Of a stretch of DNA of 64,000 bases, positions 1-64,000 are shown one piece after another. Position 1 is the first letter of the stretch; each line of letters begins with the position of its first letter. The stretch is from Haloarcula limicola (lineage in GTDB: Archaea; Halobacteriota; Halobacteria; Halobacteriales; Haloarculaceae): assembly GCF_010119205.1 (NCBI RefSeq), contig NZ_WRXM01000002.1, positions 302,982-366,981 of the forward strand. The letters run 5' to 3'. A program made the position numbers and the translations under genes. Below the pieces are notes generated by a model, which ran no database searches, was not told the DNA's origin, and saw only the letters and a list, made by a program, of their open reading frames with translations.

Positions 1-2
1 CC

Positions 3-350
3 GAGCCCTACGGCCTGGGTCTCCGCGCCGAGCTGGAAGAACTCGGATACGACCGCGTGAACCACGGCCGGATTTACCCGAACCTCGACACGCTCGTCGA
101 GGCGGAACTGGTCGAGAAGACGGAGCTGGACGACCGGACGAACAGCTACACGCTGACTGGCGAGGGCGTCAGTATGCTCCAGCGCCGAGCGCGTCAGCTA
201 GCAGAGCTGTGTGACTTGCCCGTGGCGATCGCTATGGACGGCGGCCGCGAGATCGAGGAGTGGCACCACTGTGTCTGCGGCGCTCGGTACCGTTCTCGGT
301 CGGCGGCACTTCGTTGCTGTGGGGATCGGTTTGGAGGTGAACAGGCGTGA
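3..350 (+). CDS. PadR-like winged-helix regulator, 5' end outside window
   Basis: The reading frame is already open at base 3 (EPYGLGLRAELEELG) and runs to a stop at 350, so the start lies upstream of the window. The visible part has the winged-helix pattern of PadR-type regulators: a recognition-helix region with RIYPNLDTLVEAELVEK followed by a wing and the phrase YTLTGEGV. A GTG at 57 would remove the first helix and is not a convincing start. The C-terminal part has a CVCGARYRS-ALRCC cysteine cluster that could bind zinc. It lies directly before a small truncated gene and a tyrosine integrase, a grouping seen at the ends of haloarchaeal integrated elements, so it may control the element. 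Family assignment is fairly sure; its target is unknown. Confidence 0.7.
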   Translation, partial: EPYGLGLRAELEELGYDRVNHGRIYPNLDTLVEAELVEKTELDDRTNSYTLTGEGVSMLQRRARQLAELCDLPVAIAMDGGREIEEWHHCVCGARYRSRSAALRCCGDRFGGEQA

Positions 351-490
351 CGGCAATCGACTGGCCTGCTGGCTTTGAGCGGACGGACTCGGCCCGTCGA
401 GAGCCAAACCGGAACTTCGAGGCGACGCTGGCACAGACAACAGAAGATATCGGCGTCGCGCCTGGTGGAGTGGAAGGGAGGACGCGATGA
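347..490 (+). pseudogene. Truncated remnant of a haloarchaeal integrase-associated protein
   Basis: A GTG start at 347 overlaps the stop of the upstream regulator and gives a 47-residue product beginning TAIDWPAGFERTDSARREP. From memory, this N-terminus matches a longer haloarchaeal protein usually found just before element integrases. Here it stops after the segment FEATLAQTTEDIGVAPGG. The stop shares bases with the integrase start (ATGA at 487-490), so translation coupling is preserved although most of the protein is missing. It is too short to carry the full domain. I read it as a deletion derivative that may still act as a leader for integrase translation. A true small gene is the alternative. 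Confidence 0.5.
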
Positions 491-1683
491 GTGAGGACGA
501 CCGCGACGCTGATGATGTCCTTGACGAGCTGCGAGAGATGCTGGACGACGAAGCAGATCTCGATTCCACGGCACCGCGGAAGGCGTTCGATCTCTGGATG
601 CAGCAGCAACAGGATGCCGCCGAATCGACTCTTCAGTCGTATCGCTACCGCGTTCGGCCGTTCCTTCAGTTCTGTGAAGAGAAGGAGATCGACGACCTGA
701 ACGAGGTGACGACGCGGGATATCAAGGAGTTCGAGGCCCGTCGATGGGATTCGGACCTTCAGCGCAACACGCTGAATAATCAGTTCGGGACGCTCCGGCA
801 GTTCCTGACCTACTGTCGAGATTTGAACGCGGTTTCGGATGACGTTGTGACGGCGCTGGATGTTCCCGACCTTTCGAAGGAACAGCGTGTCAACACGGAG
901 AAGCTCATCACCGACCGAGCGCAGGAGATTATCGAGAATCTGGACCGCTATCGGTACGCTTCGCGTGACCACGTACTGACGCTACTTCTCTGGCGTACGA
1001 CCGCGCGTATCGGCACGATTCGGTCGCTGGATTTAGAGGACGTGTATCTTGATGAGGCGGACCGCGAGCGGCTTCGAGAGGAACTGGAGTCGGGTGGATA
1101 CGCGAACCATGTCATCGAGAGCATCCTCGCTGAAGCTTCGCTTCCGTTCTTGTATCTGCGTCACCGACCAGAGAGTGAGACGCCACTGAAGAATCAGGAG
1201 GGTGGCGAGCGGATCATCAACATCGCGGAGTGGGTCGCGGACGTCCTTCGGGACTTCATTCGTGTGAACCGGGATGATGTTACTGACGAGTACGGCCGCG
1301 AGCCACTGTTGTCTTCACAGAAGGGCAGTGGTCGGCTCTCGGATTCGGCGATACGGAACTGGATTTACATCTTCACTCAGCCGTGCGAGTTCGGTGGGGA
1401 GTGTCCGCACGATCGCGATCCGGAGGAGTGCGAGGCCCGCGTGCATGGACATGGTTCGACGTGTCCGAGTTCTCGGAGCCCGCACAAGATTCGGACGGGT
1501 TCGATTACGCATCATCGAGACCAGGGCTGGCCGGTGCCGGATTTGGCGGAGAAGGCGAATACGAGTGAGGAGTTGATTGAGGGCGTCTATGACCAGCCTG
1601 AACAGCTGGTTCGAGGCGCTTCTCGGCGATCCCATCTCGACAAGCTGGACAGCGCGGCGACCGATTCAGACGACGATTCATAA
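487..1683 (+). CDS. Tyrosine-type site-specific integrase
   Basis: This 398-residue protein has the two-part layout of tyrosine recombinases. An N-terminal SAM-like DNA-binding domain (about residues 31-125, with SYRYRVRPFLQFCEEKEI) is followed by a catalytic domain from about 140. Visible catalytic residues are Arg174 (TTARIGTIRSL), His333 and Arg336 (SPHKIRTG), His342/343, and Tyr368 (GVYDQP) as the nucleophile. Cys300, Cys306, Cys315 and Cys326 with His320/322 form an inserted zinc-binding-like cluster, which I recall from haloarchaeal integrases. It would catalyse integration or excision of the element whose end is at the left of the window. No tRNA target is visible downstream. It looks intact and full length. 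Confidence 0.9.
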   Translation: MSEDDRDADDVLDELREMLDDEADLDSTAPRKAFDLWMQQQQDAAESTLQSYRYRVRPFLQFCEEKEIDDLNEVTTRDIKEFEARRWDSDLQRNTLNNQFGTLRQFLTYCRDLNAVSDDVVTALDVPDLSKEQRVNTEKLITDRAQEIIENLDRYRYASRDHVLTLLLWRTTARIGTIRSLDLEDVYLDEADRERLREELESGGYANHVIESILAEASLPFLYLRHRPESETPLKNQEGGERIINIAEWVADVLRDFIRVNRDDVTDEYGREPLLSSQKGSGRLSDSAIRNWIYIFTQPCEFGGECPHDRDPEECEARVHGHGSTCPSSRSPHKIRTGSITHHRDQGWPVPDLAEKANTSEELIEGVYDQPEQLVRGASRRSHLDKLDSAATDSDDDS

Positions 1684-1770
1684 CCAATGATGTCACCAAT
1701 AGTTTCGAGTAGATTTACATGGAAATACACAGACTGCGACGGAACCACCTCGGCGGTCCCATTCTACTTT

Positions 1771-1796
1771 CGCGGCGCTCGACTCCGAGCGCCGCG
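1771..1796. repeat. Perfect 11-bp hairpin after the integrase
   Basis: CGCGGCGCTCG at 1771-1781 and CGAGCGCCGCG at 1786-1796 are exact reverse complements around a 4-base loop. A smaller GGCGC/GCGCC-type pair follows near 1850. The site is in the 215 bp between the integrase stop and the vapB start. It could be a transcription end, a recombination or attachment core, or an extragenic palindrome; the sequence alone does not decide. Confidence 0.6.
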
Positions 1797-1879
1797 TGAA
1801 TCGACGATGAGCGGCGAGATTCGAGCCTATTAGTTCATAGCCCGGAACGGCGCGGAGCGCCGAAAGAGATACCAATTCG

Positions 1880-1897
1880 ACGTACACAACGTACACA
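1880..1897 (+). promoter_or_regulatory. Tandem 9-bp repeat abutting vapB start, candidate autoregulatory operator
   Basis: ACGTACACA occurs twice head to tail (1880-1888 and 1889-1897), ending one base before the vapB ATG at 1899. Toxin-antitoxin operons are commonly autorepressed through repeats overlapping the promoter or start, so this is a plausible VapB or VapBC binding site. No other element of this form was seen nearby. Confidence 0.45.
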
Positions 1898-1898
1898 C

Positions 1899-2120
1899 AT
1901 GAGCACGATACGAGTCACCGACGACGTAAAAGAGCGGCTACGGGACCTGAAACGGGACGACGAGAGTTTTAACGACCTACTGGACCGCCTCAGTCGAAGT
2001 GAGAAGGACGTCGAACAGATAGCAGAATCACTTAGCGAACTCGGTGAGGAGAACTTCGGTGAGCGGACGAAAGAGGCACACGAGGAGCTGAACGAGTCGC
2101 TGGAGCGACGTAGAGAATGA
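1899..2120 (+). CDS. vapB: VapB-family antitoxin
   Basis: This is a 73-residue, highly charged protein beginning STIRVTDDVKERLRDLKRDD-SFNDLLDRL, the pattern of short archaeal VapB-type antitoxins. The N-terminal strand-helix-helix part should dimerise and bind DNA. The acidic C-terminal tail (EELNESLERRRE) should wrap and block the toxin. Its stop overlaps the toxin start in ATGA (2117-2120), the usual arrangement that makes antitoxin first and couples the two. A tandem repeat just before the start may be its own operator. The pair sits beside an integrase and uses less GC-rich codons than the flanking core genes, in line with acquisition by transfer. Confidence 0.75.
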   Translation: MSTIRVTDDVKERLRDLKRDDESFNDLLDRLSRSEKDVEQIAESLSELGEENFGERTKEAHEELNESLERRRE

Positions 2121-2518
2121 TTGTTCTTGACCGGGATATACTCGTCAAGCTCGTCGAATCGAATCAAGAGGTGATTCGACACCTGAAACAGTATCGCACC
2201 GAGGAGTGGACTATCCCGTCACTAGTTGCTTGGGAATCGTACAAGGCTCAAGACTCTCGACAAGAGATGAGGCAGGCACAGACGCGCTTGCAGTCGGATT
2301 TCGACCGAATCATTGATTTCTCCGACGACACAGCACTGGAAGCAGCCTATCTCGACGAACGCCTCACTTCGCAGAGTGTCTCACTCGATCCCGTAGATCT
2401 GCTGAATCTGGCGACGGCCTACGAGGAAGGCGGGACGTTCGTTACCCACAACGAGCGAGACTTCGACAAAGCGCCCCTACTCGAACTCGCGGACATAGAC
2501 GTCGTGCACACTAGTTGA
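2117..2518 (+). CDS. vapC: VapC-type PIN-domain ribonuclease toxin
   Basis: The 133-residue protein is a single PIN domain. The acidic metal-binding positions are recognisable: Asp5 in VLDRDIL, Glu40 in VAWESY, Asp94 in DPVDLLNLATA and Asp115 in THNERDFD. This matches the standard PIN layout, in which these residues hold Mg or Mn for single-strand RNA cleavage, usually of tRNA or rRNA in VapC toxins. It overlaps the antitoxin gene by 4 bases. Lower-GC codons such as TTG, AGT and CAA are frequent compared with neighbours to the right. The RNA target cannot be told from sequence. Confidence 0.8.
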   Translation: MIVLDRDILVKLVESNQEVIRHLKQYRTEEWTIPSLVAWESYKAQDSRQEMRQAQTRLQSDFDRIIDFSDDTALEAAYLDERLTSQSVSLDPVDLLNLATAYEEGGTFVTHNERDFDKAPLLELADIDVVHTS

Positions 2519-2540
2519 TATTCTGCCGAGATACGACGGT

Positions 2541-2783
2541 TTAGCTCCGCGTTATCTCTATCAGACCGCGTTTCAGCGCTTCTTCGAAGCGATCGTCCAG
2601 CGCCATCGACTCCCAGTTCTCCGGGAGTTCGTCGTCGGGGAGCGAAGAGAGCGAGTCGACCAGCGAGCGGTGGAGAAACCGACCGTTCTCCCCGCAGTCG
2701 TCACAGGTACGGATGATCGACCGGACGCCGAAGGAGCGCGTGGCGGTCGCACCGCAGTTGGCACAGACGTACGTTTCGGTCAC
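2541..2783 (-). CDS. Small zinc-ribbon protein
   Basis: An 80-residue protein with Cys7-x2-Cys10 (YVCANCGA) and Cys27-x2-Cys30 (RTCDDCGE) forms one zinc ribbon at the N-terminus. It is followed by an acidic helical tail (LPDDELPENWESMALDDRFEEALKRG). Such tiny CxxC proteins are abundant in haloarchaea and are thought to mediate nucleic-acid or protein contacts. No specific function is recognised. It lies 115 bp downstream of ilvD on the same strand and marks the first core-like gene after the integrated element. Confidence 0.65.
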   Translation of the reverse strand: MTETYVCANCGATATRSFGVRSIIRTCDDCGENGRFLHRSLVDSLSSLPDDELPENWESMALDDRFEEALKRGLIEITRS

Positions 2784-2898
2784 ACCCCCCGTTTGGGGCT
2801 CCTCCTACTCGGGCGTTGCGCCGTCCGTCGGCGATTTTCCGATACGAAATTCAGAACGAGCTACACGTCGGCCGCGATACCGCCGCCGGCGCGGCCCG

Positions 2899-4629
2899 TC
2901 ACTCCCACTTCGCGCCGGGGTTCGTCACCGCGCCGTTGGCCGCCGATCCGAAGTCGCGGTGGTACTTCGCCAGCACGCCGTTCGCGTAGTTCGGTTCCGG
3001 GGTGTCCCGGTCGGCCAGTCGTTCTTCGAGTTCCTCGTCGGTGAGGTCCACCGAGAGTTCGAGGTCGTCGATGTCGATGGTGATGGTGTCGCCGTCCTCC
3101 AGCGCGGCGACGGGGCCGCCGACGTAGGCCTCGGGGGCGATGTGGCCGATCGAGAAGCCGCGGGTCGCACCGGAGAAGCGGCCGTCGGTGAGCAGCGCCA
3201 CGTCCTCGGAGTGGCCCTGGCCGGCGACGGCGCTCGTGACGCCGAGCATCTCGCGCATGCCGGGACCGCCGCGGGGCCCCTCGTTGCGGATGACGATGGC
3301 GTCGCCGCTCTCGACGTTGCCCTCCTGGACGTACTCCATCGCGCCGGACTCCTCCTCGAAGACGCGGACCGGCCCCTCGTGGTGGAGGTGGTCCTCGCCG
3401 GTGATCTTGATGACCGCGCCGTCGGGCGCGAGGTTGCCCGAGAGGATGCGGATGGCCCCGCGCTCGTGGATGGGGTCCTCGACCGTGTTCAGGAAGTCCG
3501 CGTCGAGGTCCTCGATGGCCGGCGGGTCGAGCGCTTCGAGTTCCTCGGAGACGGTGTTGCCCGTCACCGTCAGCGCGTCGCCGTGGAGCAGACCGGCGTC
3601 GGCGAGGGCCTTCAGGACGACTGGGACGCCGCCGACCTCGTGGAGGTCGTTCATCACGCGGCTGCCGCCGGGCTGGAGGTCGGCGATCTTGGGCGTCCGG
3701 GCGCTGATCTCGTTGAACTGCTCGATGTCGAGGTCGACGCCGGCCTCGGCGGCCAGCGCGAGCAGGTGGAGGACGGCGTTGGTCGACCCGCCGACGGCGA
3801 CCTGCAGCGCGATGGCGTTCTCGAAGCTCTCCAGCGTGAGGAAGTCGGAGGGTTTGCGGTCGTTCTCGACCACGTCCAGGACGAGTTCGCCGCTGTCGCG
3901 AGCCACGTCGTAGCGCGACTCGTGTTCCGCGGGCGGGGAGGCGCTTCCGAGGGGTGCGAACCCGAGCGCCTCGGAGATGGAGGCCATCGTGTTGGCGGTG
4001 AACATCCCGCCGCAGGAGCCCGCGCCGGGGCAGGCGTGGCGCTCCATCTCGTCGAGTTCCTCCTCGCTCATCTCGCCGTCGGCGACGGCCCCGACGCCCT
4101 CGAAGACGTTCTGGATGGTGATCTCGCGGCCGTCGTGCTCGCCGGGCATGATGGACCCGCCGTAGAGGAAGACGCTCGGGAGGTCGGTGCGGATGGAGGC
4201 CATCATCATCCCGGGCATGTTCTTGTCGCAGCCGCCGATGGTGACCAGCCCGTCCATGCGCTCGCCGAAGGAGACGAGTTCGACGGAGTCGGCGATGACC
4301 TCCCGGGAGATAAGCGAGGCTTTCATCCCCTCGGTCCCCATCGAGATGGCGTCGGAGATGGTGATGGTGCCGAACTCGATCGGCATCCCGCCGGCGTCGT
4401 CGATGCCCTCGTAGGCGGCGTCGGCCACGTCGTCCAGGTGGACGTTACACGGCGTGATGTCGGCCGCCGGGTTTGCGACGCCGACCATCGGCGAGGCGAG
4501 GTCCTCGTCGTCGTAGCCCATCGCGCGGAACATCGCGCGGTGGGGGGCCTTCTCGACGCCCTCGGTGACTTCGTTGCTCCGGAGGTCCGGGTCCTTCTCC
4601 GGACGCTCGCGGCGTTCCTGCTGACTCAT
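2899..4629 (-). CDS. ilvD: Dihydroxy-acid dehydratase
   Basis: This 576-residue enzyme dehydrates 2,3-dihydroxy-isovalerate and 2,3-dihydroxy-3-methylvalerate in branched-chain amino acid synthesis. The IlvD/Edd family is clear from TPCNVHL (Cys61), [10 protein letters not shown] (Cys134) and [16 protein letters not shown] (Cys206), the cysteines expected to hold the Fe-S cluster. The C-terminal half ends [11 protein letters not shown] as in intact family members. The start at 4629 ([10 protein letters not shown]) was chosen because the open frame upstream (to 4767) is basic, non-conserved and runs into the divergent gene. No other ilv gene is adjacent, so it is transcribed alone here. Confidence 0.95.
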
Positions 4630-4753
4630 GTTCGAACCCAGACCCCGGGTCGCCTTAAACGCCCTGTAATCGTGGTACCGTCCCGCACTCTCGTCCGTGG
4701 CGAATCCCACCGCTGACAGTAGCTTCTTTCCCGCTCGCCCCGAACCCCGTCCA

Positions 4754-5725
4754 ATGGCGACGGTCACGACCGCGGCGCGACTCCACTTCGGCTTTCAGAA
4801 CCTCTCGCTCGCCCACGACCGCCTCTACGGCGGTGTCGGGCTCGCACTCGACGAGCCGCGGCTCGTCGTCACCGCCGAGGCGGCCGAGGTGATAGCGTGC
4901 GACGACGCGGCCGTCGAACCCTACGCCCGCCGCGTCGTCGAGGCGCTGGACGTGCCCGGGGCGCGGGTCGCCGTCGAGGAGCGATTTCCCCGCCACGTCG
5001 GGCTCGGGAGCGGGACCCAGTTGGCGCTCGCGGTCCTCGTCGCCGTGGCGCGAGCGCACGACCTGACCGCGGACGCGCGGACCGTCGCACCGCGACTCGG
5101 ACGGGGCGGGCGCAGCGGGATCGGCGTCGCCACGTTCGAAAACGGCGGGTTCGTCGTCGACGGCGGCCACCCGACCGAGCGCTTTACCGCCCAACCGCCA
5201 GCCGAGGGCGACTGGGACGTGCCGCCGATATTGGCCCGTCACGACGTGCCGGCTCACTGGCGGTTCCTCGTCGTCGTCCCGGACACCGACCCCGGACAGA
5301 GCGGGAGCGAGGAGGACCGGAGCATGCGACAGGCCATCGAGCGGGCCGACCCCGGCATCGCCGACGAGATCTCGACCCTGCTCACCCGCCGGCTCCTCCC
5401 GGCCATCGCCACGCGGGACCGCCGCCGGTTCGGCGCGGCCGCCGCTCGACTCGGCCGACTTAACGGCGCGTGGTACGCCGACGAACAGGGCGGCGTCTAT
5501 CGTCCGCCAGCGGGCACCATCGTCGAGTCCCTCTCTGACGCCCCGACGGTGACCGGCGCGGGCCAGTCCTCGTGGGGGCCGACCGTCTGGGGACTGACGG
5601 ACGCCGACGGCGCGGCGGCGGCGCGAGAGGCCGGTGCGGACGCACTTGACGCCGCCGGCGTCGACGGTGACGTGTACCTGGTCGCCCCGCGGAACACGGG
5701 CGCGAAGTTGGCCGAGGGGGAGTAG
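4754..5725 (+). CDS. Beta-ribofuranosylaminobenzene 5'-phosphate synthase family protein (GHMP superfamily)
   Basis: This 323-residue protein opens with [12 protein letters not shown] and has the glycine/serine motif [16 protein letters not shown] (about residues 77-92), typical of beta-RFAP synthase in the GHMP kinase superfamily. Further matches are [23 protein letters not shown] and [11 protein letters not shown]. In methanogens this enzyme joins p-aminobenzoate and PRPP in the first step of methanopterin synthesis. Haloarchaea are not known for methanopterin, so a role in a related pterin or folate-type C1 carrier is likely but unproven. It is divergent from ilvD across 124 bp. The ATG at 4754 places the conserved start correctly. 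Confidence 0.85.
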
Positions 5726-5796
5726 TCCACCGCCCCGTTACCAATCGTGGTAGCGTGAGCCAAGCGTTTAAGCGACCGCACGGGCCACTGGAGTTC

Positions 5797-6633
5797 ATGA
5801 AGCGAATCCCGTTCGGCATCAGGCAACTGGACGCCGTCGTCAACGGCGGCGCGCCGGCCGGCAGCGTCGTCTTGCTCTCGGGGGAGGGCGGAGCCGGCAC
5901 GCGGGAGTTCATGCACACGAGCGCGGTCATCAACGGATTGGCCGAGGAAGACGGCGACCTCTTCGACCTCCACTACGGGTCGCTGTCGGCCGATGCCGTC
6001 CTCCCGGAGTCCGTCCACTACGTCTCCTTCACCGCGAGCGGCGGGCAACTCGAAGCCGAGATGCGGCTGGCGATGGACGAGGAGCTGCTGGAGGCCGGCC
6101 TCGCGGGAGTGGAGTTTCACGACCTCTCCGAGCGGTACTTCCACGTGAGCCCGGTACCCAGAGAGTGGTACGCCGAGGAGACGCCGACGATCAAGGACCT
6201 GCGGGCGCGCCACGAACGCGACGACCTGTTGGGGGCGCTGGGCGAGAAGCTCGGCGACGTCGCGCCCGGCAATCTGGTCCTCATCGACTCGCTGTCGGAC
6301 CTCATCAACGGACTCGGTCGGGACATCGACTGGACGGACATCACGTACCTCGTCTCCGGCCTCCAGAGAGCGGCCCACGAGTGGGGCGGGCTCATCCTCT
6401 TACACCTCAACAGCGAGACGCTCTCGGACGTGCGCGAGGGGCAGTTGAGCGACGCCGCCCACGGGACGATGGAGTTCTCCTGGGAATCGGGGGGGTCCAC
6501 CCGCGCCCGGACGCTCGTCGTCAAGCAGTTCCGCGGCGTCCTCTCCCAGATAGAGGCGGAGAACATCGTCCAGTTCGAGACCGAGATCGGCGACGCCGGC
6601 TTCGACATCAGCGACGTGCGCAAGATCCGCTGA
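5797..6633 (+). CDS. RecA/KaiC-like ATPase-fold protein with degenerate P-loop
   Basis: The 278-residue protein begins MKRIPFGIRQLDAVVNGGAPAGS, the standard entry to a KaiC/Rad55-type RecA fold. The nucleotide loop reads LSGEGGAGTREF: Arg stands where the Walker A lysine belongs. The Walker B-like strand is LVLIDSLSDL, and a long helical insert (residues about 60-150) separates the motifs. The family includes haloarchaeal HTR-like sensory or regulatory ATPases. The altered loop suggests weak or no ATP hydrolysis here and a scaffold or sensing role. An upstream GTG at 5755 would add 14 poorly fitting residues, so 5797 is preferred. It lies alone between the RFAP synthase homologue and a coiled-coil gene. 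Confidence 0.75.
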   Translation: MKRIPFGIRQLDAVVNGGAPAGSVVLLSGEGGAGTREFMHTSAVINGLAEEDGDLFDLHYGSLSADAVLPESVHYVSFTASGGQLEAEMRLAMDEELLEAGLAGVEFHDLSERYFHVSPVPREWYAEETPTIKDLRARHERDDLLGALGEKLGDVAPGNLVLIDSLSDLINGLGRDIDWTDITYLVSGLQRAAHEWGGLILLHLNSETLSDVREGQLSDAAHGTMEFSWESGGSTRARTLVVKQFRGVLSQIEAENIVQFETEIGDAGFDISDVRKIR

Positions 6634-6721
6634 AACGGGCCTCTCGGGCGTTCTGGTCCCAGTCTCGGACGCTGAAATGGGCGGCAAACGCTTAACTAGC
6701 AGGTTCGTCAAACCGTACTCC

Positions 6722-7639
6722 ATGGCCAGTGAGTCGACGGAGGAGGGGGCCGTCACCGTCGAGTTGTCGCCGGGGCTCGACGAGTGGCTCGACGAGCGAG
6801 CGGCGACGCTCGGCGTCCCCCGCGAAGAGGTCGTCAGACAGGTGCTGGCGTCGTATCAGGCCGCGGCCGATTTCGAGGACGGGTCGCTATCGGGGCTCGT
6901 CGACGTCGAGGCGGCCGTCGAGGACGCGATGCAGGACCAGCTCGATGCCGCGGTCAGCGCCGCCGTCGCCGACGCGCTGGACGGACAGGTCGAGACGACG
7001 GCGGAGTCGGCCGTCGGCGACCACCTCCCGGCGATCGCCGACGCCGTCGAGGGGCGACTGGACGACCGGGTCGACGCCGTCGAAGCCGACTTCCGAGCCA
7101 AGATCGAGGACGTGCGCGAACGGGTCGTTCAGGTCAAGCGGGAGGCCGACGGGAAGGCCCCGGCCGACCACGACCACGCCGAGTTCGACGCGCTCGCCGA
7201 ACTCGAGAGCGAGGTGACGGAACTGCGACGCGAACTCGTCGACCATACAGAACGCGTCGAGGAGCGCGTCGCCGACCAGTCGGGCCGCATCGACGACCTC
7301 GAAGCGGAGTCGACCGCCGTCGAGGACCGGCTCGACGACGTCGAGGACAAGCTCAAGCGCGTCGCGTGGGTCGTCAGCGACCTCCGGGAGGACCGGGGCG
7401 GCCGCGACAGTCACCAGCGGGCCGTCGACCGTATCAAGCGCGCCGCGGCGCAGGAGGGCGTCTCGACGGCGACCTGTGAGAACTGCGGCGAGTCGGTCGA
7501 GATCGCCCTGTTGACCGATCCGCAGTGTCCCCACTGCGGGACGGCCGTCTCCGACGTGCGACCGGAGGGGGGTATCTTCCGCACGAAGGCGCGGCTCGTC
7601 ACCGCCGCGCAACTGGAGGCCAGTTCGGACGATGAGTGA
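6722..7639 (+). CDS. Coiled-coil protein with N-terminal ribbon-helix-helix-like region and C-terminal zinc ribbon
   Basis: This is a 305-residue protein in three parts. Residues 8-45 (VTVELSPGLDEWLDERAATLGVPREEVVRQVL) resemble a ribbon-helix-helix segment. Residues about 60-235 are heptad-rich acidic coiled coil with alternating Asp/Glu/Arg. Residues 255-280 hold a zinc ribbon, CENCGES then CPHCGTA. The shape suggests a dimeric DNA- or partner-binding scaffold, but no function is established. Its stop lies inside the start of the next gene (8 bp overlap), and TFS follows, so it may work with transcription. A TATA-like AACGCTTAACT lies about 30 bp before the ATG. Confidence 0.7.
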   Translation: MASESTEEGAVTVELSPGLDEWLDERAATLGVPREEVVRQVLASYQAAADFEDGSLSGLVDVEAAVEDAMQDQLDAAVSAAVADALDGQVETTAESAVGDHLPAIADAVEGRLDDRVDAVEADFRAKIEDVRERVVQVKREADGKAPADHDHAEFDALAELESEVTELRRELVDHTERVEERVADQSGRIDDLEAESTAVEDRLDDVEDKLKRVAWVVSDLREDRGGRDSHQRAVDRIKRAAAQEGVSTATCENCGESVEIALLTDPQCPHCGTAVSDVRPEGGIFRTKARLVTAAQLEASSDDE

Positions 7640-8171
7640 CGACCGCGACGACCCGTTCGAGGAGTTCGACGCGCAGGCGGACCGCGACGGCGACCCGTTC
7701 GCGCATCTCGACGCGCCCGACGAAGCCGACGAATCGTCGATCGGGACGGCTGACGATGCTACCGTCGCCGAGGAACCCGCTCCCGACGGGGAGTTCGAGG
7801 CGGTCACGGACGACGGCCCGCTCTCGGCGGGGGAAGCCGACCCGTTCTCGGGGATGACCGACCGCGGCGGCGACCCCTTCGGCGCCGGCGAGAGCGTCTT
7901 CGAGGCGGTCGACGTCGGCTCCGTCGACGCCGACGAGGTGTGGGCGTCGCTCGCCGAGGACGGCGACGAGCGACCGACCGCCGGCGTCACTCGCCACGCC
8001 GACGTCTCGAAACACCGCTACTGCGAGCGGTGCGAGCACTTCTCCGGCCCGCCGGAAGTCCGGTGTACGCGCGGGGACACCGAGATCGTGGAGTTTCTCG
8101 ACATGGAGACGGTGCGGTTGCTGAACTGCCCGGTCGTCGCCGAACAGCGCCGGCTCGGCAACGAGGAGTAA
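7632..8171 (+). CDS. Acidic protein with C-terminal cysteine motif, coupled to coiled-coil gene
   Basis: This 179-residue protein overlaps the upstream coiled-coil gene by 8 bp and is probably translated with it. The first 110 residues are very acidic and repetitive, with DPF and DDP motifs (DDPFEEFD, GDPFAHLD, ADPFSGM, GDPFGAG) that look like short linear binding motifs. The last 55 residues form a compact part with Cys-x2-Cys (YCERCEHF), a later Cys (VRCTRGD) and LNCPVV, possibly a zinc site. The repeated DPF motif suggests docking to a partner, perhaps the coiled-coil protein. No family function is recognised. Confidence 0.65.
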   Translation: MSDDRDDPFEEFDAQADRDGDPFAHLDAPDEADESSIGTADDATVAEEPAPDGEFEAVTDDGPLSAGEADPFSGMTDRGGDPFGAGESVFEAVDVGSVDADEVWASLAEDGDERPTAGVTRHADVSKHRYCERCEHFSGPPEVRCTRGDTEIVEFLDMETVRLLNCPVVAEQRRLGNEE

Positions 8172-8203
8172 CGTCTTTTTGCGGGGACCGCCCAGTAGCG
8201 GCT

Positions 8204-8527
8204 ATGCAGTTCTGCGACGACTGCGGTTCGATGATGCACGCGGACGGCGGCGAGATGGTCTGTCAGTCCTGCGGCGCGCGCGTCGCCAAGGACGAGGACC
8301 GTGCCGCCGACTTCGTCACCACGGACGAACAGAGCGACGACGACGTCATCGAGACCGAGGAAGGGGCGAACTTCGAGGGGAAACCCACCGCCGGGGACGT
8401 GACCTGCGACGAGTGCGGCCACGGGGAGGCGTGGTACACCATCAAACAGACCGGGTCGGCCGACGAACCGCCGACGCGCTTCTTCAAGTGCCAGGAGTGC
8501 GGCCACCGCTGGCGGGAGTACAGCTGA
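8204..8527 (+). CDS. tfs: Transcription factor S (TFIIS/Rpb9-like cleavage factor)
   Basis: This 107-residue protein has two zinc ribbons. Cys4/Cys7 with Cys20/Cys23 form the Rpb9-like ribbon, and Cys68/Cys71 with Cys96/Cys99 form the TFIIS-like ribbon. The acidic hairpin pair Asp87-Glu88 (GSADEPPT), which reaches the RNA polymerase active site to trigger transcript cleavage, is present. Length and order fit archaeal TFS exactly. It restarts backtracked RNA polymerase. The gene follows a stretch CTTTTTG at about 8174, which could end the upstream operon. A weak promoter between them would allow separate expression. Confidence 0.92.
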   Translation: MQFCDDCGSMMHADGGEMVCQSCGARVAKDEDRAADFVTTDEQSDDDVIETEEGANFEGKPTAGDVTCDECGHGEAWYTIKQTGSADEPPTRFFKCQECGHRWREYS

Positions 8528-8589
8528 TCCCACGGCTTTCATTTGCCGGGTACAGTTCTATCGGGCTCTGTCGCGTCCTTCGAAGCGTA

Positions 8590-8931
8590 ATGCCAGAATT
8601 CACGCTGCACGAGCCGACGATCCGTGGGACGACGAAGGCGGAACCTCGCATTCCGTACGAGGAAGCCGACTTCGCGACGGACGACATCGCCGACCTCGAC
8701 GACTACTTCCTCCTCTCGACGTCGGGCATCCCGCCCGAGGACTTCGACGACCTGTACCTCCCCGTCTGCCACCTCGACCAGCGCCTGAGTCTGCCGCTCC
8801 TCCGGCGCGCGCTCGACGAGATCGAGACCCTCGAAGGCATCGAAGCCGAGACGATGACCGAGACCATCGACATGATTCACGACCTCGGGGAGTGCTTCCC
8901 GAACGACGGTCTCAACGACGACAGCGTGTAG
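8590..8931 (+). CDS. Conserved-looking acidic protein of unknown function
   Basis: A 113-residue acidic protein, MPEFTLHEPTIRG at the start and mostly helical after residue 40 (DLDDYFLLSTSGIPPEDFDDL, then LPLLRRALDEIETLEG). It has no cysteine pairs, membrane span or recognised motif beyond this. The composition (high Asp/Glu, few Lys) is that of a genuine haloarchaeal cytoplasmic protein rather than a chance frame. It sits 62 bp after tfs on the same strand and may be read through from it. A T-rich GTTTTTCTG at about 8942 may end the transcript. Confidence 0.6.
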   Translation: MPEFTLHEPTIRGTTKAEPRIPYEEADFATDDIADLDDYFLLSTSGIPPEDFDDLYLPVCHLDQRLSLPLLRRALDEIETLEGIEAETMTETIDMIHDLGECFPNDGLNDDSV

Positions 8932-9422
8932 GCCGCGCCGACGTTTTTCTGTCGCTCTCCGGAATCCGTGATTCGCGTAGACGCGTCCCTGTTCGGCGGT
9001 ACCGGCGTAGACACTACCGTCGACGCCGGACGCGAACAGAAGAAGCCAGCGACCGCTTCGGACCAGCGGTCACGGACGCCGTCGCGCGGGGCGGTCGTCT
9101 CGGCCACGCGACCAGCGCGTCCGTTGTCGCATTTCTACGCCGTCTACGCGTCCGTCGCCGCGAAGACCCCGGCGCTCGTCGCGCAGTGTTATCCGACGAT
9201 CGGTTCGCTTATTCACGTCCTAAACCCTCGTCGAGCCGACGACCGGCGGATCGAACCGCGAGCGAGCGGCCGACGATCCGACCGGCCGCGGAGGCTATCG
9301 GTGACCGGAATCGAGACTGGGATGGCGTCACGGACAGACGAGAGCGCCCGAAAGCCAAGGACCGGTGGCCCAGCGCGCCGAACGAACTGGCGTCCGGCGT
9401 CGAACGGTTTCGGTCCCGTTAT

Positions 9423-9451
9423 ACGGTCCATGCGGCGTATAAATGGACCGT
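9423..9451. repeat. Perfect 9-bp inverted repeat around an AT-rich core
   Basis: ACGGTCCAT at 9423-9431 and ATGGACCGT at 9443-9451 flank an 11-base spacer that contains GTATAA. The combination of dyad symmetry and a TATA-like core would suit a repressor operator over a promoter or a small hairpin RNA. No gene starts directly after it, which leaves its role open. Confidence 0.4.
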
Positions 9452-9582
9452 TTCCACGGACTGGTCTCGGTGCAACGGTCGAACGAGATGACGGATTCCG
9501 TTGGCGCTATTTCGCCGGATATGCGGGGTAGCGGTCGAGACGACGGGTTCTGGAGCGTGAAACCGACGGGAGCGACTACAGT

Positions 9583-9590
9583 CTTTTATT
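9583..9590 (+). promoter_or_regulatory. TATA-like box for the micro-ORF/response regulator transcript
   Basis: CTTTTATT lies 26-33 bp before the ATG at 9616, the spacing expected for a leaderless haloarchaeal transcript starting at or next to that codon. The response regulator ATG (9690) is about 100 bp away. Confidence 0.45.
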
Positions 9591-9615
9591 ACGTCGGTCT
9601 CTGAGAGAGCTATCG

Positions 9616-9693
9616 ATGACACACTCTCCGCTGGTGTTCGAGAGTCCGAAACGAACGACGGTCGATCTCCTCTCCGGACGAGCGGAGGCATGA
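9616..9693 (+). CDS. Candidate 25-residue leader peptide coupled to the response regulator
   Basis: An ATG 26 bp after the TATA-like box opens a 25-codon frame (MTHSPLVFESPKRTT, ending SGRAEA) whose stop overlaps the response-regulator start in ATGA (9690-9693). That placement makes it the first codon of a leaderless message. Translation of the regulator would then depend on termination and restart at the overlap. The peptide has no recognisable domain. It could be a regulatory leader or simply a chance frame whose overlap is fortuitous. A transcription start mapped at 9616 would favour the leader view. Confidence 0.4.
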   Translation: MTHSPLVFESPKRTTVDLLSGRAEA

Positions 9694-10298
9694 GTCGAGT
9701 CGTGGCCGACGGTGGATCCTGTATTCGAGACCGCGCGAGACAGGACGGAGGCTCCGAACCGACGGTGCTGGTCGTCGACGACGAACAGCCGCTCGCCGAC
9801 GCCTACGAGCGGTGGATTCGCGATACGTGCTCGACTCGCGTCGCCTATGACGGCAAAGAAGCGGTGGAGTTGCTCGACGAGTCAGTCGACCTCGCCCTGC
9901 TGGACCGCCAGATGCCGGGTTGTTCCGGCGACGAGGTGGCCAAGACGATTCGGCAGAAAGACATCGACTGTCGCATCGCCATGCTGTCGGCGCTCGAACC
10001 CGACGAGGAGCTGCTCGACGTCTACTACGACACGTACCGGATGAAACCGCTGACGAGTCCCGAGGAGTTACACGAGCTCTTCGAGACGTTACAGCGGCGC
10101 GCGACGTACGACCCCGAGGAGCGTCGGTTGGTAGCGATAGTGACGAAAAAGCGCGACGTCGAGCAGAGCGTCGACGAGTCGACGCTACGGCAGTCGACCC
10201 GATACAGCGAACTGACCGACGAGCTAGACGCCCTCCGTCGTGACCTCTCGCGGGCCGAAGAGCTACTCGAAAAGGAAGGTTTCTCCGAACACGTCTGA
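9690..10298 (+). CDS. HalX-domain response regulator
   Basis: This 202-residue protein has a receiver domain at residues 25-130 with acidic pocket Asp30/Asp31 (VLVVDDEQ), phosphoacceptor Asp72 (LALLDRQMPG), Ser100 and Lys119 (YRMKPLTS). The C-terminal region (about 135-198) is the helical HalX domain, ending in a coiled coil with LDALRRDLSRAEELLEKEG. HalX regulators occur in haloarchaea and receive phosphate from sensor kinases, but no kinase lies next to this gene. The first 24 residues are an unusual basic or polar extension and may not all be translated. A 25-codon frame overlaps the start. Confidence 0.88.
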   Translation: MSRVVADGGSCIRDRARQDGGSEPTVLVVDDEQPLADAYERWIRDTCSTRVAYDGKEAVELLDESVDLALLDRQMPGCSGDEVAKTIRQKDIDCRIAMLSALEPDEELLDVYYDTYRMKPLTSPEELHELFETLQRRATYDPEERRLVAIVTKKRDVEQSVDESTLRQSTRYSELTDELDALRRDLSRAEELLEKEGFSEHV

Positions 10299-10339
10299 GC
10301 GTCGTCCGCGCGCCGAGCCCTATCGGACGAGCGACGTTC

Positions 10340-11212
10340 TCACGGCGCGACCGCGATCCACGCGAGGACGACCAGCGCCGCGCCGGCCACCGTCGACCCG
10401 ACGGCGTGGCTGCGGAGTTCGTCTAGGAGGTCGTGGGAGCGTTCGTGGAGCGAGCAGACCTCGTCGATCTCGCTGCCGGCCTCGCAGTTGGGGAGGAAGT
10501 CCATCGCGACGTGGAGGAAGATGCCGGCGGCGAAGCCGAAGACGACGGCCCTGACGACCGGCGTCTCCGGGAGCGTCAACAGGGCCGACGGGATGGCCGT
10601 GAGTCCGACGCCGGCCGCCGGGAGCAACAGCGCCGTCGCCGATTTGCCGTCGCGGCGGAGCCGGCGCGCGGCGGCGTACCCGGCCGGTCCCTTGTGCGAG
10701 ACGATGGCCAGACCCAGCAGCAAGCCGAGCGTCGGCATCGAGGCGTAGACGAGGCCGATGACGAGGCCGGCCGAGAGCGCGTGCGCGGCGATGGCGGCCG
10801 TCGTCGTGTCGAAGGCGGTGTCGAGGTGCGTCAACCGGTGACCGATCGTATGGGCGCCGTAACCGGCGACGATGCCGAGCGCGATGCCGATGCCGCCGAT
10901 GCGCGGCGTCCCCGCGGCCGTCCCGAGTCCCATCGCCTGCGGGACGAGGAACATCGCCGCCGAGGTGACCATCGCGCCGCTCGCCAACCCGTAGCCCCAG
11001 ACGAGGCGGTGGGGACTCGTCTGTGTGGCGCGGGTCCCCAACCACGCGCCGAGGGCCATCGCCACGAACGCGACCCACGAGATGACGAGCACCTTCTGCG
11101 CCCCGCCGGTGACTGCCACGGCCGACAGCACGAGCAGGCCGAGAACGCCGAGAACGCCGAGTATCGAGGGGCGACCACTATTATTAAAACTCCCGCCTTC
11201 GTTAATAGGCAT
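10340..11212 (-). CDS. ZIP-family-like membrane protein lacking canonical metal-site glutamates
   Basis: The 290-residue protein has about eight membrane helices and the ZIP ending AAGIFLHVAMDFLPNCE. ZIP transporters carry Zn or other divalent metals through helices 4 and 5, using HNxPEG and HExPEG motifs. Here the corresponding stretches read HALSAG (His144) and HKGPAG (His173): both histidines remain while the glutamates are replaced by alanine. This suggests altered metal specificity or a non-transport role. A TATA-like TTTTATT at about 11238 lies 25-30 bp before the ATG, so the message is likely leaderless. It converges with the response regulator gene. Confidence 0.75.
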   Translation of the reverse strand: MPINEGGSFNNSGRPSILGVLGVLGLLVLSAVAVTGGAQKVLVISWVAFVAMALGAWLGTRATQTSPHRLVWGYGLASGAMVTSAAMFLVPQAMGLGTAAGTPRIGGIGIALGIVAGYGAHTIGHRLTHLDTAFDTTTAAIAAHALSAGLVIGLVYASMPTLGLLLGLAIVSHKGPAGYAAARRLRRDGKSATALLLPAAGVGLTAIPSALLTLPETPVVRAVVFGFAAGIFLHVAMDFLPNCEAGSEIDEVCSLHERSHDLLDELRSHAVGSTVAGAALVVLAWIAVAP

Positions 11213-11257
11213 TACTGGATAACAACGTAGTGTTGCTAATAAAACCCTCGATCCGAC

Positions 11258-11950
11258 TCACCGCGTCGCGTCTCGATAGTCGCCCCAGTCGATGACGGCG
11301 CCGTCGAGGGCCGATTCGGCGGCGTCGGTGAGCGCCCACAGGACCATCTCGGCGACGGCGGCGGGGTCGCGGCCGCTACCTCCCGAGAGCTCGGTCGCCA
11401 CCTGGCCGGGGTCGAGCGCGCCCACCACCGTGTCGAGGTCGGCCGCGAAACCGCGAGCGACGGCCTCCGCCGCGGCCTTCGAGACGGCGTAGGACCCGTA
11501 GCCGGACATTCCCCGTCCGGCGACGGCACCGGTCGGCACGACGACGCGCGCGTCGGGCGCGAGATGCGGAACCGCCTCGCGTATCGTCGCGAACACGCCG
11601 CGCGCGTTCGTCCGCAGGTGGTCGTCGAAGGCCGCGTACGACTCCTCGGGGAGCGGCGTCTCCCCCGCGTCACCGTGATAGACGGCCGCGTTGGCGACCA
11701 CGCCGTCGATTCCCCCGCCGACTCGCGCCGCCCGTTCTACCAGTCGCTCGACGTCGAACTCGTCTCGCACGTCGGCCCGCATCGCGGTCACCTGCCCGCC
11801 GTCGGCGTCGATATCGTCGGCCACCGCGTCCAGTTCGTCGGCGTCGCGGGCACAGACGACGGCGTGGCCGCCCGCGGCCGCGACCGCGCGTGCGACCGCT
11901 CTCCCGATTCCGCGACTCGCTCCGGTCACGACCACCGTCGCGTCGTTCAT
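11258..11950 (-). CDS. Short-chain dehydrogenase/reductase
   Basis: The 230-residue SDR has the dinucleotide loop VTGASRGIGRAVA (residues 8-20), the NAAV motif after the fourth strand (VVANAAVYHG) and the catalytic segment GYGSYAVSKAA, providing Tyr and Lys. The first basic residue after the loop and CARDADEL suggest NADP(H) preference. The start at 11950 (MNDATVVVTG) is preferred because the upstream in-frame residues have no place in the fold. It is divergent from the carotenoid operon with 147 bp between. Substrate is unknown; proximity to carotenoid genes is not enough to assign one. Confidence 0.85.
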   Translation of the reverse strand: MNDATVVVTGASRGIGRAVARAVAAAGGHAVVCARDADELDAVADDIDADGGQVTAMRADVRDEFDVERLVERAARVGGGIDGVVANAAVYHGDAGETPLPEESYAAFDDHLRTNARGVFATIREAVPHLAPDARVVVPTGAVAGRGMSGYGSYAVSKAAAEAVARGFAADLDTVVGALDPGQVATELSGGSGRDPAAVAEMVLWALTDAAESALDGAVIDWGDYRDATR

Positions 11951-12064
11951 GGCTTCGCCTTGGGAGGCCGCCTTCATCTCAGTTTGCACCGGGACCGCTC
12001 GAACCTCGTTCCCCTCGACGTTTGTCACCCCTGCTGCGCTGTCACCCAATCTGTTTGGCCGCGG

Positions 12065-12071
12065 GTTTATT
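12065..12071 (+). promoter_or_regulatory. TATA-like box for the crtD-lyeJ-cruF operon
   Basis: GTTTATT at 12065-12071 lies about 27-33 bp before the crtD ATG at 12098, fitting a leaderless transcript for the carotenoid operon. Confidence 0.4.
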
Positions 12072-12097
12072 GCCGGCCCGGCCTCCAGATGTACGTA

Positions 12098-13585
12098 ATG
12101 AGTGACCTGTCTGGTGAGGAGATAGTCGTCGTCGGCGGCGGGTTCGGCGGCCTCTCGGCGGCCTGTTATCTCGCTGACGCCGGTGCGGACGTACGAGTCC
12201 TGGAGAAAAACGAGCAGTTGGGCGGCCGGGCCTCCCGGCTGGAGGCGGACGGCTTCGAGTTCGACATGGGACCGTCGTGGTACCTGATGCCCGACGTGTT
12301 CGAGCGCTTTTTCGCGTACTTCGGGCGGGAGCCGAGCGACTTCTACGACCTCGAACGCTTAGACCCCCACTACCGGGTCTTCTTCAAGGACGGCGACCGA
12401 CTGGACGTGACCGGGAACAACGCCGAGATGCGCCGGAAGTTCGAGGCGTACGAACCCGGCGCGGCCGAGGCGTTCGACGACTACCTCGCCACCAGCGAAC
12501 GCCACTACGAGACGGCGATGAAGAAGTTCGTCTACGAGGACCGCTCGCGCCTGCGGGACTGGATCGACCTGGACGTGCTGACCGCTGCCCCCATCGGCCT
12601 GCAACTGCTGGGGTCGATGCAGGGCCACGTCGAGGACTACTTCGAACACCCGAAGCTCCAGCAGATCATGCAGTACACGCTCGTCTTCCTCGGTGGGTCG
12701 CCGAAGAACACGCCGGCGCTGTACAACATGATGAGTCACGTCGACTTCAACCTCGGCGTGTACTACCCGGAGGACGGGATCAATTCGGTGGTCGAGGCGC
12801 TCGTCGAACTCGGCGAGGGACTGGGCGTCACCTACGAGACGGACGCAGAAGTCGAAGAGATCTCGCGCCGAAAGGAGGGCTTTCTGGTCGAGACGGTCCA
12901 CGGCGAGACGCGCAACCCCGACGAGGTGGTCGTCAACGCCGACTACGCCCACGCCGAGCGCGAACTGCTGCCCGACCACGAGCGTCAGTACGACGACGGC
13001 TACTGGGACGACCGGACCTACGCGCCCTCCGCCTTCCTCATGTACATGGGCGTCGAGGGCGACGTAGAGCCGCTCGCTCACCACACGCTCGTCCTGCCGA
13101 CCGACTGGGAACCGCACTTCGACGACATCTTCGAGGAGGCCGACTGGCCCGACGACCCGGCGTACTACCTCTGTGTCCCTTCGAAGACTGACGACAGCGT
13201 CGCACCCGAGGGCCACTCGAATCTCTTCGTCCTCGTCCCCGTCGCACCCGGCCTCCACGACGGCGACGCCGTCCGGGAGGAGTACCGCGAGAAGATCCTC
13301 GCCGACATCGCCGAGAACACCGGTGTGGACCTCCGGGACCGCATCGTCTACGAGAAGCAGTTCGCCGTCTCCGACTTCGGCGAGCGGTACAACGCCACCG
13401 AGGGGACCGCGCTGGGACTCGCCCACACGCTCCGGCAGACCGCGCTGCTGCGCCCGAACAACCGCTCGTCGGCCGTTGACGGCCTCTACTTCACGGGCTC
13501 CTTCACGACGCCCGGCATCGGGATGCCGATGTGTCTCATCAGCGGCCAGAACACGGCCGAGCGGCTCATCAGCGACCACGAATGA
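12098..13585 (+). CDS. crtD: Carotenoid 3,4-desaturase of bacterioruberin synthesis
   Basis: This 495-residue CrtI-family flavoprotein has an N-terminal FAD loop (VVVGGGFGGLSAACYLADAG, residues about 10-29, then VLEKNEQLGGRAS) and the C-terminal signature YFTGSFTTPGIGMPMCLISG. CrtI-type phytoene desaturases share this fold. The next two genes, a lycopene elongase and a CruF hydratase, make the CrtD role (3,4-dehydrogenation on the way to bisanhydrobacterioruberin) the best call. The three-gene order matches the characterised Haloarcula japonica cluster. Its stop overlaps the next start (ATGA). MSDLSGEE at 12098 is preferred to an ATG three codons upstream. Phytoene desaturase is the alternative function. 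Confidence 0.88.
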   Translation: MSDLSGEEIVVVGGGFGGLSAACYLADAGADVRVLEKNEQLGGRASRLEADGFEFDMGPSWYLMPDVFERFFAYFGREPSDFYDLERLDPHYRVFFKDGDRLDVTGNNAEMRRKFEAYEPGAAEAFDDYLATSERHYETAMKKFVYEDRSRLRDWIDLDVLTAAPIGLQLLGSMQGHVEDYFEHPKLQQIMQYTLVFLGGSPKNTPALYNMMSHVDFNLGVYYPEDGINSVVEALVELGEGLGVTYETDAEVEEISRRKEGFLVETVHGETRNPDEVVVNADYAHAERELLPDHERQYDDGYWDDRTYAPSAFLMYMGVEGDVEPLAHHTLVLPTDWEPHFDDIFEEADWPDDPAYYLCVPSKTDDSVAPEGHSNLFVLVPVAPGLHDGDAVREEYREKILADIAENTGVDLRDRIVYEKQFAVSDFGERYNATEGTALGLAHTLRQTALLRPNNRSSAVDGLYFTGSFTTPGIGMPMCLISGQNTAERLISDHE

Positions 13586-14463
13586 CACTCGCCACCGACC
13601 GTCTCGCCGCGATCGCCCCCTCCGCCGAGACGCGTCTGGGCTACCTCCTGCGCCTCTCGCGGCCGCGGTTCTGGCTCTATCAGGGCGGTCCCGTCGTCGT
13701 CGCCGTGACCTACGCCGCCGCCGGTCCCGGCGAACTGTTCTCGCCGCTGGCCGTCGCGCTGTTCCTCTACTTCACGCTCCCGGCGAACGTCTTCCTCTAC
13801 GGCGTCAACGACGTCTTCGACCGGGACGTGGACGAGCACAACCCGAAGAAAGACGAGGGCCGCGAGGTCAGCTATCGGGGCGACTCGGTGGTCCTCGGGA
13901 CGATCGTCGGCTCGGGGCTGCTCGCGGCCGCGTTCCTCCCGTGGCTCCCGACGCTCGGCGTCCTCGCGCTGCTCGCGTGGGCGTTCCTCTCCGTCGAGTA
14001 CTCCGCGCCGCCGCTGCGGTTCAAGACGACGCCGTTTCTGGACTCGCTCTCGAACGGCCTCTACATCCTCCCCGGGGTCGTCGCCTACGCCGCCGTCGCG
14101 GGCGTCGCGCCCCCGGTGAGCGCCGTCGCCGGGGCGTGGCTCTGGACGATGGGGATGCACACGTTCTCGGCGATCCCCGACATCGAACCCGACCGCGAGG
14201 CGGGCATCCGGACGACGGCGACGTATCTGGGCGCGTCGAGGACCTACTACTACTGCGCGGCGTGCTGGCTCGCGGCCGCCGCGGCGTTCGCGCTCACGCA
14301 CTGGGCCTTCGGCGCGCTCTTACTCGTCTACCCGGTGCTCGTCTTCGGCGTCCTCGCCGCCGGCGTCGACGTCGAGGCGGCGTACTGGTGGTATCCGGCG
14401 GTCAACACGCTCGTCGGGATGGCGTTCACGCTCCTCGGCCTGTGGGTGATGCTGTATGGCTGA
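13582..14463 (+). CDS. lyeJ: Lycopene elongase/hydratase (UbiA prenyltransferase family)
   Basis: The 293-residue integral membrane protein has about eight helices. Its two Asp-rich prenyl-diphosphate-binding motifs are NDVFDRDVDEHN (about residues 77-88) and SAIPDIEPDREAG. In haloarchaea LyeJ adds C5 units from DMAPP to both ends of lycopene with hydration, giving the C50 backbone of bacterioruberin. The ATG overlaps the crtD stop by 4 bases, and the 3' end overlaps cruF by 8 bases, so the three are one translationally coupled operon. Both prenyl motifs are intact, so it should be active. Confidence 0.9.
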   Translation: MTLATDRLAAIAPSAETRLGYLLRLSRPRFWLYQGGPVVVAVTYAAAGPGELFSPLAVALFLYFTLPANVFLYGVNDVFDRDVDEHNPKKDEGREVSYRGDSVVLGTIVGSGLLAAAFLPWLPTLGVLALLAWAFLSVEYSAPPLRFKTTPFLDSLSNGLYILPGVVAYAAVAGVAPPVSAVAGAWLWTMGMHTFSAIPDIEPDREAGIRTTATYLGASRTYYYCAACWLAAAAAFALTHWAFGALLLVYPVLVFGVLAAGVDVEAAYWWYPAVNTLVGMAFTLLGLWVMLYG

Positions 14464-15334
14464 GTGGTGCGAGCGGTGGACGACGTGGGTCTCGTCGGCC
14501 GACCGACAGACCGCGACCGCGCGGCTCGACGCGCTCGTCCGGGAACACCGATTCACCATCGCCGTCGTCTTTCCGCTGGTCGGAGCGCTGACGCTGCTGG
14601 CCAGTTCCGAGGGGGTGCTCCCGCCGCCGTTCGCGTACAACCCGCTCTTCGTCCTCTTCGGGACGATGGTGATGCGCCTGCCGCTGGCCGCCGGCGTCTT
14701 CCCGCTGCTCGACCGCCGTGCAACGGCTGCGCTGGTCGCGCTGACGGCGTACTCCTACGGCATCGAACTGGTCGGCGTCAGGACCGGCTGGCCCTACGGC
14801 GAGTTCAGCTACGGCGTCGAACTGGGACCGATGCTGTTCGGCGAGGTGCCGCTGGGCCTGCCGGTGTTCTTCTTCCCGCTGGTGTTGAACGCCTATCTGC
14901 TCGTCCTCCTCCTGCTCGGTCGGCGGGCCGAATCCGCGCTCCCGCGGCTGCTGGCGACGCTCGCCGTTGTCCTGCTGGTGGACCTCGTGCTGGACCCCGG
15001 GGCGGTCGCCATCGGCTTCTGGGAGTACGACGTCGGGCAGTTCTACGGCGTCCCGTGGTCGAACTACGAGGGGTGGGTGCTCTCGGGGACCGTCGCCGTC
15101 CTGCTGTTCGACTGGGGCTTCGACCGGGGCGGCCTCCGTCGCCGCCTCGAAACCTGCGAGTTCATGCTCGACGATCTGGTGAGCTTCGTCGTCCTCTGGG
15201 GCGGCATCAATCTCTTCTACGCGAACTGGGTGCCGGTCGGGTTGGCGGCGCTGCTGGGCGCGGGCCTGCTGTGGACCGACCGCTTCGACTTCGACCTCTC
15301 GGAGACGCGCGTGGGGCGGGCCGTCTGGCGGTGA
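14456..15334 (+). CDS. cruF: Bisanhydrobacterioruberin hydratase
   Basis: This 292-residue polytopic membrane protein belongs to the CruF/DUF422 carotenoid hydratase family. About seven helices are visible, with conserved-looking polar loops YGIELVGVRTGWPYGEFSYG, VDLVLDPGAVAIGFWEY and PWSNYEGWVLSG. It adds water to the terminal C5 groups of bisanhydrobacterioruberin, the last step to bacterioruberin, the red C50 membrane pigment. It overlaps lyeJ by 8 bp and completes the operon. The first 35 residues are soluble and variable. Confidence 0.9.
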   Translation: MAEWCERWTTWVSSADRQTATARLDALVREHRFTIAVVFPLVGALTLLASSEGVLPPPFAYNPLFVLFGTMVMRLPLAAGVFPLLDRRATAALVALTAYSYGIELVGVRTGWPYGEFSYGVELGPMLFGEVPLGLPVFFFPLVLNAYLLVLLLLGRRAESALPRLLATLAVVLLVDLVLDPGAVAIGFWEYDVGQFYGVPWSNYEGWVLSGTVAVLLFDWGFDRGGLRRRLETCEFMLDDLVSFVVLWGGINLFYANWVPVGLAALLGAGLLWTDRFDFDLSETRVGRAVWR

Positions 15335-15412
15335 GTATCGCGGCAGTCTCGCCGTGAGAGCGGCGTATCGTCCACAGTGAACCGGAGCAATGTTTTATGT
15401 GAATGGGTACCA

Positions 15413-15793
15413 ATGTTTACGTCCGTGTCGTCTCAGTCCTGCTACCCGGATAAGGCACCACGAGTGAGCCAACTACTGGACGTCTTGAGCGACAGTATCC
15501 GCCGTGAAATCGTCCACTTCTTCGAGAACTACGCCGACTCGCGGACCGTCTCTTTCGACGAACTCGTCTCGCATATCGAGAGTCGAATGCCCGAAAAGGG
15601 AAAGGAGGAGCTCGCGGTAGGACTCGTCCACACGCACCTCCCGAAACTGGATCACGCGGGCTGGCTGGACCACGACTATCGGACGGACGAAATCCGGTAT
15701 CACGGCCACGAAAACGCCGAGGAGTGGCTCCGGGACCTCTGCGACGTCTTCTCGGACCGACCCGGTCGCGGTTCCGGTGGAGCCGTCCAGTGA
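15413..15793 (+). CDS. Small haloarchaeal winged-helix protein (DUF7344-like)
   Basis: The domain starting VSQLLDVLSDSIRREIVHFFENYADSRTVSFDELVSHI is the ArsR-like winged-helix arrangement recalled for DUF7344 regulators, followed by HLPKLDHAGWLDHDYRTDEIRYHGHE. The ATG at 15413 gives 126 residues. A GTG at 15425 sits 26 bp after the TATA-like GTTTTATG (15392-15399) and could be the true leaderless start. It follows the carotenoid operon by about 80 bp with its own promoter, so it might sense something relevant to pigment synthesis, but that is only positional. No signal or membrane segment is seen. Confidence 0.7.
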   Translation: MFTSVSSQSCYPDKAPRVSQLLDVLSDSIRREIVHFFENYADSRTVSFDELVSHIESRMPEKGKEELAVGLVHTHLPKLDHAGWLDHDYRTDEIRYHGHENAEEWLRDLCDVFSDRPGRGSGGAVQ

Positions 15794-15905
15794 CGGTCGC
15801 CGTTTGCTGGACCGGCGCCTCGAAGACGACTCGAAACGACGCGATTCTCCGGCAGGAGCCACTGCCGTCCCTGCGGTTATCCGACTCGGCCGCTAACCGC
15901 CGCCG

Positions 15906-16997
15906 ATGACAGCGCTGTTCTCTCCGCTCGACCTCCGAGAGACGACGATACCGAATCGGATCATGGTCTCGCCGATGTGCCAGTACTCCTGTGAGGACCG
16001 CGACGGCCTCGCCACGGCGTGGCACCGCACCCACCTCGGGTCGCGGGCCGTCGGCGGCGCGGGTCTCGTGATGGCCGAAGCCACCGCCGTCGAACCGCGG
16101 GGCCGAATCACCCCGGAGGACCTCGGCATCTGGAGCGACGAGCACGCGGCGGCGCTCGAACCCATCGCCGAGTTCGTCCGCGAGCAGGGCTCCGTGCCCG
16201 CCATCCAACTGGCTCACGCCGGCCGAAAGGCCTCGACGAGCCGTCCGTGGGAGGGCCACGACCCGCTCGGCCCCGACGAGGGCGGCTGGGACGTCGTCGC
16301 CCCCAGCGACGACCCCTGGCCCTACGAGGGCGGCGAGGCCCCGACGACGGAGAAACTCGACCAAGACGGTATCGAGTCGGTGATCGACTCGTTCCGCGCG
16401 GCCGCCGAACGCGCCCTCGACGCCGGTTTCGAGGTCGCGGAGGTCCACGCCGCCCACGGCTACCTCCTCCACGAGTTCTGCTCGCCCGTGACCAACCACC
16501 GCGAGGACGACTACGGCGGCGACTTCGAGGGCCGGACCCGCCTCGCCCGCGAGGTCACCGCCGCCATCCGGGACGTGTGGCCCGACGATAAGCCGGTATT
16601 CGTCCGCATCTCCGCGACGGACTGGCTCCCCGACCGCGAGTCGTGGACCGTCGAGGACTCGGTTCGACTGGCCGACGACCTCCACGAGGTCGGCGCGGAC
16701 CTCATCGACGTCAGCGGCGGGGCCATCACCCCCGACTCCACGCCGCCCTACGCCGGCCCGAACTACCAGCTCGAATACGCCGAGCAGATCCGCGAGGAGA
16801 CCGATTCCGACATCGGCGTCGGCACCGTCGGCGGCATCACGACCGCCCAGCAGGCCGAGGCCATCGTCGGCAACGACCGAGCCGACCTCACCGTCGTCGG
16901 CCGCGAGCACCTGCGCGACCCGTACTTCGCGCTCCACGCCGCCGACGAGTTGGGCGCTGAGGTCGAGCCCCCGATCCAGTACCACCGCGCCTTCTAG
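15906..16997 (+). CDS. NADH:flavin oxidoreductase, old yellow enzyme family (YqjM type)
   Basis: The 363-residue protein begins LFSPLDLRETTIPNRIMVSPMCQYS, the classic OYE barrel entry with the YqjM-type cysteine (Cys24). AIQLAHAGRKAS and VHAAHGYLLHEFCSPVTNHRED carry the His residues that bind substrate carbonyls, and the phosphate loop is GTVGGITTAQQAEAIV...VVGREHLRDPYF. These FMN enzymes reduce alpha,beta-unsaturated carbonyls with NAD(P)H. The length and motifs are complete. It stands alone upstream of the palindromic element. Confidence 0.92.
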   Translation: MTALFSPLDLRETTIPNRIMVSPMCQYSCEDRDGLATAWHRTHLGSRAVGGAGLVMAEATAVEPRGRITPEDLGIWSDEHAAALEPIAEFVREQGSVPAIQLAHAGRKASTSRPWEGHDPLGPDEGGWDVVAPSDDPWPYEGGEAPTTEKLDQDGIESVIDSFRAAAERALDAGFEVAEVHAAHGYLLHEFCSPVTNHREDDYGGDFEGRTRLAREVTAAIRDVWPDDKPVFVRISATDWLPDRESWTVEDSVRLADDLHEVGADLIDVSGGAITPDSTPPYAGPNYQLEYAEQIREETDSDIGVGTVGGITTAQQAEAIVGNDRADLTVVGREHLRDPYFALHAADELGAEVEPPIQYHRAF

Positions 16998-17059
16998 CGC
17001 GGGTTGTCGTTCTTGGGCTCGTACGAGTCGTAAGTCGTCGAGCGAGAGGAACCGTGGAG

Positions 17060-17328
17060 AGCCAGAAAGCCCCCGCCCGAGCGCGGTCGCTGCGTGACAT
17101 ATTCTCGCTCGCGTCGCTCGCTCGAATAGAGGTCACGCAGACGACCACGTAAACGCGCTCGGGCGGCCCCTTTCAGTCCCTCCCGTGTCGGCTATCCGGC
17201 CAGCCACAGGGTGGGACTGAAAGGGGCGGCTAGCTGGACGAAGGCGGGCGACGCAAGCACTGGAACGTACGTAGTGAGTGAAGGGCACAGCGAGCCCCCC
17301 GAGTTCAGCCAGTCGGGGCTTTCTGGCT
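17060..17328. repeat. 269-bp nested inverted-repeat element (MITE-like or structured RNA)
   Basis: The 377 bp between the OYE and DUF368 genes contains a closed set of perfect inverted repeats. Outer 14-bp arms are AGCCAGAAAGCCCC (17060-17073) and GGGGCTTTCTGGCT (17315-17328). Inside, arm A is a 13-bp stem (17073-17085 with 17154-17166) extended by 8-bp TGCGTGAC/GTCACGCA (17091-17098 with 17132-17139). Arm B is a 15-bp stem, GCCCCTTTCAGTCCC (17166-17180) with its complement at 17213-17227, with further partial pairing inside. A third weaker arm lies between 17228 and 17314 (CACT/AGTG, CTGG/CCAG). Stems A and B abut at 17166. It codes for no acidic protein. Terminal repeats suggest a non-autonomous mobile element; a structured RNA is the other reading. 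Confidence 0.7.
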
Positions 17329-17374
17329 GTTCGCGTTCGAAATCGACCATCGAAAAACCAACAGCTCAAACGGC

Positions 17375-18379
17375 TCAGATAGAGTCGAGGTCGAGGTCGA
17401 CAGCGTACCAGTCCAGTACCAGGAGGAAGGCCGCACCGACGACGGCGGCACCGGCGAAGGCCAGCGCCACGTCCGTCGTGAAGCCGACCTCCGCGCTCAC
17501 TTCCTGTACGGGGGCTCGGAGCGCGCCGACGACGAGGCCGACGAGGAAGGCCATCGTCGCGCGGCGGTTGCGGTCGAGTGCCCGGCGGACCACACGCGAG
17601 ATCGTGAACAGGCCGACGAGGCCGCCGACCATGAACGTCCCGACGACGGTCCCGTTCTCGATCACCGGCGCGAGCGGACCGCCGGTGACCGTAGCGAGCA
17701 GCGAGTCGATAAAGGCGCTGAGCGTGTCGGACATCCGGGTGTACTGGCCCAGAATGACCAGCAGGAGCGACCCGGAGATGCCGGGGAGGATCATCGCGCT
17801 GACGCCGATCGCGCCGGCGACGAAGATCAGGAGCAGGCCGCCACCCTCCAGGAACTCGACGGGACCGGCCAGTAGGAAGGCGAGGACGACGCCGACGACG
17901 CCCGAGACGGCCTGAAAGGCGCTTTCGAGCGAGAGCTCGCGCAGCAGGATGACCGCGGAGATGGCGATGAGGCCGAAGAAGAAGCCGAACAGCAGCGTCG
18001 GGACCGATTCGCTGGCGATGTGGACGATACGCGTGACGAGGATGACGGCGGTGAAGACGCCGACGGCCAGCGCGAGGCCGAACCAGCCGTCGATCTCCTC
18101 CCAGATGGCCAGCGCCCTGCGGACGGAGACGCCGCCGTCGACCGGCAGCAGGGCCGCGAGGAAGTCGACGATTCGCTCGGGCGTGATGGCCGTGATCATG
18201 GCGATGAGCCGGCCGTAGATGCCCGCGATGAGGGCGATGGTCCCGCCGGAGACGCCCGGGACGGCGTCGGCGCTGCCCATGCAGATGCCGATGAGGAACG
18301 TGCGGGCCCACTCGCGCAGCGGGGGGACGGAACCACGGAGCGTCGGCAGCTCCTCGGTCGTCTGGTCGGCGGTCGTCAT
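17375..18379 (-). CDS. DUF368 family polyprenyl-phosphate transporter (PopT-like)
   Basis: This 334-residue membrane protein has about ten helices and the paired re-entrant motifs of DUF368: GSADAVPGVSGGTIALI near residue 36 and SAMILPGISGSLLLVILG in the second half. In bacteria DUF368 proteins (PopT) were shown to recycle undecaprenyl phosphate across the membrane. In an archaeon the likely cargo is dolichyl phosphate, used for N-glycosylation and the S-layer. That archaeal role is inference. The Tat-free, acidic N-terminus should be cytoplasmic. The gene ends 47 bp from the palindromic element. Confidence 0.85.
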   Translation of the reverse strand: MTTADQTTEELPTLRGSVPPLREWARTFLIGICMGSADAVPGVSGGTIALIAGIYGRLIAMITAITPERIVDFLAALLPVDGGVSVRRALAIWEEIDGWFGLALAVGVFTAVILVTRIVHIASESVPTLLFGFFFGLIAISAVILLRELSLESAFQAVSGVVGVVLAFLLAGPVEFLEGGGLLLIFVAGAIGVSAMILPGISGSLLLVILGQYTRMSDTLSAFIDSLLATVTGGPLAPVIENGTVVGTFMVGGLVGLFTISRVVRRALDRNRRATMAFLVGLVVGALRAPVQEVSAEVGFTTDVALAFAGAAVVGAAFLLVLDWYAVDLDLDSI

Positions 18380-18481
18380 TGTCCCCTCGTACCGCCAACG
18401 CGGTGAAAGCCCTTGTGGAGTCCACCGAGTCGGAGAGAAACGCGCTTGTCGGCGACTGGCCGTCTCGACGTCCCGGCCCCG

Positions 18482-18727
18482 TCAGGCCGCGCTCTCGACG
18501 GTGAGGACGCCGTTGTTCACCGTGACGTCCCCGTCGTCGTCGGGAAGCGGCACGTCGAACTCCGTCCGCCGCCCGGGGGCGTCGACGGCGACGATCGCCG
18601 TGTCGCCGACTATCTCGACGGTCACGGCGTCGCTCGCCGCGGGACCGAAGTCGACCGCGACCGTCCACTGGTCTCCGTGTTCGGAACGCGAGACGTGTAG
18701 TTCGTCGGCGTCTGAGGTAGTGTTCAT
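18482..18727 (-). CDS. Small Hsp20/alpha-crystallin-fold protein
   Basis: The 81-residue protein is almost all beta strand: WTVAVDFGPAASDAVTVEIVGDTAIVAVDAPGRRTEFDVPLP then GDVTVNNGVLTVE. The closing strand pattern (xxNGVLTVxxP-like) is that of Hsp20 family domains, though the protein is shorter than a full small heat-shock protein and lacks the C-terminal I-x-I anchor. It may be a monomeric relative rather than an oligomeric chaperone. It lies 102 bp upstream of the DUF368 gene on the same strand; no functional link is evident. Confidence 0.65.
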   Translation of the reverse strand: MNTTSDADELHVSRSEHGDQWTVAVDFGPAASDAVTVEIVGDTAIVAVDAPGRRTEFDVPLPDDDGDVTVNNGVLTVESAA

Positions 18728-18854
18728 CGGGCGACCGTGTGTAGGTGCTACACACGGATAGGTGGACGGCTGGCATGTGCCAAAGTCGGAGGCGACCGCC
18801 GGTTCAGACCCCCGTAATACCGGCGAAAAACAGGTCTTCGAGTGGTGAGACGGG

Positions 18855-19055
18855 TCACCGGTTCGAGGCGAGACGAGCGCGTCGGCGTTCGAACTCCTCG
18901 TCGTCGATCTCGCCGCGTGCGTACTGCTCGCGGAGGGCGGCGAGCGCGCCGTCCTCGGTCGGTCTCTCGACCTGTGAACCGGCGAACAGCCGGTACAGCA
19001 CGGCGATGGAAAGCCCGACGACGAGCGCCGGCCAGAGTATCTCCGAAGGGGGCAC
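18855..19055 (-). CDS. SHOCT-domain membrane protein, possibly frameshifted upstream
   Basis: The 66-residue product has one membrane helix (ILWPALVVGLSIAVLYRLF) and a C-terminal SHOCT motif (ALAALREQYARGEIDDEEFERRRARL), a short helical oligomerisation module common in haloarchaeal membrane proteins. The GTG start at 19055 omits the second helix many relatives have. Another frame immediately upstream starts with ATG at 19161 and encodes a hydrophobic helix (SLALVVLGALALAITAG). It would join this gene if one frameshift is assumed near 19080. Either the 66-residue form is the true gene or it is the tail of a broken two-helix gene. Confidence 0.6.
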   Translation of the reverse strand: MPPSEILWPALVVGLSIAVLYRLFAGSQVERPTEDGALAALREQYARGEIDDEEFERRRARLASNR

Positions 19056-19190
19056 GGTCGCCCGCGTTAGGACAACTTCCGGCGGTGATCGCCAGCGCGA
19101 GCGCTCCGAGGACGACGAGCGCCAGAGAACGGGTTCCGCGAGTTCGAAGTGGATTTTGCATGGTTCGTCTCCGTGTGCAAATCGGCGTGG

Positions 19191-19757
19191 TCAGCCGAGG
19201 ACGTATTCGAGGACGGGGAAGCGCTCGACGAGCGCCGCACCGCCGATCTCGTACTGTTCGATGTACGCGTCGAGCCCGAGGATGCGGCCGGCACCGAACG
19301 CCGCGACCGCGAGGAACACGAGCATGTATGCGAAGTCGCCGTTGATGAGGCCGTGGGCGATGTCCCAGTTCCCGAAGTAGAACATGAGCATCATCAGCGC
19401 GCCGAAGAACGCCGCGAGGCGGACGACAGCGCCGACGAGGAGCCCGAGACCGATGAGGAGTTCACCCCACGGGACGGCGACGTTGGCGAACTCGACGAAC
19501 CACGGCGTCGAACCCATCCACGCGAACAGGCCGGCCAGCGGGTTGCCGTTGGTCGCCGCGACGTTCGCCAGGTAGCCGCCGGCCGAGAACGGCTCTGCGG
19601 CCGCGATCTTCGTGAAGCCGGAGTACGCGAACGCGTAGCCCATCATGAGTCTGAGCGCGAGGACGAACCACGCGCTGAGGCTGTGGACGCGGCCGCCGAC
19701 GGTGAGTCCGCCGACCTTGCTCTCGAGTTGGTTGACGCCGGTGTTGATAGTAGACAT
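19191..19757 (-). CDS. DoxX-family membrane protein
   Basis: The 188-residue protein has four membrane helices with the DoxX pattern: FVLALRLMMGYAFAYSGFTKI early, then PWGELLIGLGLLVGAVVRLAAFFGALMMLMF and a final FAYMLVFLAVAAFGAGRILGLD. DoxX relatives include the small subunit of thiosulfate:quinone oxidoreductase and stress-linked quinone-interacting proteins; the exact role here is unknown. Start 19757 (MSTINTGVNQ) is chosen because it sits at the proper distance from a TATA-like TTATATG (about 19799-19805). A perfect 8-bp inverted repeat overlaps the start, and an HTH regulator is divergent. Confidence 0.85.
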   Translation of the reverse strand: MSTINTGVNQLESKVGGLTVGGRVHSLSAWFVLALRLMMGYAFAYSGFTKIAAAEPFSAGGYLANVAATNGNPLAGLFAWMGSTPWFVEFANVAVPWGELLIGLGLLVGAVVRLAAFFGALMMLMFYFGNWDIAHGLINGDFAYMLVFLAVAAFGAGRILGLDAYIEQYEIGGAALVERFPVLEYVLG

Positions 19758-19781
19758 ATTCAGTTCACCTTCGACTGAATA
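19757..19781. promoter_or_regulatory. Perfect 8-bp inverted repeat at doxX transcription start, candidate operator
   Basis: TATTCAGT (19757-19764) and ACTGAATA (19774-19781) are exact complements around 9 bases. The site lies between the doxX TATA-like box (about 19799-19805) and its start codon, where a bound repressor would block initiation. The divergent HTH gene at 19871 is the obvious candidate regulator. Confidence 0.55.
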
Positions 19782-19870
19782 GAGGGGAACAGACAGCATA
19801 TAACCGTGAGCCGGTGTTCCGAGTCGGAAAATCGGGTGGCTATTTGGCCCTCCCCCCGGACTAGCGGCGT

Positions 19871-20221
19871 GTGACTGCGGAGCCGAGCCCACCGGACCTC
19901 TTCGCGACGCTCGACGACGACTACGCCCGCGATATCCTCGTGGCGACGAAGGCGGAGCGACTGTCCGCGAAGGAACTCAGCGAGGAGTGCGAGATGTCCC
20001 GGCCGACGGTCTCCCGGCGCGTCAACGCCCTCGTCGAACAGGGACTTCTCGAAGAGTACACCCACGTCGACCCCGGAGGCCGCCACTACCGGGAGTACGA
20101 GGCACGCCTCGAACGCGTCGAAGTGCTCCTCCGAGCGGAGGGGTTCGACGTCCGGATCGACCGACGACCCGACCCCGCCGACCGACTCACGTCTATCTTC
20201 CAGGACATGCGGAGCGACTGA
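19871..20221 (+). CDS. Winged-helix transcription regulator
   Basis: This 116-residue protein starts with GTG. It has an ArsR-like winged helix: LFATLDDDYARDILVATKAERLSAKELSEECEMSRPTVSRRVNALVEQGLLEEYTHVD, with recognition helix RPTVSRRVN and a wing with GGRHYREYEARL. The tail (LLRAEGFDVRIDRRPDP) may bind a ligand or form the dimer. It is divergent from doxX and followed after 2 bp by a small membrane gene. I recall this HTH plus membrane-partner pair as recurrent in haloarchaea. It probably controls doxX through the inverted repeat at 19757-19781 and may respond to its membrane partner; that is inference. Confidence 0.8.
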   Translation: MTAEPSPPDLFATLDDDYARDILVATKAERLSAKELSEECEMSRPTVSRRVNALVEQGLLEEYTHVDPGGRHYREYEARLERVEVLLRAEGFDVRIDRRPDPADRLTSIFQDMRSD

Positions 20222-20223
20222 TA

Positions 20224-20499
20224 ATGGAGCACACGCTGTTCGTCATCGCGAAGTTGTTCACGACCGCGCTGGCGCTGGTCATCGCGTATCAGGCGTACCG
20301 CGGCTACCGGCGAAACGGAGCGCAGTTGCTGCGCTACGTCGGCCTCGGGTTCGGACTGATCGGCCTCAGCGGCCTCCTGGAGGGCGTACTGTTCGAGGTG
20401 TTTCGCGTCACCATCTTCGAGTCGGGATTCGTCGCCGCGGTGGTCGCCGCGCTGGGGATGATATCCATCCTCTACGCGCTCTACGCGCCGAGCCCCTGA
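20224..20499 (+). CDS. Small three-helix membrane protein paired with HTH regulator (DUF7521-like)
   Basis: The 91-residue protein has three membrane helices: LFVIAKLFTTALALVIAYQAY, LLRYVGLGFGLIGLSGLL and FVAAVVAALGMISILYALY. It begins two bases after the HTH gene stop, so the two are co-transcribed. The AYQAYRGYRRNGAQLL loop between helices 1 and 2 is the recurring feature I associate with DUF7521. It may be a membrane sensor or anchor for the HTH regulator, but nothing in the sequence proves this. Confidence 0.7.
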   Translation: MEHTLFVIAKLFTTALALVIAYQAYRGYRRNGAQLLRYVGLGFGLIGLSGLLEGVLFEVFRVTIFESGFVAAVVAALGMISILYALYAPSP

Positions 20500-20573
20500 G
20501 CAGTCGAGGCGGAGCGTCGGCGGTTCGGCCGCCCCGGCCGTCGTCGTCGATGACACCGTCTGCCGTCGATGCC

Positions 20574-21890
20574 CTACGTCTGCGGGCCGAGGTAGCCCCA
20601 CGCCAGTAACCGGTCGCCGTCGCCGTCGAGCCAGCGCTCGCCGATGTCGTCGCGGTAGTACATGTTCGGCATCACGATGTCGTCGATCCGACCGTAGGCC
20701 TGTTCCCGCGCGGCCTGCATCGTCTCGCCTTTCCCCGTCACGACGAGTGGCATCCCGTTCTCCCCGGCGGCGCGCCACTGACCGTCGACGTTCTTCGCGT
20801 CCTCTAAGTGAATCCCCTCGCGGCTCTCGGTCCGGAAGACGACGGCGGCGTTGCGCGAACTCTCGTCGTAGGTCTTCCCGTCGTCGAACGGGAAGGGTGG
20901 CAGGACGACGCGGACGCCGATCTGGTAACCGTTGTGTACGTCGAGCTCGGGGCCGTTTCCGTGAGCCAGGTCGTAGAAGAACTGGCCGGTCGGCGATTCG
21001 AAGGACTCCTCTTGGAGCGCGATCGTCGGATAGCCGAACCGCGGGGTGAACTCCAGCGGGTAGATGCCGGTCTCGTTCACGATACAGTTGATGTCGATGC
21101 TGCCGACGTAGCCCTCCTCGGCGAGCCAGCCTTCGAGCTTCCCGAACGTCTCCTCGAACAGCATATTCCGCCCGCCCCAGAACATCGATGTCCCCATCTC
21201 ACCCGTCGACGGCCCGATGTTCCCCGGGAACAATTTCTTGTGCTCGAAGTTGAAGTTGACCTGGTCGACGAACTCCTCGCCGTCGAAGAACCCGCAGATG
21301 GCGATCTCCACGCCCTCGACCTTCCGCTGGAGTTGGAACCCCTTCATGCGGTGGCCCCACGCCTTCTTGTAGGCGCGAAGGACGTCCACCACGTCGCTGC
21401 CGTCGTCCTCGTCGCCGACGTAGAGCAGGCGTTTGACGTTCTGGACCTCGCCCAGCGGCTTGATCACGTACGGGGCGGGGTTCTCTCGGACGTGCTGGAT
21501 GCCGGCGTCGAAATCCTCGAAGACGTGGTGTTCGACGGTGTTCACGCCGTGGTCTTCGAGGACCTCCATCGCGTACTCCCGGTCCTCTTCGAGCCGGTCG
21601 GTGCTGGGCGTGCCGCCGACGACCGCTTTCCCTCGCTCGCGGAGTTCCTGTGCGAGCGCACCGGTACCGATGTCCGAGCCGACCCAGATGTCGTCGAAGA
21701 CGATCACGTCGGCCCACTCGACCTCTGCCTCCCAGTCGTCCGTCTTGGGCACGAATCCGTCGCCGATTTCTTTGTCCGATTCGGCTTCGATGTAGTACTT
21801 CACGTCGTGGCCCTCGCGGTGAACCTGCCACGCGAGGTCGGTTATCAGCGCGGCGTCGGCCGAGACGAAGAGGAAGCGCTTCGAGTCCAT
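20574..21890 (-). CDS. ATP-grasp protein related to phosphoribosylamine-glycine ligase
   Basis: The 438-residue protein has the ATP-grasp layout. A Rossmann-like N-terminus (RFLFVSADAALITDLAWQVHREGHDVKYY) is followed by the ATP-binding core (PYVIKPLGEVQNVKRLLYVG and GFQLQRKVEGVEIAICGFFDGEEF) and a catalytic loop, YVGSIDINCIVNETGIYPLEFTPRFGYP. It resembles GARS/PurD but is divergent in the N-terminal and glycine-handling regions, so the substrate may differ from phosphoribosylamine. There are no other pur genes nearby. It converges with the small membrane protein gene. Confidence 0.75.
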   Translation of the reverse strand: MDSKRFLFVSADAALITDLAWQVHREGHDVKYYIEAESDKEIGDGFVPKTDDWEAEVEWADVIVFDDIWVGSDIGTGALAQELRERGKAVVGGTPSTDRLEEDREYAMEVLEDHGVNTVEHHVFEDFDAGIQHVRENPAPYVIKPLGEVQNVKRLLYVGDEDDGSDVVDVLRAYKKAWGHRMKGFQLQRKVEGVEIAICGFFDGEEFVDQVNFNFEHKKLFPGNIGPSTGEMGTSMFWGGRNMLFEETFGKLEGWLAEEGYVGSIDINCIVNETGIYPLEFTPRFGYPTIALQEESFESPTGQFFYDLAHGNGPELDVHNGYQIGVRVVLPPFPFDDGKTYDESSRNAAVVFRTESREGIHLEDAKNVDGQWRAAGENGMPLVVTGKGETMQAAREQAYGRIDDIVMPNMYYRDDIGERWLDGDGDRLLAWGYLGPQT

Positions 21891-22139
21891 AGCTTCGTTT
21901 CACGCAGCGAGGACTTGAGTGTGACTTCCCGTCCGGCGTCGAGCGGTAGCTCGCTGTTTTGCCGGTAGCTGAGTCACACGCGCTCTGTGAGCGGCGGCGG
22001 GACACCCGCTTCGAGACGCCGCGGACCGCGACGAGAGCGTATCAAACGACGAGTACGGTCGTGAGGCCGAGCCGCCATCACCGCTGGTCGCCGCGCTCGC
22101 CGTCTGGGACAGGCGCAGCGTTATCCCGGACGCGAACCG

Positions 22140-22145
22140 TTTTAT
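22140..22145 (+). promoter_or_regulatory. TATA-like box for the gene at 22169
   Basis: TTTTAT at 22140-22145 is 24-29 bp before the ATG at 22169, matching a leaderless haloarchaeal start. The rest of the 278 bp between this gene and the divergent ATP-grasp gene shows no other recognised site. Confidence 0.45.
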
Positions 22146-22168
22146 CCCTCTTGGGAGAACCGCCGACT

Positions 22169-22441
22169 ATGACGCGCGAAGAACTCGCGACAGCCAGCGA
22201 CCTGCTCGAATCGGCGGCGGAGGAGACCGACAGCGACGACGCCGGCGACCGTCTCTCGGAGCTCGCCGACCAGCTGGAACACCTCTCGACGGCCGACCGC
22301 GGTCCCGACCACGGCCGTCTCGCCCGCATCCAGTCGTCGCTCGACGAGATCGCCAGCGGGGACGGCGAAGACGTTTCGGAGACGCTCGACGACGCCGACG
22401 AGAAGATCAACGAGTACCGCTCGGACCTCGAAGGCGTCTGA
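22169..22441 (+). CDS. Conserved haloarchaeal acidic helical protein (DUF7553-like)
   Basis: A 90-residue, strongly acidic, all-helical protein (REELATASDLLESAAEETDSDDAGDRLSELADQLEHLS, then DHGRLARIQSSLDEIASGDGEDVSETLDDADEKI). The two amphipathic helices with regularly spaced leucines suggest a helical hairpin or bundle. I recall this as a common small haloarchaeal family of unknown role. The start is fixed by the TATA-like box 24-29 bp upstream. A CTTTTTC run near 22520 may end the message. Confidence 0.65.
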   Translation: MTREELATASDLLESAAEETDSDDAGDRLSELADQLEHLSTADRGPDHGRLARIQSSLDEIASGDGEDVSETLDDADEKINEYRSDLEGV

Positions 22442-22477
22442 GGCGACGCGGTCCGATCTGCGACTATTCTGCCGTCT

Positions 22478-22509
22478 CGACCAGTTTCTCGGCCAGCATC
22501 GGGACGAAC
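22478..22509. repeat. 32-bp direct repeat, left copy (displaced 3' end of the TIGR00300 gene)
   Basis: These 32 bases recur exactly at 22721-22752, inside the 3' end of the neighbouring gene. Read on the minus strand, this copy still encodes FVPMLAEKLV and continues ETAE to a stop. It is therefore an alternative tail of the same protein left behind outside the gene. Confidence 0.85.
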
Positions 22510-22577
22510 CTGCGCGATCCACCTTTTTCGTCCTCGGGTGCGCTTCGTGCCTTCAGCCCGCGACCCGCTCTCTGCTC

Positions 22578-22627
22578 ACGGGCGCTTCGCGCCCGTTCGC
22601 ATGGTCAGCGGGACCTTCGGTCCCGCT
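22578..22627. repeat. Pair of perfect hairpins with TTC loops
   Basis: ACGGGCGC-TTC-GCGCCCGT (22578-22596) and AGCGGGACC-TTC-GGTCCCGCT (22607-22627) are perfect stems of 8 and 9 bp, each with the same three-base loop. They lie in the 211 bp between the two copies of a 32-bp direct repeat. Haloarchaeal extragenic palindromes of this general form are familiar to me. A related GGA/GAA-loop pair is inside the YedK gene. Confidence 0.7.
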
Positions 22628-22706
22628 CGACTCGAAAAACGTGGGCGAAAAAGGCCGCTCGCTGACTCACGGTGCTCCGAACCGTTCGTCGCTCGCGGTC
22701 GGTGTG

Positions 22707-23939
22707 TTACTCTTCTTCAGCGACCAGTTTCTCGGCCAGCATCGGGACGAACGTGCCGATGTCGGTGACCATCCCGACGGCCTGCGCCGAACCGCGGTCC
22801 AGCAGTTGCGTGACCGTCGCGGGGTTGATGTCGACGCAGACGACCCGCGTGGTCGAGGGGAGGCAGTTGCCGACGGCGACCGAGTGCAAGAGCGTCGAGA
22901 GCATCAGCACCATGTCGGCCTCGTGGGCCTGTTCGCGGATGGCGTTCTGGGCCTCGACGGCGTCGGTGATGGTGTCCGGGAGCGGGCCGTCGTCCCGGAT
23001 CGACCCCGCCAGCACGAACGGGCGGTCGTTCTCGACGCACTCGTACATGACGCCGGACTCGATGGTCCCCGACTCGACGGCCTCGGGGATGGAGCCCTCG
23101 CGGATGACTTCGCTGATGGTGTAGATGTGGTGTTTGTGGCCGTGGCGGGCGTGGTCGAGCGTCTCGGTGTCGACGCCGAGCGACGTGCCGTAGAGGTCGC
23201 GCTCGATGTCGTGGACGGCGAAGCCGTTGCCGGCCGAGAGCATGTCGACGTACCCCTCGCGGACCAATCGGGCGAGTTCCTCGCGCGCCCCCGAGTGGAT
23301 GAGCGCGGGGCCGCAGACGGCCAGTACCTTCCCGCCCTCCTTCTTCGTCTCCTCGATGGCGTTCGCTATCTTCTCGATGGTGGACTCGGAGGGGCGCTCA
23401 GAGGAGACGCCGCCCTGCATGAAGCCGAACGCGCCGCCGGAGTCTCGGGGGCGTTCGGGCGGTTCGACCTTGATGCCGGTGTCGCCGGTGACGATGCGGT
23501 CGCCCTCCTCGACGGCGTTGAGGACCTTGGTATACGCTCTCGGTTCCGCACCGTCTTCCACGACCACTGCACAGTCCATCTCGATGTTCTCCACGCCGAC
23601 CCACTCGCCGTCGTAGCGGACGTACGTCGGGTGGTTCGTCGTCGAGTAGAACCCGTGGGGGACGACCTGGTCGGCGGGCGCGGGTTCGAGCGTCGCGTCT
23701 TTTGGGTCGGCGGGGTTCGCGCCGTTCTGGTGCAGTTCGTGGATGATGGACTGGAGGTGTTCGGGGTCGTCGGCCTCGACGAGGAGCCGGGCGTAGGACT
23801 CGTCTTCCTTGTGGCGGCCGATGTCGAACTCCTCGACGGAGAACGACCCGCCCATGTCCATCACGATGCCGAAACAGGTCTGCATCATCCCGGAGTCGAT
23901 GATGTGGCCCGACAGCTCCACCTCACGAGAGACGGTCAT
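22707..23939 (-). CDS. TIGR00300 family protein (archaeal ornithine cyclodeaminase-like, LOR/SDH region)
   Basis: The 410-residue protein matches the LOR/SDH-type family TIGR00300. MTVSREVELSGHIIDSGMMQTCFGIVMDMGGSF leads a small N-terminal domain. A nucleotide-binding half follows with KVLAVCGPALIHSGAREELARLV and VLMLSTLLHSVAVGNCLPSTTRVVCVDINPATVTQLLDRGS. Archaeal members have been linked to ornithine cyclisation to proline; I treat that as the likely but unproven activity. The last residues (FVPMLAEKLVAEEE) sit in a 32-bp duplication whose other copy encodes a different ending, so the tail appears to have been replaced. Confidence 0.75.
   Translation of the reverse strand: MTVSREVELSGHIIDSGMMQTCFGIVMDMGGSFSVEEFDIGRHKEDESYARLLVEADDPEHLQSIIHELHQNGANPADPKDATLEPAPADQVVPHGFYSTTNHPTYVRYDGEWVGVENIEMDCAVVVEDGAEPRAYTKVLNAVEEGDRIVTGDTGIKVEPPERPRDSGGAFGFMQGGVSSERPSESTIEKIANAIEETKKEGGKVLAVCGPALIHSGAREELARLVREGYVDMLSAGNGFAVHDIERDLYGTSLGVDTETLDHARHGHKHHIYTISEVIREGSIPEAVESGTIESGVMYECVENDRPFVLAGSIRDDGPLPDTITDAVEAQNAIREQAHEADMVLMLSTLLHSVAVGNCLPSTTRVVCVDINPATVTQLLDRGSAQAVGMVTDIGTFVPMLAEKLVAEEE
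22721..22752. repeat. 32-bp direct repeat, right copy (within gene 3' end)
   Basis: Identical to 22478-22509. It encodes the last conserved residues (FVPMLAEKLV) of the TIGR00300 protein on the minus strand. The reading frame then continues AEEE to its stop, against ETAE in the other copy. Confidence 0.85.
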
Positions 23940-23999
23940 GGGCGGGAAATGGGGGCAATCGGGTAAGACGGTTTTGGGTCCGCGATATCCCTCGACGCG

Positions 24000-24386
24000 C
24001 TACGCCGCGTCGACTCGGCGCTCGACGGTCCACTGACAGTCGGCGTCGACCGCCCGCAGTCGGTCGTAGAACCGCCGCAGACCAGATGATTCGGTCGTGG
24101 GGAGGACGTGCAGGCGGACGGTCCCGTCGCGGACGGCCACGCGGAACACGTCGGCCGTCTCCTCGTCGCGGACCAGCCACAGCGGCATCGGGAGATCGTG
24201 AAAGTCGCCGTAGCGGTACGGCCCGTCGGCGAGGAGGTCACGCACCGTCGCGGCGAGTTCCGGCGTCGCTCGCTCCTCGCCGGGGACGAGTTCGAACTCC
24301 GTGCCGCCCTCGTACTCGACCCCCTCGTCGTAGGGGTAGCGGCGTTTCGGGTGGGCGGGAATCGAGAACGACGGCTCGGTCGTCAT
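24000..24386 (-). CDS. Protein of unknown function with mixed alpha/beta composition
   Basis: The 128-residue protein starts MTTEPSFSIPAHPKRRYPYDEG and includes GPYRYGDFHDLPMPLWLVRDEETADVFRVAVRDGTVRLHVLPTTESSGLRRFYDRL. The beta-rich middle (DVFRVAVRDGTVRLHVLP) resembles a small sheet domain but matches no family I recognise. The acidic bias supports a real gene. A Met six residues upstream (24401) is possible. It lies between the TIGR00300 gene and a methyltransferase on the same strand, separated by about 60 and 50 bp, so co-transcription is possible. Confidence 0.6.
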   Translation of the reverse strand: MTTEPSFSIPAHPKRRYPYDEGVEYEGGTEFELVPGEERATPELAATVRDLLADGPYRYGDFHDLPMPLWLVRDEETADVFRVAVRDGTVRLHVLPTTESSGLRRFYDRLRAVDADCQWTVERRVDAA

Positions 24387-24436
24387 GCGGCTTGGTGACA
24401 CGTTAGGTCCCCATCCCGTTTAAAGTCGCGGGCGGA

Positions 24437-25225
24437 CTATGCCGGTTCGGAACCTTCCGACAGCGTCAGCGCGAGGCTGTACATCCGGCCGACCGACTCC
24501 GACCCGATCGCCGCTTCGAGGTCGTCGGCCCGTTTCGCGAGCGGGCCGCCCAGTTCCGACGGGAGTCGTGCGGCGGCGTCGCGGGCCGCCGCGGCGTGCG
24601 CCGAGAGGTGGCTCGCCGTCCACGGCACCGGGTCGAGCAACGTCTCTTCGCGCTCGAAGGCCCAGCCGTGACCGGCGAACAGGCGGCGGAGGAACCGCGC
24701 CGGGTAGAAGGAGAGCGCCGGCCGGCCGTCGGCGAGTTCCGCGGCGGCGTTCTCGACGGCGAAGAGCTCTCGAACGGCGGCGGCGTCGGGGAGCGGCGCG
24801 TAGTCGTCGAGAACGAGGTGCGCGCCCGGCGACGCGACGCGGGTGAGTTCGGCCGCGACCGACTCCAGTTCCGCGGGCGCGAGGACGTTACAGAGGCCGT
24901 GAGCGGTGACGAGGTCCACGGAGTCCGTCTGAAGCGGCGTCTCTCGAAGGTCGGCCCGGACGACGACCAGCCGGTCGGCCGCCGCTCCGCACCGCTCGCG
25001 CACCGTTCTGGCGTGGGCCGCGTCGTCGGTGACGGCGTAGACGCGCTTCGCACCCGCCGCAAGCAGTCCCGCAGTAGTGTTGCCGACGCCGGCTCCGGCC
25101 TCCAGACAGACGCGGCCCGCGACCGGTCTGTCGGCCAGCGCCGCCTCGACAGTCCGCGGAACGCCCGCGCTACCGCTCCTATCGCCTCTGTCGTTCTCTC
25201 CGGTACCGCCGTTCCCGCTCGCCAC
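24437..25225 (-). CDS. Class I SAM-dependent methyltransferase
   Basis: The 262-residue protein has SAM motif I at CLEAGAGVGNTTAGLLAAGAKRVYAVTDD (residues about 40-66), an acidic second-strand end, motif II/III-like VVVRADLRETPLQTDSVDLVTAHGL, and VASPGAHLVLDDYAPL for the later strand. The C-terminal part is helical and alanine-rich. Substrate is not apparent; small-molecule methylation is the default for this layout. It ends 4 bp from the next minus-strand gene, an aldo/keto reductase, so the two form an operon. Confidence 0.8.
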   Translation of the reverse strand: MASGNGGTGENDRGDRSGSAGVPRTVEAALADRPVAGRVCLEAGAGVGNTTAGLLAAGAKRVYAVTDDAAHARTVRERCGAAADRLVVVRADLRETPLQTDSVDLVTAHGLCNVLAPAELESVAAELTRVASPGAHLVLDDYAPLPDAAAVRELFAVENAAAELADGRPALSFYPARFLRRLFAGHGWAFEREETLLDPVPWTASHLSAHAAAARDAAARLPSELGGPLAKRADDLEAAIGSESVGRMYSLALTLSEGSEPA

Positions 25226-25228
25226 GGT

Positions 25229-26110
25229 TCAGTGGTGGAGCTGTTCGGGCACCGGGCTGTCGTCGTGCCGCGCTTCCTCGACGAGCGAGCGCTGTGCGGC
25301 CTCGTCCATCCCGTCGTAGCGCGAGGCGGCGTCCATGACCATCGTCACGAGCTTCGGGTCGCCCGGCGAGACGACCGTCGTCAATCCCTGTTCGGCCGCG
25401 AAATCGAAGCGGTCGCGGACGGTCTCGGGCGTGTCGACCGGTTCGTACCAGTTCGCGTACGGCCGGTCCGCTTCCGGCAGTTCGTCGGTCGGCGGCCACG
25501 ACCCCTTCGCGAAGGCCTTGATGCCGAGCGTGCCGACGTCCTCCTCCTCGGCCCGCTCCAGGACGGCTTCGTAGTCGTGTTCGCTGTCGTCTTTCGCGAC
25601 GACGACCGGGTTCAGCGGGAACATCACGGTTTCGAGGTCGTCGATGCGGTCGATGGCCGAGAGAATGAGGTCGGGGTCGCCGTGGCTCGTCAGCCCGAGG
25701 TGGTCTATCTTCCCGTCGTCCATCGCGTCCCGAACCGCCGCTAACGCTCCGTCGCCGGTGATCTCCTCCAGTTCGGACTCGTACTCCAGCCCGTGAATCT
25801 GGTAGAGGTCGATCGTGTCGATTCCCAGTCTGTCGAGCGAGCGGTCGATCTTGTCGGCCGCGCCGTCGTAGTCCCGCTCCTGGGTCTTACAGCCGAGGAA
25901 GATTTCGCCCCGATGCTGACGGAGCTTCGGGCCGAGTTTGAGTTCGGCGTCGCCGTAGGTCGGCGCGACGTCGAAGTGGTTGACCCCGTGGTCGAGGACG
26001 TGTTCGACCATCTGGTTCGCGCCCTCCTGTTCGAGCCAGTTGAGCGCGATCGTCCCGAACGTCGCCACCGTGCTGTCGTGGCCTGTCGTGCCGAGCGGTC
26101 GAGTCTCCAT
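25229..26110 (-). CDS. Aldo/keto reductase
   Basis: This 293-residue AKR opens METRPLGTTGHDSTVATFGTIALNW. The catalytic segment is HFDVAPTYGDAELKLG (Asp and Tyr), then GCKTQERDYDGAADKIDRSLDRLG (Lys) and DLYQIHGLE (His). The end is variable and helical. AKRs reduce aldehydes or ketones with NAD(P)H. Start 26110 is preferred because upstream codons are basic and non-conserved. It is the first gene of the pair with the methyltransferase and is divergent from the YedK-like gene over 82 bp. Confidence 0.88.
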   Translation of the reverse strand: METRPLGTTGHDSTVATFGTIALNWLEQEGANQMVEHVLDHGVNHFDVAPTYGDAELKLGPKLRQHRGEIFLGCKTQERDYDGAADKIDRSLDRLGIDTIDLYQIHGLEYESELEEITGDGALAAVRDAMDDGKIDHLGLTSHGDPDLILSAIDRIDDLETVMFPLNPVVVAKDDSEHDYEAVLERAEEEDVGTLGIKAFAKGSWPPTDELPEADRPYANWYEPVDTPETVRDRFDFAAEQGLTTVVSPGDPKLVTMVMDAASRYDGMDEAAQRSLVEEARHDDSPVPEQLHH

Positions 26111-26192
26111 ATCCGGGGGTCGGGCCGGACGCGCAAAACTGTTAGGCGACCCGCGGCGAGGACTTTTCCTCGTCGCCACCCTCCCTTCGGGT

Positions 26193-26948
26193 ATGTGTGG
26201 CCGCTATAGCCTGTTCGCGCCGCCCGCGGAGATCGAGGAGCGCTTCGACGCCGCCTTCGACTTCGAGTTCCAGCCGCGCTACAACGCCGCGCCGAGTCAG
26301 TCGCTGCCAGTCATCGCAAGCGAGGAACCCGACACCATCCAGCGGATGGAGTGGGGCCTCGTCCCGACGTGGGCCGAGAACCGCTCGGACCACGCCTACA
26401 TCAACGCCCGCGCCGAGACGCTCGCCGAGAAGCGGTCGTTCGCCGACGCCTACGAATCCCGGAGATGTCTGGTGCCCGCGGACGGGTTCTACGAGTGGCA
26501 GGAGAGCGCGGAACGGAGTTCCGCGGATAGTCGAGCGGCGAAGCCGCGAGACAGTGACGGCGGCAAACAGCCCTACCGCGTCTGTCTGCCCGAAGACGAC
26601 CTGTTCGCCATGGCCGGCCTCTACGAGCGGTGGAAACCGCCGCAGCGGCAGTCGGGACTGGGCGAGTACGGGGCGAATACGGCGGACGACGAGGGCGGCG
26701 AAGACGACGTCGTGGAGACGTTCACCATCGTGACGACCGACCCGAACGACGCGGTGCGGGACCTCCATCACCGGATGGCCGTCGTGCTCGCGCCCGACGA
26801 GGAAGAGACGTGGCTCTCGGGCGAGACGAACGAGGTGGCTGATCTACTCGACCCGTACGACGGCCCGATGCGGACCTACCCCGTCTCGACGGCGGTCAAC
26901 AGCCCGAGCAACGACTCGCCTGAAATCGTCGACGAAGTGCAGGTGTAG
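26193..26948 (+). CDS. SOS response-associated peptidase-like protein (YedK/HMCES family) with in-frame palindromic insert
   Basis: The 251-residue protein starts MCGRYSLFAPP; Cys2 becomes the N-terminal nucleophile that crosslinks to abasic sites in single-stranded DNA. Other conserved residues are Asn31 (RYNAAPSQ), the NARAET segment at 71-76, Glu101 (GFYEWQ) and His192 (LHHRMAVVL). The family shields abasic sites at replication forks. Between GFYEWQES and GGKQPY, residues about 105-121 (AERSSADSRAAKPRD) are extra. Their DNA is a pair of hairpins (26507-26525 and 26535-26547), so a palindromic repeat has entered the gene without breaking the frame. An acidic loop at 150-175 is also longer than usual. 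Confidence 0.88.
   Translation: MCGRYSLFAPPAEIEERFDAAFDFEFQPRYNAAPSQSLPVIASEEPDTIQRMEWGLVPTWAENRSDHAYINARAETLAEKRSFADAYESRRCLVPADGFYEWQESAERSSADSRAAKPRDSDGGKQPYRVCLPEDDLFAMAGLYERWKPPQRQSGLGEYGANTADDEGGEDDVVETFTIVTTDPNDAVRDLHHRMAVVLAPDEEETWLSGETNEVADLLDPYDGPMRTYPVSTAVNSPSNDSPEIVDEVQV
26507..26547. repeat. Hairpin pair inserted in frame within the YedK-like gene
   Basis: CGCGGAAC-GGA-GTTCCGCG (26507-26525) and GCGGC-GAA-GCCGC (26535-26547) are perfect stems of 8 and 5 bp with three-base purine loops, separated by 9 bases. Together they encode the extra segment of the YedK-like protein. In spacing and loop size they match the TTC-loop hairpin pair at 22578-22627. Confidence 0.6.
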
Positions 26949-26986
26949 CGTCGCTCGCAGCGTGCGCTTCCGCGTATAAGCCCGGC

Positions 26987-27403
26987 TTAGCGGACGAACT
27001 CGTGCGGGTCGGTGTCCTCCGTGAGCACGCGGGAGTCACCGTCACCGCTCTCGAAGGCCTCGCCGGCCAGCAGTAAGTAGAGCGAACTACCGACCGACAG
27101 GAGGACACCGGCGAGCGGAACGGCGAGCTCGCTCCCAGAGAGCAACGGGAGTACCTGCACGATGGCGATTCCGGCAAAGCAGACGATCCCGAGCCATCTG
27201 CCCCGCGACTTCCGGTAGCCGATGCCGACGCCCGCGGGAACGAGCAACAGGCCGAGGACGAGTTGACTGCCCCCGAGGACGAGCGCGCCGACGCCGAGAG
27301 CGGAGAGGAGCGCGATGACGCCGGAGGCCGCGTGGACCATGCCGAGCACGCAGGCGAGGACGGCGAGCAGAGATAGCGCTCGCGCGTCGCTGTTCGATGC
27401 CAT
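26987..27403 (-). CDS. Small four-helix membrane protein, function unknown
   Basis: The 138-residue protein has four hydrophobic helices: LSLLAVLACVLGMVHAASGVIALL, LVLGGSQLVLGLLLVPAGVGIGY, LGIVCFAGIAIVQVLPLL and LAVPLAGVLLSVGSSLYLLLAG. A short basic loop YRKSRGRW follows helix 2, and the tail is acidic (LTEDTDPHEFVR). No transporter motif is visible. It converges with the YedK-like gene, and a gap of 56 bp separates it from the aIF2-beta gene on the same strand. Confidence 0.65.
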   Translation of the reverse strand: MASNSDARALSLLAVLACVLGMVHAASGVIALLSALGVGALVLGGSQLVLGLLLVPAGVGIGYRKSRGRWLGIVCFAGIAIVQVLPLLSGSELAVPLAGVLLSVGSSLYLLLAGEAFESGDGDSRVLTEDTDPHEFVR

Positions 27404-27459
27404 GTCGGGGAGTAGACGTGACAGAATAAACAGCTATCGGGCGCGACGAACGACTGGGT

Positions 27460-28071
27460 TCAGGCGACGCGGCCGAACGCCAGCGTCCCGCTGATGCTGT
27501 CGATGTAGGCCTCGACGACCTGTCCCTCGCGCGCGCCGGAGACGAAGATCGTGTATTTGCCCTTCTCGGCGACGCCGTCGCCCTCGCGGCCGGTGCCGGT
27601 GATCTTGACCTCGTAGGTCTCGCCCTCTTCGAGCGTGGGCGTCTGCTGCTGGGTGGTGTTCGTCGCGCCCTTCTGGACGGGGCGGAAGGCACCGCAGGCC
27701 TGACAGCGGAGCATGTCGACGCCGTCCTCGGTCTTGAGGACGGTGTCGGGCAGGCCACACTCCGAGCAGGTGACGTACTCGGCGACGTAGGCGTCGATGG
27801 CCGCCTGGAAGTCGCCTTCGTCGAAGGAGCCGTTGTATCGGGCCTGGCCGCCGTCGAACTGGCCGTTGGTCCCGAACTCGCGCTGGATGGCGCGGTGGAG
27901 ATGCTGGGCGTCCCGCGAGAGCGCGTCGGAGATCGAACTGAGGTTCGTCAGCCGGGTGAAGGCCCCGTCGGTCTGCCACTCGGGGTCCGGGATCGAGAGG
28001 CGGTCGCCGGCCTCTCTGGGCTGGTCTGGCAGCACGTCGTACGCGCGGTCGAGCGCCGCTTCGTAGTTCAT
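27460..28071 (-). CDS. Translation initiation factor aIF2 subunit beta fused to a TRAM domain
   Basis: The 203-residue protein has the aIF2-beta core: an alpha/beta domain with LSSISDALSRDAQHLHRAIQREFGTNGQFD, then a zinc ribbon with Cys102/Cys105 (TCSECGLPDT) and Cys123/Cys126 (RCQACGAFRP). After a Gln/Thr linker (about 139-146) comes a TRAM domain at 147-203 (GETYEVKITGTGREGDGVAEKG...AFGRVA), an RNA-binding beta-barrel. aIF2 delivers initiator Met-tRNA to the small subunit; the beta subunit aids this. The TRAM extension would add RNA affinity. I recall it as a haloarchaeal feature. Confidence 0.92.
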   Translation of the reverse strand: MNYEAALDRAYDVLPDQPREAGDRLSIPDPEWQTDGAFTRLTNLSSISDALSRDAQHLHRAIQREFGTNGQFDGGQARYNGSFDEGDFQAAIDAYVAEYVTCSECGLPDTVLKTEDGVDMLRCQACGAFRPVQKGATNTTQQQTPTLEEGETYEVKITGTGREGDGVAEKGKYTIFVSGAREGQVVEAYIDSISGTLAFGRVA

Positions 28072-28266
28072 ACGTGATACAGACGATTCCGACGTATATG
28101 CGTTCTGTGATAGCCGCTATCAGCGTACCGGCTCGACAGTCCGTTCGACACATATAGTGGCCGAGCGACCGGTAAGCTCGGCTTCGCTGGCGATACGGTC
28201 GCCGTACCGAAATCCGACGACGCTATGCTGGTCATAACAAACCCCGGCTCATCGGTTGCCCCACTC

Positions 28267-29577
28267 ATGGCTAGTGACCCACCACTGAATCAGTCGCGTA
28301 GAGCGTTCCTGAAGACGACTGGACTCGCCGTCGGCGGACTCGGTGCCGCCGGTACCGCGAGCGCACACGACGATGATGACGACCGCTACGTCATCAAGCA
28401 GGACAGCCGGTGTTTCCGAATCAAGCCGCTGAAGGGCCACAAGCGGGTCGAGGATTTCTACAAATGGGGGAAATCGAAGCGGTACTTCAGTTCTACCGGA
28501 ACGAAATCTCTGCAGCGAAAGGATACGAGCATCCTATTCCTCTACGACGGGCCGAAGGGACTCAGCCTCGTTATCGTCCACGGCGCGCTCAAAGACGGGA
28601 GCGACGGCGGCGCGGTCTCGTTCAAGATTAAGGATATCCCACGGAAGGCAAAGTGGGTCGTCAAGGACGATTACTACGACAAAGACAGCAACTACGACCG
28701 CTGGGACATCGAGAAGCGCTCGGCGGAGATCGACTGGACGTGGAAAGAGGAGCGGACCGACGGCGGCGCGCTCCGCGGCCTCGACGTCGACGACCTCAAC
28801 CTGACCATCTATCCGAAGTTCAACGAGGAGGCGAAGCTGTACGGGAAGCACTACGACGGCCACATCGACCGCTGGGAAGTGCTCTCCGGCGACCGGAAAG
28901 ACCCGGACCGCTACAGACTGAAGCGCGACGAGAAGGTCCGTCTCAAGCGCGGGCGGTGTGATGACGACGATCATCATCACGACGACGATGACGACTGGGA
29001 GGACCACGACAGGGACCGGGACCACCACGACGACGACAAGGATTGGGACGACCACGATAAAGAGAGGGACCGGGACAAAGATCACGACCACGACAGAGAC
29101 GACGACGACGACAAGGATTGGGACGACGACCACGATAAGGACCACCACGACGACGACAAGGACTGGGACGACGACCACGACAAGGACCACCACGACGACG
29201 ACAAGGATTGGGACGACGACCACGACAAGGACCGAGATCACCACGACCGAGATAGAGATCACGACGATCGGAGCCGTCACGATGACGACGACTATCGGGA
29301 CAAAGACGACGAGCGAGACAGAGACCGCGATAAAGACCGCCACGACGATGACGACCATCGAGACAGGGACGGTCACGACCGGGATCGGAACCGAGACCAT
29401 CACGACGACGAGGACGACGAGGACGACGAGGACGACCACCGCGACCGGGACGAGAACAACGGCCGAAAGCGAGGCAAGAAGCGCGGGAAGGAGAGGAGCG
29501 AGAAAGAAGACAAGAAGGACAAGCGCGGACCGCCGGAGCACTCGAGCGCCCCGGACGGCGCGGGACCGCCGAACTGA
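28267..29577 (+). CDS. Tat-exported protein with long Asp/His/Lys/Arg repeat tail
   Basis: The 436-residue protein starts with a twin-arginine signal (SRRAFLKTTGLAVGGLGAAGTASAH), so it is exported folded; cleavage after ASA is likely. Residues about 45-225 form an unrecognised domain with many Tyr, Trp and Lys (GPKGLSLVIVHGALKDGSDGG; SNYDRWDIEKRSAEIDWTWKEE). From about residue 231 nearly every residue is Asp, His, Lys or Arg, including a 15-residue unit (KDWDDDHDKDHHDDD) repeated at 29113-29232. The last 40 residues are Lys/Arg/Glu. Such a tail could bind divalent metals or hold water at the cell surface. An ATG 14 codons upstream is possible but would put a non-signal segment before the RR. 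Confidence 0.75.
   Translation: MASDPPLNQSRRAFLKTTGLAVGGLGAAGTASAHDDDDDRYVIKQDSRCFRIKPLKGHKRVEDFYKWGKSKRYFSSTGTKSLQRKDTSILFLYDGPKGLSLVIVHGALKDGSDGGAVSFKIKDIPRKAKWVVKDDYYDKDSNYDRWDIEKRSAEIDWTWKEERTDGGALRGLDVDDLNLTIYPKFNEEAKLYGKHYDGHIDRWEVLSGDRKDPDRYRLKRDEKVRLKRGRCDDDDHHHDDDDDWEDHDRDRDHHDDDKDWDDHDKERDRDKDHDHDRDDDDDKDWDDDHDKDHHDDDKDWDDDHDKDHHDDDKDWDDDHDKDRDHHDRDRDHDDRSRHDDDDYRDKDDERDRDRDKDRHDDDDHRDRDGHDRDRNRDHHDDEDDEDDEDDHRDRDENNGRKRGKKRGKERSEKEDKKDKRGPPEHSSAPDGAGPPN
29113..29232 (+). repeat. 45-bp in-frame tandem repeat, 2.7 copies
   Basis: Units start at 29113, 29158 and 29203 and encode KDWDDDHDKDHHDDD with only silent-type changes (GAT/GAC, GATAAG/GACAAG). A looser earlier copy begins near 29023. 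The near identity at DNA level points to recent unit duplication by slippage or unequal crossing over. Confidence 0.8.
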
Positions 29578-29601
29578 ACGGACGACTCCCACCGTCGCCG
29601 C

Positions 29602-30723
29602 TTAACACTCGCCGAGCGGGATTCTGAGCCCGGCGTCGCGGCGCTCGAACGTCGTCTCGAACGGGGCCGACAGCGTGCGCATGCGGTCGCGGAGCCACCG
29701 AGCGGCCGTCCCTCCCGCGGGGGTGACGCGTTCGCGTTCGATTTCCACCGGAACGAGGTCCAGTGCGGTCAGCGTCCCATTCGAAACCGCGAGTTCGAAG
29801 AGAAAGCTCCAGTTATTATGTAGTCCGTCCTTGACCACGTAGTCGTCGACGAAGTCGCCCGCGTCGTAGATGATCGGACGCCCCCGGTAGGTCTCGACGC
29901 CCTGAATCACGTGGGCGCTGTGACCGTGGACCACGTCGGCCCCGCGGTCGATCAGCCAGCGGGCGAACGAGCGCTGTGTCTCGGACGGTTCGACTTCCCA
30001 GTTCGGTCCCCAGTGGAGCGAGACCACGAGGAGGTCAGGGTCCCGCTCGCGGGCGCGCACTACCGCGTCGCCGACCCAATTTCTAGTCAGTCTGTCGGCG
30101 GATTTCAGCGGCGCGTAAGCGGACCCGGCGGCGTCCCCGCGGGCGGCGTAACTCGGCGACTGGTCGGTCGCGGCGACGACGGCCACGTCCAAGTCATCGA
30201 CGGCGAATACGGCCGGTTCGAACGCGGACTCCCTATCGCGTCCCGCGCCGGCGGTCGGGATACCGGCGGCGTCGAGGTGGGCGAGCGTATCGGTGAGCGC
30301 CGTCGGCCCGTAGTCGAGAACGTGGTTGTTCGCCGAACTCGCGAACGCCGTCCCGGCGCGTTCGAGGGCGGGAATCGCCCAGTCGGGGTGAGCTTGGAAG
30401 TAGTACTCTCGGCCGGGGCGGCGCTCTCCGCGGGCGGAGACGCAACACTCCAGGTTCAAGAGCAGGCCGTCCAGCGCGTCGATCCGGTCGAGCATCCCGT
30501 CCCAGACGCCGGCGGGTTCGTCGCGCCAGCGGTCGTTAACGTTCCGGCCCAGCATCACGTCGCCGACGAAGCCCAGCCTCACGGTCTCGTTGGTCGAGAC
30601 GGGGGCCGGACACGTCGATTCGACCTCGCTGACGCGGCCCAGACAGCCGCCGAACGCGGCGAGCGACGAGGCGAGGACGGTTCTGCGGGTCGTCACGGTG
30701 TCGGTCGAAACAACGGCGGGCAA
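29602..30723 (-). CDS. CapA-like metallophosphatase-fold lipoprotein
   Basis: This 373-residue protein has a Tat-type lipoprotein signal (TTRRTVLASSLAAFGGCLG), so it is probably exported folded and lipid-anchored at Cys. The body is the CapA/PgsA calcineurin-like fold: RLGFVGDVMLGRNVN, LLNLECCVS, SSANNHVLDYGPTALTDTL, VVSLHWGPNWEVEPSETQ and VVHGHSAHVIQGVETYRGRPIIYDAGDFVDDY supply the Asp, Asn and His metal positions. CapA proteins act in poly-gamma-glutamate production or transport in some prokaryotes. No other cap/pgs genes are adjacent, so a general surface hydrolase role is possible. The first ten residues may not be translated (start could be at TVTTRR). Confidence 0.82.
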   Translation of the reverse strand: MPAVVSTDTVTTRRTVLASSLAAFGGCLGRVSEVESTCPAPVSTNETVRLGFVGDVMLGRNVNDRWRDEPAGVWDGMLDRIDALDGLLLNLECCVSARGERRPGREYYFQAHPDWAIPALERAGTAFASSANNHVLDYGPTALTDTLAHLDAAGIPTAGAGRDRESAFEPAVFAVDDLDVAVVAATDQSPSYAARGDAAGSAYAPLKSADRLTRNWVGDAVVRARERDPDLLVVSLHWGPNWEVEPSETQRSFARWLIDRGADVVHGHSAHVIQGVETYRGRPIIYDAGDFVDDYVVKDGLHNNWSFLFELAVSNGTLTALDLVPVEIERERVTPAGGTAARWLRDRMRTLSAPFETTFERRDAGLRIPLGEC

Positions 30724-30789
30724 CGCCTTGAACCTCGTCCTGTCTGCGAGACCGGTGCTTTAGGTGATGACGCCGCGAAGGGACGCGCG

Positions 30790-31446
30790 ATGCACCTCCT
30801 CGGTAAGTGTCCGCCGGACCCCGCCGAACTCGCTTCGGCGGCCGAACGCGGCTTCGAGAGCGTCGAACTCCACCTCCGGTCCGAGCATCTGGAGGACGTG
30901 GCTGCGACAGCCGAGACGGTTGGACGGTCGCCGGTGGACGCCGCCGCCGTCCACACGCTCCACGCCCGCCCGGACGAGGAGCGGCCGTTCCGCCGCAGCG
31001 ACGAGCTGGCCCGCCGCCTCGACGCCCTGCTGGTCGTCCACAGCCAGTACGCCTTACACACCCACGTCGACGACTTCGAAGCGTACGACTTCGCCGCGCC
31101 CCACGGCTACGAGAACAATCCCGGCGCGAGCGCGTTCCACCTCGAAAACCTCCTGCTGGCACGCGGGCACTCGCTCGTCCTCGACACCGCGCACCTCTAC
31201 CTCTCCGAAGCGGACTACGAGGGGGCGCTCTCGACGCTTCTGCGGGATCACGGCGACCGGATTCCGCTGATCCACCTCAACGACGCGACCCGGACCGAGG
31301 ACGGACTGGCGTTCGGCGACGGCGAGATGGACCTCGAACGGACCGCCCGCCTACTGGACGAGAACTACGACGGGCCGGTCGTCCTCGAAGTGATGCCCGA
31401 CGCGCAGGCCGACGCCCGTCGGGCGGTCACCGAGTGGCTCTCGTAG
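30790..31446 (+). CDS. TIM-barrel protein of the sugar-phosphate isomerase/epimerase superfamily
   Basis: The 218-residue protein begins MHLLGKCPPDPAELASAAERGFESVELHL and ends with ENYDGPVVLEVMPDAQAD, the barrel entry and exit of AP-endonuclease-2-like isomerases. Middle strands carry AVHTLHAR, LLVVHSQYALHTH, FHLENLL, LVLDTAHLYLSEADY and PLIHLNDA, placing His, Glu and Asp residues around a likely metal site. It is shorter than typical family members (about 270). The substrate is unknown. A CCTTTTTCCC run follows its stop and may terminate it. Confidence 0.75.
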   Translation: MHLLGKCPPDPAELASAAERGFESVELHLRSEHLEDVAATAETVGRSPVDAAAVHTLHARPDEERPFRRSDELARRLDALLVVHSQYALHTHVDDFEAYDFAAPHGYENNPGASAFHLENLLLARGHSLVLDTAHLYLSEADYEGALSTLLRDHGDRIPLIHLNDATRTEDGLAFGDGEMDLERTARLLDENYDGPVVLEVMPDAQADARRAVTEWLS

Positions 31447-31485
31447 CGCACCTTTTTCCCGGTCTGTGTCGTCTGTCCCGACAGC

Positions 31486-32592
31486 ATGGCCGACGTTCTC
31501 GACCGAGCGCCCGACGACCGCGTGCAGGTACTCGACGCCGACGGCGAGGCCGTCGCCCCCTCGCTTGTCCCCGACCTCGCAGACGAGACGCTCGTCTCGA
31601 TGTACCGAGACATGCGCTTCGCCCGGCGCTTCGACGAGCGCATGATAAACCTCCAGCGACAGGGTCGACTCGGCACCTACGCCTCGCTGGCCGGACAGGA
31701 GGGCTCGCAGATCGGCTCGACGTACGCGCTGGCCGACGAGGACACGCTCTTCTATCAGTACCGCGAGCACGGCGCGCTCGTCGCCCGCGGCCTCCCCTGG
31801 GAGTACCTGCTGTACTGGATGGGCCACGAGCGGGGCAACGCGGCGCTGGCCGACGTGAACGTCTTCCCGCTCAACATCTCCATCGCCGGCCACGTCCCCC
31901 ACGCCGTCGGGTGGTCGTGGGCGGCGAAGAAACGCGGCGACGACCGCGCGGGCGTGGTCCACTTCGGCGACGGCGCGACCAGCGAGGGCGACGTCCACGA
32001 GGCGATGAACTTCGCGGGCGTCTTCGACACGCCGACGCTCTTCTTCTGTAACAACAACCAGTGGGCCATCTCGGTCCCGCGCGAGCGCCAGACAGCGAGC
32101 GCGACCATCGCCGAGAAGGCCAACGCCTACGGCTTCGACGGCGTGCAGGTCGACGGGATGGACCCGCTCGCGACGTACGTCGTCACCGAGGCCGCCCGAG
32201 AGCGGGCGCTCGACCCCGACGACGGCGCGGCTCGTCCGACGCTGATAGAGGCCGTGCAGTACCGCTTCGGCGCGCACACGACCGCCGACGACCCCGACGT
32301 GTACCGCGACGAGGACGAGGTCGAGGAGTGGCGCGAGAAGGACCCGTTGGCCCGCTTCGGAACCTACCTCTGGAACCGGGGTTTGCTGGACCGCGAGCGA
32401 CTGGACGCGATGACGGAGGAGATCGAGTCGACGCTCGCGGACGTCGTCGACCGGGCTGAGTCGGCCGCCGCCGACCCGCGGGACCTCTTCGCGGACGTCT
32501 ACGCCGAACCGACCGACGAGCTGCTCGCCCAGCGCGAGTACCTGGAGGAGCTCCGCGAGCGCCACGGCGACGAGACCCTGCTGGACGAGTGA
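31486..32592 (+). CDS. 2-oxoacid dehydrogenase E1 component, alpha subunit (unpaired)
   Basis: This 368-residue thiamine-diphosphate enzyme subunit has the cofactor motif from GDGATSEGD (161-169) to FFCNNNQWAIS (187-197), the aromatic entry YRDMRFARRFDERMI and the phosphorylation-loop-like YRFGAHTTADDPDVYR. These are signatures of pyruvate or branched-chain 2-oxoacid dehydrogenase E1-alpha. E1-alpha normally acts with E1-beta, E2 and E3. None is encoded next to it: the gene is 39 bp after the isomerase-like gene and converges with an antiporter. It may join a complex encoded elsewhere or act on an unusual substrate. Confidence 0.88.
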   Translation: MADVLDRAPDDRVQVLDADGEAVAPSLVPDLADETLVSMYRDMRFARRFDERMINLQRQGRLGTYASLAGQEGSQIGSTYALADEDTLFYQYREHGALVARGLPWEYLLYWMGHERGNAALADVNVFPLNISIAGHVPHAVGWSWAAKKRGDDRAGVVHFGDGATSEGDVHEAMNFAGVFDTPTLFFCNNNQWAISVPRERQTASATIAEKANAYGFDGVQVDGMDPLATYVVTEAARERALDPDDGAARPTLIEAVQYRFGAHTTADDPDVYRDEDEVEEWREKDPLARFGTYLWNRGLLDRERLDAMTEEIESTLADVVDRAESAAADPRDLFADVYAEPTDELLAQREYLEELRERHGDETLLDE

Positions 32593-32593
32593 G

Positions 32594-33835
32594 TCAGTAG
32601 GCCGACTCCGGGGGGAGGCGCTCGACGGCCCGCCTGAGCAGCGGGGGCGTCATCACCGAGGTCGCGATGGCGACGAGGACGACGACGGCGTACAGCAGCG
32701 GCGTGAGGACGCCGAGGGCGAGCCCGGCCGCGGCGACGACGATCTCCATCGCTCCCCGGGCGTTGAGACCGATGGCGAGGCAGGCGGTCTCCGCCCGCGT
32801 CAGCTCCGTCGGCGCGGCCCCGAGGGCGACGCCGACCACTTTCCCGAGGATAGCGACGACCAGCGCCGCGACGGCGATGGCCGCGGCGGCGGGGTCGGCG
32901 AGAACGGTCAGGTCGACCTGCAAGCCGGCGGTCGCGAAGAACAGCGGGGCGAACAGGCCGAGCGTCGCGAGGTGGAGGACGCGCTCGGTCTCGGCGTCCA
33001 CGCGAGGGCCGACGAGGAGGCCGGCCAGAAACGCGCCGACGACGGCCTCCAGTCCGAGACCGACCGCGGCGGCGGTGACCGCGAACCCGACGACCAGGAC
33101 GACGGCGAACTCGCTCAGGACCGGCGAGCGGGCGCGGGCGGCGAGCGCCCGGAGGCCGTCGACGACCGGGCGACCGGCGACGAGGACGACGAGCGCGAAC
33201 GCGGCGAGGAGGGCGACGATCTCGAGGACCGCGATCGGGTCGACGCCGCCGCCGCGGACCACTTCGGCGACGACCGTCAGGGTGATCCAGCCGACGGCGT
33301 CGACGACCACGGCGACGGTGAGCGTCAGTTGCCCCACCGCGCGGTCGATCACGTCGAGGTCGACCAGCACGCGGGCGGCGACCGGGAGCGCCGAGATGCT
33401 GAGGGCGGTGCCGAGGAACAGCGCGAGACCGAGTCGCCGGGGCGGGGCGGGGAGATACGCCGTCGGGAGCGCGAACCCAAGCGCGACGCCGCCGAGGAAC
33501 GGGACGACGGTCGCCCCGGACGCGACGGCGACGGTGGGACCGAGCGACCCCCGAATCCGCGCCGGGTCGACCTCGGTACCGGCGAGGACGACGAGCAGGA
33601 CGAGGCCGAGCGACGCGAGCCCCGCGACCCCGTCGTCGAGCGGGAGGAGGGCCGCGACGGCCGCGGGCGCGACCGCGCCCAGTACCGAGGGGCCGAGGAC
33701 GAGCCCGGTGAGGAGTTCGCCGACGACCGGGGCGAACCCGACGCGGTCGCTGAGCGCGCCGAGCGCGTGGGCGACCGCCAGGATCAGCGTGAGGCTGGCG
33801 AGAAAGTGCAGTAGCGGTCCGGGTTCGCCGACCAT
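32594..33835 (-). CDS. CPA2-type cation:proton antiporter
   Basis: The 413-residue membrane protein has about 12 helices typical of CPA2 Na+(K+)/H+ antiporters (LLHFLASLTLILAVAHALGALSDRVGFAPVVGELLTGLVLGPSVLG at the start). The segment SISALPVAARVLVDLDVIDRAVGQLTL matches the second domain helix, with acidic residues near the transport site. It exchanges monovalent cations for protons across the membrane, important for a salt-in halophile. The start at 33835 is chosen because the upstream codons are basic and lack membrane character. It converges with the E1-alpha gene, with one base between the two stops. Confidence 0.88.
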   Translation of the reverse strand: MVGEPGPLLHFLASLTLILAVAHALGALSDRVGFAPVVGELLTGLVLGPSVLGAVAPAAVAALLPLDDGVAGLASLGLVLLVVLAGTEVDPARIRGSLGPTVAVASGATVVPFLGGVALGFALPTAYLPAPPRRLGLALFLGTALSISALPVAARVLVDLDVIDRAVGQLTLTVAVVVDAVGWITLTVVAEVVRGGGVDPIAVLEIVALLAAFALVVLVAGRPVVDGLRALAARARSPVLSEFAVVLVVGFAVTAAAVGLGLEAVVGAFLAGLLVGPRVDAETERVLHLATLGLFAPLFFATAGLQVDLTVLADPAAAAIAVAALVVAILGKVVGVALGAAPTELTRAETACLAIGLNARGAMEIVVAAAGLALGVLTPLLYAVVVLVAIATSVMTPPLLRRAVERLPPESAY

Positions 33836-33963
33836 GACGCCGTTGAGAACCGCCGGCGTCTTGAAACTCGGCCGGTGCCGCGGCGCTCGGGGCGGGGCGA
33901 CGACACCGCGCCGCTCAGGACGCGTATCCACACACCTATCAGCCCCGTCGTGGTACAGCCGGT

Positions 33964-34503
33964 ATGGTCCAGATCGACCTGACCAGCAGTCAGGAGCAGA
34001 CGCTCACGTCGCTGGTCAATCGGCATCGTGAGGCGGAGGGCCCGGTCAAGGGCCAGACCGTCGCTGACGAGGTCGACCGGAGTCTGGGAACCGTCCAGAA
34101 TCAGATGCAGAGCCTCGCGCAACTGGGTCTCGTCGACAGCGTCTCCGGACCCGAGGGCGGCTACGTCCCGACGGAGTTGGCGTACGACGCCCTGGGACGC
34201 GACCCGCTCGAAGAGACGGAGTCGATGCGGATGGCCCACGAGTACGAACGGCTCGACGTCACGGTCGACCGCATCACGCTCAGCGGCGTCCACCATCCCG
34301 AGCAGTGTCGCGCGCAGGTCCACCTCCAGCAGTCCGTCGGACAGTTCGACGTCGGGCAGGCCGTCGCCGTCGGGCCGACGCCGCAGTACGGGCTCGTCGT
34401 CTTGGGCGAGATCGCGGCCGTCGACGACACGAGCAACACGCTGATACTCGACATCGCACAGATGGAAGCGCCGGTCGAAGCGCCGGACGAAGCGCCGGAA
34501 TGA
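33964..34503 (+). CDS. Winged-helix regulator with conserved C-terminal beta domain
   Basis: This 179-residue protein has an N-terminal winged helix (QEQTLTSLVNRHREAEGPVKGQTVADEVDRSLGTVQNQMQSLAQLGLVDSVSGPEGGY) with the recognition helix LGTVQNQMQSLA. The C-terminal part (90-165) is mostly beta: LDVTVDRITLSGVHHPEQCRAQVHLQQSVGQFDVGQAVAVGPTP and a later GLVVLGEIAAVDDTSNTLILDIAQM. I have seen this HTH plus beta-domain layout in haloarchaeal proteins, but the ligand is unknown. It is divergent from the antiporter over 128 bp, so it may regulate it. The tail repeats EAP(V/D)EAP. Confidence 0.75.
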   Translation: MVQIDLTSSQEQTLTSLVNRHREAEGPVKGQTVADEVDRSLGTVQNQMQSLAQLGLVDSVSGPEGGYVPTELAYDALGRDPLEETESMRMAHEYERLDVTVDRITLSGVHHPEQCRAQVHLQQSVGQFDVGQAVAVGPTPQYGLVVLGEIAAVDDTSNTLILDIAQMEAPVEAPDEAPE

Positions 34504-34504
34504 G

Positions 34505-34660
34505 CTACCGGTTCCACTCGTAGAACCACCAGACGCTCCCCAGCAAGAGCAGTCCCGCGCCGAGCGCGGAGGTCGCCGGTTCGGGGAAGATGAACAGCAC
34601 GAAGCCGACGAGGAGCATCGTTGCCGGTCCGAATTCGTCGAGGTGATCGCTGAGTGCCAT
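34505..34660 (-). CDS. Small two-helix membrane protein
   Basis: The 51-residue protein (MALSDHLDEFGPATMLLVGFVLFIFPEPATSALGAGLLLLGSVWWFYEWNR) has two membrane helices joined by FPEPATS. I recall similar tiny proteins in other haloarchaea. The start at 34660 gives the natural acidic amphipathic N-terminus; the upstream open frame is basic. It is convergent with the HTH regulator, and the stops are one base apart. Function unknown. Confidence 0.6.
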   Translation of the reverse strand: MALSDHLDEFGPATMLLVGFVLFIFPEPATSALGAGLLLLGSVWWFYEWNR

Positions 34661-34772
34661 CGGCCGGTCGTACACGCCGTGCCGACAAAGAACTTCTTGG
34701 TCCGACTCGTCGGAGCGATTCGGCGACGGTAGCGTCTCCGCTGCACGTAAATGGCGCACTAACAACACGTCA

Positions 34773-34792
34773 GAAGCTATTTACATAGCTTC
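34773..34792. promoter_or_regulatory. Perfect 20-bp palindrome over the promoter of the DUF4013 gene
   Basis: GAAGCTAT (34773-34780) and ATAGCTTC (34785-34792) are exact complements around TTAC. The centre (CTATTTACATAG) looks like a TATA box and lies about 25-30 bp before the ATG at 34811, so a bound dimeric repressor would cover the promoter. Confidence 0.55.
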
Positions 34793-34810
34793 GGTGATTG
34801 CTGACGTGGT

Positions 34811-35587
34811 ATGATAGAAGACGGTCTCCGCTATCAGACACAGGGCGACGACTGGCTCGAACGCGTACTGATCGGCGGCGTCGTCGGGTTCCTCGGCGTG
34901 TTCGTCATTCCGGCGTTCACGTTCAGCGGGTACATGCTGGAGGTGATGCGGCGAGTGATGGGCGGCGATAGGAAGAATCCGCCCGAATGGAGTGACCTCG
35001 ACCTCGTCGAGCTGACCGTCGACGGGCTTCGATACGTGGTCCTGACGCTCGTCTACGGGCTGGCGTTCACCCTCGTCGCCGGCCTCCCGGTTTTCGTCTT
35101 CCTGCTGGGTGGGTACGGAACGGACTCCGGTATACTCGTCGGCTTCGGGCTCCTGATCGGCGGCCTCCTGTACCTCGTCGGCCTGCTCGCGCTCGCGGTC
35201 GTCCTCCCCGTGGCCACGGCGAACTTCGTCGCGGAAGACAGCATCAGTGCCGGGTTCGATACGACGGTCCTCCGGGACGTCGTCGCGAACGGGACCATGC
35301 TGAAGGCCATCGTCTTCAGCGTCGTGATCAACGTCGTCGTCCAAGTAGTCGGGAGCGTCCTGCTGTTCACCCTCCTGGGTATCCTCCTGCTCCCGTTCGT
35401 CGGCTTCGTCGGCCAGTCGGCCGTCATGTACGTCTGGGCGCGGGGCTTCGCCGATGCCTACGAGGAGGAGTACGGCCGCCCGCCGCTAGATGGACCGGCG
35501 ACGAGCGTCGAGGGCGGCGTCGGGACGACGGGGTTCGACGCCGAGACGGGCGTGGATACCGACGCCGACGAGGGCCACCGGTACTGA
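34811..35587 (+). CDS. DUF4013-family membrane protein
   Basis: The 258-residue protein has about five membrane helices, including VLIGGVVGFLGVFVIPAFTFSGYMLEVMRRVM, TLVYGLAFTLVAGLPVFVFLLGG, VGFGLLIGGLLYLVGLLALAVVLPVATANF and VVINVVVQVVGSVLLFTLLGILLLPFVGFVGQSAVMYVWARGF. The helix-loop pattern with GYMLEVMRR after helix 1 fits DUF4013, a family with no known activity. The C-terminal 40 residues are acidic and low-complexity and should face the cytoplasm. Its promoter is covered by a perfect palindrome (34773-34792), so it is likely regulated by a dimeric repressor. Confidence 0.75.
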   Translation: MIEDGLRYQTQGDDWLERVLIGGVVGFLGVFVIPAFTFSGYMLEVMRRVMGGDRKNPPEWSDLDLVELTVDGLRYVVLTLVYGLAFTLVAGLPVFVFLLGGYGTDSGILVGFGLLIGGLLYLVGLLALAVVLPVATANFVAEDSISAGFDTTVLRDVVANGTMLKAIVFSVVINVVVQVVGSVLLFTLLGILLLPFVGFVGQSAVMYVWARGFADAYEEEYGRPPLDGPATSVEGGVGTTGFDAETGVDTDADEGHRY

Positions 35588-35642
35588 TCCTATCGCGGGA
35601 AGTCGAAGCGCGTAAGACGCCCCTCCGAGATTGGTAGGCCAT

Positions 35643-36203
35643 ATGAGCAACGACGCGGCCGACGCGCATCCGAACGCCAGGCAGGACGTCATCGCGGTGG
35701 ACGCGGACGACACCGAGACGGGGACGGTCAACCGCCTCGACGCCCACACCGGCGACGGCATCCGCCACCGGGCGTTCACGGCGCTGCTGTTCGACGAGGA
35801 CGACCGCGTGCTGTTGGCCCAGCGAGCGGCGACCAAGCGCCTCTGGGACACCTACTGGGACGGCACCGTCGCCTCCCATCCCGTACAGGGCCAGACGCAG
35901 GTCGAGGCCACGAGAGAGCGCCTCGAAGAGGAACTGGGTATCGCGCCCGCTCAGTACAACGACCTCCGGGTGACCGATCGCTTCGAGTACAAGCGCTACT
36001 ACGAGAACGCCGGGCTGGAGTGGGAGGTCTGTGCCGTGTTGCAGGCGACTCTCTCGGACACGTCGCTCGACCCGAACCCCGGGGAAGTGGACGGCCTGAT
36101 GTGGGTCCCTTACGACCGCCTGCGCGAACACCCGGAGTACTACCGCCAACTGCGCCTCTGTCCGTGGTTCGAGATCGCGATGCGCCGCGACGAGGAACGG
36201 TAG
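35643..36203 (+). CDS. idi: Type 1 isopentenyl-diphosphate isomerase-like protein lacking the canonical cysteine
   Basis: The 186-residue protein is a Nudix-fold Idi. RHRAFTALLFDEDDRVLLAQRA leads in, the Nudix-like helix is QVEATRERLEEELGI, and later conserved residues include YKRYYENAGLEWEVCAVL. In E. coli Idi the catalytic Cys sits in the SVCGHP motif. Here the matching stretch is TVASHP with Ala77 (codon 35871-35873), so that nucleophile is missing. The acidic partner (Glu in EWEVC) is present. Haloarchaeal type 1 Idi proteins may use another mechanism or rely on a type 2 enzyme. It would interconvert IPP and DMAPP for lipids and carotenoids. It converges with a histidine kinase gene. Confidence 0.85.
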   Translation: MSNDAADAHPNARQDVIAVDADDTETGTVNRLDAHTGDGIRHRAFTALLFDEDDRVLLAQRAATKRLWDTYWDGTVASHPVQGQTQVEATRERLEEELGIAPAQYNDLRVTDRFEYKRYYENAGLEWEVCAVLQATLSDTSLDPNPGEVDGLMWVPYDRLREHPEYYRQLRLCPWFEIAMRRDEER

Positions 36204-36222
36204 GCGGTTCGTTCTCGCCGAA

Positions 36223-38004
36223 TCAGCGCTCCGACACCGCCGCGTCGGCGGCCGCGGTCGCCGATCGCTCGTCGCTCGCCCCGTCGGTCGGGCGGTCGTC
36301 GCCCGCTCCCCCCGCCGTGTCGCGGTCGGTGCTGGCCGCCGGCAGCTCGATCTCGACGGTCGTCCCGTCGCCGTCCTCCGGGGCGAACGACAGCGTCCCC
36401 CCGACGTTGCGGACGACCCAGTGCACCAGCCAGAGCCCGACCCCGGAGCCGTGTCGAAGCGGGGTCTCTCGCCCGGCGAGGATGACGTCCCGTTCGTGCG
36501 GGGCGATGCCGGGTCCGTCGTCGCTGACGCGGACAAGGACGCCGGTCTCGGCGTCGTCGGTCGCGACCGTGACCGCGACCGTCGGCGGCCCGTCGCTGTG
36601 TTCGATCGCGTTGTCGAGCAGTTCGCCGAACGCGAGCGTCAGCGACGGGCCGCCCTCCACGGTGCAGGTCTCCGGACAGGACAGCGTCACCTCGCCCTCG
36701 GGCGTCCGCTCGCGGGCCTCCTCGACGACCGGGCGGAGGAGTCGGCGCAGGAGGACCGGTCGGGCCCGCTCGTTCTCCAGGGCCTCCGAGACGCGCCCCA
36801 TCTTGTCGCTCCGGTCGACGATGGCGTCGACCGTCCGCAGGATGCGGTCGATGCGCTCTCGCTCCGAGTCGGGGACGCTATCGCGCAGGAGGTCGGCGTT
36901 CCCGCGGACGACGTTCATCTCGTTGCGGACGTTGTGTCGGAGGAGGCGGTTGAGCACGTCCAGTCGCTGTTCGCGCTGCCGGCGGTCGGTCACGTCCCGC
37001 AGGCTGACGAGGTGGCCCGAGACGACGCCGTAGGCGCGATACAGCGGCGTCACCCGAACGTCGAAGTACCGCACCGCGCCGTCGCGCTCCAGTCGCGTCT
37101 CCGTCTGGGCTCGCTCGCCGGTCTCGGGCAGCGTCTCCGCGAGCGCCGGAAGCCGACGCCGCAGCGACTCTCCGGAGAGAGCGGCGGCCTCCGCGCCGAA
37201 TAAGTCCGCGGCCGCCGCGTTGACGTCGACGATGCGCCCGCCCTCGTCGACGATGATGACCCGGTCGTCCATCTCGGCGAAGATGGCCTCCCGACCCAGG
37301 TCGCGGGTCACCGGCGCGACGTCCAGTAACCGCCCGCGCAACAGCGCTAGCGAGAGGACGATCCCGGAGCCGACGTACGCCAGGCTGGTCGGATCGAGCG
37401 TCTCGGCGAACTCCCCGAGGGCGTACAGCGAGTGGGTCATCGTGGGGATCGCGATGGCGACCAGGAGCGCGAGGCTCTGGCTCTGGAACAGCTCGCTCGT
37501 CCGCAGCATCTGCTGGACCAGCAGGACGCCGCCGGCCAGAATCAGTGTCAACATGTACGCGAGGTGGGCCCACCGGGCCAGTCCCCAGACCGGCACCAGC
37601 GCGCTCGTCTGGGCGACGACCGCCGTCTCGGAGCCCGACCAGACCAGCCCGTGCGCCCGGTTCGACCAGACGAGGGTGACGAACATCGCCGGTTCCGCGA
37701 GCAAGAGCGCGACGCGTCGCTTCGTGAGCCAGCGGGGGTGGCCAGTGTACTCCAGTACGGTCACCAGCCACGCGACGGGGACGACGACGGAGAGCGTCAA
37801 CTGGGCCTGAAGCAAGCGCGTCATCGTCTGTACGTCCGGAACGGCCAGTTCCAGCCCGTAGGCGACGGTCCAGAGGCTGGCGGCGACGACGAACGCCGCG
37901 AGCGGACCGGCACCGGGCCGGTCCCGGTGCAGCCAGGCGAGAACGGCGACGCCCATCCCCACGACGGCGGCCAGCAGCACCACCGAGAGCGGCGACAGCA
38001 GCAT
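36223..38004 (-). CDS. Membrane sensor histidine kinase (7TM-PAS-HisKA-HATPase)
   Basis: The 593-residue protein has seven N-terminal membrane helices (1-225, from PLSVVLLAAVVGMGVAVLAWL to LAYVGSGIVLSLALLRGRLL), a 7TM sensor module. A PAS domain follows (240-350, IIVDEGGRIVDVNAAAADLFG), then a dimerisation helix with LLRHNVRNEMNVV (the phospho-His segment). The ATPase domain shows GELLDNAIEHSD, SDDGPGIAPHE and GSGVGLWLVHWVVRNVGG. It autophosphorylates in response to a membrane or PAS signal; no response regulator adjoins it. The C-terminal 50 residues are low-complexity. All kinase motifs are present. Confidence 0.9.
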   Translation of the reverse strand: MLLSPLSVVLLAAVVGMGVAVLAWLHRDRPGAGPLAAFVVAASLWTVAYGLELAVPDVQTMTRLLQAQLTLSVVVPVAWLVTVLEYTGHPRWLTKRRVALLLAEPAMFVTLVWSNRAHGLVWSGSETAVVAQTSALVPVWGLARWAHLAYMLTLILAGGVLLVQQMLRTSELFQSQSLALLVAIAIPTMTHSLYALGEFAETLDPTSLAYVGSGIVLSLALLRGRLLDVAPVTRDLGREAIFAEMDDRVIIVDEGGRIVDVNAAAADLFGAEAAALSGESLRRRLPALAETLPETGERAQTETRLERDGAVRYFDVRVTPLYRAYGVVSGHLVSLRDVTDRRQREQRLDVLNRLLRHNVRNEMNVVRGNADLLRDSVPDSERERIDRILRTVDAIVDRSDKMGRVSEALENERARPVLLRRLLRPVVEEARERTPEGEVTLSCPETCTVEGGPSLTLAFGELLDNAIEHSDGPPTVAVTVATDDAETGVLVRVSDDGPGIAPHERDVILAGRETPLRHGSGVGLWLVHWVVRNVGGTLSFAPEDGDGTTVEIELPAASTDRDTAGGAGDDRPTDGASDERSATAAADAAVSER

Positions 38005-38099
38005 CTGCTTCGAGAGTCGCCCGACCGCGGGATAAGCGTTCTCGGCCCAGTATCGCGAGCGATACTACGGCCGGCGGTCGCGGCGCACGGCGGCCGCCG

Positions 38100-38453
38100 T
38101 CAGTCCGGCCGCCGCGAGCGGAGCGCCGACCACACGGCGAGGCCGCCCAGCAGGAAGGCCGGGACGAGCGGCAGCGCCAGATACGCCGCCCGGAGGGTGA
38201 GCCCGAGCGACCGGACGAACCCCTGTGCGGCCGGGAGCGCGAGGATGGCGACGGGGATCAGCAGGAAGCCGACGACGATCATCCCGACGAGGACCCACCC
38301 CTCCCAGCCGAAGTCGTCGCTCGTCGCCGCCTGCCGGGGCGGTTCGCCGCTGGGCCGGTGGACGTAGCCGCCGTCGGCCGCGCCGTCGTCTCCCGTGGCG
38401 CTGTCCCCCGCGCCGCCGTCGCCCGCTTTCGGACGGTCCTCGTCCTCACTCAT
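38100..38453 (-). CDS. Small two-helix membrane protein with disordered N-terminus
   Basis: The 117-residue protein has an acidic, glycine-rich N-terminus (about 1-50) and two membrane helices (GWEGWVLVGMIVVGFLLIPVAILAL and LALPLVPAFLLGGLAVWSALRSRR). The ATG at 38453 is preferred to a GTG three codons upstream. It overlaps the end of the neighbouring zinc-dehydrogenase gene by 8 bp, so the two are translationally coupled. Function unknown. Confidence 0.65.
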   Translation of the reverse strand: MSEDEDRPKAGDGGAGDSATGDDGAADGGYVHRPSGEPPRQAATSDDFGWEGWVLVGMIVVGFLLIPVAILALPAAQGFVRSLGLTLRAAYLALPLVPAFLLGGLAVWSALRSRRPD

Positions 38454-39492
38454 CGTACTCACTGTCCGGGACGAGGACGACCTTGCCGAACCCCTCGCGC
38501 GATTCCAGCAGCTCGTGGCCGCGGGCCGTCTCGCTCATCGGCAGCGTCGCCCGCGTCTCGACGGTGAACGTGCCGTCCCACACCCGTTCGAGGGCGGCCT
38601 CGGTCTCGCCGTAGGTCGCCATCGTCGACCCGACGACGGTCAGCTGGTTGCCGAAGATGCGGTTGACGTTCGTCTCGGGGTTCGGGCCGCTAGTCGCCCC
38701 GCAGGTGAGCAGCCGGCCGCCCTTCGCCAGCGACCGCAGCGACTGTCGCCAGGTCTCCTCGCCGACGTGGTCGACGACGACGTCGACGCCGCGCCGGTCG
38801 GTGAGCTCCCGGATCCGCCTATCGAACTCGCTGTCGGTGTAGTCGATGGCGCGGTCCGCGCCGAGCCGCTCGGCGGTCGCCCGCTTCTCGTCGGTGCCGG
38901 CGGTGGCGAACACCTCACAGCCGACGTGGTCGGCGATCTGGACCGCCGCGTGGCCGACGCCGCCGCTGGCCCCGAGGACGAGCACCGAGTCGGCGGGCCG
39001 GATCTCTCCGCGGGTGACGAGCATCCGCCACGCCGTCTGGAAGACGAGGGGTGCGGCGGCCGCCGTCTCCCAGTCCACGCCGTCGGGCACCGAGACGAGC
39101 GCGTCGGCCGGCACCGCCGCCAGTTCGCTGTGGACGCCGGTGGTGTGTTCGCCGAGCACTCGATAGTCGACGCACAGCGTCGGCTCGCCGCGGCGACAGA
39201 ACTCGCAGGCGCCGCAGCTGACGCCCGCGCTGACCGCGACCCGGTCGCCGGGTTCGACGCGGGTCACGTCCGCGCCGACCTCGCGGACGACGCCCGCGGC
39301 GTCGCTCCCGGGGACGTGGGGCAGCTCGAGGTCGATCCCGGGGAGCCCGCGTCGGGTCCAGACGTCGAGGTGGTTCAGCGCGCCGGCCTTGACGTCGACC
39401 AGCGCTTCGTTCCGGCCGACCGTCGGGTCGGGCGCGTCGCCGTAGGTGACGACCTCGCGCCCGCCGTGGTCTGTGTACTGGACGGCCTGCAT
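38446..39492 (-). CDS. Zinc-dependent alcohol dehydrogenase-like protein (MDR family)
   Basis: The 348-residue protein is a medium-chain dehydrogenase/reductase. GALNHLDVWTRRGL and LPHVPGSDAAGVV form the catalytic domain. The structural zinc site is CGACEFCRRGEPTLC, and the Rossmann loop is LVLGASGGVGHAAVQIA. In the classical family this reduces or oxidises alcohols, quinones or aldehydes with NAD(P)H. Start 39492 (MQAVQYTDHGGREVV) is preferred because upstream codons are basic and do not fit. It overlaps the following small membrane-protein gene. Confidence 0.9.
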   Translation of the reverse strand: MQAVQYTDHGGREVVTYGDAPDPTVGRNEALVDVKAGALNHLDVWTRRGLPGIDLELPHVPGSDAAGVVREVGADVTRVEPGDRVAVSAGVSCGACEFCRRGEPTLCVDYRVLGEHTTGVHSELAAVPADALVSVPDGVDWETAAAAPLVFQTAWRMLVTRGEIRPADSVLVLGASGGVGHAAVQIADHVGCEVFATAGTDEKRATAERLGADRAIDYTDSEFDRRIRELTDRRGVDVVVDHVGEETWRQSLRSLAKGGRLLTCGATSGPNPETNVNRIFGNQLTVVGSTMATYGETEAALERVWDGTFTVETRATLPMSETARGHELLESREGFGKVVLVPDSEYDE

Positions 39493-39672
39493 GCTCGGTC
39501 CTCGGGTCAGCGACCGCAAAACGCTGGCGGTCTGCGATACGGGTCGATCAGACGACTCACGCCCGCGAGAGGCGATTCGACGGGTCAGTTTCGGGGGGTG
39601 GCTGCGGACGCGTGTTCGGGCCGCGACTCGCGCGGCCGGAACCATTTACCCACCAGGTGCCTTCGTCTGCGT

Positions 39673-40594
39673 ATGGTCGACTTCCAGTCCCGCGATACCC
39701 GGCGGGGGGTTCAGTTTCGACGACGAGGGAGACAAGGAGGACGAAGAGGAGGCGGCGGACGAGGCGGACGCAGACGAGCGGCAAGCCGACGAGATCGACG
39801 GCGAGAGCGAGGCGGAACGGAGCGAGACGGCCGACGCCGCGGAAGCGACCGAACGAGCCGAGCAGTCGGCGGCCGAAGCCACCGGGACTGGCGAAGACGC
39901 GTCGACGGCGGACGCGGATCGGACCTTGGAGACGACGTCGGCGACCGAGTCACCCGACCCCGACGAGCGAGTGAGCGAGCGGGACGACGGGGTGACCCCG
40001 ACCGCGGACTCGACGGGGACGCCGACCGAGACGAGCGCGAGCGACGCCGACGACACCGTCAGCGCCGCCGGAGCCGCCGATCCCGACCCGCCCGCCGCTC
40101 AGCACCGGAACGCGGCGACGGAGACGGCCGTCGACGCGGCGCTCGTCACGGTCGGGACGACGACGGAGCGCGGCGAGGACCCGACCGGCGAAGCGCTCTC
40201 GGCGGCCATCGAAGCGGCCGGTTACGGCGTCACCGTCCGCGAGCGCCTCCGTCGGGACTACGATGGTATCCAGCAGGCCGTCAACACGCTCGTCGGCCGG
40301 GACGACGTCGACCTCGTCGTCACCGCCGGCGGCGTCGGCGTCACCGCCGACGACGTGACCATCGAGGCGGTCCACCCGCTGTTCGAGAAGTCCCTGCCCG
40401 GCTTCGGCGAGGTGTTCCGGAGCCTCCTCTTCGACGAGGTCGGCACCGGCATCGTCTCGGTCCGGGCGACGGCGGGCATCGCCGACGGGACGCCGGTGTT
40501 CTGTCTGCCCGCCGACGAGGGGGCCGCCGGAGTCGCCATCGACGAGATCATCGCCGCCGAAGCGCCCGACCTGCTCGACGACATCGAGGGCTGA
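39673..40594 (+). pseudogene. MoaB/MogA-type molybdopterin-binding protein with a frameshift near its start
   Basis: The domain from about 40095 to 40570 (ALVTVGTTTERGEDPTGEALSAAIEAAGYGV; DLVVTAGGVGVTADDVTIEAVHPLFEKSLPGFGEVFRSLLFDEVG) is a MoaB/MogA molybdopterin-binding fold with TxGGxG. Family members begin MVDFQSRDTRRG with an acidic tail. Here that start (ATG 39673) is in a different frame from the rest. Removing one G from the six Gs at 39704-39709 joins MVDFQSRDTRRG to FSFDDEGDKEDEEE and restores one reading frame of about 306 residues. The long acidic linker (about residues 15-140) looks genuine. A +1 change or a sequencing error in the G tract is the simplest reading. Confidence 0.7.
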
Positions 40595-40665
40595 GCGATC
40601 GTCGAGCGGGGCCCCGCCGCCGCTGCCGCCCCTGCCGTTTTGTCCCCGGCCCGCCAACGGAGCCC

Positions 40666-41490
40666 ATGGAGACGATTCAGGTCCAGAGCGAGTCGGTTCC
40701 GGCGCTCGGTCTCGGCACGTGGCAGCTGACGGGCGCGACCTGTCAGGAGACCGTTCAGACGGCCCTCGACATGGGATACCGACACGTCGACACCGCACAG
40801 GCCTACGGCAACGAACGGCAGGTCGGGACGGGGATCGACGCCGCCGACGTGGACCGCGAGGACGTCTTTCTCACGACGAAGCTCGACGGGAGCAATCGGA
40901 GCGCGCGGCGCGTCCGCCAGTCCGCCCGCGAGAGCTGTCACCGCCTCGGCACGGACTACCTCGACCTGTTGCTCATCCACTGGCCGAACACGCCGTGGAT
41001 GGTCCCGGTCTCCGAGACCATCGACGCGATGAACGGCCTCGTCGACGACGGCCTCGTCCGAAACATCGGCGTCAGCAACTTCTCGCCGTCGCGGCTGGAC
41101 GAGGCCCGAGAGCTCTCGGAGGCCCCGATCTTCACCGATCAGGTGCAGTATCACCCCTACTGGGACCAGACGCAACTGCTCGACTACTGCCGGATCCACG
41201 ACGTGCTCCTGACGGCGTACAGCCCGCTGGCCCGCGGCGGCGTCCTGGACGACCCCGCGATCGTCCAGATCGGCAACCGATACGGCAAGTCCCCCGCACA
41301 GGTCGCCCTCCGGTGGCTGGTCCAACAGGACGGCGTCGCCGCCATCCCGAAGGCGACCGGTCGAGAGCACCTCGAAGCGAACCTCGCGGTCTTCGACTTC
41401 GAGCTGACCGACGAGGAGATGGAGCGGATTCGGTCACCCTCGAAGACAAAGACCGGCTATCACTTCGTCCGCTCGCAGCTACCGTTCTGA
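40666..41490 (+). CDS. Aldo/keto reductase
   Basis: The 274-residue AKR has the classic motifs. VPALGLGTWQLTG begins the barrel; YRHVDTAQAYGNERQVG carries the catalytic Asp and Tyr; FLTTKLDGSNRSA carries Lys; LLLIHWPN carries His; GVSNFSPSRL follows; and AIPKATGREHLEANL closes the cofactor loop. It reduces carbonyl compounds with NADPH, as with aldose or 2,5-diketogluconate reductases; substrate unknown. Its ATG lies 71 bp after the frameshifted MoaB-like gene, on the same strand. It is only distantly related to the AKR at 25229. Confidence 0.9.
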   Translation: METIQVQSESVPALGLGTWQLTGATCQETVQTALDMGYRHVDTAQAYGNERQVGTGIDAADVDREDVFLTTKLDGSNRSARRVRQSARESCHRLGTDYLDLLLIHWPNTPWMVPVSETIDAMNGLVDDGLVRNIGVSNFSPSRLDEARELSEAPIFTDQVQYHPYWDQTQLLDYCRIHDVLLTAYSPLARGGVLDDPAIVQIGNRYGKSPAQVALRWLVQQDGVAAIPKATGREHLEANLAVFDFELTDEEMERIRSPSKTKTGYHFVRSQLPF

Positions 41491-41533
41491 ACGCTTCGAG
41501 AGGGTTTTGACGCGGGCGTCCGTACGCGGCGAT

Positions 41534-42208
41534 ATGGTGACCCCGCTATCGGACGATATCTGGTGGTACGACCTCTCGGGAGTCAACGCGTACCTCGTCG
41601 ACGACGGGGGCGCGTTGACCCTCGTCGACGCCGGAATGCCGTGGCACGGCAACGCGCTCGTCGGTGGCATCAGAGAGGCCGGCTTCGAGCTGCGCGACGT
41701 AGAGCGCGTCCTGCTGACCCATTACGACTTCGACCACGTCGGCGGTCTCTCGGCGTTCGACGGCGTGGACCTGACCATCTACGTCGGCGCGGCCGACGCG
41801 CGGTTCGTCACCGGCGAGGAGCGCCCGCCGCTCTCGAATCACAAGGGGGCGCTCCAGCGCGTCGGGGGGAAGTTCTGCTCGCCCCCGGACAACCCGGTCG
41901 AACCGCTGACCGACGGCGAGACGGTCGGTAGCTTCACGACCTACCTCACGCCGGGTCACACCCCCGGCCACGTCTGTTACGTCAGCGAGGAGTTGGAGGC
42001 GGCGTTCCTCGGCGATCTCGTCATGGAGGAGCGGGGCACGCTCAAGCCGTCGCCGTGGCTGCTTAGCTACGACACGGGCGACGTGAGCGAGAGCGTCCGC
42101 GGGTTCGTCGAACACGTCCCGCCGTTCGAGGTGGCCGGGATGGGCCACGGCGTCCCGTTCAAACGCGGCGGAAGCGAGCGTCTCGCCGAGACGGCGGCGA
42201 CGCTCTGA
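41534..42208 (+). CDS. MBL-fold metallohydrolase with altered metal motif
   Basis: The 224-residue protein has the metallo-beta-lactamase layout: LTLVDAGMPWHGNALV, LLTHYDFDHVGGLSAFD (His63, Asp65, Asp67, His68), TPGHTPGHVCYVSEELEAAFLGDLV and GMGHGVPF. The canonical HxHxDH has Asp65 instead of the second His. Some MBL members are known with such swaps, so metal binding may still occur with a changed preference. Hydrolysis of esters, thioesters or lactones is typical. The start at 41534 is better than an upstream Met because MVTPLSDDIWWYDL enters the fold directly. It converges with the large histidine kinase. Confidence 0.85.
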   Translation: MVTPLSDDIWWYDLSGVNAYLVDDGGALTLVDAGMPWHGNALVGGIREAGFELRDVERVLLTHYDFDHVGGLSAFDGVDLTIYVGAADARFVTGEERPPLSNHKGALQRVGGKFCSPPDNPVEPLTDGETVGSFTTYLTPGHTPGHVCYVSEELEAAFLGDLVMEERGTLKPSPWLLSYDTGDVSESVRGFVEHVPPFEVAGMGHGVPFKRGGSERLAETAATL

Positions 42209-42224
42209 GCGGTCCGGTCGCGGC

Positions 42225-44555
42225 TCAGACGACGTTCCGGAACTCGAAGCGCGCGCCGCCGCTCTCGCTCTCGGTCACCGTACACTCCCAGCCGTACAGC
42301 TCGACGAGCTCCTCGACGAACGCCAGTCCGAGCCCCGTCCCGCCGTGTGCGCTCGCGGTCGTGTAGCCCGCTTCGAACACCGCCTCTCGCTTCTCGACCG
42401 GGATGCCGTTCCCGTCGTCTTCGACGTAAAACCCCGTCGGGAGTTCGCCGACGGTGACCGTGACGTCGCTTCCCCCGTGTTCGACCGCGTTCTCGAAGAG
42501 GTTCCGAAACAGGTGTCGGAGATACGTCTCGTCGGCGTGTACCGCGGCGTCGAGAGAGACCTCGACCGACGCGGCCGAGGAATTCACTTCCCCCCACGCG
42601 CTGCGAGCGACCTCGCCGAGCGCCACTCGCGTCCGGTCGTCGCTCGCCTGCTGACCCCCCGTGAGCACCAGCATGACGTCGATCATCTCCTCGATCCTGT
42701 CGAACGCATCCCCGACGTGTTCGACCGCCTGTGGCGCCTCCGCCTCCGGGAGCTGCTGGCGGTACATCTGCCCGATGGCGACCGGATTGCGGAGTTCGTG
42801 AGCGAGCATGCTGGCGAACCCGTCGAGGCGCTCGTTGGTCTCCTCTAAGTCCTCGACCGTCGCTTCGAGCTGCCGTTCGCGCTCTCGCAGTTCCTGGAGC
42901 GTCCGCGCCCGTTCGAGGGACTCCCAGCACCGCTGGGCGACGGTCTCGACCAGTTCGACCTCGTGTGGCCGCCACTCCCGGGGCGTCCGCTGGTGGACGC
43001 CGAGTCCGGCGACGAACGCCCCGTCCTTGTGTAGCGGGACGCTGATCGAACTCCGAATCTGGGCCCGCTCGTAGGCCGCCAACTGCTCGTCGGGCACTCG
43101 GTCGTCCGACTCGACGTCGTCGACGACGACGGTGCGATTCTCCCGCATCGCCTCGAGTACGTCCGCGCCGAACGAGGACACGGCCCACCGCCCCTCGATG
43201 CTGTTCGTCCCGCCGCGGGTGTAGTCGCCGGTGATGCGGAGATGGTTCTCGTCCGCTTCGACCTGCGCGTACGCACAGCGGTCGACCTCCAGGTGTTCGC
43301 CCAAGAAGCGGGCGGCGGTCGCCATCAGTTCGTCGGGGTCGGTCAGCGACTGGAGCCGCTGTCCGAGTTCCTCGAGGAAGCGAATCCGCTCTTCCGTCCG
43401 CTTTCGCTCCGTGATGTCGAAGACGATGCCGTTCAACCGTACCGGGTCGTCGTCCTCGTCGTAGACGACCGTGCCGCGGGCCAGTACCCACGATATCTCG
43501 CCGTCTGCGCCCCGAACGCGGTACTCCACGTCGAGTTCGCCCGTCTCCTCGACGGCTCGTTCGAGCGCGTTCCACGTCCGCTTCGCGTCCTCTTCGTGGA
43601 TCGGCTCGTAGAACTCCTCCATCGGCCCGCCCGCCGCGGCCGCCGCCGGGTCCATCCCGTAGGACTTCGCGAGGTACTCGTCCGCGGTGACGACGTTCGC
43701 CTGGATGTCCCACGTCCACGTCCCGACCGAGCCGGCGGTGGTCGCGATCTCCAGCTGTTCGCGGGTCTCGCGCAACTTCCGTCGGCGTTCCCGACGCTCG
43801 CTGACGTCCCGGACGACGCCGACGCGTCCGTGGCTCCCGTCGCCGAGGGGGAACGGGGCGATCCACGACTCGACCGGTACCACGTGGCCGTCCCTGGCCG
43901 CTATCTCGACGTCCATCACCGCGGCGTCGCGCTCGCCGTCGCGCACCTCTCTCACCTTCTCGGCGGCCAGGTCGTCCATCGTCTCGCTGTGGACGAGCGA
44001 GGCGTGCGAACCGAGCAGTTCCGCGCGGTCGTAGCCGAACATCTCGCAGAACGCGTCGTTGACCAGCGTGAAGCGGGAGTCGTCGTCCAGCGCGAAGATG
44101 CCGTCGTCGACCGTCTCGACGATCTTCGCGTACTGTTCGAGGCTCTGCTTGCGTTGCTCCCGCTGGGAGATGTCGCGAACCACGCAGACGAGTTCGCCCT
44201 GGTCGGTGTAGGTCAGGGTGTGCTGAGCGAGGAACTCGCTGCCGTCGCTGTGGACGCAGTGAGTCGTGCCCGTCCACTGTCCGTCCGTCGTTATCTCGGG
44301 GAGGATGTCGTCGTAGAACCGGTCGGGGTCGGCCTCGATGCCGAGGTCGTCCCAGTGCTCGCCGACCATCGCCGAGGGCTCGTAGCCGAACGTGTCGGCG
44401 TACGCCCGGTTCACGTAGACGAACTCGCCGCTCTCGTCGAGGAGGGCGATGCCCTCGCGCGCGGCTTCGAGGGCCTGTACGACCCGGTCGCGCGTCGCTG
44501 GGTCGTCGACGTCACCTCGGGACCCCACGTGTGCGGCGTCGCCCTCCTCGGTCAT
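42225..44555 (-). CDS. Soluble multi-PAS/GAF sensor histidine kinase
   Basis: The 776-residue protein has no clear membrane helix. PAS domains are visible at about residues 24-130 (GIALLDESGEFVYVNRAYADTFGYEPSAMVGEHW), 140-260 and 265-390 (TAGSVGTWTWDIQANVVTADEYLAKSYG). A GAF domain follows at 400-545 (ATAARFLGEHLEVDRCAYAQVEADENHLRITGDYTRGG). The kinase core has LAHELRNPVAIGQMY (phospho-His), NLFENAVEHGGSDV, VEDDGNGIP and GGTGLGLAFVEELVELYG. PAS and GAF usually sense redox state, light or small ligands. The start at 44555 is chosen over one 7 codons upstream. No regulator gene adjoins it. Confidence 0.92.
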   Translation of the reverse strand: MTEEGDAAHVGSRGDVDDPATRDRVVQALEAAREGIALLDESGEFVYVNRAYADTFGYEPSAMVGEHWDDLGIEADPDRFYDDILPEITTDGQWTGTTHCVHSDGSEFLAQHTLTYTDQGELVCVVRDISQREQRKQSLEQYAKIVETVDDGIFALDDDSRFTLVNDAFCEMFGYDRAELLGSHASLVHSETMDDLAAEKVREVRDGERDAAVMDVEIAARDGHVVPVESWIAPFPLGDGSHGRVGVVRDVSERRERRRKLRETREQLEIATTAGSVGTWTWDIQANVVTADEYLAKSYGMDPAAAAAGGPMEEFYEPIHEEDAKRTWNALERAVEETGELDVEYRVRGADGEISWVLARGTVVYDEDDDPVRLNGIVFDITERKRTEERIRFLEELGQRLQSLTDPDELMATAARFLGEHLEVDRCAYAQVEADENHLRITGDYTRGGTNSIEGRWAVSSFGADVLEAMRENRTVVVDDVESDDRVPDEQLAAYERAQIRSSISVPLHKDGAFVAGLGVHQRTPREWRPHEVELVETVAQRCWESLERARTLQELRERERQLEATVEDLEETNERLDGFASMLAHELRNPVAIGQMYRQQLPEAEAPQAVEHVGDAFDRIEEMIDVMLVLTGGQQASDDRTRVALGEVARSAWGEVNSSAASVEVSLDAAVHADETYLRHLFRNLFENAVEHGGSDVTVTVGELPTGFYVEDDGNGIPVEKREAVFEAGYTTASAHGGTGLGLAFVEELVELYGWECTVTESESGGARFEFRNVV

Positions 44556-44631
44556 TGTCTTCGGTAGTCGAGCCAACTGGATAAGTTTTGACGTCGGGGC
44601 CGTATCGCGCTACGCCCCATCGACTACCCGC

Positions 44632-44943
44632 TTACAGTTCCTCGGCGACGGCCTCGGGACCGAGCAGGTTCGGATCGACGACGAGGTCGGCCTGCCGACT
44701 GGCGAAGTCGGGCAGGGACCCCTCGGCGTAGACGACGATGCGGAGGTCGGGGTTGAGGTCCTTGGCGACGGCGATGGAGGTCGCCTGCGCCATCTCGGTC
44801 AGGAGGTAGACGTCGGCGTCGTGGACGCCCGCCTCCTCGAGTCCAGGGCGGTTGCCGACGTCGGCGACGGCGACGGTGTGGCCCTCCGCTTCGAGCGCGT
44901 CGGCGATGCCGTCGGGGTCCGACCCGACGATGACTACCTGCAT
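44632..44943 (-). CDS. Small NAD-binding-fold protein of the pyrG-guaAB operon (DUF7126-like)
   Basis: The 103-residue protein begins MQVVIVGSDPDGIADALEAEGHTVAVADVGN, the entry strand-loop-helix of a TrkA-N-like Rossmann fold, followed by VYLLTEMAQATSIAVAKDLNPDLRIVVYAEGSLPDFASRQADLVVDPNLLGPEAVAEEL. It is only half of a standard TrkA-N domain. The start is 3 bp from the stop of guaAB, so it is the third gene of the nucleotide operon. Its role may be regulatory or linked to nucleotide balance; unknown. Confidence 0.75.
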   Translation of the reverse strand: MQVVIVGSDPDGIADALEAEGHTVAVADVGNRPGLEEAGVHDADVYLLTEMAQATSIAVAKDLNPDLRIVVYAEGSLPDFASRQADLVVDPNLLGPEAVAEEL

Positions 44944-44945
44944 GG

Positions 44946-45863
44946 TCACTCGTACTCGATAGTCGCGGGCGGTTTGTGGGTCACGTCGTAGACGACGCGG
45001 GCGACGTTCTCGTGTGCGCCGGTGATCCGGCTCTGCATGCGTTGGAGCGTCTCCCAGTCCAGTTCCTGTGCGCGGGCAGTCATCCCGTCACGCGATTCGA
45101 CGGAGCGGACGGCGACGACCCAGCCGTGGACGCGGTTGTCGCCCTTGACGCCGGTGGCCTTGCCGATGACGGCCGCCAGCGCCTGCCACGGCTCGTACTC
45201 CTCCAGTTCGTCCTCGACGACGTGGTTGGCCTCGCGGGCGACTTCGAGTTTCTCCGCGGTGACCTCGCCGATGATGCGGACGGCGAGTCCGGGACCGGGG
45301 AACGGCATCCGCTCGGAGATTATCTCCTCTAAGTCGAGCGCGCGGGCGACCTCCCGCACCTCGTCCTTGTAGAGGTCGCGCATCGGTTCGACGATGCCGT
45401 CGAAGTCGATGCGCTCGGGGAGGCCGCCGACGTTGTGGTGGCTCTTGATCGTCCCCTCGCTCTCGATGCGGTCGGGGTAGATGGTCCCCTGGACGAGGTA
45501 ATCGGCCTCGACCTCGCGGGCGACTTCCTCGAACTCCCGGATGAACTGCTCGCCGATGATGTGCCGTTTCTCCTCGGGGTCCGTCTCGCCTTCGAGGGCA
45601 TCGAGGAAGCGGTCCTGCGCTTCGACGATGCGGAGCGAGTCCATGTAGTCGAACGTCTCGCGGATCTCCTCGGTCTCGCCCTTCCGCATCAGGCCCGTGT
45701 CGACGTAGACGGCGGTGAGTTGGTCGCCGATGGCTTCGTAGGCCAGCGCCGCCGCCGTCGAGGAGTCGACGCCGCCGGAGAGGCCGATGACGGCGTTCTT
45801 CTCGCCGACCGCCTCGGCGATCTCGGTCTTCGCCTCGGCAATGAACTCGTCTACGTCCACCAT
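44946..45863 (-). CDS. guaAB: GMP synthase, ATP-pyrophosphatase subunit
   Basis: The 305-residue protein carries the PP-loop [18 protein letters not shown] (residues about 27-44), the [11 protein letters not shown] segment and the dimerisation domain ending [17 protein letters not shown]. It aminates XMP to GMP using ammonia from a separate glutaminase subunit (GuaAA), as in archaeal two-subunit GMP synthases. No glutaminase domain is present. It shares one base with the end of pyrG (45863) and is followed immediately by the small NAD-fold gene. All catalytic motifs are present. Confidence 0.95.
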
Positions 45864-47524
45864 CAGTGGCTCACCTCCTCGGTCTCGGCGGTGTGGGGGT
45901 CGTCGCCGACGACGGCCTCCAGCAGGCCGACGAAGGGCGGACTCGCTCTGGTCGGACGCGAGCGGAACTCGGGGTGGAACTGCGTCCCGATGAAGTACGG
46001 GTGGTCCTCGGGCGCGAGTTCGAGTATCTCCATACGGTTCCCGGAGCGGCCCGAGAACTTCAGCCCCGCGGCTTCGAGGTCGTCGATGTACTCGGGGTTG
46101 ACCTCGTAGCGGTGGCGGTGACGTTCAGTGCAGGAGTCGCCGCCGTACAGCGCGGCCGCGAGCGTCCCGGGCTCGATGTCGGTCTCGTTCGCGCCGAGCC
46201 GCATCGTCCCGCCCATGTCCTCGATCTCGTACTGCTCGGGCAGGATATCGATGACCGGATGGGGGGTCTCCTCGTCCAGTTCCGTCGAGTGCGCCCCCTC
46301 CAGGTCGAGGACGTTCCGCGCGTATTCGATGACCGCGAGCTGGAAGCCGAGACAGAGACCGAGGTACGGCACGTCGTTCTCCCGGGCGTAGCGAATGGCC
46401 TCTATCTTGCCCTGCGTTCCGCGCGTGCCGAAGCCGCCGGGGACGACGATGGCGTCGGCGTCTCGCATCCGGTCGGCGTGGTGGTCGCCCATCTTCTCCG
46501 AGTTGACCCACCGGACGTTCACGTCGACGTTCTTCTCCAGTCCGGCGTGTTTCAGCGCCTCGTGGACGGACATGTAGGCGTCCTCTAAGTCGTACTTGCC
46601 CACGAGGGCTATTTCGACTTCGCCGTCGGTCTGCTGGGTGACGAGGTCGCGCCAGCGGTTCTCGCGCTCGTCTTCCGGAAGCGCCTCGTCGGCGATGTCG
46701 AGTCGCTCCATCACGTACTCGTCTAGGCCCTCCTCCTCGACCATCAGCGGGACGTGGTAGATGTCGTCGACGTCGGGGTTCGAGAACACCGCCTCGGTCG
46801 GCACGTCACAGAACAGCGCGATCTTCTCGCGGGTGTCGATGTCGAGTTTGTCCGAACAGCGACCCACGAGCACGTCGGGTTGGAGGCCGATGGAACGGAG
46901 TTCCTTCACGGAGTGTTGGGTCGGCTTCGTCTTCTGCTCGCCGTTCTTCGAGTAGGGGACGAGCGTGACGTGCGTGAAGAGGATGTCGTCCTCGTCCTCC
47001 TCGTGGGCGAACTGGCGGAGCGCCTCTAAGTAGGGCATCCCCTCGATGTCGCCGACGGTGCCGCCGACCTCGATGATACAGACGTCGTTGCCCTCGGCGG
47101 CCTCGCGGACGCGCCGCTTGATGTCGTCGGTGATGTGCGGGATGATCTGGACCGTCTTCCCGAGGTACTCGCCGGCGCGTTCCTTCTCGATGACCGACTT
47201 GTAGGTCTTGCCGGTCGTGATGTTGTGGTCGAAGGTCATGTCGACGTCGAGGAACCGCTCGTAGTTCCCCAGGTCGAGGTCGACCTCCCCGCCGTCTTTC
47301 AGCACGTACACCTCGCCGTGTTGGAAGGGGTTCATCGTCCCGGCGTCGACGTTGAGATAGGGGTCTATCTTCACCGCGGTCACGTCGAACCCGGCGTTCT
47401 TCAGAAGCCTACCCGTGCTGGCGGCGGTGATGCCTTTCCCCAGTCCAGACATCACGCCCCCGGTGACGAAGATGAACTTCCGACCCAGATCCGGGTCGTA
47501 GTCCGTCTCAGGTTCCGTCGGCAT
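45863..47524 (-). CDS. pyrG: CTP synthase
   Basis: The 553-residue enzyme has the amidoligase domain ([27 protein letters not shown] with the P-loop; [41 protein letters not shown]). Its C-terminal class I glutaminase domain shows [30 protein letters not shown] (nucleophile Cys) and the HPEF His/Glu. It makes CTP from UTP, ATP and glutamine. The gene is the first in a three-gene minus-strand operon with guaAB and a small NAD-fold gene, linking pyrimidine and purine triphosphate synthesis. Length and motifs are complete. Confidence 0.96.
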
Positions 47525-47638
47525 ACCGACGGTCTAACTCGGGGCGTCTAAACGGTTTCGGGACTCCCCGCGTTCGTCATCGACTGTCAGTCCGCGACCC
47601 GCCGCGTCGACGGTCGGTCGCCCGCGGCTACCGGCGGC

Positions 47639-47821
47639 TCAGCGCGCGAGCGAGCGGCTGAACGCGACCAAGAGAGCGACCGAGAGCGCCGAAAACAGGG
47701 CGTCGTCCGGTGTAGCACCGATCGCCGAAAAGAGCGCGAATCCGGTGAGGAATCCCGCGACCAGCGAGACGACCCCATGGCTGGCGCGCCGTGTCACCGG
47801 AAGCGATTCGACCGCCGACAT
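47639..47821 (-). CDS. Small two-helix membrane protein
   Basis: The 60-residue protein (MSAVESLPVTRRASHGVVSLVAGFLTGFALFSAIG...LFSALSVALLVAFSRSLAR) has two hydrophobic helices separated by ATPDD. Its start sits 20-30 bp after the AT-rich box at 47838-47850, so the transcript is probably leaderless. Function unknown. A longer Met start at 47831 in another frame is not convincing. Confidence 0.55.
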   Translation of the reverse strand: MSAVESLPVTRRASHGVVSLVAGFLTGFALFSAIGATPDDALFSALSVALLVAFSRSLAR

Positions 47822-47837
47822 ATATCACCATAGAACG

Positions 47838-47850
47838 TTATATAATATAA
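47838..47850 (-). promoter_or_regulatory. TATA-like box for the small membrane protein at 47639-47821
   Basis: TTATATAATATAA (47838-47850) is the most AT-rich run nearby and lies 17-29 bp before the minus-strand start codon at 47821, with partial symmetry over the box. It suits a leaderless minus-strand transcript. Confidence 0.5.
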
Positions 47851-47886
47851 GGATACGGCCGACCGTCGCAGGGCCGTGGCCGCGTT

Positions 47887-48108
47887 CTATCGGTCGCGGT
47901 AGCCGTCGACGAAGAGGTAGCCGATCCACATCGACGCCCCGAAGGCGACGAGGATGCCGACAGCGCCCGCGAGGACGAGCAGCGGGTCCTGCCGTTGGAT
48001 CACGTCGAGGCTGTAGACGCCGACGAGGAGCGCGACTGCGGCGAGGAGCGCACCGAGGACCGAGCGCTGGAGGGCGGCCGCCAGTCCGTCGAAACCCGTC
48101 TCTGCCAT
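47887..48108 (-). CDS. Small two-helix membrane protein
   Basis: The 73-residue protein (MAETGFDGLAAALQRSVLGALLAAVALLVGVYSLDVIQRQDPLLVLAGAVGILVAFGASMWIGYLFVDGYRDR) has two membrane helices and short polar ends. The start at 48108 follows the natural acidic amphipathic segment; the upstream open frame is basic. Function unknown. It is separated from its neighbours by 65 and 98 bp. Confidence 0.6.
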   Translation of the reverse strand: MAETGFDGLAAALQRSVLGALLAAVALLVGVYSLDVIQRQDPLLVLAGAVGILVAFGASMWIGYLFVDGYRDR

Positions 48109-48206
48109 ATCTCTCGGATACAGTCTCGGTGGGGATGTACCTTCTGCCCGTATCGGCCGCTGTAATCGACCCACGTCCCTCGAATTCGGAATCGGTCACC
48201 GGCCAC

Positions 48207-49598
48207 TCAGTTCACGACCGGCTGCGAGATTATCCACAGCGAGAGCACTGTGTAGCCGACCATGACGGCGACGAGCGGGGCGTGTGCGCGACGGCCCCCG
48301 CGCCGCCCGTACGCCTCGACCGCGACCGCGTGAGCGGCGACGACGGCGACGAGGTGGCCCGCGACGACGAGGCCGACCTGCGATCCCCAGAACACGGAGA
48401 GCGGTAAGCCGGCGACCGGGTCCGGGGCGATGATCCCGTCGGTCAGCAGCGCCGCGAGCACGCCGAGGTTTCGCAGCACGAAGGGGTAGGTGTGGGCGAC
48501 CTCGTAGGCCGCGGCGATGGGCAACAGCGAGGCGGCGAAGACGGTCGCCGGCCCGTCTATCGCCGTGTGTGTCCCGGGATCTCCGTCGCCGAGTCGGCCG
48601 ACCGGCGCGACCGCGACCCGGTAGCTCCCGAGGAACAGCGCGAATCCGGCGAGGTAGAGGACCACGGCGGCCGGCGTCGGGCCGAGGTCGGTCGGCATCG
48701 AAGCCAGCAGCGACCGGAACGCCCGCGTGTTCGTCAGCCCGTCGAAGCTGACGGTGTAGAGCGCGAGGACGACGAACGCCGCCGTCGACGTATCGGTGAC
48801 CGGCCGCGTACAGGCCCGCCACGGGGCGCGGAGCGAGAGCCGATACCCGCCGCCCTCCCGGGCGACGGCCAGCGGCGCGACCCGGCCGAGCAGGCGGTAG
48901 AGGACCGCCAGGGCGTCGGCCCGGCGGAGCCACGTCGGCCCGTACGCGAGCGCGCCGACGAGCATAATAAGGGCGTAGCCGGCCACCAGCGCGGCGGTGA
49001 GACGCGGCGACCGCGGGAGCAGCGTGAGGTTCTCGGTGATACCGACGACGAGCGCGAACCCGACGACGGCCGGCCAGTCGCCGAGTCGCTCGGGATACGC
49101 GCCGAGGACGGCGGGCGGTTCGCCCTCTAGGCGCGCGAGTCCCAGATAGATCGTCCGCCACGGCGAGAGGACGCGCCACGGGCTCCCGGCGACGACGGCG
49201 ACGAGGCCGAGCCCCTTCAGCCACACCGGCCAGAACAGGACGGTGGCGACGTTCTCGGACTGGATCTGCTGGCCGAGGACGCCCGAGAGGAGGACGGCGA
49301 GGAGCGCCGCGAGGCCGAGCGCTCGACCGACGTTCCCGAGCGCCTGCGAGAGCCAGAACGGGACGGAGAGAGACGGCGCGTCGGCGCTGAGTCCGCCCGT
49401 CCGCTCGCCGACGGCCAGCCAGCCGGCCGTGACCGCGACGGTACCGCCGGCACCGGCGTACAGCAACCAGAGCGGGATCGGGGCCTCGATGCCGCCGCCG
49501 ACGGCTCCGTGGGCGCTCGCGACGCCCGAGAAGGCGAGCACCGCGAGGACCGTCGCTGTCGGGGCGACGAGCGGCGAACGCCGCGAACGGCCGCGCAT
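48207..49598 (-). CDS. Polytopic membrane protein with N-terminal signal-like helix
   Basis: This 463-residue protein starts MRGRSRRSPLVAPTATVLAVLAFSGVASAHGAVGGG (a possible signal or first helix). About ten more helices follow, including PLWLLYAGAGGTVAVTAGWLAV, LGLAALLAVLLSGVLG and LPLSVFWGSQVGLVVAGHLVAVVAAHAVAVEAYGRR. Loop phrases such as ENVATVLFWPVWLKGLG and VAGSPWRVLSPWRTIYLGLARLEG look specific, but I recognise no named family. A GTG three codons upstream is possible. It is divergent from a VCBS/PQQ-like repeat gene over 93 bp, and the two may be functionally linked. Confidence 0.7.
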   Translation of the reverse strand: MRGRSRRSPLVAPTATVLAVLAFSGVASAHGAVGGGIEAPIPLWLLYAGAGGTVAVTAGWLAVGERTGGLSADAPSLSVPFWLSQALGNVGRALGLAALLAVLLSGVLGQQIQSENVATVLFWPVWLKGLGLVAVVAGSPWRVLSPWRTIYLGLARLEGEPPAVLGAYPERLGDWPAVVGFALVVGITENLTLLPRSPRLTAALVAGYALIMLVGALAYGPTWLRRADALAVLYRLLGRVAPLAVAREGGGYRLSLRAPWRACTRPVTDTSTAAFVVLALYTVSFDGLTNTRAFRSLLASMPTDLGPTPAAVVLYLAGFALFLGSYRVAVAPVGRLGDGDPGTHTAIDGPATVFAASLLPIAAAYEVAHTYPFVLRNLGVLAALLTDGIIAPDPVAGLPLSVFWGSQVGLVVAGHLVAVVAAHAVAVEAYGRRGGRRAHAPLVAVMVGYTVLSLWIISQPVVN

Positions 49599-49691
49599 GT
49601 CCGACACTCGCGGGCGGGCGGAGAAGTACGTACCGCTCTCGCCCGCCCGGCGATAGCGGGGCTTATGTCCGTCCGCGGCCGAGTTCCGGCG

Positions 49692-50951
49692 ATGCGACCG
49701 CGGACGCTCCTCGCCGCGCTGCTGTGCTGCGGCGCGCTGGTCGGCGTCGTCGCCGCGGGCGTGACCGCCGACGGCGGCGCGCTCACGCAGGCGTGGAGTA
49801 GCGACACCGTCCGGGACAACGAGGTCAACCACCACGCCGTCGGCGTCGGCCCGCGGGGGGACGTAGTCGTCGCGCCCGTCGCGGCGGTGCCGAACGCCGA
49901 GGCCATCGGCCCGCACTCCTGTTCGCTGGTCCGGTTACGTCCCGGCGACGGCGCGACCCGCTGGCGGTGGAGCGTCCCTGCCGAGGACTGTTTCACTCAC
50001 GCGCTCACCCAGCCGGCCGTCGCCGACGTGGACGGCGACGGGGGGATGGAGGTCGCCGTCGGTACCACGCAGAACGCGCTGGTCGTCCTCGACGCCGCCA
50101 GTGGCACCGAACAGTGGCGCGTCCCGCTATCGACCTACGGCTACGGCCAGCCGGCGGTGGGGAACGTCATGGGCGACGCCGGACCGGAACTCGTCGCGAG
50201 CGATATCGAGGGGACGCTCGTCGTCGCTCGCTCCAACGGAACGGTCGCGTGGCGCGAGCGGACGGACATGACCGTGTGGGCGGCCCCCCGACTGGTAGAC
50301 GTAGAGGGCGACGGCGCGACGGAGATCGTCCTCGGCGGGGACGAGGGCGTCGTCGCGTTCGAACCGAACGGGACCAGACGGTGGCGAAGCGGCGTCCGCG
50401 CGACGACGCTCGCAGTCGACACCGAGGGCCGGATACTCGCGGGCAACACCGCCCGGCTGGTCGGGCTCGACGGCGCGACGGGTGAACGCCTATGGGCGAA
50501 GAATCTCGAAGGCGCGTCGCGGGTCCACGACGCGGGCGACGCCGACGGTGACGGCGACAGCGAGGTGTACGTCGGCGTCTCCGGCAACACGATACTGGCC
50601 GTCGACACCGAGAGCGGCGCGACCGAGTGGCGCACCTCGCTGGGCGGCGGCGAGCGGCGCACGACGTTCGCGCCGAGGGTGGCCGACGTGGACGGCGACG
50701 GCACCGACGACGTGGTGGCGATCACGAACGGCGGCACCGTCGTCGTCCTGGACGGAACGACCGGCGAGGAACGCGCGGCCTACGAGCGGAACGTCCCCAT
50801 CTGGACGTTCGCCACGCCGGCCGACCTCGACGGCGACGGGGAGAGCGAAATACTGGTCCGCTACGGCGACGGCCGCGTCGTCGCGCTCGACTGGACGACG
50901 GCCGGCGGCGGCGCGCTGGTAGTCCGGCCGCCCGCTACAGGCGCTCGCTGA
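49692..50951 (+). CDS. Exported beta-propeller-like protein with VCBS/PQQ-type repeats
   Basis: The 419-residue protein has a signal-like start (MRPRTLLAALLCCGALVGVVAAGVTADGG) and then repeated blocks of two kinds. One is calcium-binding-like (DVDGDGGMEVAVG, DVEGDGATEIVLG, DADGDGDSEVYVG, DVDGDGTDDVVAI, DLDGDGESEILVR), as in FG-GAP/VCBS repeats. The other is PQQ-propeller-like (LDAASGTEQWRVP, VDTESGATEWRTS, LDGTTGEERAAYE). Together they suggest a six- or seven-bladed surface propeller. It could bind a ligand or another protein outside the cell. The start at 49692 puts the signal first; 49665 is possible. Its 3' end overlaps the convergent hydrolase gene by 17 bp. Confidence 0.78.
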   Translation: MRPRTLLAALLCCGALVGVVAAGVTADGGALTQAWSSDTVRDNEVNHHAVGVGPRGDVVVAPVAAVPNAEAIGPHSCSLVRLRPGDGATRWRWSVPAEDCFTHALTQPAVADVDGDGGMEVAVGTTQNALVVLDAASGTEQWRVPLSTYGYGQPAVGNVMGDAGPELVASDIEGTLVVARSNGTVAWRERTDMTVWAAPRLVDVEGDGATEIVLGGDEGVVAFEPNGTRRWRSGVRATTLAVDTEGRILAGNTARLVGLDGATGERLWAKNLEGASRVHDAGDADGDGDSEVYVGVSGNTILAVDTESGATEWRTSLGGGERRTTFAPRVADVDGDGTDDVVAITNGGTVVVLDGTTGEERAAYERNVPIWTFATPADLDGDGESEILVRYGDGRVVALDWTTAGGGALVVRPPATGAR

Positions 50952-51528
50952 GGAACCGCGAGACGAGTTCGGCCGCGCGGTCGGCCTGCCCGACGAAGTG
51001 GTGATCCGCCGGCAGGGACTCGACGGCGTGGCCCAGTTCGCGAGCGCGCTCGACGACCGGCCGCCACTCGACCGTCTCGTCTCGCTCGCCGTAGACGACC
51101 TGCACCGGACAGTCGACGGCAGAAAGCGCCTCGACGGCGGCCCCGCCGGAGAGTTCGGCCGGAGGTGCGAGCACCGAGAGCGCCGCCGGTTCGTCCTCGT
51201 CGGCGACGGCGGCGGCCGCCCGGAGCGCCACGTCGGCCCCGAAACTGTAGCCGAACAGCCCGACGGCGGCGAACTCGCCGTGCGCCCACGAAAGTGCGCT
51301 TTCGGCGTCGGTCCGTTCGCCTCGGCCCTCGTCCCATTCGCCGTAGTCGAACCGCAGACACGCGATCTCGGGGGCGAGCGCGTCGCTCACCGCCCGGAGT
51401 CGCTGGTCCGACCGGCTGCCACCGTACTGTGGATGGGGCGGGCAGGCGACGACGACGCGGTCGGCGTCGGGCGAATCGAGCGTCCCGATCACCTCGCGAC
51501 CGCCTGGGACGTGGACGGGGTGGCTCAC
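50935..51528 (-). CDS. Alpha/beta hydrolase (dienelactone-hydrolase-like)
   Basis: The 197-residue protein has the hydrolase core: VVVACPPHPQYGGSRSDQRLRAVSDALA, FDYGEWDEGRGERTDAESALSWA, then the nucleophile elbow GLFGYSFGADVALRAAAA, and DCPVQVVYGERDETV with the acid residue and SLPADHHFVGQ with the His. Length suits the short DLH-like group. It probably cleaves small esters or thioesters. It converges with the beta-propeller gene and its stop lies inside that gene, so their transcripts may overlap. Confidence 0.85.
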   Translation of the reverse strand: MSHPVHVPGGREVIGTLDSPDADRVVVACPPHPQYGGSRSDQRLRAVSDALAPEIACLRFDYGEWDEGRGERTDAESALSWAHGEFAAVGLFGYSFGADVALRAAAAVADEDEPAALSVLAPPAELSGGAAVEALSAVDCPVQVVYGERDETVEWRPVVERARELGHAVESLPADHHFVGQADRAAELVSRFLSERL

Positions 51529-51610
51529 GTTGGCGTCCTCGTAGCCCGCGTTCCTGTATCTGTCGCCGCTTCCGTCGCCGTTCGGGTCGGCGGCGTTCCC
51601 GGCTATGGAA

Positions 51611-51620
51611 GAAATTTAAG
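51611..51620 (+). promoter_or_regulatory. TATA-like box for the pspA-like gene
   Basis: GAAATTTAAG (51611-51620) lies 24-33 bp before the ATG at 51644, the spacing for a leaderless haloarchaeal message. Confidence 0.45.
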
Positions 51621-51643
51621 TCAGGAGCAATGAACTCAGAGGT

Positions 51644-52591
51644 ATGGGAATCCTCTCGCGCGCCTCGTACGTCATCCGCTCGAAGGTGAACGCGGCACTC
51701 AACCGCTCTGAAGACCCCACCGAGACGCTCGATTACAGCTACGAGCAGTTGCGAAACGAGTTGCAGGACGTCAAGCAGGGGATCGCGGACCTGACGACCC
51801 AGAAGAAGCGACTGGAGATCCAGAAGCGCCGCCTCGAAGAGAACGTCGAGAAGCACAACGACCAGGCGCGGCAGGCGGTCGAGCAGGACCGAGAGGACCT
51901 CGCGCGGCAGGCCTTAGAGAAGAAGAAGCAGAAGATGTCCCAGATCGAGGAACTGGAGACGCAGGTCTCGCAGCTCCAGACCCAGCAGGACCAACTCGTC
52001 GAGCAGAAGGACGAGCTCCAGCGCCAGATCGAGCAGTTCCGCACGAAGAAGGAGACGATGAAGGCCCGCCACGAGGCGGCGAAGGCCTCGACCAGGGTCA
52101 ACGAGGCGATGACGGGGGCCGGCGACGAGATGGAGGACATCAACCGCGCTATCGAACGCGCCGAGGAACAGACCGAGGACATGGAGGCGCGCGCGCAGGC
52201 GATGGACGAACTCCGCGAGGACGGCGTGTTAGAGGATCAGATCTCCGACAAGAGCTCGCTGGAGAAGGAGCTCGACGAGATGCAGCAGGGTAGCGAGGTA
52301 GATGCCGAACTCGACACGCTGAAACGGGAGATGGGAAAGGCCGACGACGACTCGACCGAGAGCGCCGGGACCGAGACGGCGGAAGTCGAGACGGAGACGA
52401 CCGAGTCAGCGCCGGCCGAGACAGGAAGCGCCGACGCGGAGACGGCGAACGCGGAACCGGCCGACGCCGAGGCGGAACTGGAACGGGAACTCGCCGAGGA
52501 CAGCGGGTCGGCGGACGTGGAGACGCCCGACGTCGACGACAGCGAAGTCGAATCGGAGCTCGAAGAGCTCAAAGACGACGAGAAGAACTGA
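51644..52591 (+). CDS. PspA/IM30-family protein with acidic repeat tail
   Basis: This 315-residue protein starts MGILSRASYVIRSKVNAALNRSEDPTETLDYSYEQL, the helix a0 and first coil of PspA/Vipp1 proteins. The long coiled coil (about 30-205) is rich in Gln, Glu, Lys and Arg with regular leucines. PspA proteins form membrane-associated assemblies that protect membrane integrity under stress. The last 90 residues (about 226-315) form an acidic Ser/Thr/Glu/Ala tail, probably disordered. It is transcribed alone from its own promoter. Confidence 0.9.
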   Translation: MGILSRASYVIRSKVNAALNRSEDPTETLDYSYEQLRNELQDVKQGIADLTTQKKRLEIQKRRLEENVEKHNDQARQAVEQDREDLARQALEKKKQKMSQIEELETQVSQLQTQQDQLVEQKDELQRQIEQFRTKKETMKARHEAAKASTRVNEAMTGAGDEMEDINRAIERAEEQTEDMEARAQAMDELREDGVLEDQISDKSSLEKELDEMQQGSEVDAELDTLKREMGKADDDSTESAGTETAEVETETTESAPAETGSADAETANAEPADAEAELERELAEDSGSADVETPDVDDSEVESELEELKDDEKN

Positions 52592-52618
52592 GCGGGACCG
52601 GCGGTCGATTCTGCGGCG

Positions 52619-54535
52619 CTACAGCGGCCAGACGATACTCACGGCGACCGTGGTGACGACACAGAGGAGCAACTGCAGCGGCGCGCCGACGCGGACGTAG
52701 TCGGTGAAGCGGTAGCCGCCGGGACCGTACACCATCAGGTTCGTCTGATAGCCGACGGGAGTGAGGAAGGCGGTGGCGACGGCGAAGGTAACCACCAGCA
52801 GGAACGGGAATCCCGCGACGCCGATCTCCGTCGCCGTGGCGACGGCGATGGGAGCCATCAGCACGATCGTCGCCACGGGCGTGATGACGCTCGCGACGAC
52901 GGCGCTCAGGAGGTAAAAGAGCGCCAGCAACATCAACGGCGGGAGGACGACGGCGGCCCCGGAGAGCAGGTCGCCGACGAACGCCGCGCCGCCGGTCGCC
53001 TGCATCGCCGTCCCGAGGGGCAGGAGTCCGGCCAGTAGGAAGATCACGTTCCAACTCACCGCGTCGTAGGCCCGGGACGCGCCGAGCGACCCGCTTGCGA
53101 CCATCGTCACGACGCCGCCCAGCGCGGCGATGTAGATGGGGACGAGGTCGAGCGCCGCCAGCGCGACGACGGCGACGAGGATGCCGACGGGGACCAGCGT
53201 CCGGGCGTCGAGCGACGGCGGGGCCTCGTCGTCGTGGATGACGTCGAAGAGTTCGGGCGGCCCCTCGGTGAGCACGAGGTAGCCCTCCTCCTCCAGGTGG
53301 CCGATCTCGTCGACCGGCGTCTGGAGGAGGAGCGTATCGCCTGCCGACAGTTCGACGGTCGCGAGCCCCTCGCGGATGACGGTGTCGCCGCGGCGGATCG
53401 CCAGCACGGTCACGTCGAACCGGGAGCGAAGCCCCGCGTCGGCGAGGTTCCGCCCGCGGAGCCGGGACTCGTTGCTGATGACGGCTTCGGCCAGCACGCC
53501 GGGATGCCCGCTCTCGGCCAGCAGTTCCTCGGTCACGGACTCGCGGGAGAGCTGTCGCAGGCCGTAGGTCTCGCCGAACCGGTTGACGGCCTGCGTGCTC
53601 CCCCGCACCGTCAGCACGTCGCCGGGTTCGAGCGGCCTGTCCGTCGCCGTGGCGAAGAAGGACTCGCCGTTGTGGTCGATCTGGAGTACGTCCACGTCGA
53701 TGGGCTCCTCGACTGCGGGCAGTTCGAGCGTCGCGTCGGTGTCCGCGGGCGGCGTCGCTTCGGTCGCTTCCGCAGTCACCGCGTCGCCGTCGTCCAGGGC
53801 GTCAGCGACCGTCTTCCCGACCAGCGGCGAGGACTCGCGGACAACCAACTGCGCGAGGTGGCGGTCCATGTCGAACTCCTCGGTGAAGTCGGCGGCCGGG
53901 TGGACGCGTTCGGGAACGAGCGCTCGACCGACGGTGAGTAAGTAGGCGACGCCGACCAGCAGGACGACGATCCCGACGGGCGTCAGCGTGAACATCGAGA
54001 ACGACTCTCCTAGGAGGTCCCGGGAGATGTCGCTGGCGAGGAGGTTCGTCGCCGTCCCGATGAGCGTCAGCGTCCCGCCGAGCATCGCCGCGTAGGAGAG
54101 CGGCAAGAGGAGTTTCGACGGCGAGATCCCGTAGCGCTCGGAGAGGCCGGTCACCAGCGGGATGAAGACGGCGACGACGGGCGTGTTGTTGACGAACCCG
54201 GCGCTGATACCCGTCGTGCCGACGATCGCCGCGAGCAGTCGGCGTTCGTCGCCGCCGGTCAGCGTCGCCAACCTACCGCCGAGCCAATCCACCACGCCCG
54301 CGTCCTCGACGCCCGCGCTGAGTATGTACATGGCGACGATGGTGACGACGGCGGGGCTGGCGAACCCCGCGATGGCGTCGCGGGCCGGCACGCCGGTGTA
54401 GGGTTCGAGGACGGCCAGCGAGACGAGGACGCCGATCGCGGTCATGTCCGGCGGGAGCCACTCGGTGACGAACAGCGTCAGGGCGACGGCGACGAGTCCG
54501 AACACGACGAGCGCCCCCGTCGAGAGCGGGGCCAT
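52619..54535 (-). CDS. SLC13/DASS-type anion transporter with paired TrkA-C domains
   Basis: The 638-residue protein has N-terminal and C-terminal groups of membrane helices and two soluble TrkA-C (RCK_C)-like domains in the middle (residues about 215-300 and 310-410). The second is marked by GHPGVLAEAVISNESRLRGRNLADAGLRSRFDVTVLAIRRGD...LSAGDTLLLQTPVDEI. The transport part contains SPAVVTIVAMYILSAG and GTTGISAGFVNNTPVVAVFIPLV, and later PLGTAMQATGGAAFVG. SLC13 members carry sulfate or dicarboxylates with Na+. TrkA-C domains bind nucleotides or other small molecules and likely regulate transport here. Confidence 0.88.
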   Translation of the reverse strand: MAPLSTGALVVFGLVAVALTLFVTEWLPPDMTAIGVLVSLAVLEPYTGVPARDAIAGFASPAVVTIVAMYILSAGVEDAGVVDWLGGRLATLTGGDERRLLAAIVGTTGISAGFVNNTPVVAVFIPLVTGLSERYGISPSKLLLPLSYAAMLGGTLTLIGTATNLLASDISRDLLGESFSMFTLTPVGIVVLLVGVAYLLTVGRALVPERVHPAADFTEEFDMDRHLAQLVVRESSPLVGKTVADALDDGDAVTAEATEATPPADTDATLELPAVEEPIDVDVLQIDHNGESFFATATDRPLEPGDVLTVRGSTQAVNRFGETYGLRQLSRESVTEELLAESGHPGVLAEAVISNESRLRGRNLADAGLRSRFDVTVLAIRRGDTVIREGLATVELSAGDTLLLQTPVDEIGHLEEEGYLVLTEGPPELFDVIHDDEAPPSLDARTLVPVGILVAVVALAALDLVPIYIAALGGVVTMVASGSLGASRAYDAVSWNVIFLLAGLLPLGTAMQATGGAAFVGDLLSGAAVVLPPLMLLALFYLLSAVVASVITPVATIVLMAPIAVATATEIGVAGFPFLLVVTFAVATAFLTPVGYQTNLMVYGPGGYRFTDYVRVGAPLQLLLCVVTTVAVSIVWPL

Positions 54536-54604
54536 ACCGCGACGAAACGGTCGAGTCGGTGATAAATACCGGTGACGGCTCGGTATTTCGTCCTTCGCAG
54601 TCCC

Positions 54605-55651
54605 TCAATCCCAATTGACGTCGACCGACCGCTCCGTCTCCCGGAGGATGAACGGGCCGATCGAGAGCGTCCGTTTGGTGATGGTGACGATGCGGAGGAT
54701 ATACGCGAGCAGCACCGTGAAGGGGAACAGCGAGATGGTGGTGGTTATCGCGACGAGCAGCAGCGAGTTGGCGACGCCGTAGGTCGTCCCCGAGAAGTCC
54801 TGCGGGTCCAGCAGAATCAGCGACCCGATCGCCACCGCGAGGGCCGGGACGGCGATGTACAGCAGCGCCCGCGAGAGGTTCGCGAGCTCCCACTGGAAGT
54901 AGAGCGTCTTGAAGTGCTCGCGGGCGGGGCCGAACAGTTTGAGCGTCTCGATGAGGTCGTCGAGCTTCTCGACCGCCTCCTCGGGGAGGCTCTCGCCGTA
55001 CTCCTCGCGGATGCGCCGCCCCGCGTACAGTTTCCACGAGTAGTTGTAGTTCAGGGCGGCCTCGACGACGTCGAACTCCCCGAAGGTCCGCCCCTCCAGT
55101 TGGTCCGTGACCTCGTCGGCGTTGCCGACGACGGAGTCGAGATACGCGGAGAGCAGTTCCAGCAGGTCGTCGTCCAGCCCGTCGTCCTCGTCGACGGTCT
55201 CTTGGATCGACTGGGCGCGCTCTTTGGTGGCCCGCACCAGCGAGCGCAGAAACGCCGACGGTTCGGCGGGACTGACCGACGCGCCGACGCTGTCGGCCAC
55301 GTCGTCGCGGAACTGCATCGAGCCCTCCATCCGCTCGCGCTGGTCGCCGACCGCGCCGAGCTCCTGTGAGAGGATGAGCTGGCTCAGCGTCAACACCAGC
55401 GTCACGCCGGTGATGGTGCCGGTGATGAGCGCCTGATACAGCGTCTCGGCGGGGTCGCCTCGGGTCAACAGCGTGTGGGGCGGCGTCGGGTGAGCGATCC
55501 CGGCGGCGAGGAGAAACAGGAACAGGGTCGCGGAGAAGAGCCCGGCGATGATCCACCGGTCGACGTCGAGTAACAGCCACAGCATCCGCGAGCTCTCCGA
55601 CACCCGTTCGCGCATGGTGTCGCTCGGTTGGTGCCGGTCGGAGTCGCTCAT
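54605..55651 (-). CDS. Haloarchaeal membrane protein with four helices and a central soluble helical domain
   Basis: The 348-residue protein has two N-terminal helices (WIIAGLFSATLFLFLLAAGIAHP and LYQALITGTITGVTLVLTLSQLILSQ), a soluble helical middle of about 190 residues (GSMQFRDDVADSV...LDDLIETLKLFGPAREHFKTLYFQWELANL), and two C-terminal helices (LLYIAVPALAVAIGSLILL and LLLVAITTTISLFPFTVLLAYIL). The TLVLTLSQLILSQELGAVGDQ phrase resembles the DUF2254 style, but I do not assign it. It may be a sensor or channel. Divergent spacing to its neighbours is ordinary. Confidence 0.65.
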   Translation of the reverse strand: MSDSDRHQPSDTMRERVSESSRMLWLLLDVDRWIIAGLFSATLFLFLLAAGIAHPTPPHTLLTRGDPAETLYQALITGTITGVTLVLTLSQLILSQELGAVGDQRERMEGSMQFRDDVADSVGASVSPAEPSAFLRSLVRATKERAQSIQETVDEDDGLDDDLLELLSAYLDSVVGNADEVTDQLEGRTFGEFDVVEAALNYNYSWKLYAGRRIREEYGESLPEEAVEKLDDLIETLKLFGPAREHFKTLYFQWELANLSRALLYIAVPALAVAIGSLILLDPQDFSGTTYGVANSLLLVAITTTISLFPFTVLLAYILRIVTITKRTLSIGPFILRETERSVDVNWD

Positions 55652-55731
55652 GTCCCGAGCCTCGCTCTCCGCACGTAAAAGCGCACGTTTGTACCGCTCG
55701 AAAAGACGGTGTCGGCGCGGTCGTATCCGAC

Positions 55732-57660
55732 TCAGCGGCCGGCGAGGAACGTGACCGCGGTCCGCTGCTGTTCGACTTCGGTCTCTAAGTGGTCGCGGAA
55801 CTCGCCGAGTTCGATGTCCTTCTCCTCGCGCTCTTTCCGGTCCCGCACGGAGATGGTGCCGGCGTCCTCCTCGTTATCGCCGATGATGAGCATGTAGGGG
55901 ACCCGGTCGTCGTGGGCCTGCTGGATCTTCCGGCCGACGGTCCACGAGCGGTCCTCGATCTCGACGCGGAACTCGCCCAGTTCGTCCCGTAACTCCTCGC
56001 AGTAGGGGATGTTGTCGTCGGAGACCGGCAGGACGCGGACCTGCTCGGGGGCGAGCCACGGCGGGAACTTCCCGTTGTAGTGTTCGGTCAACACCATGAA
56101 GAAGCGCTCGTAGGAGCCGTACAGCGCGCGGTGGATCATCACCGGGCGGTGCTCCTCGTTGTCCTCGCCGGTGTACGAAAGGTCGAAGCGCTCGGGCATG
56201 TTGAAGTCCAACTGGACCGTCGGGCCGTCCCAGTGACGTCCCAGCGCGTCCTCGAAGGCGAAGTCGATCTTCGGGCCGTAGAAGGCCCCGTCGCCGTCCT
56301 CGACGACGTAGTCGATGTCCTGCTCGTCGAGGACCGATTCGAGTTGGGACTCGGCCTTCTCCCAGATCTCGTCGCTGCCGACCGATTTCTCGGGCCGGGT
56401 GGCGAACTGCACCGTGTAATCGAGGTTGAACGTCTCCAAGGTGTCGAGGATGATGTCGACGGTGGCGAGCACCTCCGCCTCGATCTGGTCGGGCCGGACG
56501 AAGAGGTGGCCGTCGTCGATGGTGAACGCCCACGTCCGCGAGAGGCCCGACAGCTCGCCGCGCTGTTCCTTGCGGTAGACCTTCCCGTCCTCGAAGTAGC
56601 GAACGGGGAGGTCGCGATAGGACCAGTTCTTCTGTTCGAAGATGGTCGCGTGGCCCGGACAGTTCATCGGCTTCAGGCCGTACTCCTCGTCGTTCACGTC
56701 GAGGAGGAACATGTCGTCGACGTAGTTCTCGTAGTGGCCCGACTTCTTCCACAGTTCGGTGCGGAAGACGTGGGGCGTCTCGACCTCGTCGTAGCCGGCC
56801 TCGCGGTTGAGTTCGGCGGCGTACTCGGAGAGCTCGTTGAGGACCTTCTTCCCGTTGGGCTCGTACAGCGGCAGGCCCGGTCCGGTGGTGTCGTCGATGG
56901 AGAACAGGTCCATCTCCTGGCCGATCTTCCGGTGGTCCCGTTCCTGCGCCTTCCGGCGGTTCTCGAGGAACTCGTCGAGTTCGTCCTGCGTGGGGAAGGC
57001 GGTGCCGTAGACGCGGGTCAGCGTGTCGTTCTCCTCCTCGCCGCGCCAGAACGCCGCCGAGATCTCCAGCAGGGCGAAGCCGCCGATCTCGCCGGTCGAC
57101 TCGACGTGGGGCCCCTGACAGAGGTCGTAGAACTCCGCTTGCTCGTAGAAGGAGACCGGGTCCTCGCCGGCGGCCTCGGTCTCTAAGATGTCCTGTTTGA
57201 ACGGGTTGTCCTCGTAGCGCTCGAAGGCCTCTTCGCGGTCGAGGAGGACGCGCTCGATGTCGTAATCTTCCTCGATGATCTGCTGGGCTTCGACCTCGAT
57301 GGTTTCGAGGTCGTCCTCGTCCAGGTCGACGTCGGTGACGTCGTAGTAGAAGCCGTCGTCGGTCCACGGTCCGATGGTGAGCGTCGCCTCGGGGAACTCC
57401 CGCTGGAGCGCCTGCGCGAAGACGTGGGCGGCCGAGTGGCGAAGCACGTCGAGGTACTCGTCGCTGCTCGGCGTGACGATCTCGAGTGTCACGTCCGTCT
57501 CGATCGGCGCGTGCTTGTCGACCAGTTCGCCGTCAACGACGCCGGCAACGGTGTCCGCACCGAGTCCCGGTCCGATTTCGTAGGCGACGTCCTCGACCGT
57601 GCTACCGGCGTCCATCTCCAGGGTGGACCCGTCCGGCAGCGTGACCGTGACCGTACTCAT
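55732..57660 (-). CDS. thrS: Threonyl-tRNA synthetase (bacterial-type)
   Basis: The 642-residue enzyme has a TGS domain (1-65), an editing domain with [12 protein letters not shown] (His75 and His79) and [12 protein letters not shown], the catalytic class II core with motif 2 ([34 protein letters not shown]) and MNCPGH for the zinc, and a C-terminal anticodon-binding domain ending [12 protein letters not shown]. The start at 57660 is fixed by the TGS start [11 protein letters not shown]; a longer in-frame open region runs to 58314 but is basic and non-conserved. Bacterial-type ThrRS in haloarchaea is known and is usually explained by ancient transfer. Confidence 0.95.
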
Positions 57661-57722
57661 ATCCGTGATACGACAGCGGCCGGGGATAAGTGTATTGAGA
57701 CGCGGGCGGGCGGGCGGACGGG

Positions 57723-58283
57723 TCACTCGGGGGCGAGCGGCTCTCGGTCCGCCTCGGCGAGCAGCGGCGAGTCGTCGTCGGTCCGTGGCTTCTCGGCGGC
57801 GACCCGATCGACCGGTTTGAACCGCGTGTGATTTTCGGCTTCGAGCGAAGCGAGCCGGTCGCCGACGGTCAGTACGCCGTCCTCGTCGGCGTGGGGCGTG
57901 ACGCACGTGAGCGCGTCGCCGCGGAACTCGGCCAGCAGTGCGGTGGGGAAGCGGATGGCGCGATAGCGGTCGTCGGTGAGCCGGTTGTCGACCTGTCGAA
58001 CCTCGAAGGCCGGCGCGAGCGAGCAGTCGTTCACCGCGGCCCACTCTCGGAAGAGTTCGACGCGTTCGAGCGCGAACTGCCCGACGTCGGTCGTCGTCGC
58101 CTCCCGCGTAGCTGGGGCCTGTCTGCCCCAGACGTGGACGCTCCGGTCGCTGGCGCGGCCGGACTCGACCAGCGCCGAGACGCGCTTTTCGAGTTCCTCC
58201 TGTCGCTGGTGGTAGCCGTCCGGGAGCAGCGACCGAACGTACAGTTCCATCCGCCGCCCGACTGGTAGGTCGCTCCCTTGCAT
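57723..58283 (-). CDS. Haloarchaeal protein of unknown function
   Basis: The 186-residue protein begins [55 protein letters not shown], a helical opening with a charged repeat. It continues with a mixed alpha/beta part ([35 protein letters not shown]...[27 protein letters not shown]). I recognise no domain. The start overlaps a small inverted repeat (CATGG-N5-CCATG, 58281-58295), and a palindromic TATA-like AGTATACT (58316-58323) lies upstream. It is transcribed toward thrS and ends 63 bp before it. Confidence 0.6.
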
Positions 58284-58459
58284 GGTTATTCCATGTATTG
58301 AGAGCCAGCGACATAAGTATACTAGTTGACAGAATATGGCGGAAATACTACTTCGTTGAACAGTGGTAACTCCGCTCGTCGGGGGACGCGGTCCGCTCCG
58401 CGAAGCGTGTGGTGTGCCAACGGGACTACTATGTACTATCGGGACGCATCTGTCGCCAG

Positions 58460-58891
58460 ATGTACGACAGCGTACTGGTCGCGACGGACGGCAGTTCGGG
58501 AACGACGGAGACGCTCGCCCACGCCACCGCCATCGCCCGGGACAACGACGCGGTGTTGCACGGTCTCTACGTCGTCGACAAGCGCCTCTATCTGGCGGCC
58601 GAGAAAGACACCCAAGAGGACGTTCGCCAGTCCCTCGAAGAGGAGGGAGAGGTCGCGCTCGACGACATCACCGTCGGCGGCGAGGAGGCGGGCGTGGAGA
58701 CCGTCACCGAGATGGAAGTCGGCATCCCGCACAAGGTCATCACGGAGTACGCGGATCGAGAGGGGATCGACCTCGTCGTGATGGGCACGCACGGACGCAC
58801 TGGCCGGGACCGGGTCGCCAGTCTCGGCAGCGTCACCGACCGCGTCCTCGAGAGTTCGTCCGTGCCGGTGCTGGTCGTCCACATCGAGTGA
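58460..58891 (+). CDS. Universal stress protein (UspA family)
   Basis: The 143-residue protein is one Usp domain: MYDSVLVATDGSSGTTETLAHATAIARDNDAVLHGLYVV, then VVMGTHGRTGRDRVASLGSVTDRVLESSSVPVLVVHIE. The ATP-binding phrase G-x2-G-x9-GS (GTHGRTGRDRVASLGS) is present, so it may bind ATP as in MJ0577-type members. These proteins support stress survival; specific partners are unknown. The start MYDSV is the family start; an upstream ATG would add non-conserved residues. A short region before it contains two direct ACTAT-like copies but no clear TATA. Confidence 0.88.
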   Translation: MYDSVLVATDGSSGTTETLAHATAIARDNDAVLHGLYVVDKRLYLAAEKDTQEDVRQSLEEEGEVALDDITVGGEEAGVETVTEMEVGIPHKVITEYADREGIDLVVMGTHGRTGRDRVASLGSVTDRVLESSSVPVLVVHIE

Positions 58892-58976
58892 CGCGCTTCC
58901 GCGGCGCGGACGCGACGGTTCGATCGACCGCTCGACTGACCGGTATCTTTTCGGGTGCCCGAGACGCTGTACCGAT

Positions 58977-59489
58977 ATGGACAGTCGCGAGTACGCGTTC
59001 GAGGGGGCGTCGCCGGACATCCACGGATACGCGCACGTCAGCCGCGAAGCGACGGTCGTCGGCGACGTGACAGTCGGTCCGAACGCCAACGTCTGGCCGG
59101 GGTGTGTCCTCCGGGGCGACGTCGCGCCGGTCGAGGTCGGCCGGGAGTCGGCGATCGGCGACGGCGCGATCTTACACGCCTCGACGGTCGGCGAGAAGGT
59201 GATGGTCGGCCACGGAGCCGTCCTCAACGACGCCGAAGTGCGCGACGGCGCGCTCGTCGGCTTCAACTCCACCGTCAGCGACGCCGTCATCGGAAAAGGC
59301 TCCATCGTGGCGATGGGAACGGTCGTCCCGCCGGGCTACGAGGTGCCCGCCGAGTCGTTCGTCCGCGGGAGCCCCGCACAGGTGACGCCGCTCTCGGAGA
59401 CGACCATCAATCCCGACGAGGTGTTCGAGGCGTTCTCCTCGGGCGATTACGCGAACCTCGCCGCGAGACACGAGGATCTGTTCGAGTAG
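58977..59489 (+). CDS. Gamma-carbonic anhydrase-fold protein lacking one metal ligand
   Basis: The 170-residue protein is a left-handed beta-helix of hexapeptide repeats (ATVVGDVTVGPNANVWPGCVLRGDVAPVEVG; AILHASTVGEKVMVGHGAVLNDAEVRDGALVGFNSTV). In archaeal gamma-CA (Cam type) three His bind Zn or Fe: here His67 and His79 are present, while the position corresponding to the third (His122 in Cam) is Asn84 (GHGAVLND). It may therefore bind metal weakly or have another function, as many Cam-like proteins do. It forms trimers in the family. It follows the Usp gene by 85 bp. Confidence 0.88.
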   Translation: MDSREYAFEGASPDIHGYAHVSREATVVGDVTVGPNANVWPGCVLRGDVAPVEVGRESAIGDGAILHASTVGEKVMVGHGAVLNDAEVRDGALVGFNSTVSDAVIGKGSIVAMGTVVPPGYEVPAESFVRGSPAQVTPLSETTINPDEVFEAFSSGDYANLAARHEDLFE

Positions 59490-59700
59490 CGAGGGGCCGA
59501 ACGTAGTGAGGGCCCTCGGCGGAACGGGGAGGAACGACCCGTGGAGCAATAGCGAGGGTCTGACCGAAGGGAAGACCCTCGCAAGCGATGCGGTGACCAA
59601 CGGGAACCGCAGAGCACCAGCGAGGGGCGCGAGCAACGCGAGCGGCCCTCGAAGCGCAGCGGCAAGCGAAGTGAGCCGCGGAGCCGCACGCACACGGTAT
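59490..59700. repeat. Cluster of extragenic palindromes
   Basis: The 257 bp between the gamma-CA and GCS2-type genes is filled with short imperfect hairpins. The clearest is GCGAGGGTCT (59552-59561) with AGACCCTCGC (59573-59582), 10 bp perfect around an 11-base loop. GCGGT (59590-59594) with ACCGC (59606-59610) and GCGGC (59659-59663) with GCCGC (59675-59679) follow. Loop sequences carry GAAGGGAAG- or CGAAGTGAG-like motifs. No acidic reading frame crosses it. A TATA-like GTATAAG lies at about 59714-59720 for the next gene. Confidence 0.7.
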
Positions 59701-59746
59701 CAGCGACGAGTCAGGTATAAGGGGAACAACCGACACAGTTCAGGGC

Positions 59747-61636
59747 ATGGACGACATCGTCGACCTGGTACACCGGTCGCTGGCCGACGCGACGGACGCC
59801 GAGTTCACCGACCGGGTCGACGCGCAGGCCGCGCGACTCCGCGAGGCCATCGAGAGCGGCGAGTTCGACAACGACGCCTTCTCGGTCGGTCTCGAAGTGG
59901 AACTGTACGCCATCGACAGCGTGCCCGAATCGCCGAGCGAGAGCGACGAGGCGGGGGACGAGGACGCCAAGGGCGCGGCGGCCGAAGCCGACCTCGACGC
60001 CGACCTCTCGGGCGGCGGTGGCGGCGCGTGGGACGGGTCGCTCGAAGCACCCGCAGAATCGGAGTCCGGCGGTGGGGCGTCGCTCGAGCCCGAGAACGGG
60101 GAATCGCCGGAACCGGACGCCGACGGCGATCAGTTCGGACCCGGCGAGGGGCCGTCGTTGGACGTGGACCCCGACAGCCCGCTGGCACCGGACGAGTCCG
60201 AGTCGGCGGATACGGAACCGGAACCGACGGTCGAGGCGGCGGCCGACGACGCGGACGACGAGCCGTACATGGACCCCGAGGAGTGGCAGGGGCGGCTCAC
60301 CCGCCTGCCGGAGGTCGTCTTCGACGGCGAGGCCAACAAGGAACTCGGCCTCCACAACGCCGAGGTCAACACCGACCCCAACGCCTTCGACGAGACGGGG
60401 ATGGCCGTCCAGACCACCTCCGTCGAGATGCACACGAAACAGGCCCGCCAGCAGGCGAGCACGCACGACTGCGAACTCGTCCTCGACGCGATGTGGACGA
60501 TCCCGCCCGAGGAGGGCAGCGAGGCGTACCTCTCGGACCACGAGACGCGCGACGGCGTCGTGCTGGCCGACAACATGCGGCAGGCCCCCCGCTACGTCGC
60601 GCTGGATAACGAGGCCGTGGCCCACGCCGACGGCGAGATCCCGTTCTCGGTGCCGGGGTACGACGGCGCGTTCCCGACCATCCTCTTCGAATCGCTCGCG
60701 ACCTCTATCCAGCCGCACCTCCAGATTCCCGACGCCGAGGCGTTTCCCGCGTACTACAACGCCGCCATTCGCACGCTCGGGCCGCTGCTGGCGCTGTCGG
60801 TGAACTCGCCGTTCCTCCCCGCCGACATGTACGGCGACGACGTCGACGGCGAGTGGCTCTGTGCGAACACGCACCACGAGTTACGCATCGCGGCCTTCGA
60901 GCAGTCGGTCAACACCAGCGAGAACCCGAAGGTCCGCGTCCCGAGGGACATCGACGCGGTGACTGACGTGGTGGACCGAGTGGTGGCCGACGACCTGTTC
61001 GCGCCGTTCCTGCGGGAGTGGCTCGAAGACGGCGAGCGCGAGCGCTTCGAGGAGGAGTTCTGGGAGTTCGACCACAAGCGCGGGACCTACTGGCGCTGGC
61101 TCCGCTGTGTCGTCGGCGGGACGCCGGTCGACGGCGCGAGCAGTGAGCGGTCGCTGCGCATCGAGTACCGCCCGCTCCCGACCCAGCCGCACGTCAAGGA
61201 CATCATCGGGATGCAGGCGCTGACCGCCGGGCTCATTCGCGGACTCGTGGTCACGGACCATCCGCTCGCGGAACTCCCGTGGGCGGAGGCCTCACGCAGT
61301 TTCTACGACGCCGCACGGCACGGCCTCGACGCTGACCTCGCGTGGGTCACCGGTCACGGCGAGCACACGACCGACCGCGAGGTCGTCTTCGACGAGGTGT
61401 TCCGCCTCGCTCGGCGCGGACTGGACGAGCAGGGCGTCCCCGAGAGCCAGAGAGACGAGTACCTCGGTCCCATCGAGCGCCGGTACGAAGCCGGCGGGAC
61501 GCCGAGCTCGTGGAAGATCGACCGCGTCCGGGAGTATCTCGACGACGGGATGGCGCTCGGCGACGCAATCCCGGAGATGCAGCGGGACTACTTCGAGGCG
61601 AGCAGAGCGCACCACGAGTTCGCCGAGTGGCTCTGA
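59747..61636 (+). CDS. GCS2-type carboxylate-amine ligase with acidic internal insert
   Basis: The 629-residue protein fits the glutamate-cysteine ligase type 2 (GCS2, YbdK) fold. FSVGLEVELYAID starts the domain near residue 46. After a break come LPEVVFDGEANKELGLHNAEVNTDPNAF, EMHTKQARQQASTHDCELVLDAMW, NTHHELRIAAFEQSV, SLRIEYRPLPTQPHVKDIIGMQALTAGLIRGL and the end. GCS2 enzymes join an amino acid to glutamate or a similar acid with ATP. An insertion of about 110 residues (about 60-170; Glu/Asp/Ser/Gly with long acidic runs) splits the first strands and is not expected in the family. Haloarchaea are known for gamma-glutamylcysteine, so this is one candidate, but substrate is uncertain. Confidence 0.82.
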   Translation: MDDIVDLVHRSLADATDAEFTDRVDAQAARLREAIESGEFDNDAFSVGLEVELYAIDSVPESPSESDEAGDEDAKGAAAEADLDADLSGGGGGAWDGSLEAPAESESGGGASLEPENGESPEPDADGDQFGPGEGPSLDVDPDSPLAPDESESADTEPEPTVEAAADDADDEPYMDPEEWQGRLTRLPEVVFDGEANKELGLHNAEVNTDPNAFDETGMAVQTTSVEMHTKQARQQASTHDCELVLDAMWTIPPEEGSEAYLSDHETRDGVVLADNMRQAPRYVALDNEAVAHADGEIPFSVPGYDGAFPTILFESLATSIQPHLQIPDAEAFPAYYNAAIRTLGPLLALSVNSPFLPADMYGDDVDGEWLCANTHHELRIAAFEQSVNTSENPKVRVPRDIDAVTDVVDRVVADDLFAPFLREWLEDGERERFEEEFWEFDHKRGTYWRWLRCVVGGTPVDGASSERSLRIEYRPLPTQPHVKDIIGMQALTAGLIRGLVVTDHPLAELPWAEASRSFYDAARHGLDADLAWVTGHGEHTTDREVVFDEVFRLARRGLDEQGVPESQRDEYLGPIERRYEAGGTPSSWKIDRVREYLDDGMALGDAIPEMQRDYFEASRAHHEFAEWL

Positions 61637-61711
61637 GGCCGTCCGCGAGTCACGGCCGTTCGCGGGCGTGACAACCCGACCGAGAAGCGGTCATCGGCAC
61701 CGACGTACGAC

Positions 61712-61720
61712 CTTTTATTC
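61712..61720 (+). promoter_or_regulatory. TATA-like box for the peroxiredoxin gene
   Basis: CTTTTATTC (61712-61720) lies about 25-33 bp before the ATG at 61745 (or GTG at 61742), fitting a leaderless transcript. Confidence 0.5.
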
Positions 61721-61744
61721 GGCTCAAACCGCTACCCACGGGTG

Positions 61745-62218
61745 ATGGTATCCACAGGCGATTCCGCACCCGACATCTCGGCGACGGTAGCGAACGGAGA
61801 GGTAGAGGAGTTCGAACTCTCGGACCGCCTCGGCGACGGGCCGGTCGTCCTCGCGTTCTTCCCCGGCGCGTTCACGCCGCCGTGTTCGAACGAGATGGTC
61901 GCGCTGCAGGACCACCTCGGCGACTTCGAGGACGCCGGCGCGACGCTCCTCGGCGTCAGCGCCGACTCCGCGTTCTCGCAGAACGCCTTCCGCGAGGAGG
62001 AGGGCCTCGAGTTCGACCTCGTCAGCGACATGGACCGCGACGCCATCGAGGACTACGGCGTCCGGATCGACATCGAGGACCTCGGACTCCTCGGCGTCGC
62101 CAACCGCTCGGTGTTCGTCGTGGACGACGACGGCGAAGTCACCTACGACTGGGTCGCCGACGACCCGACCAACGAGCCCGACTACGACGAACTGCTCGAC
62201 GCCGCCGAGAGCGCCTGA
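61745..62218 (+). CDS. Peroxiredoxin (AhpE/BCP-like)
   Basis: The 157-residue protein is a thioredoxin-fold peroxidase. VVLAFFPGAFTPPCSNEMVAL has the peroxidatic Cys47 with the preceding Thr44, and VSADSAFSQNAFREEEGLEFDLVSDMDRDAI and VANRSVFVVDDDGEVTYDWVADDP complete the fold. No second Cys is in the usual resolving position, so it is probably of 1-Cys type, regenerated by an external thiol. It destroys hydrogen peroxide and organic hydroperoxides. The start follows a TATA-like box; GTG three bases earlier is possible. Confidence 0.9.
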   Translation: MVSTGDSAPDISATVANGEVEEFELSDRLGDGPVVLAFFPGAFTPPCSNEMVALQDHLGDFEDAGATLLGVSADSAFSQNAFREEEGLEFDLVSDMDRDAIEDYGVRIDIEDLGLLGVANRSVFVVDDDGEVTYDWVADDPTNEPDYDELLDAAESA

Positions 62219-62224
62219 GTCGGG

Positions 62225-62247
62225 AAAAAGAGCCGCCGTCGGTTTTT
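62225..62247. terminator. Likely bidirectional transcript end between convergent genes
   Basis: A run of A5 at 62225-62229 (T5 on the minus strand) and T5 at 62243-62247 on the plus strand sit between the convergent ends of the peroxiredoxin and the micro zinc-finger genes. T-runs at both ends are what archaeal intrinsic termination needs. Confidence 0.5.
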
Positions 62248-62408
62248 CACTCCGCGTCCAGCCAGTCCTCGAACTCGTAGAAGCAGACCGAACAGAGCGA
62301 CCCTTCGAGCGTCGCGACGTCTTCGTCCGCGTGCTCGGCCATGTACCGCTGATGGCGGGCCTCTTCGGAGTCTAATTCCGTCCCGCACTTATCACAGTAT
62401 TCTGCCAT
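62247..62408 (-). CDS. 53-residue zinc-finger micro-protein
   Basis: ATG at 62406-62408 opens a 53-codon frame. The start is MAEYCDKCGTELDSEEARHQ and a second CSVCFYEFEDWLDAE follows, so two Cys-x2-Cys pairs (Cys5/Cys8 and Cys39/Cys42) can make one zinc finger, with GTEL and YEFED flanks. This is the typical size and layout of haloarchaeal micro zinc-finger proteins, several of which affect motility, biofilm or metabolism. The acidic composition supports a real gene. It converges with the peroxiredoxin gene. Confidence 0.7.
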   Translation of the reverse strand: MAEYCDKCGTELDSEEARHQRYMAEHADEDVATLEGSLCSVCFYEFEDWLDAE

Positions 62409-62488
62409 ACGTCGGCGTTCTCGACGAAGCCTCCTAAACCTGAAGCAACCGGTCGTATTGAACGGTTCCGCCAGGAGATTCGTCGGGG

Positions 62489-63538
62489 TCAGTCGGGACC
62501 GTCGAACGCGGGGTTCGGCTGGACGCCGGTTCCCGACTCGACCGCTCGGAGGTCGAAGCGGTCACCGTCGAGCGGGACGCCCTCGTAGGGGTCCGCATCG
62601 AGGAGGAGCGCGCCGTCCAGGTCGGCGTAGTCGAACAGCGGCGCGAGGTGGACGGCGGCGGCGATGGCGGCGTTCGACTCGACCATACAGCCGAGCATCG
62701 TCGAAAGGCGATGGGCGTCGGCGGCGTGGACGAGTCGCTTCGCGGCCCGCACGCCGCCGCACTTGACGAGCTTCGCGTTGACGACGTTACAGGCGTCGGC
62801 GACGCGCGGCACGTCAGTCGGGGTGACGCAGGACTCGTCGGCACAGACCGGAATCGCCGTCGAGTCGGTGACTCGCGCCAGTCCGTCGAGGTCCTCGGCG
62901 GCGACCGGCTGTTCGAGCATCGTCACGCCGGCGTCCTCCAGCCACCCGGCGGCGGCGACGGCCGTCTCGGCGTCCCACGCCGCGTTGGCGTCGACCCTGA
63001 TTTCGGCGTCGGGCGCGGCTTCGCGCACCGCCTCGAAGCGCGTCCGGTCGTCGTCGGTGCCGAGTTTCACTTTCAGGTGCGAGAAGCCCGCCTCGACGGC
63101 CGCCTCGGCCTTCTCGGCCATCCGATCGGGCGCGTCGATACCGACGGTGTACGTCGTCGGCGGCATCCGGTCGGGGTCTAACCCCCACTGACGGTACAGC
63201 GGCGTGTCGAGACGGCGAGCGGCGAGGTCCGCGAGAGCGATGGAGACGGCGCTCCGCGCGGCGGGTTCGTCCGACCACTGCTCGCGGAGCCGTCGCTCGA
63301 TCCGCTGGCCGGCGTGGGGGTCGCCGACTCGCTCGACGACGGCGAGCATCTCGGGGAGCGACTCGGCGACGCTCGCGGCCGTCTCGTCGTAGTACGCCGA
63401 GGGGGTAACGCCGCCGTATCCGGTGGTGCCTTCGTAGGTCAGTTCGACGGCGACTGCGGCGCTGGCCTCGCTGGTTCCCCGGGCGATGCCGAACGGCGTC
63501 GAGAGCGGCAGATCGTATCGCTCGACGGTCCAGTTCAT
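62489..63538 (-). CDS. dgcA: N-acetyl-D-glutamate racemase (enolase superfamily)
   Basis: The 349-residue protein is an enolase-superfamily barrel. N-terminal cap PLSTPFGIARGTSEASAAVAVELTYEG; catalytic KxK at Lys156/Lys158 (HLKVKLGTD); metal ligands Asp183 (RVDANAAW), Glu209 (LEQPV) and Asp234 (CADES); a further Lys in NAKLVKCGG. L-Ala-D/L-Glu epimerases share this fold. Its overlap (ATGA) with a DUF1611/DgcN gene points to the D-glutamate pathway in which DgcN acetylates D-glutamate and DgcA racemises the product. I recall that pathway being described for bacteria and haloarchaea. The start MNWTVERYDL is well placed. Confidence 0.82.
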   Translation of the reverse strand: MNWTVERYDLPLSTPFGIARGTSEASAAVAVELTYEGTTGYGGVTPSAYYDETAASVAESLPEMLAVVERVGDPHAGQRIERRLREQWSDEPAARSAVSIALADLAARRLDTPLYRQWGLDPDRMPPTTYTVGIDAPDRMAEKAEAAVEAGFSHLKVKLGTDDDRTRFEAVREAAPDAEIRVDANAAWDAETAVAAAGWLEDAGVTMLEQPVAAEDLDGLARVTDSTAIPVCADESCVTPTDVPRVADACNVVNAKLVKCGGVRAAKRLVHAADAHRLSTMLGCMVESNAAIAAAVHLAPLFDYADLDGALLLDADPYEGVPLDGDRFDLRAVESGTGVQPNPAFDGPD

Positions 63539-64000
63539 AGGATCGCGTCGAGAACCTCGTCGGGGACGCCGTGGCGAACCGGGTCCGTCGCCGGCGCGCC
63601 GAGGGCGTCGGCGTACTCCGCGACCGCCTCGTCGGCCGCGTCGTCGTCCAGTTTGCTCGTGTTCAGGGTGCCCGCGACGACCGACGCGTCCGAGATGGGC
63701 GCGGCCAGTCGCTCGTAGATGTCGACGTACTCGGGGAGCGGCGGGATGGCGAAGGACTCGTAGCCGTGGATGGCCTCTAACCCGGCCTCGTGGCACATCA
63801 CCAGCGCGTCCGGCGCGGAGCCGTGGAGGATGCTCGTCGTCACGCCGGAGTACGCCGGATGCGCGAGCGCGCCCTGCCCCTCGACGATCAGGAGGTCCTG
63901 GTCCTCGGGCGTCTGGACGAGGCGCTCGACGGCTCCGGCCGCGTAGTCGGCGATGACGCGGTCGACGACGATGCCCCACCCGGTGATGGCGACGCCGGTC
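63535..64000 (-). CDS. dgcN: DUF1611/DgcN-type D-glutamate N-acetyltransferase, 5' end outside window
   Basis: The visible 155 residues, the C-terminal part of the protein, contain ITGWGIVVDRVIADYAAGA, the phrase DLLIVEGQGALAHPAYSGVTTSILHGSAPDALVMCHEAG and the end LGAPATDPVRHGVPDEVLDAIL. This pattern is that of DUF1611, whose DgcN members N-acetylate D-glutamate. The stop overlaps the dgcA start by 4 bases (63535-63538), so the two form an operon with dgcN first. The N-terminal half lies beyond base 64000. Confidence 0.85.
   Translation of the reverse strand, partial: TGVAITGWGIVVDRVIADYAAGAVERLVQTPEDQDLLIVEGQGALAHPAYSGVTTSILHGSAPDALVMCHEAGLEAIHGYESFAIPPLPEYVDIYERLAAPISDASVVAGTLNTSKLDDDAADEAVAEYADALGAPATDPVRHGVPDEVLDAIL

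Follow-up and report, generated by a model that had tools for sequence, protein, structure and literature searches.

The locus and the structure of the element

The window, i.e., the whole stretch of DNA analysed, covers 64,000 nucleotides of the genome of Haloarcula limicola. Two convergent ORFs flank the element: a + strand ORF ending at 16997, named OYE-like by resemblance, and a − strand ORF at 17375-18379, named DUF368-type after the sequence-only reading that preceded this analysis. The nested palindrome which that reading described at 17060-17328 was borne out by the sequence and by RNA folding (Table 1). Its perfect outer 14-bp arms and its abutting helices in a cloverleaf-like plan were as described, the first stem with its extension was present with measured lengths of 12 and 9 bp, and the arms of the third hairpin, which had been called weaker, paired at approximately 10 of 13 positions. 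RNA folding of 17040-17350 gave −185.5 kcal/mol compared to a mean of −127.4 (sd 5.9) for 100 dinucleotide shuffles, none of which was as stable (z = −9.9), in line with the earlier statement that the structure exceeds chance. The element was also correctly read as non-coding; the ORFs crossing it are spurious and no protein-like frame was conserved among copies. The long spurious ORFs, at 17133-18776 (−) and 17211-17915 (+) of the window, occur because of the high G+C, and automatic annotation could take the element for coding sequence owing to them.

Table 1. Parts of the window copy of the element and their positions in the window.
Feature	Position	Remarks
P1 outer stem, left arm AGCCAGAAAGCCCC	17060-17073	Sequence; family-wide core GAAAGCCCC, outer bases vary yet pair
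P1 outer stem, right arm GGGGCTTTCTGGCT	17315-17328	Complementary to the left arm at every position
P2 hairpin, 12-bp base stem and 9-bp extension	17074-17165	Rarer P2 type, also found at locus L009
P2 base stem CGCCCGAGCGCG/CGCGCTCGGGCG	17074-17085 / 17154-17165	Sequence
P2 extension CTGCGTGAC/GTCACGCAG	17090-17098 / 17132-17140	Sequence
P3 central hairpin CCCCTTTCAGTCCC...GGGACTGAAAGGGG	17167-17226 (arms 17167-17180 / 17213-17226)	Most conserved part of the family
P4 hairpin	17227-17314	Family motif GACGCAAGCAC...CACAGCGAGC, the inverse of the usual P2 motif
Left spacer, outer limit approximate	17010-17059	Unique to the window copy; drawn from family statistics (P1-locked 3-bp periodicity)
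Right spacer, outer limit approximate, to the 3' end of the DUF368-type ORF	17329-17374	Family statistics as for the left spacer

Copy number and range of the family

The window feature belongs to a dispersed, non-coding haloarchaeal family that extends over the whole class. A genome search for the arms, which the sequence-only reading had proposed, gave 34 exact occurrences of the P1 half-arm CCAGAAAGCCCC and 25 of the P3 arm CCCCTTTCAGTCCC. Approximately 25 dispersed matches with 70-85% identity were found within the same 3.9-Mb genome, and 44 of 60 relatives had a match. That reading would have regarded a sequence with no other copies as a one-off structure; copies proved abundant in the genome and in its relatives. 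In an even draw over the class, the exact P3 arm was present in 215 of 391 Halobacteria genomes and 62 of 86 genera, with up to 76 occurrences per genome; the control for this count was near zero and the reversed control had no exact match to the P3 arm. The P3 hairpin pattern was found in none of about 100 genomes outside the class, drawn from the other classes in the phylum sample, and the phage records searched for the element had no match. Named records with the family include Haloarcula, Halomicroarcula, Halorarius, Halonotius, Haloterrigena and Natronococcus. The family was not found described in the literature searched: the P1 and P3 sequences were not found in relevant papers, their text matches being to unrelated, mostly eukaryotic ones, and the RepRanger text had no words starting with "halo".

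Shared anatomy and covarying stems

Copies shared a fixed plan of outer stem P1, hairpin P2, central hairpin P3 and hairpin P4. The P1 core was GAAAGCCCC/GGGGCTTTC, and its outer base pairs varied between genera with pairing kept (GCCA/TGGC, CCTC/GAGG, GCGT/ACGC, GCAA/TTGC). The P3 consensus was CCCCTTTCAGTCCCACCC and its complement. The P2 motif recurs in inverted form inside P4, which makes the entire element roughly symmetric. In 205 of 260 hairpins the inner motif ACTCGCTGCGC...GTGCTTGCGTCG was present with at most two mismatches per half. The outer 11 bp of the 260 hairpins showed 91% complementarity within a copy compared to 55% between copies, with 103 distinct perfectly paired 11-bp P2/P4 stem sequences. 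The covariance across relatives that had been suggested as a check was present as compensatory pairing: stem sequences vary and pairing within each copy is kept. In addition, paired small perfect hairpins (e.g., GTTCGAGAGAGCG..CGCTCTCTCGTGATCACGAAAGACC..GGTCTTTCGGAC) were nested inside P2/P4 in many copies (loci L008, L016, L019, L021, L026, L036, L050, L055, L064 and L081). The same kinds recurred across genera and are possibly a separate small insertion.

Genomic context and comparison with the closest relative

All 105 copies with gene calls were intergenic and none was inside a called gene; calls were made with an acidity heuristic instead of a trained gene finder. The genes around copies were tandem in 49 cases, divergent in 27 and convergent in 13, compared to 237, 72 and 97 for the remaining pairs of adjacent genes in these loci, so that convergent gaps were fewer for copies (13/89) than for other gaps (97/406). 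The median distance from P1 was 74 bp to a gene end and 98 bp to a gene start, with gene ends often at 46-75 bp and gene starts often at 86-100 bp; therefore the element and its spacers often fill the whole gap.

The window's genome (G000) was compared with its closest relative (G026) over 267 kb of alignable sequence with 88.8% identity. Copies differed in presence between the two: three of the five sites compared (368k, 384k and 649k on G000:C2) were empty in G026, and the intergenic sequence there was unrelated. Flanks at these three sites were too diverged for a clean joint to show, and absence at the G026 sites could reflect loss instead of insertion. Both sites common to the two genomes were rearranged internally. 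At the window site (320k) the interior was inverted in G026 and one hairpin was missing, and at the 620k site a different hairpin was lost in each genome. Separately, G026 carried several hundred extra bases of small-gene-like sequence (G026:C12:654155-654748) at the position of a solo P1 half-arm in G000 (G000:C2, around 600131). The OYE-like/DUF368 gene pair was without the element in most genus-mates whose locus was readable.

Ends, target duplications and IS6 elements

Terminal inverted repeats (TIRs) resembling GGTA[CG]TGTT[CT]AG[AT]T were present on both sides in 22 of 106 delimited copies and in none of the control. They were mostly located 39-40 bp outside the GAAAG of P1, and the length between ends was about 330-450 bp. 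The 8-mers adjoining the TIRs had a mean match of 6.1/8 compared to 3.96 when mispaired, with none of 20,000 permutations as good, and five TIR-bearing copies had perfect 8-bp target duplications. The IS6 elements of the genus (approximately 697 bp) showed the same two TIR types, GTGTTTAGTTA and GTGTTCAGATAAG, and many had perfect 8-bp duplications. An apparently intact IS6 of 696 bp was located at G000:C5:102282-102977 (L203, L256), with TIR GGTCGTGTTTAGTT, a perfect 8-bp duplication GTTTAAAC and a transposase matching NF033587 (E 1.5e-54). The window copy had close homologues in the TIR-bearing copies L036 and L037 (E 1.8e-46 and 9.7e-44).

For the window copy and most genus copies, no recognisable TIR or target duplication was found. 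Copy number and IS6 number were uncorrelated (rho 0.24, p 0.25), and one genome (G001) had at least 28 family matches and no IS6 hit. The sequence-only reading had offered a MITE with terminal inverted repeats and had suggested a search for target-site duplications. The dispersed family, the empty sites and the IS6-like TIRs with 8-bp duplications make such an element the best supported of the three options in that reading, the TIRs and duplications being found in the subset and not seen for the window copy. The 14-bp arms themselves are not the terminal repeats of the element: true termini, in the copies that have them, were located some 39-40 bp beyond the arms, and the window copy shows no recognisable one.

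Three-base periodicity and CTAG in the spacers

The sequence of the approximately 50 bp outside P1 differed in every copy, yet it had a 3-bp periodicity locked to P1. Every third base in the P1 register avoided C and favoured G or A; one phase had G at about 0.41 and C at about 0.11, and the other two had C at about 0.25. Across 199 non-redundant spacers the chi2 was 401 compared to a maximum of 36 in 2,000 permutations, and the G and C spectra peaked at 3.0. The periodicity was present for every P1 type tested, and on both gene-start-facing and gene-stop-facing spacers (chi2 155 and 94; permutation maxima 34 and 39). In control intergenic DNA it was nearly absent (chi2 16). The tetranucleotide CTAG is scarce in this genome (0.28/kb in the window) and was approximately tenfold enriched in the flanks, at 3.1/kb overall and 5.0/kb in the genus, as counted for copies in loci L001-L169. 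It was mostly found 50-56 bp from P1 on either side, and its distance to GAAAG was 3n+2 bases in 86 of 99 cases.

Solo P1 half-repeats GAAAGCCCCGCTAGC were observed beside the element (L004, L007, L019, L024, L042, L073, L080, L106, L107 and L109), with unique spacers in between whose lengths were multiples of 3 bp. Tandem repetition of the half-repeat unit together with its spacer was seen in L042 and L073, with a period of 45 bp in L073. Distances from the extra P1-CTAG half-repeats to the next P1 were 66, 66, 66, 66, 54, 54, 45 and 45 bp.

Several sources of the pattern were considered and rejected. For coding, P4 varied in length without regard to multiples of 3, and neither a start nor a frame was conserved; although the pattern is RNY-like, coding was rejected since TGA was over-represented in the inward spacer frame and the third-position G+C was non-haloarchaeal. 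Complementarity between left and right spacers was little above expectation. The frame of the neighbouring genes does not account for a rhythm that occurs on start- and stop-facing sides alike and hardly at all in control intergenic DNA. Decayed triplet repeats were rejected, as the first bases of adjacent triplets were not correlated. The spacers may conceivably be an active part of the element that is read in three-base steps by a recombinase filament, a ribosome or another triplet-contacting protein, a suggestion we regard as rather improbable. To our knowledge, no such coded flank has been described for any MITE. Statistically, the P1-locked rhythm is a strong and so far unexplained signal, shared by spacers that are not homologous, and it is testable in public genomes.

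Interpretation of the family

The family is probably a non-autonomous MITE-type family with a nested-palindrome interior, spread at least partly by IS6. The element would consist of the P1-P2-P3-P4 interior with about 50 bp of copy-specific spacer per side and would insert into intergenic gaps, its intact ends being IS6-type TIRs with 8-bp target duplications. IS6-type ends, where intact, suggest that at least part of the family is mobilised in trans by IS6-family transposases. Since TIRs and duplications occur in a subset only, IS6 mobilisation is well supported for that subset, and for the remaining copies we infer it; the end-less window copy presumably moved in the same way as the IS6-ended copies. 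After insertion the ends would in many cases change beyond recognition, the palindromic core would be kept, and the interior would invert and lose hairpins through its own repeats. Stem covariation and the 3-bp spacer periodicity are not expected of an ordinary MITE and count against one.

Whatever its mode of spread, the core may instead be a structured RNA (a small RNA, a 3'-UTR stabiliser or a bidirectional terminator) with its fold under selection, as the sequence-only reading had also offered. The strong conservation of pairing within copies across 103 distinct perfect stems and the inner motif kept in most hairpins agree with this. Mismatches in unique outer stems were also skewed, with 70 A.C compared to 18 G.T (p = 2e-8), which gives G.U on the outward strand; however, the inner motif, and with it the hairpin as a whole, makes more G.U on the opposite strand (592 vs 329), so the wobble signal favours different strands in different hairpin parts and indicates no consistent functional strand. 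Rfam 15 gave no match above the gathering score, only sub-threshold chance hits to hairpin families, and hairpins were lost at orthologous sites. Template switching in palindromes can restore pairing without selection. For a terminator in particular, the scarcity of copies in convergent gaps is unlike what terminators show. With the wobble strands in conflict, selection at the RNA level is possible but not established, and we consider an RNA function of the core unlikely. The strong palindrome in the gap beside the DUF368 gene would fit a one-off cruciform in the DNA that controls this gene, but the family is dispersed beside many different genes and the element is rearranged in G026. As most genus-mates checked keep the gene pair without the element, this regulator is unsupported and, as a one-off, refuted; we give it hardly any credence.

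It is also conceivable, if doubtful, that the core moves as an independent mobile element through some enzyme other than the IS6 transposase (e.g., with ends at CTAG), and that the IS6-ended copies arose when the core was captured by IS6 ends. IS6 TIRs are missing from most copies, copy numbers are not correlated with those of IS6, and the enriched CTAG at its regular distance from P1 and the extra P1-CTAG half-repeats adjoining some copies fit such an element. On the other hand, neither a duplication nor a clean joint was seen at CTAG, the left CTAG was also present at the empty 649k site, a candidate enzyme was not found, and in the TIR-bearing copies the ends stand at a constant distance of 39-40 bp and are accompanied by duplications.

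Comparison with known systems

Prokaryotic MITEs are mobilised by IS elements in trans (reviewed in PMC10969869) and have been described in Haloquadratum (PMC3119063). The present family is likewise short, non-coding, multicopy and intergenic, and a subset shares TIRs (22/106 copies with those of IS6) and, in TIR-bearing copies, 8-bp target duplications with the IS of the genus. Unlike MITEs, it keeps a four-helix nested-palindrome interior class-wide while stem sequences vary, most copies are without recognisable ends, and the spacers are 3-bp-periodic. SMR-A of Haloquadratum walsbyi is about 110 bp long, has no target duplications and mostly targets PATEs/IS605 elements (PMC3119063). Like SMR-A, the family is haloarchaeal, short and transposase-free with inverted repeats; judged by the published description, it differs in its length of about 330-450 bp between ends, its duplications in a subset and its intergenic sites. 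The PATEs of Haloquadratum are without TIRs or duplications and related to IS605 (PMC3119063). They resemble the family in being haloarchaeal, non-coding and palindromic, whereas a subset of the family carries IS6-type repeats together with 8-bp duplications. REP/BIME/REPIN sequences are bacterial extragenic palindromes in many copies (PMC3116915, PMC2817692) and are linked to tyrosine transposases, with a REP length of 20-40 bp (PMC3733652). The family is also extragenic, palindromic and in many copies, but its unit of about 270 bp with a multi-helix plan places it outside REP/BIME on size. IS6 transposons (NCBIfam NF033587) have the same TIR types and 8-bp duplications as the subset, and differ in that the family has no transposase and an unrelated interior. 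Overall, sequence comparison suggests a known kind of element (MITE-type), apparently new in its nested-palindrome design and its unexplained spacer signal, and at least partly IS6-driven.

The family names a source of structured intergenic DNA across Halobacteria and ties that source to IS6 elements. It helps to explain intergenic regions that are unalignable even between related species. Finally, its covarying stems pose the question of whether selection (on RNA or cruciform) or template-switch repair keeps the palindromes perfect.
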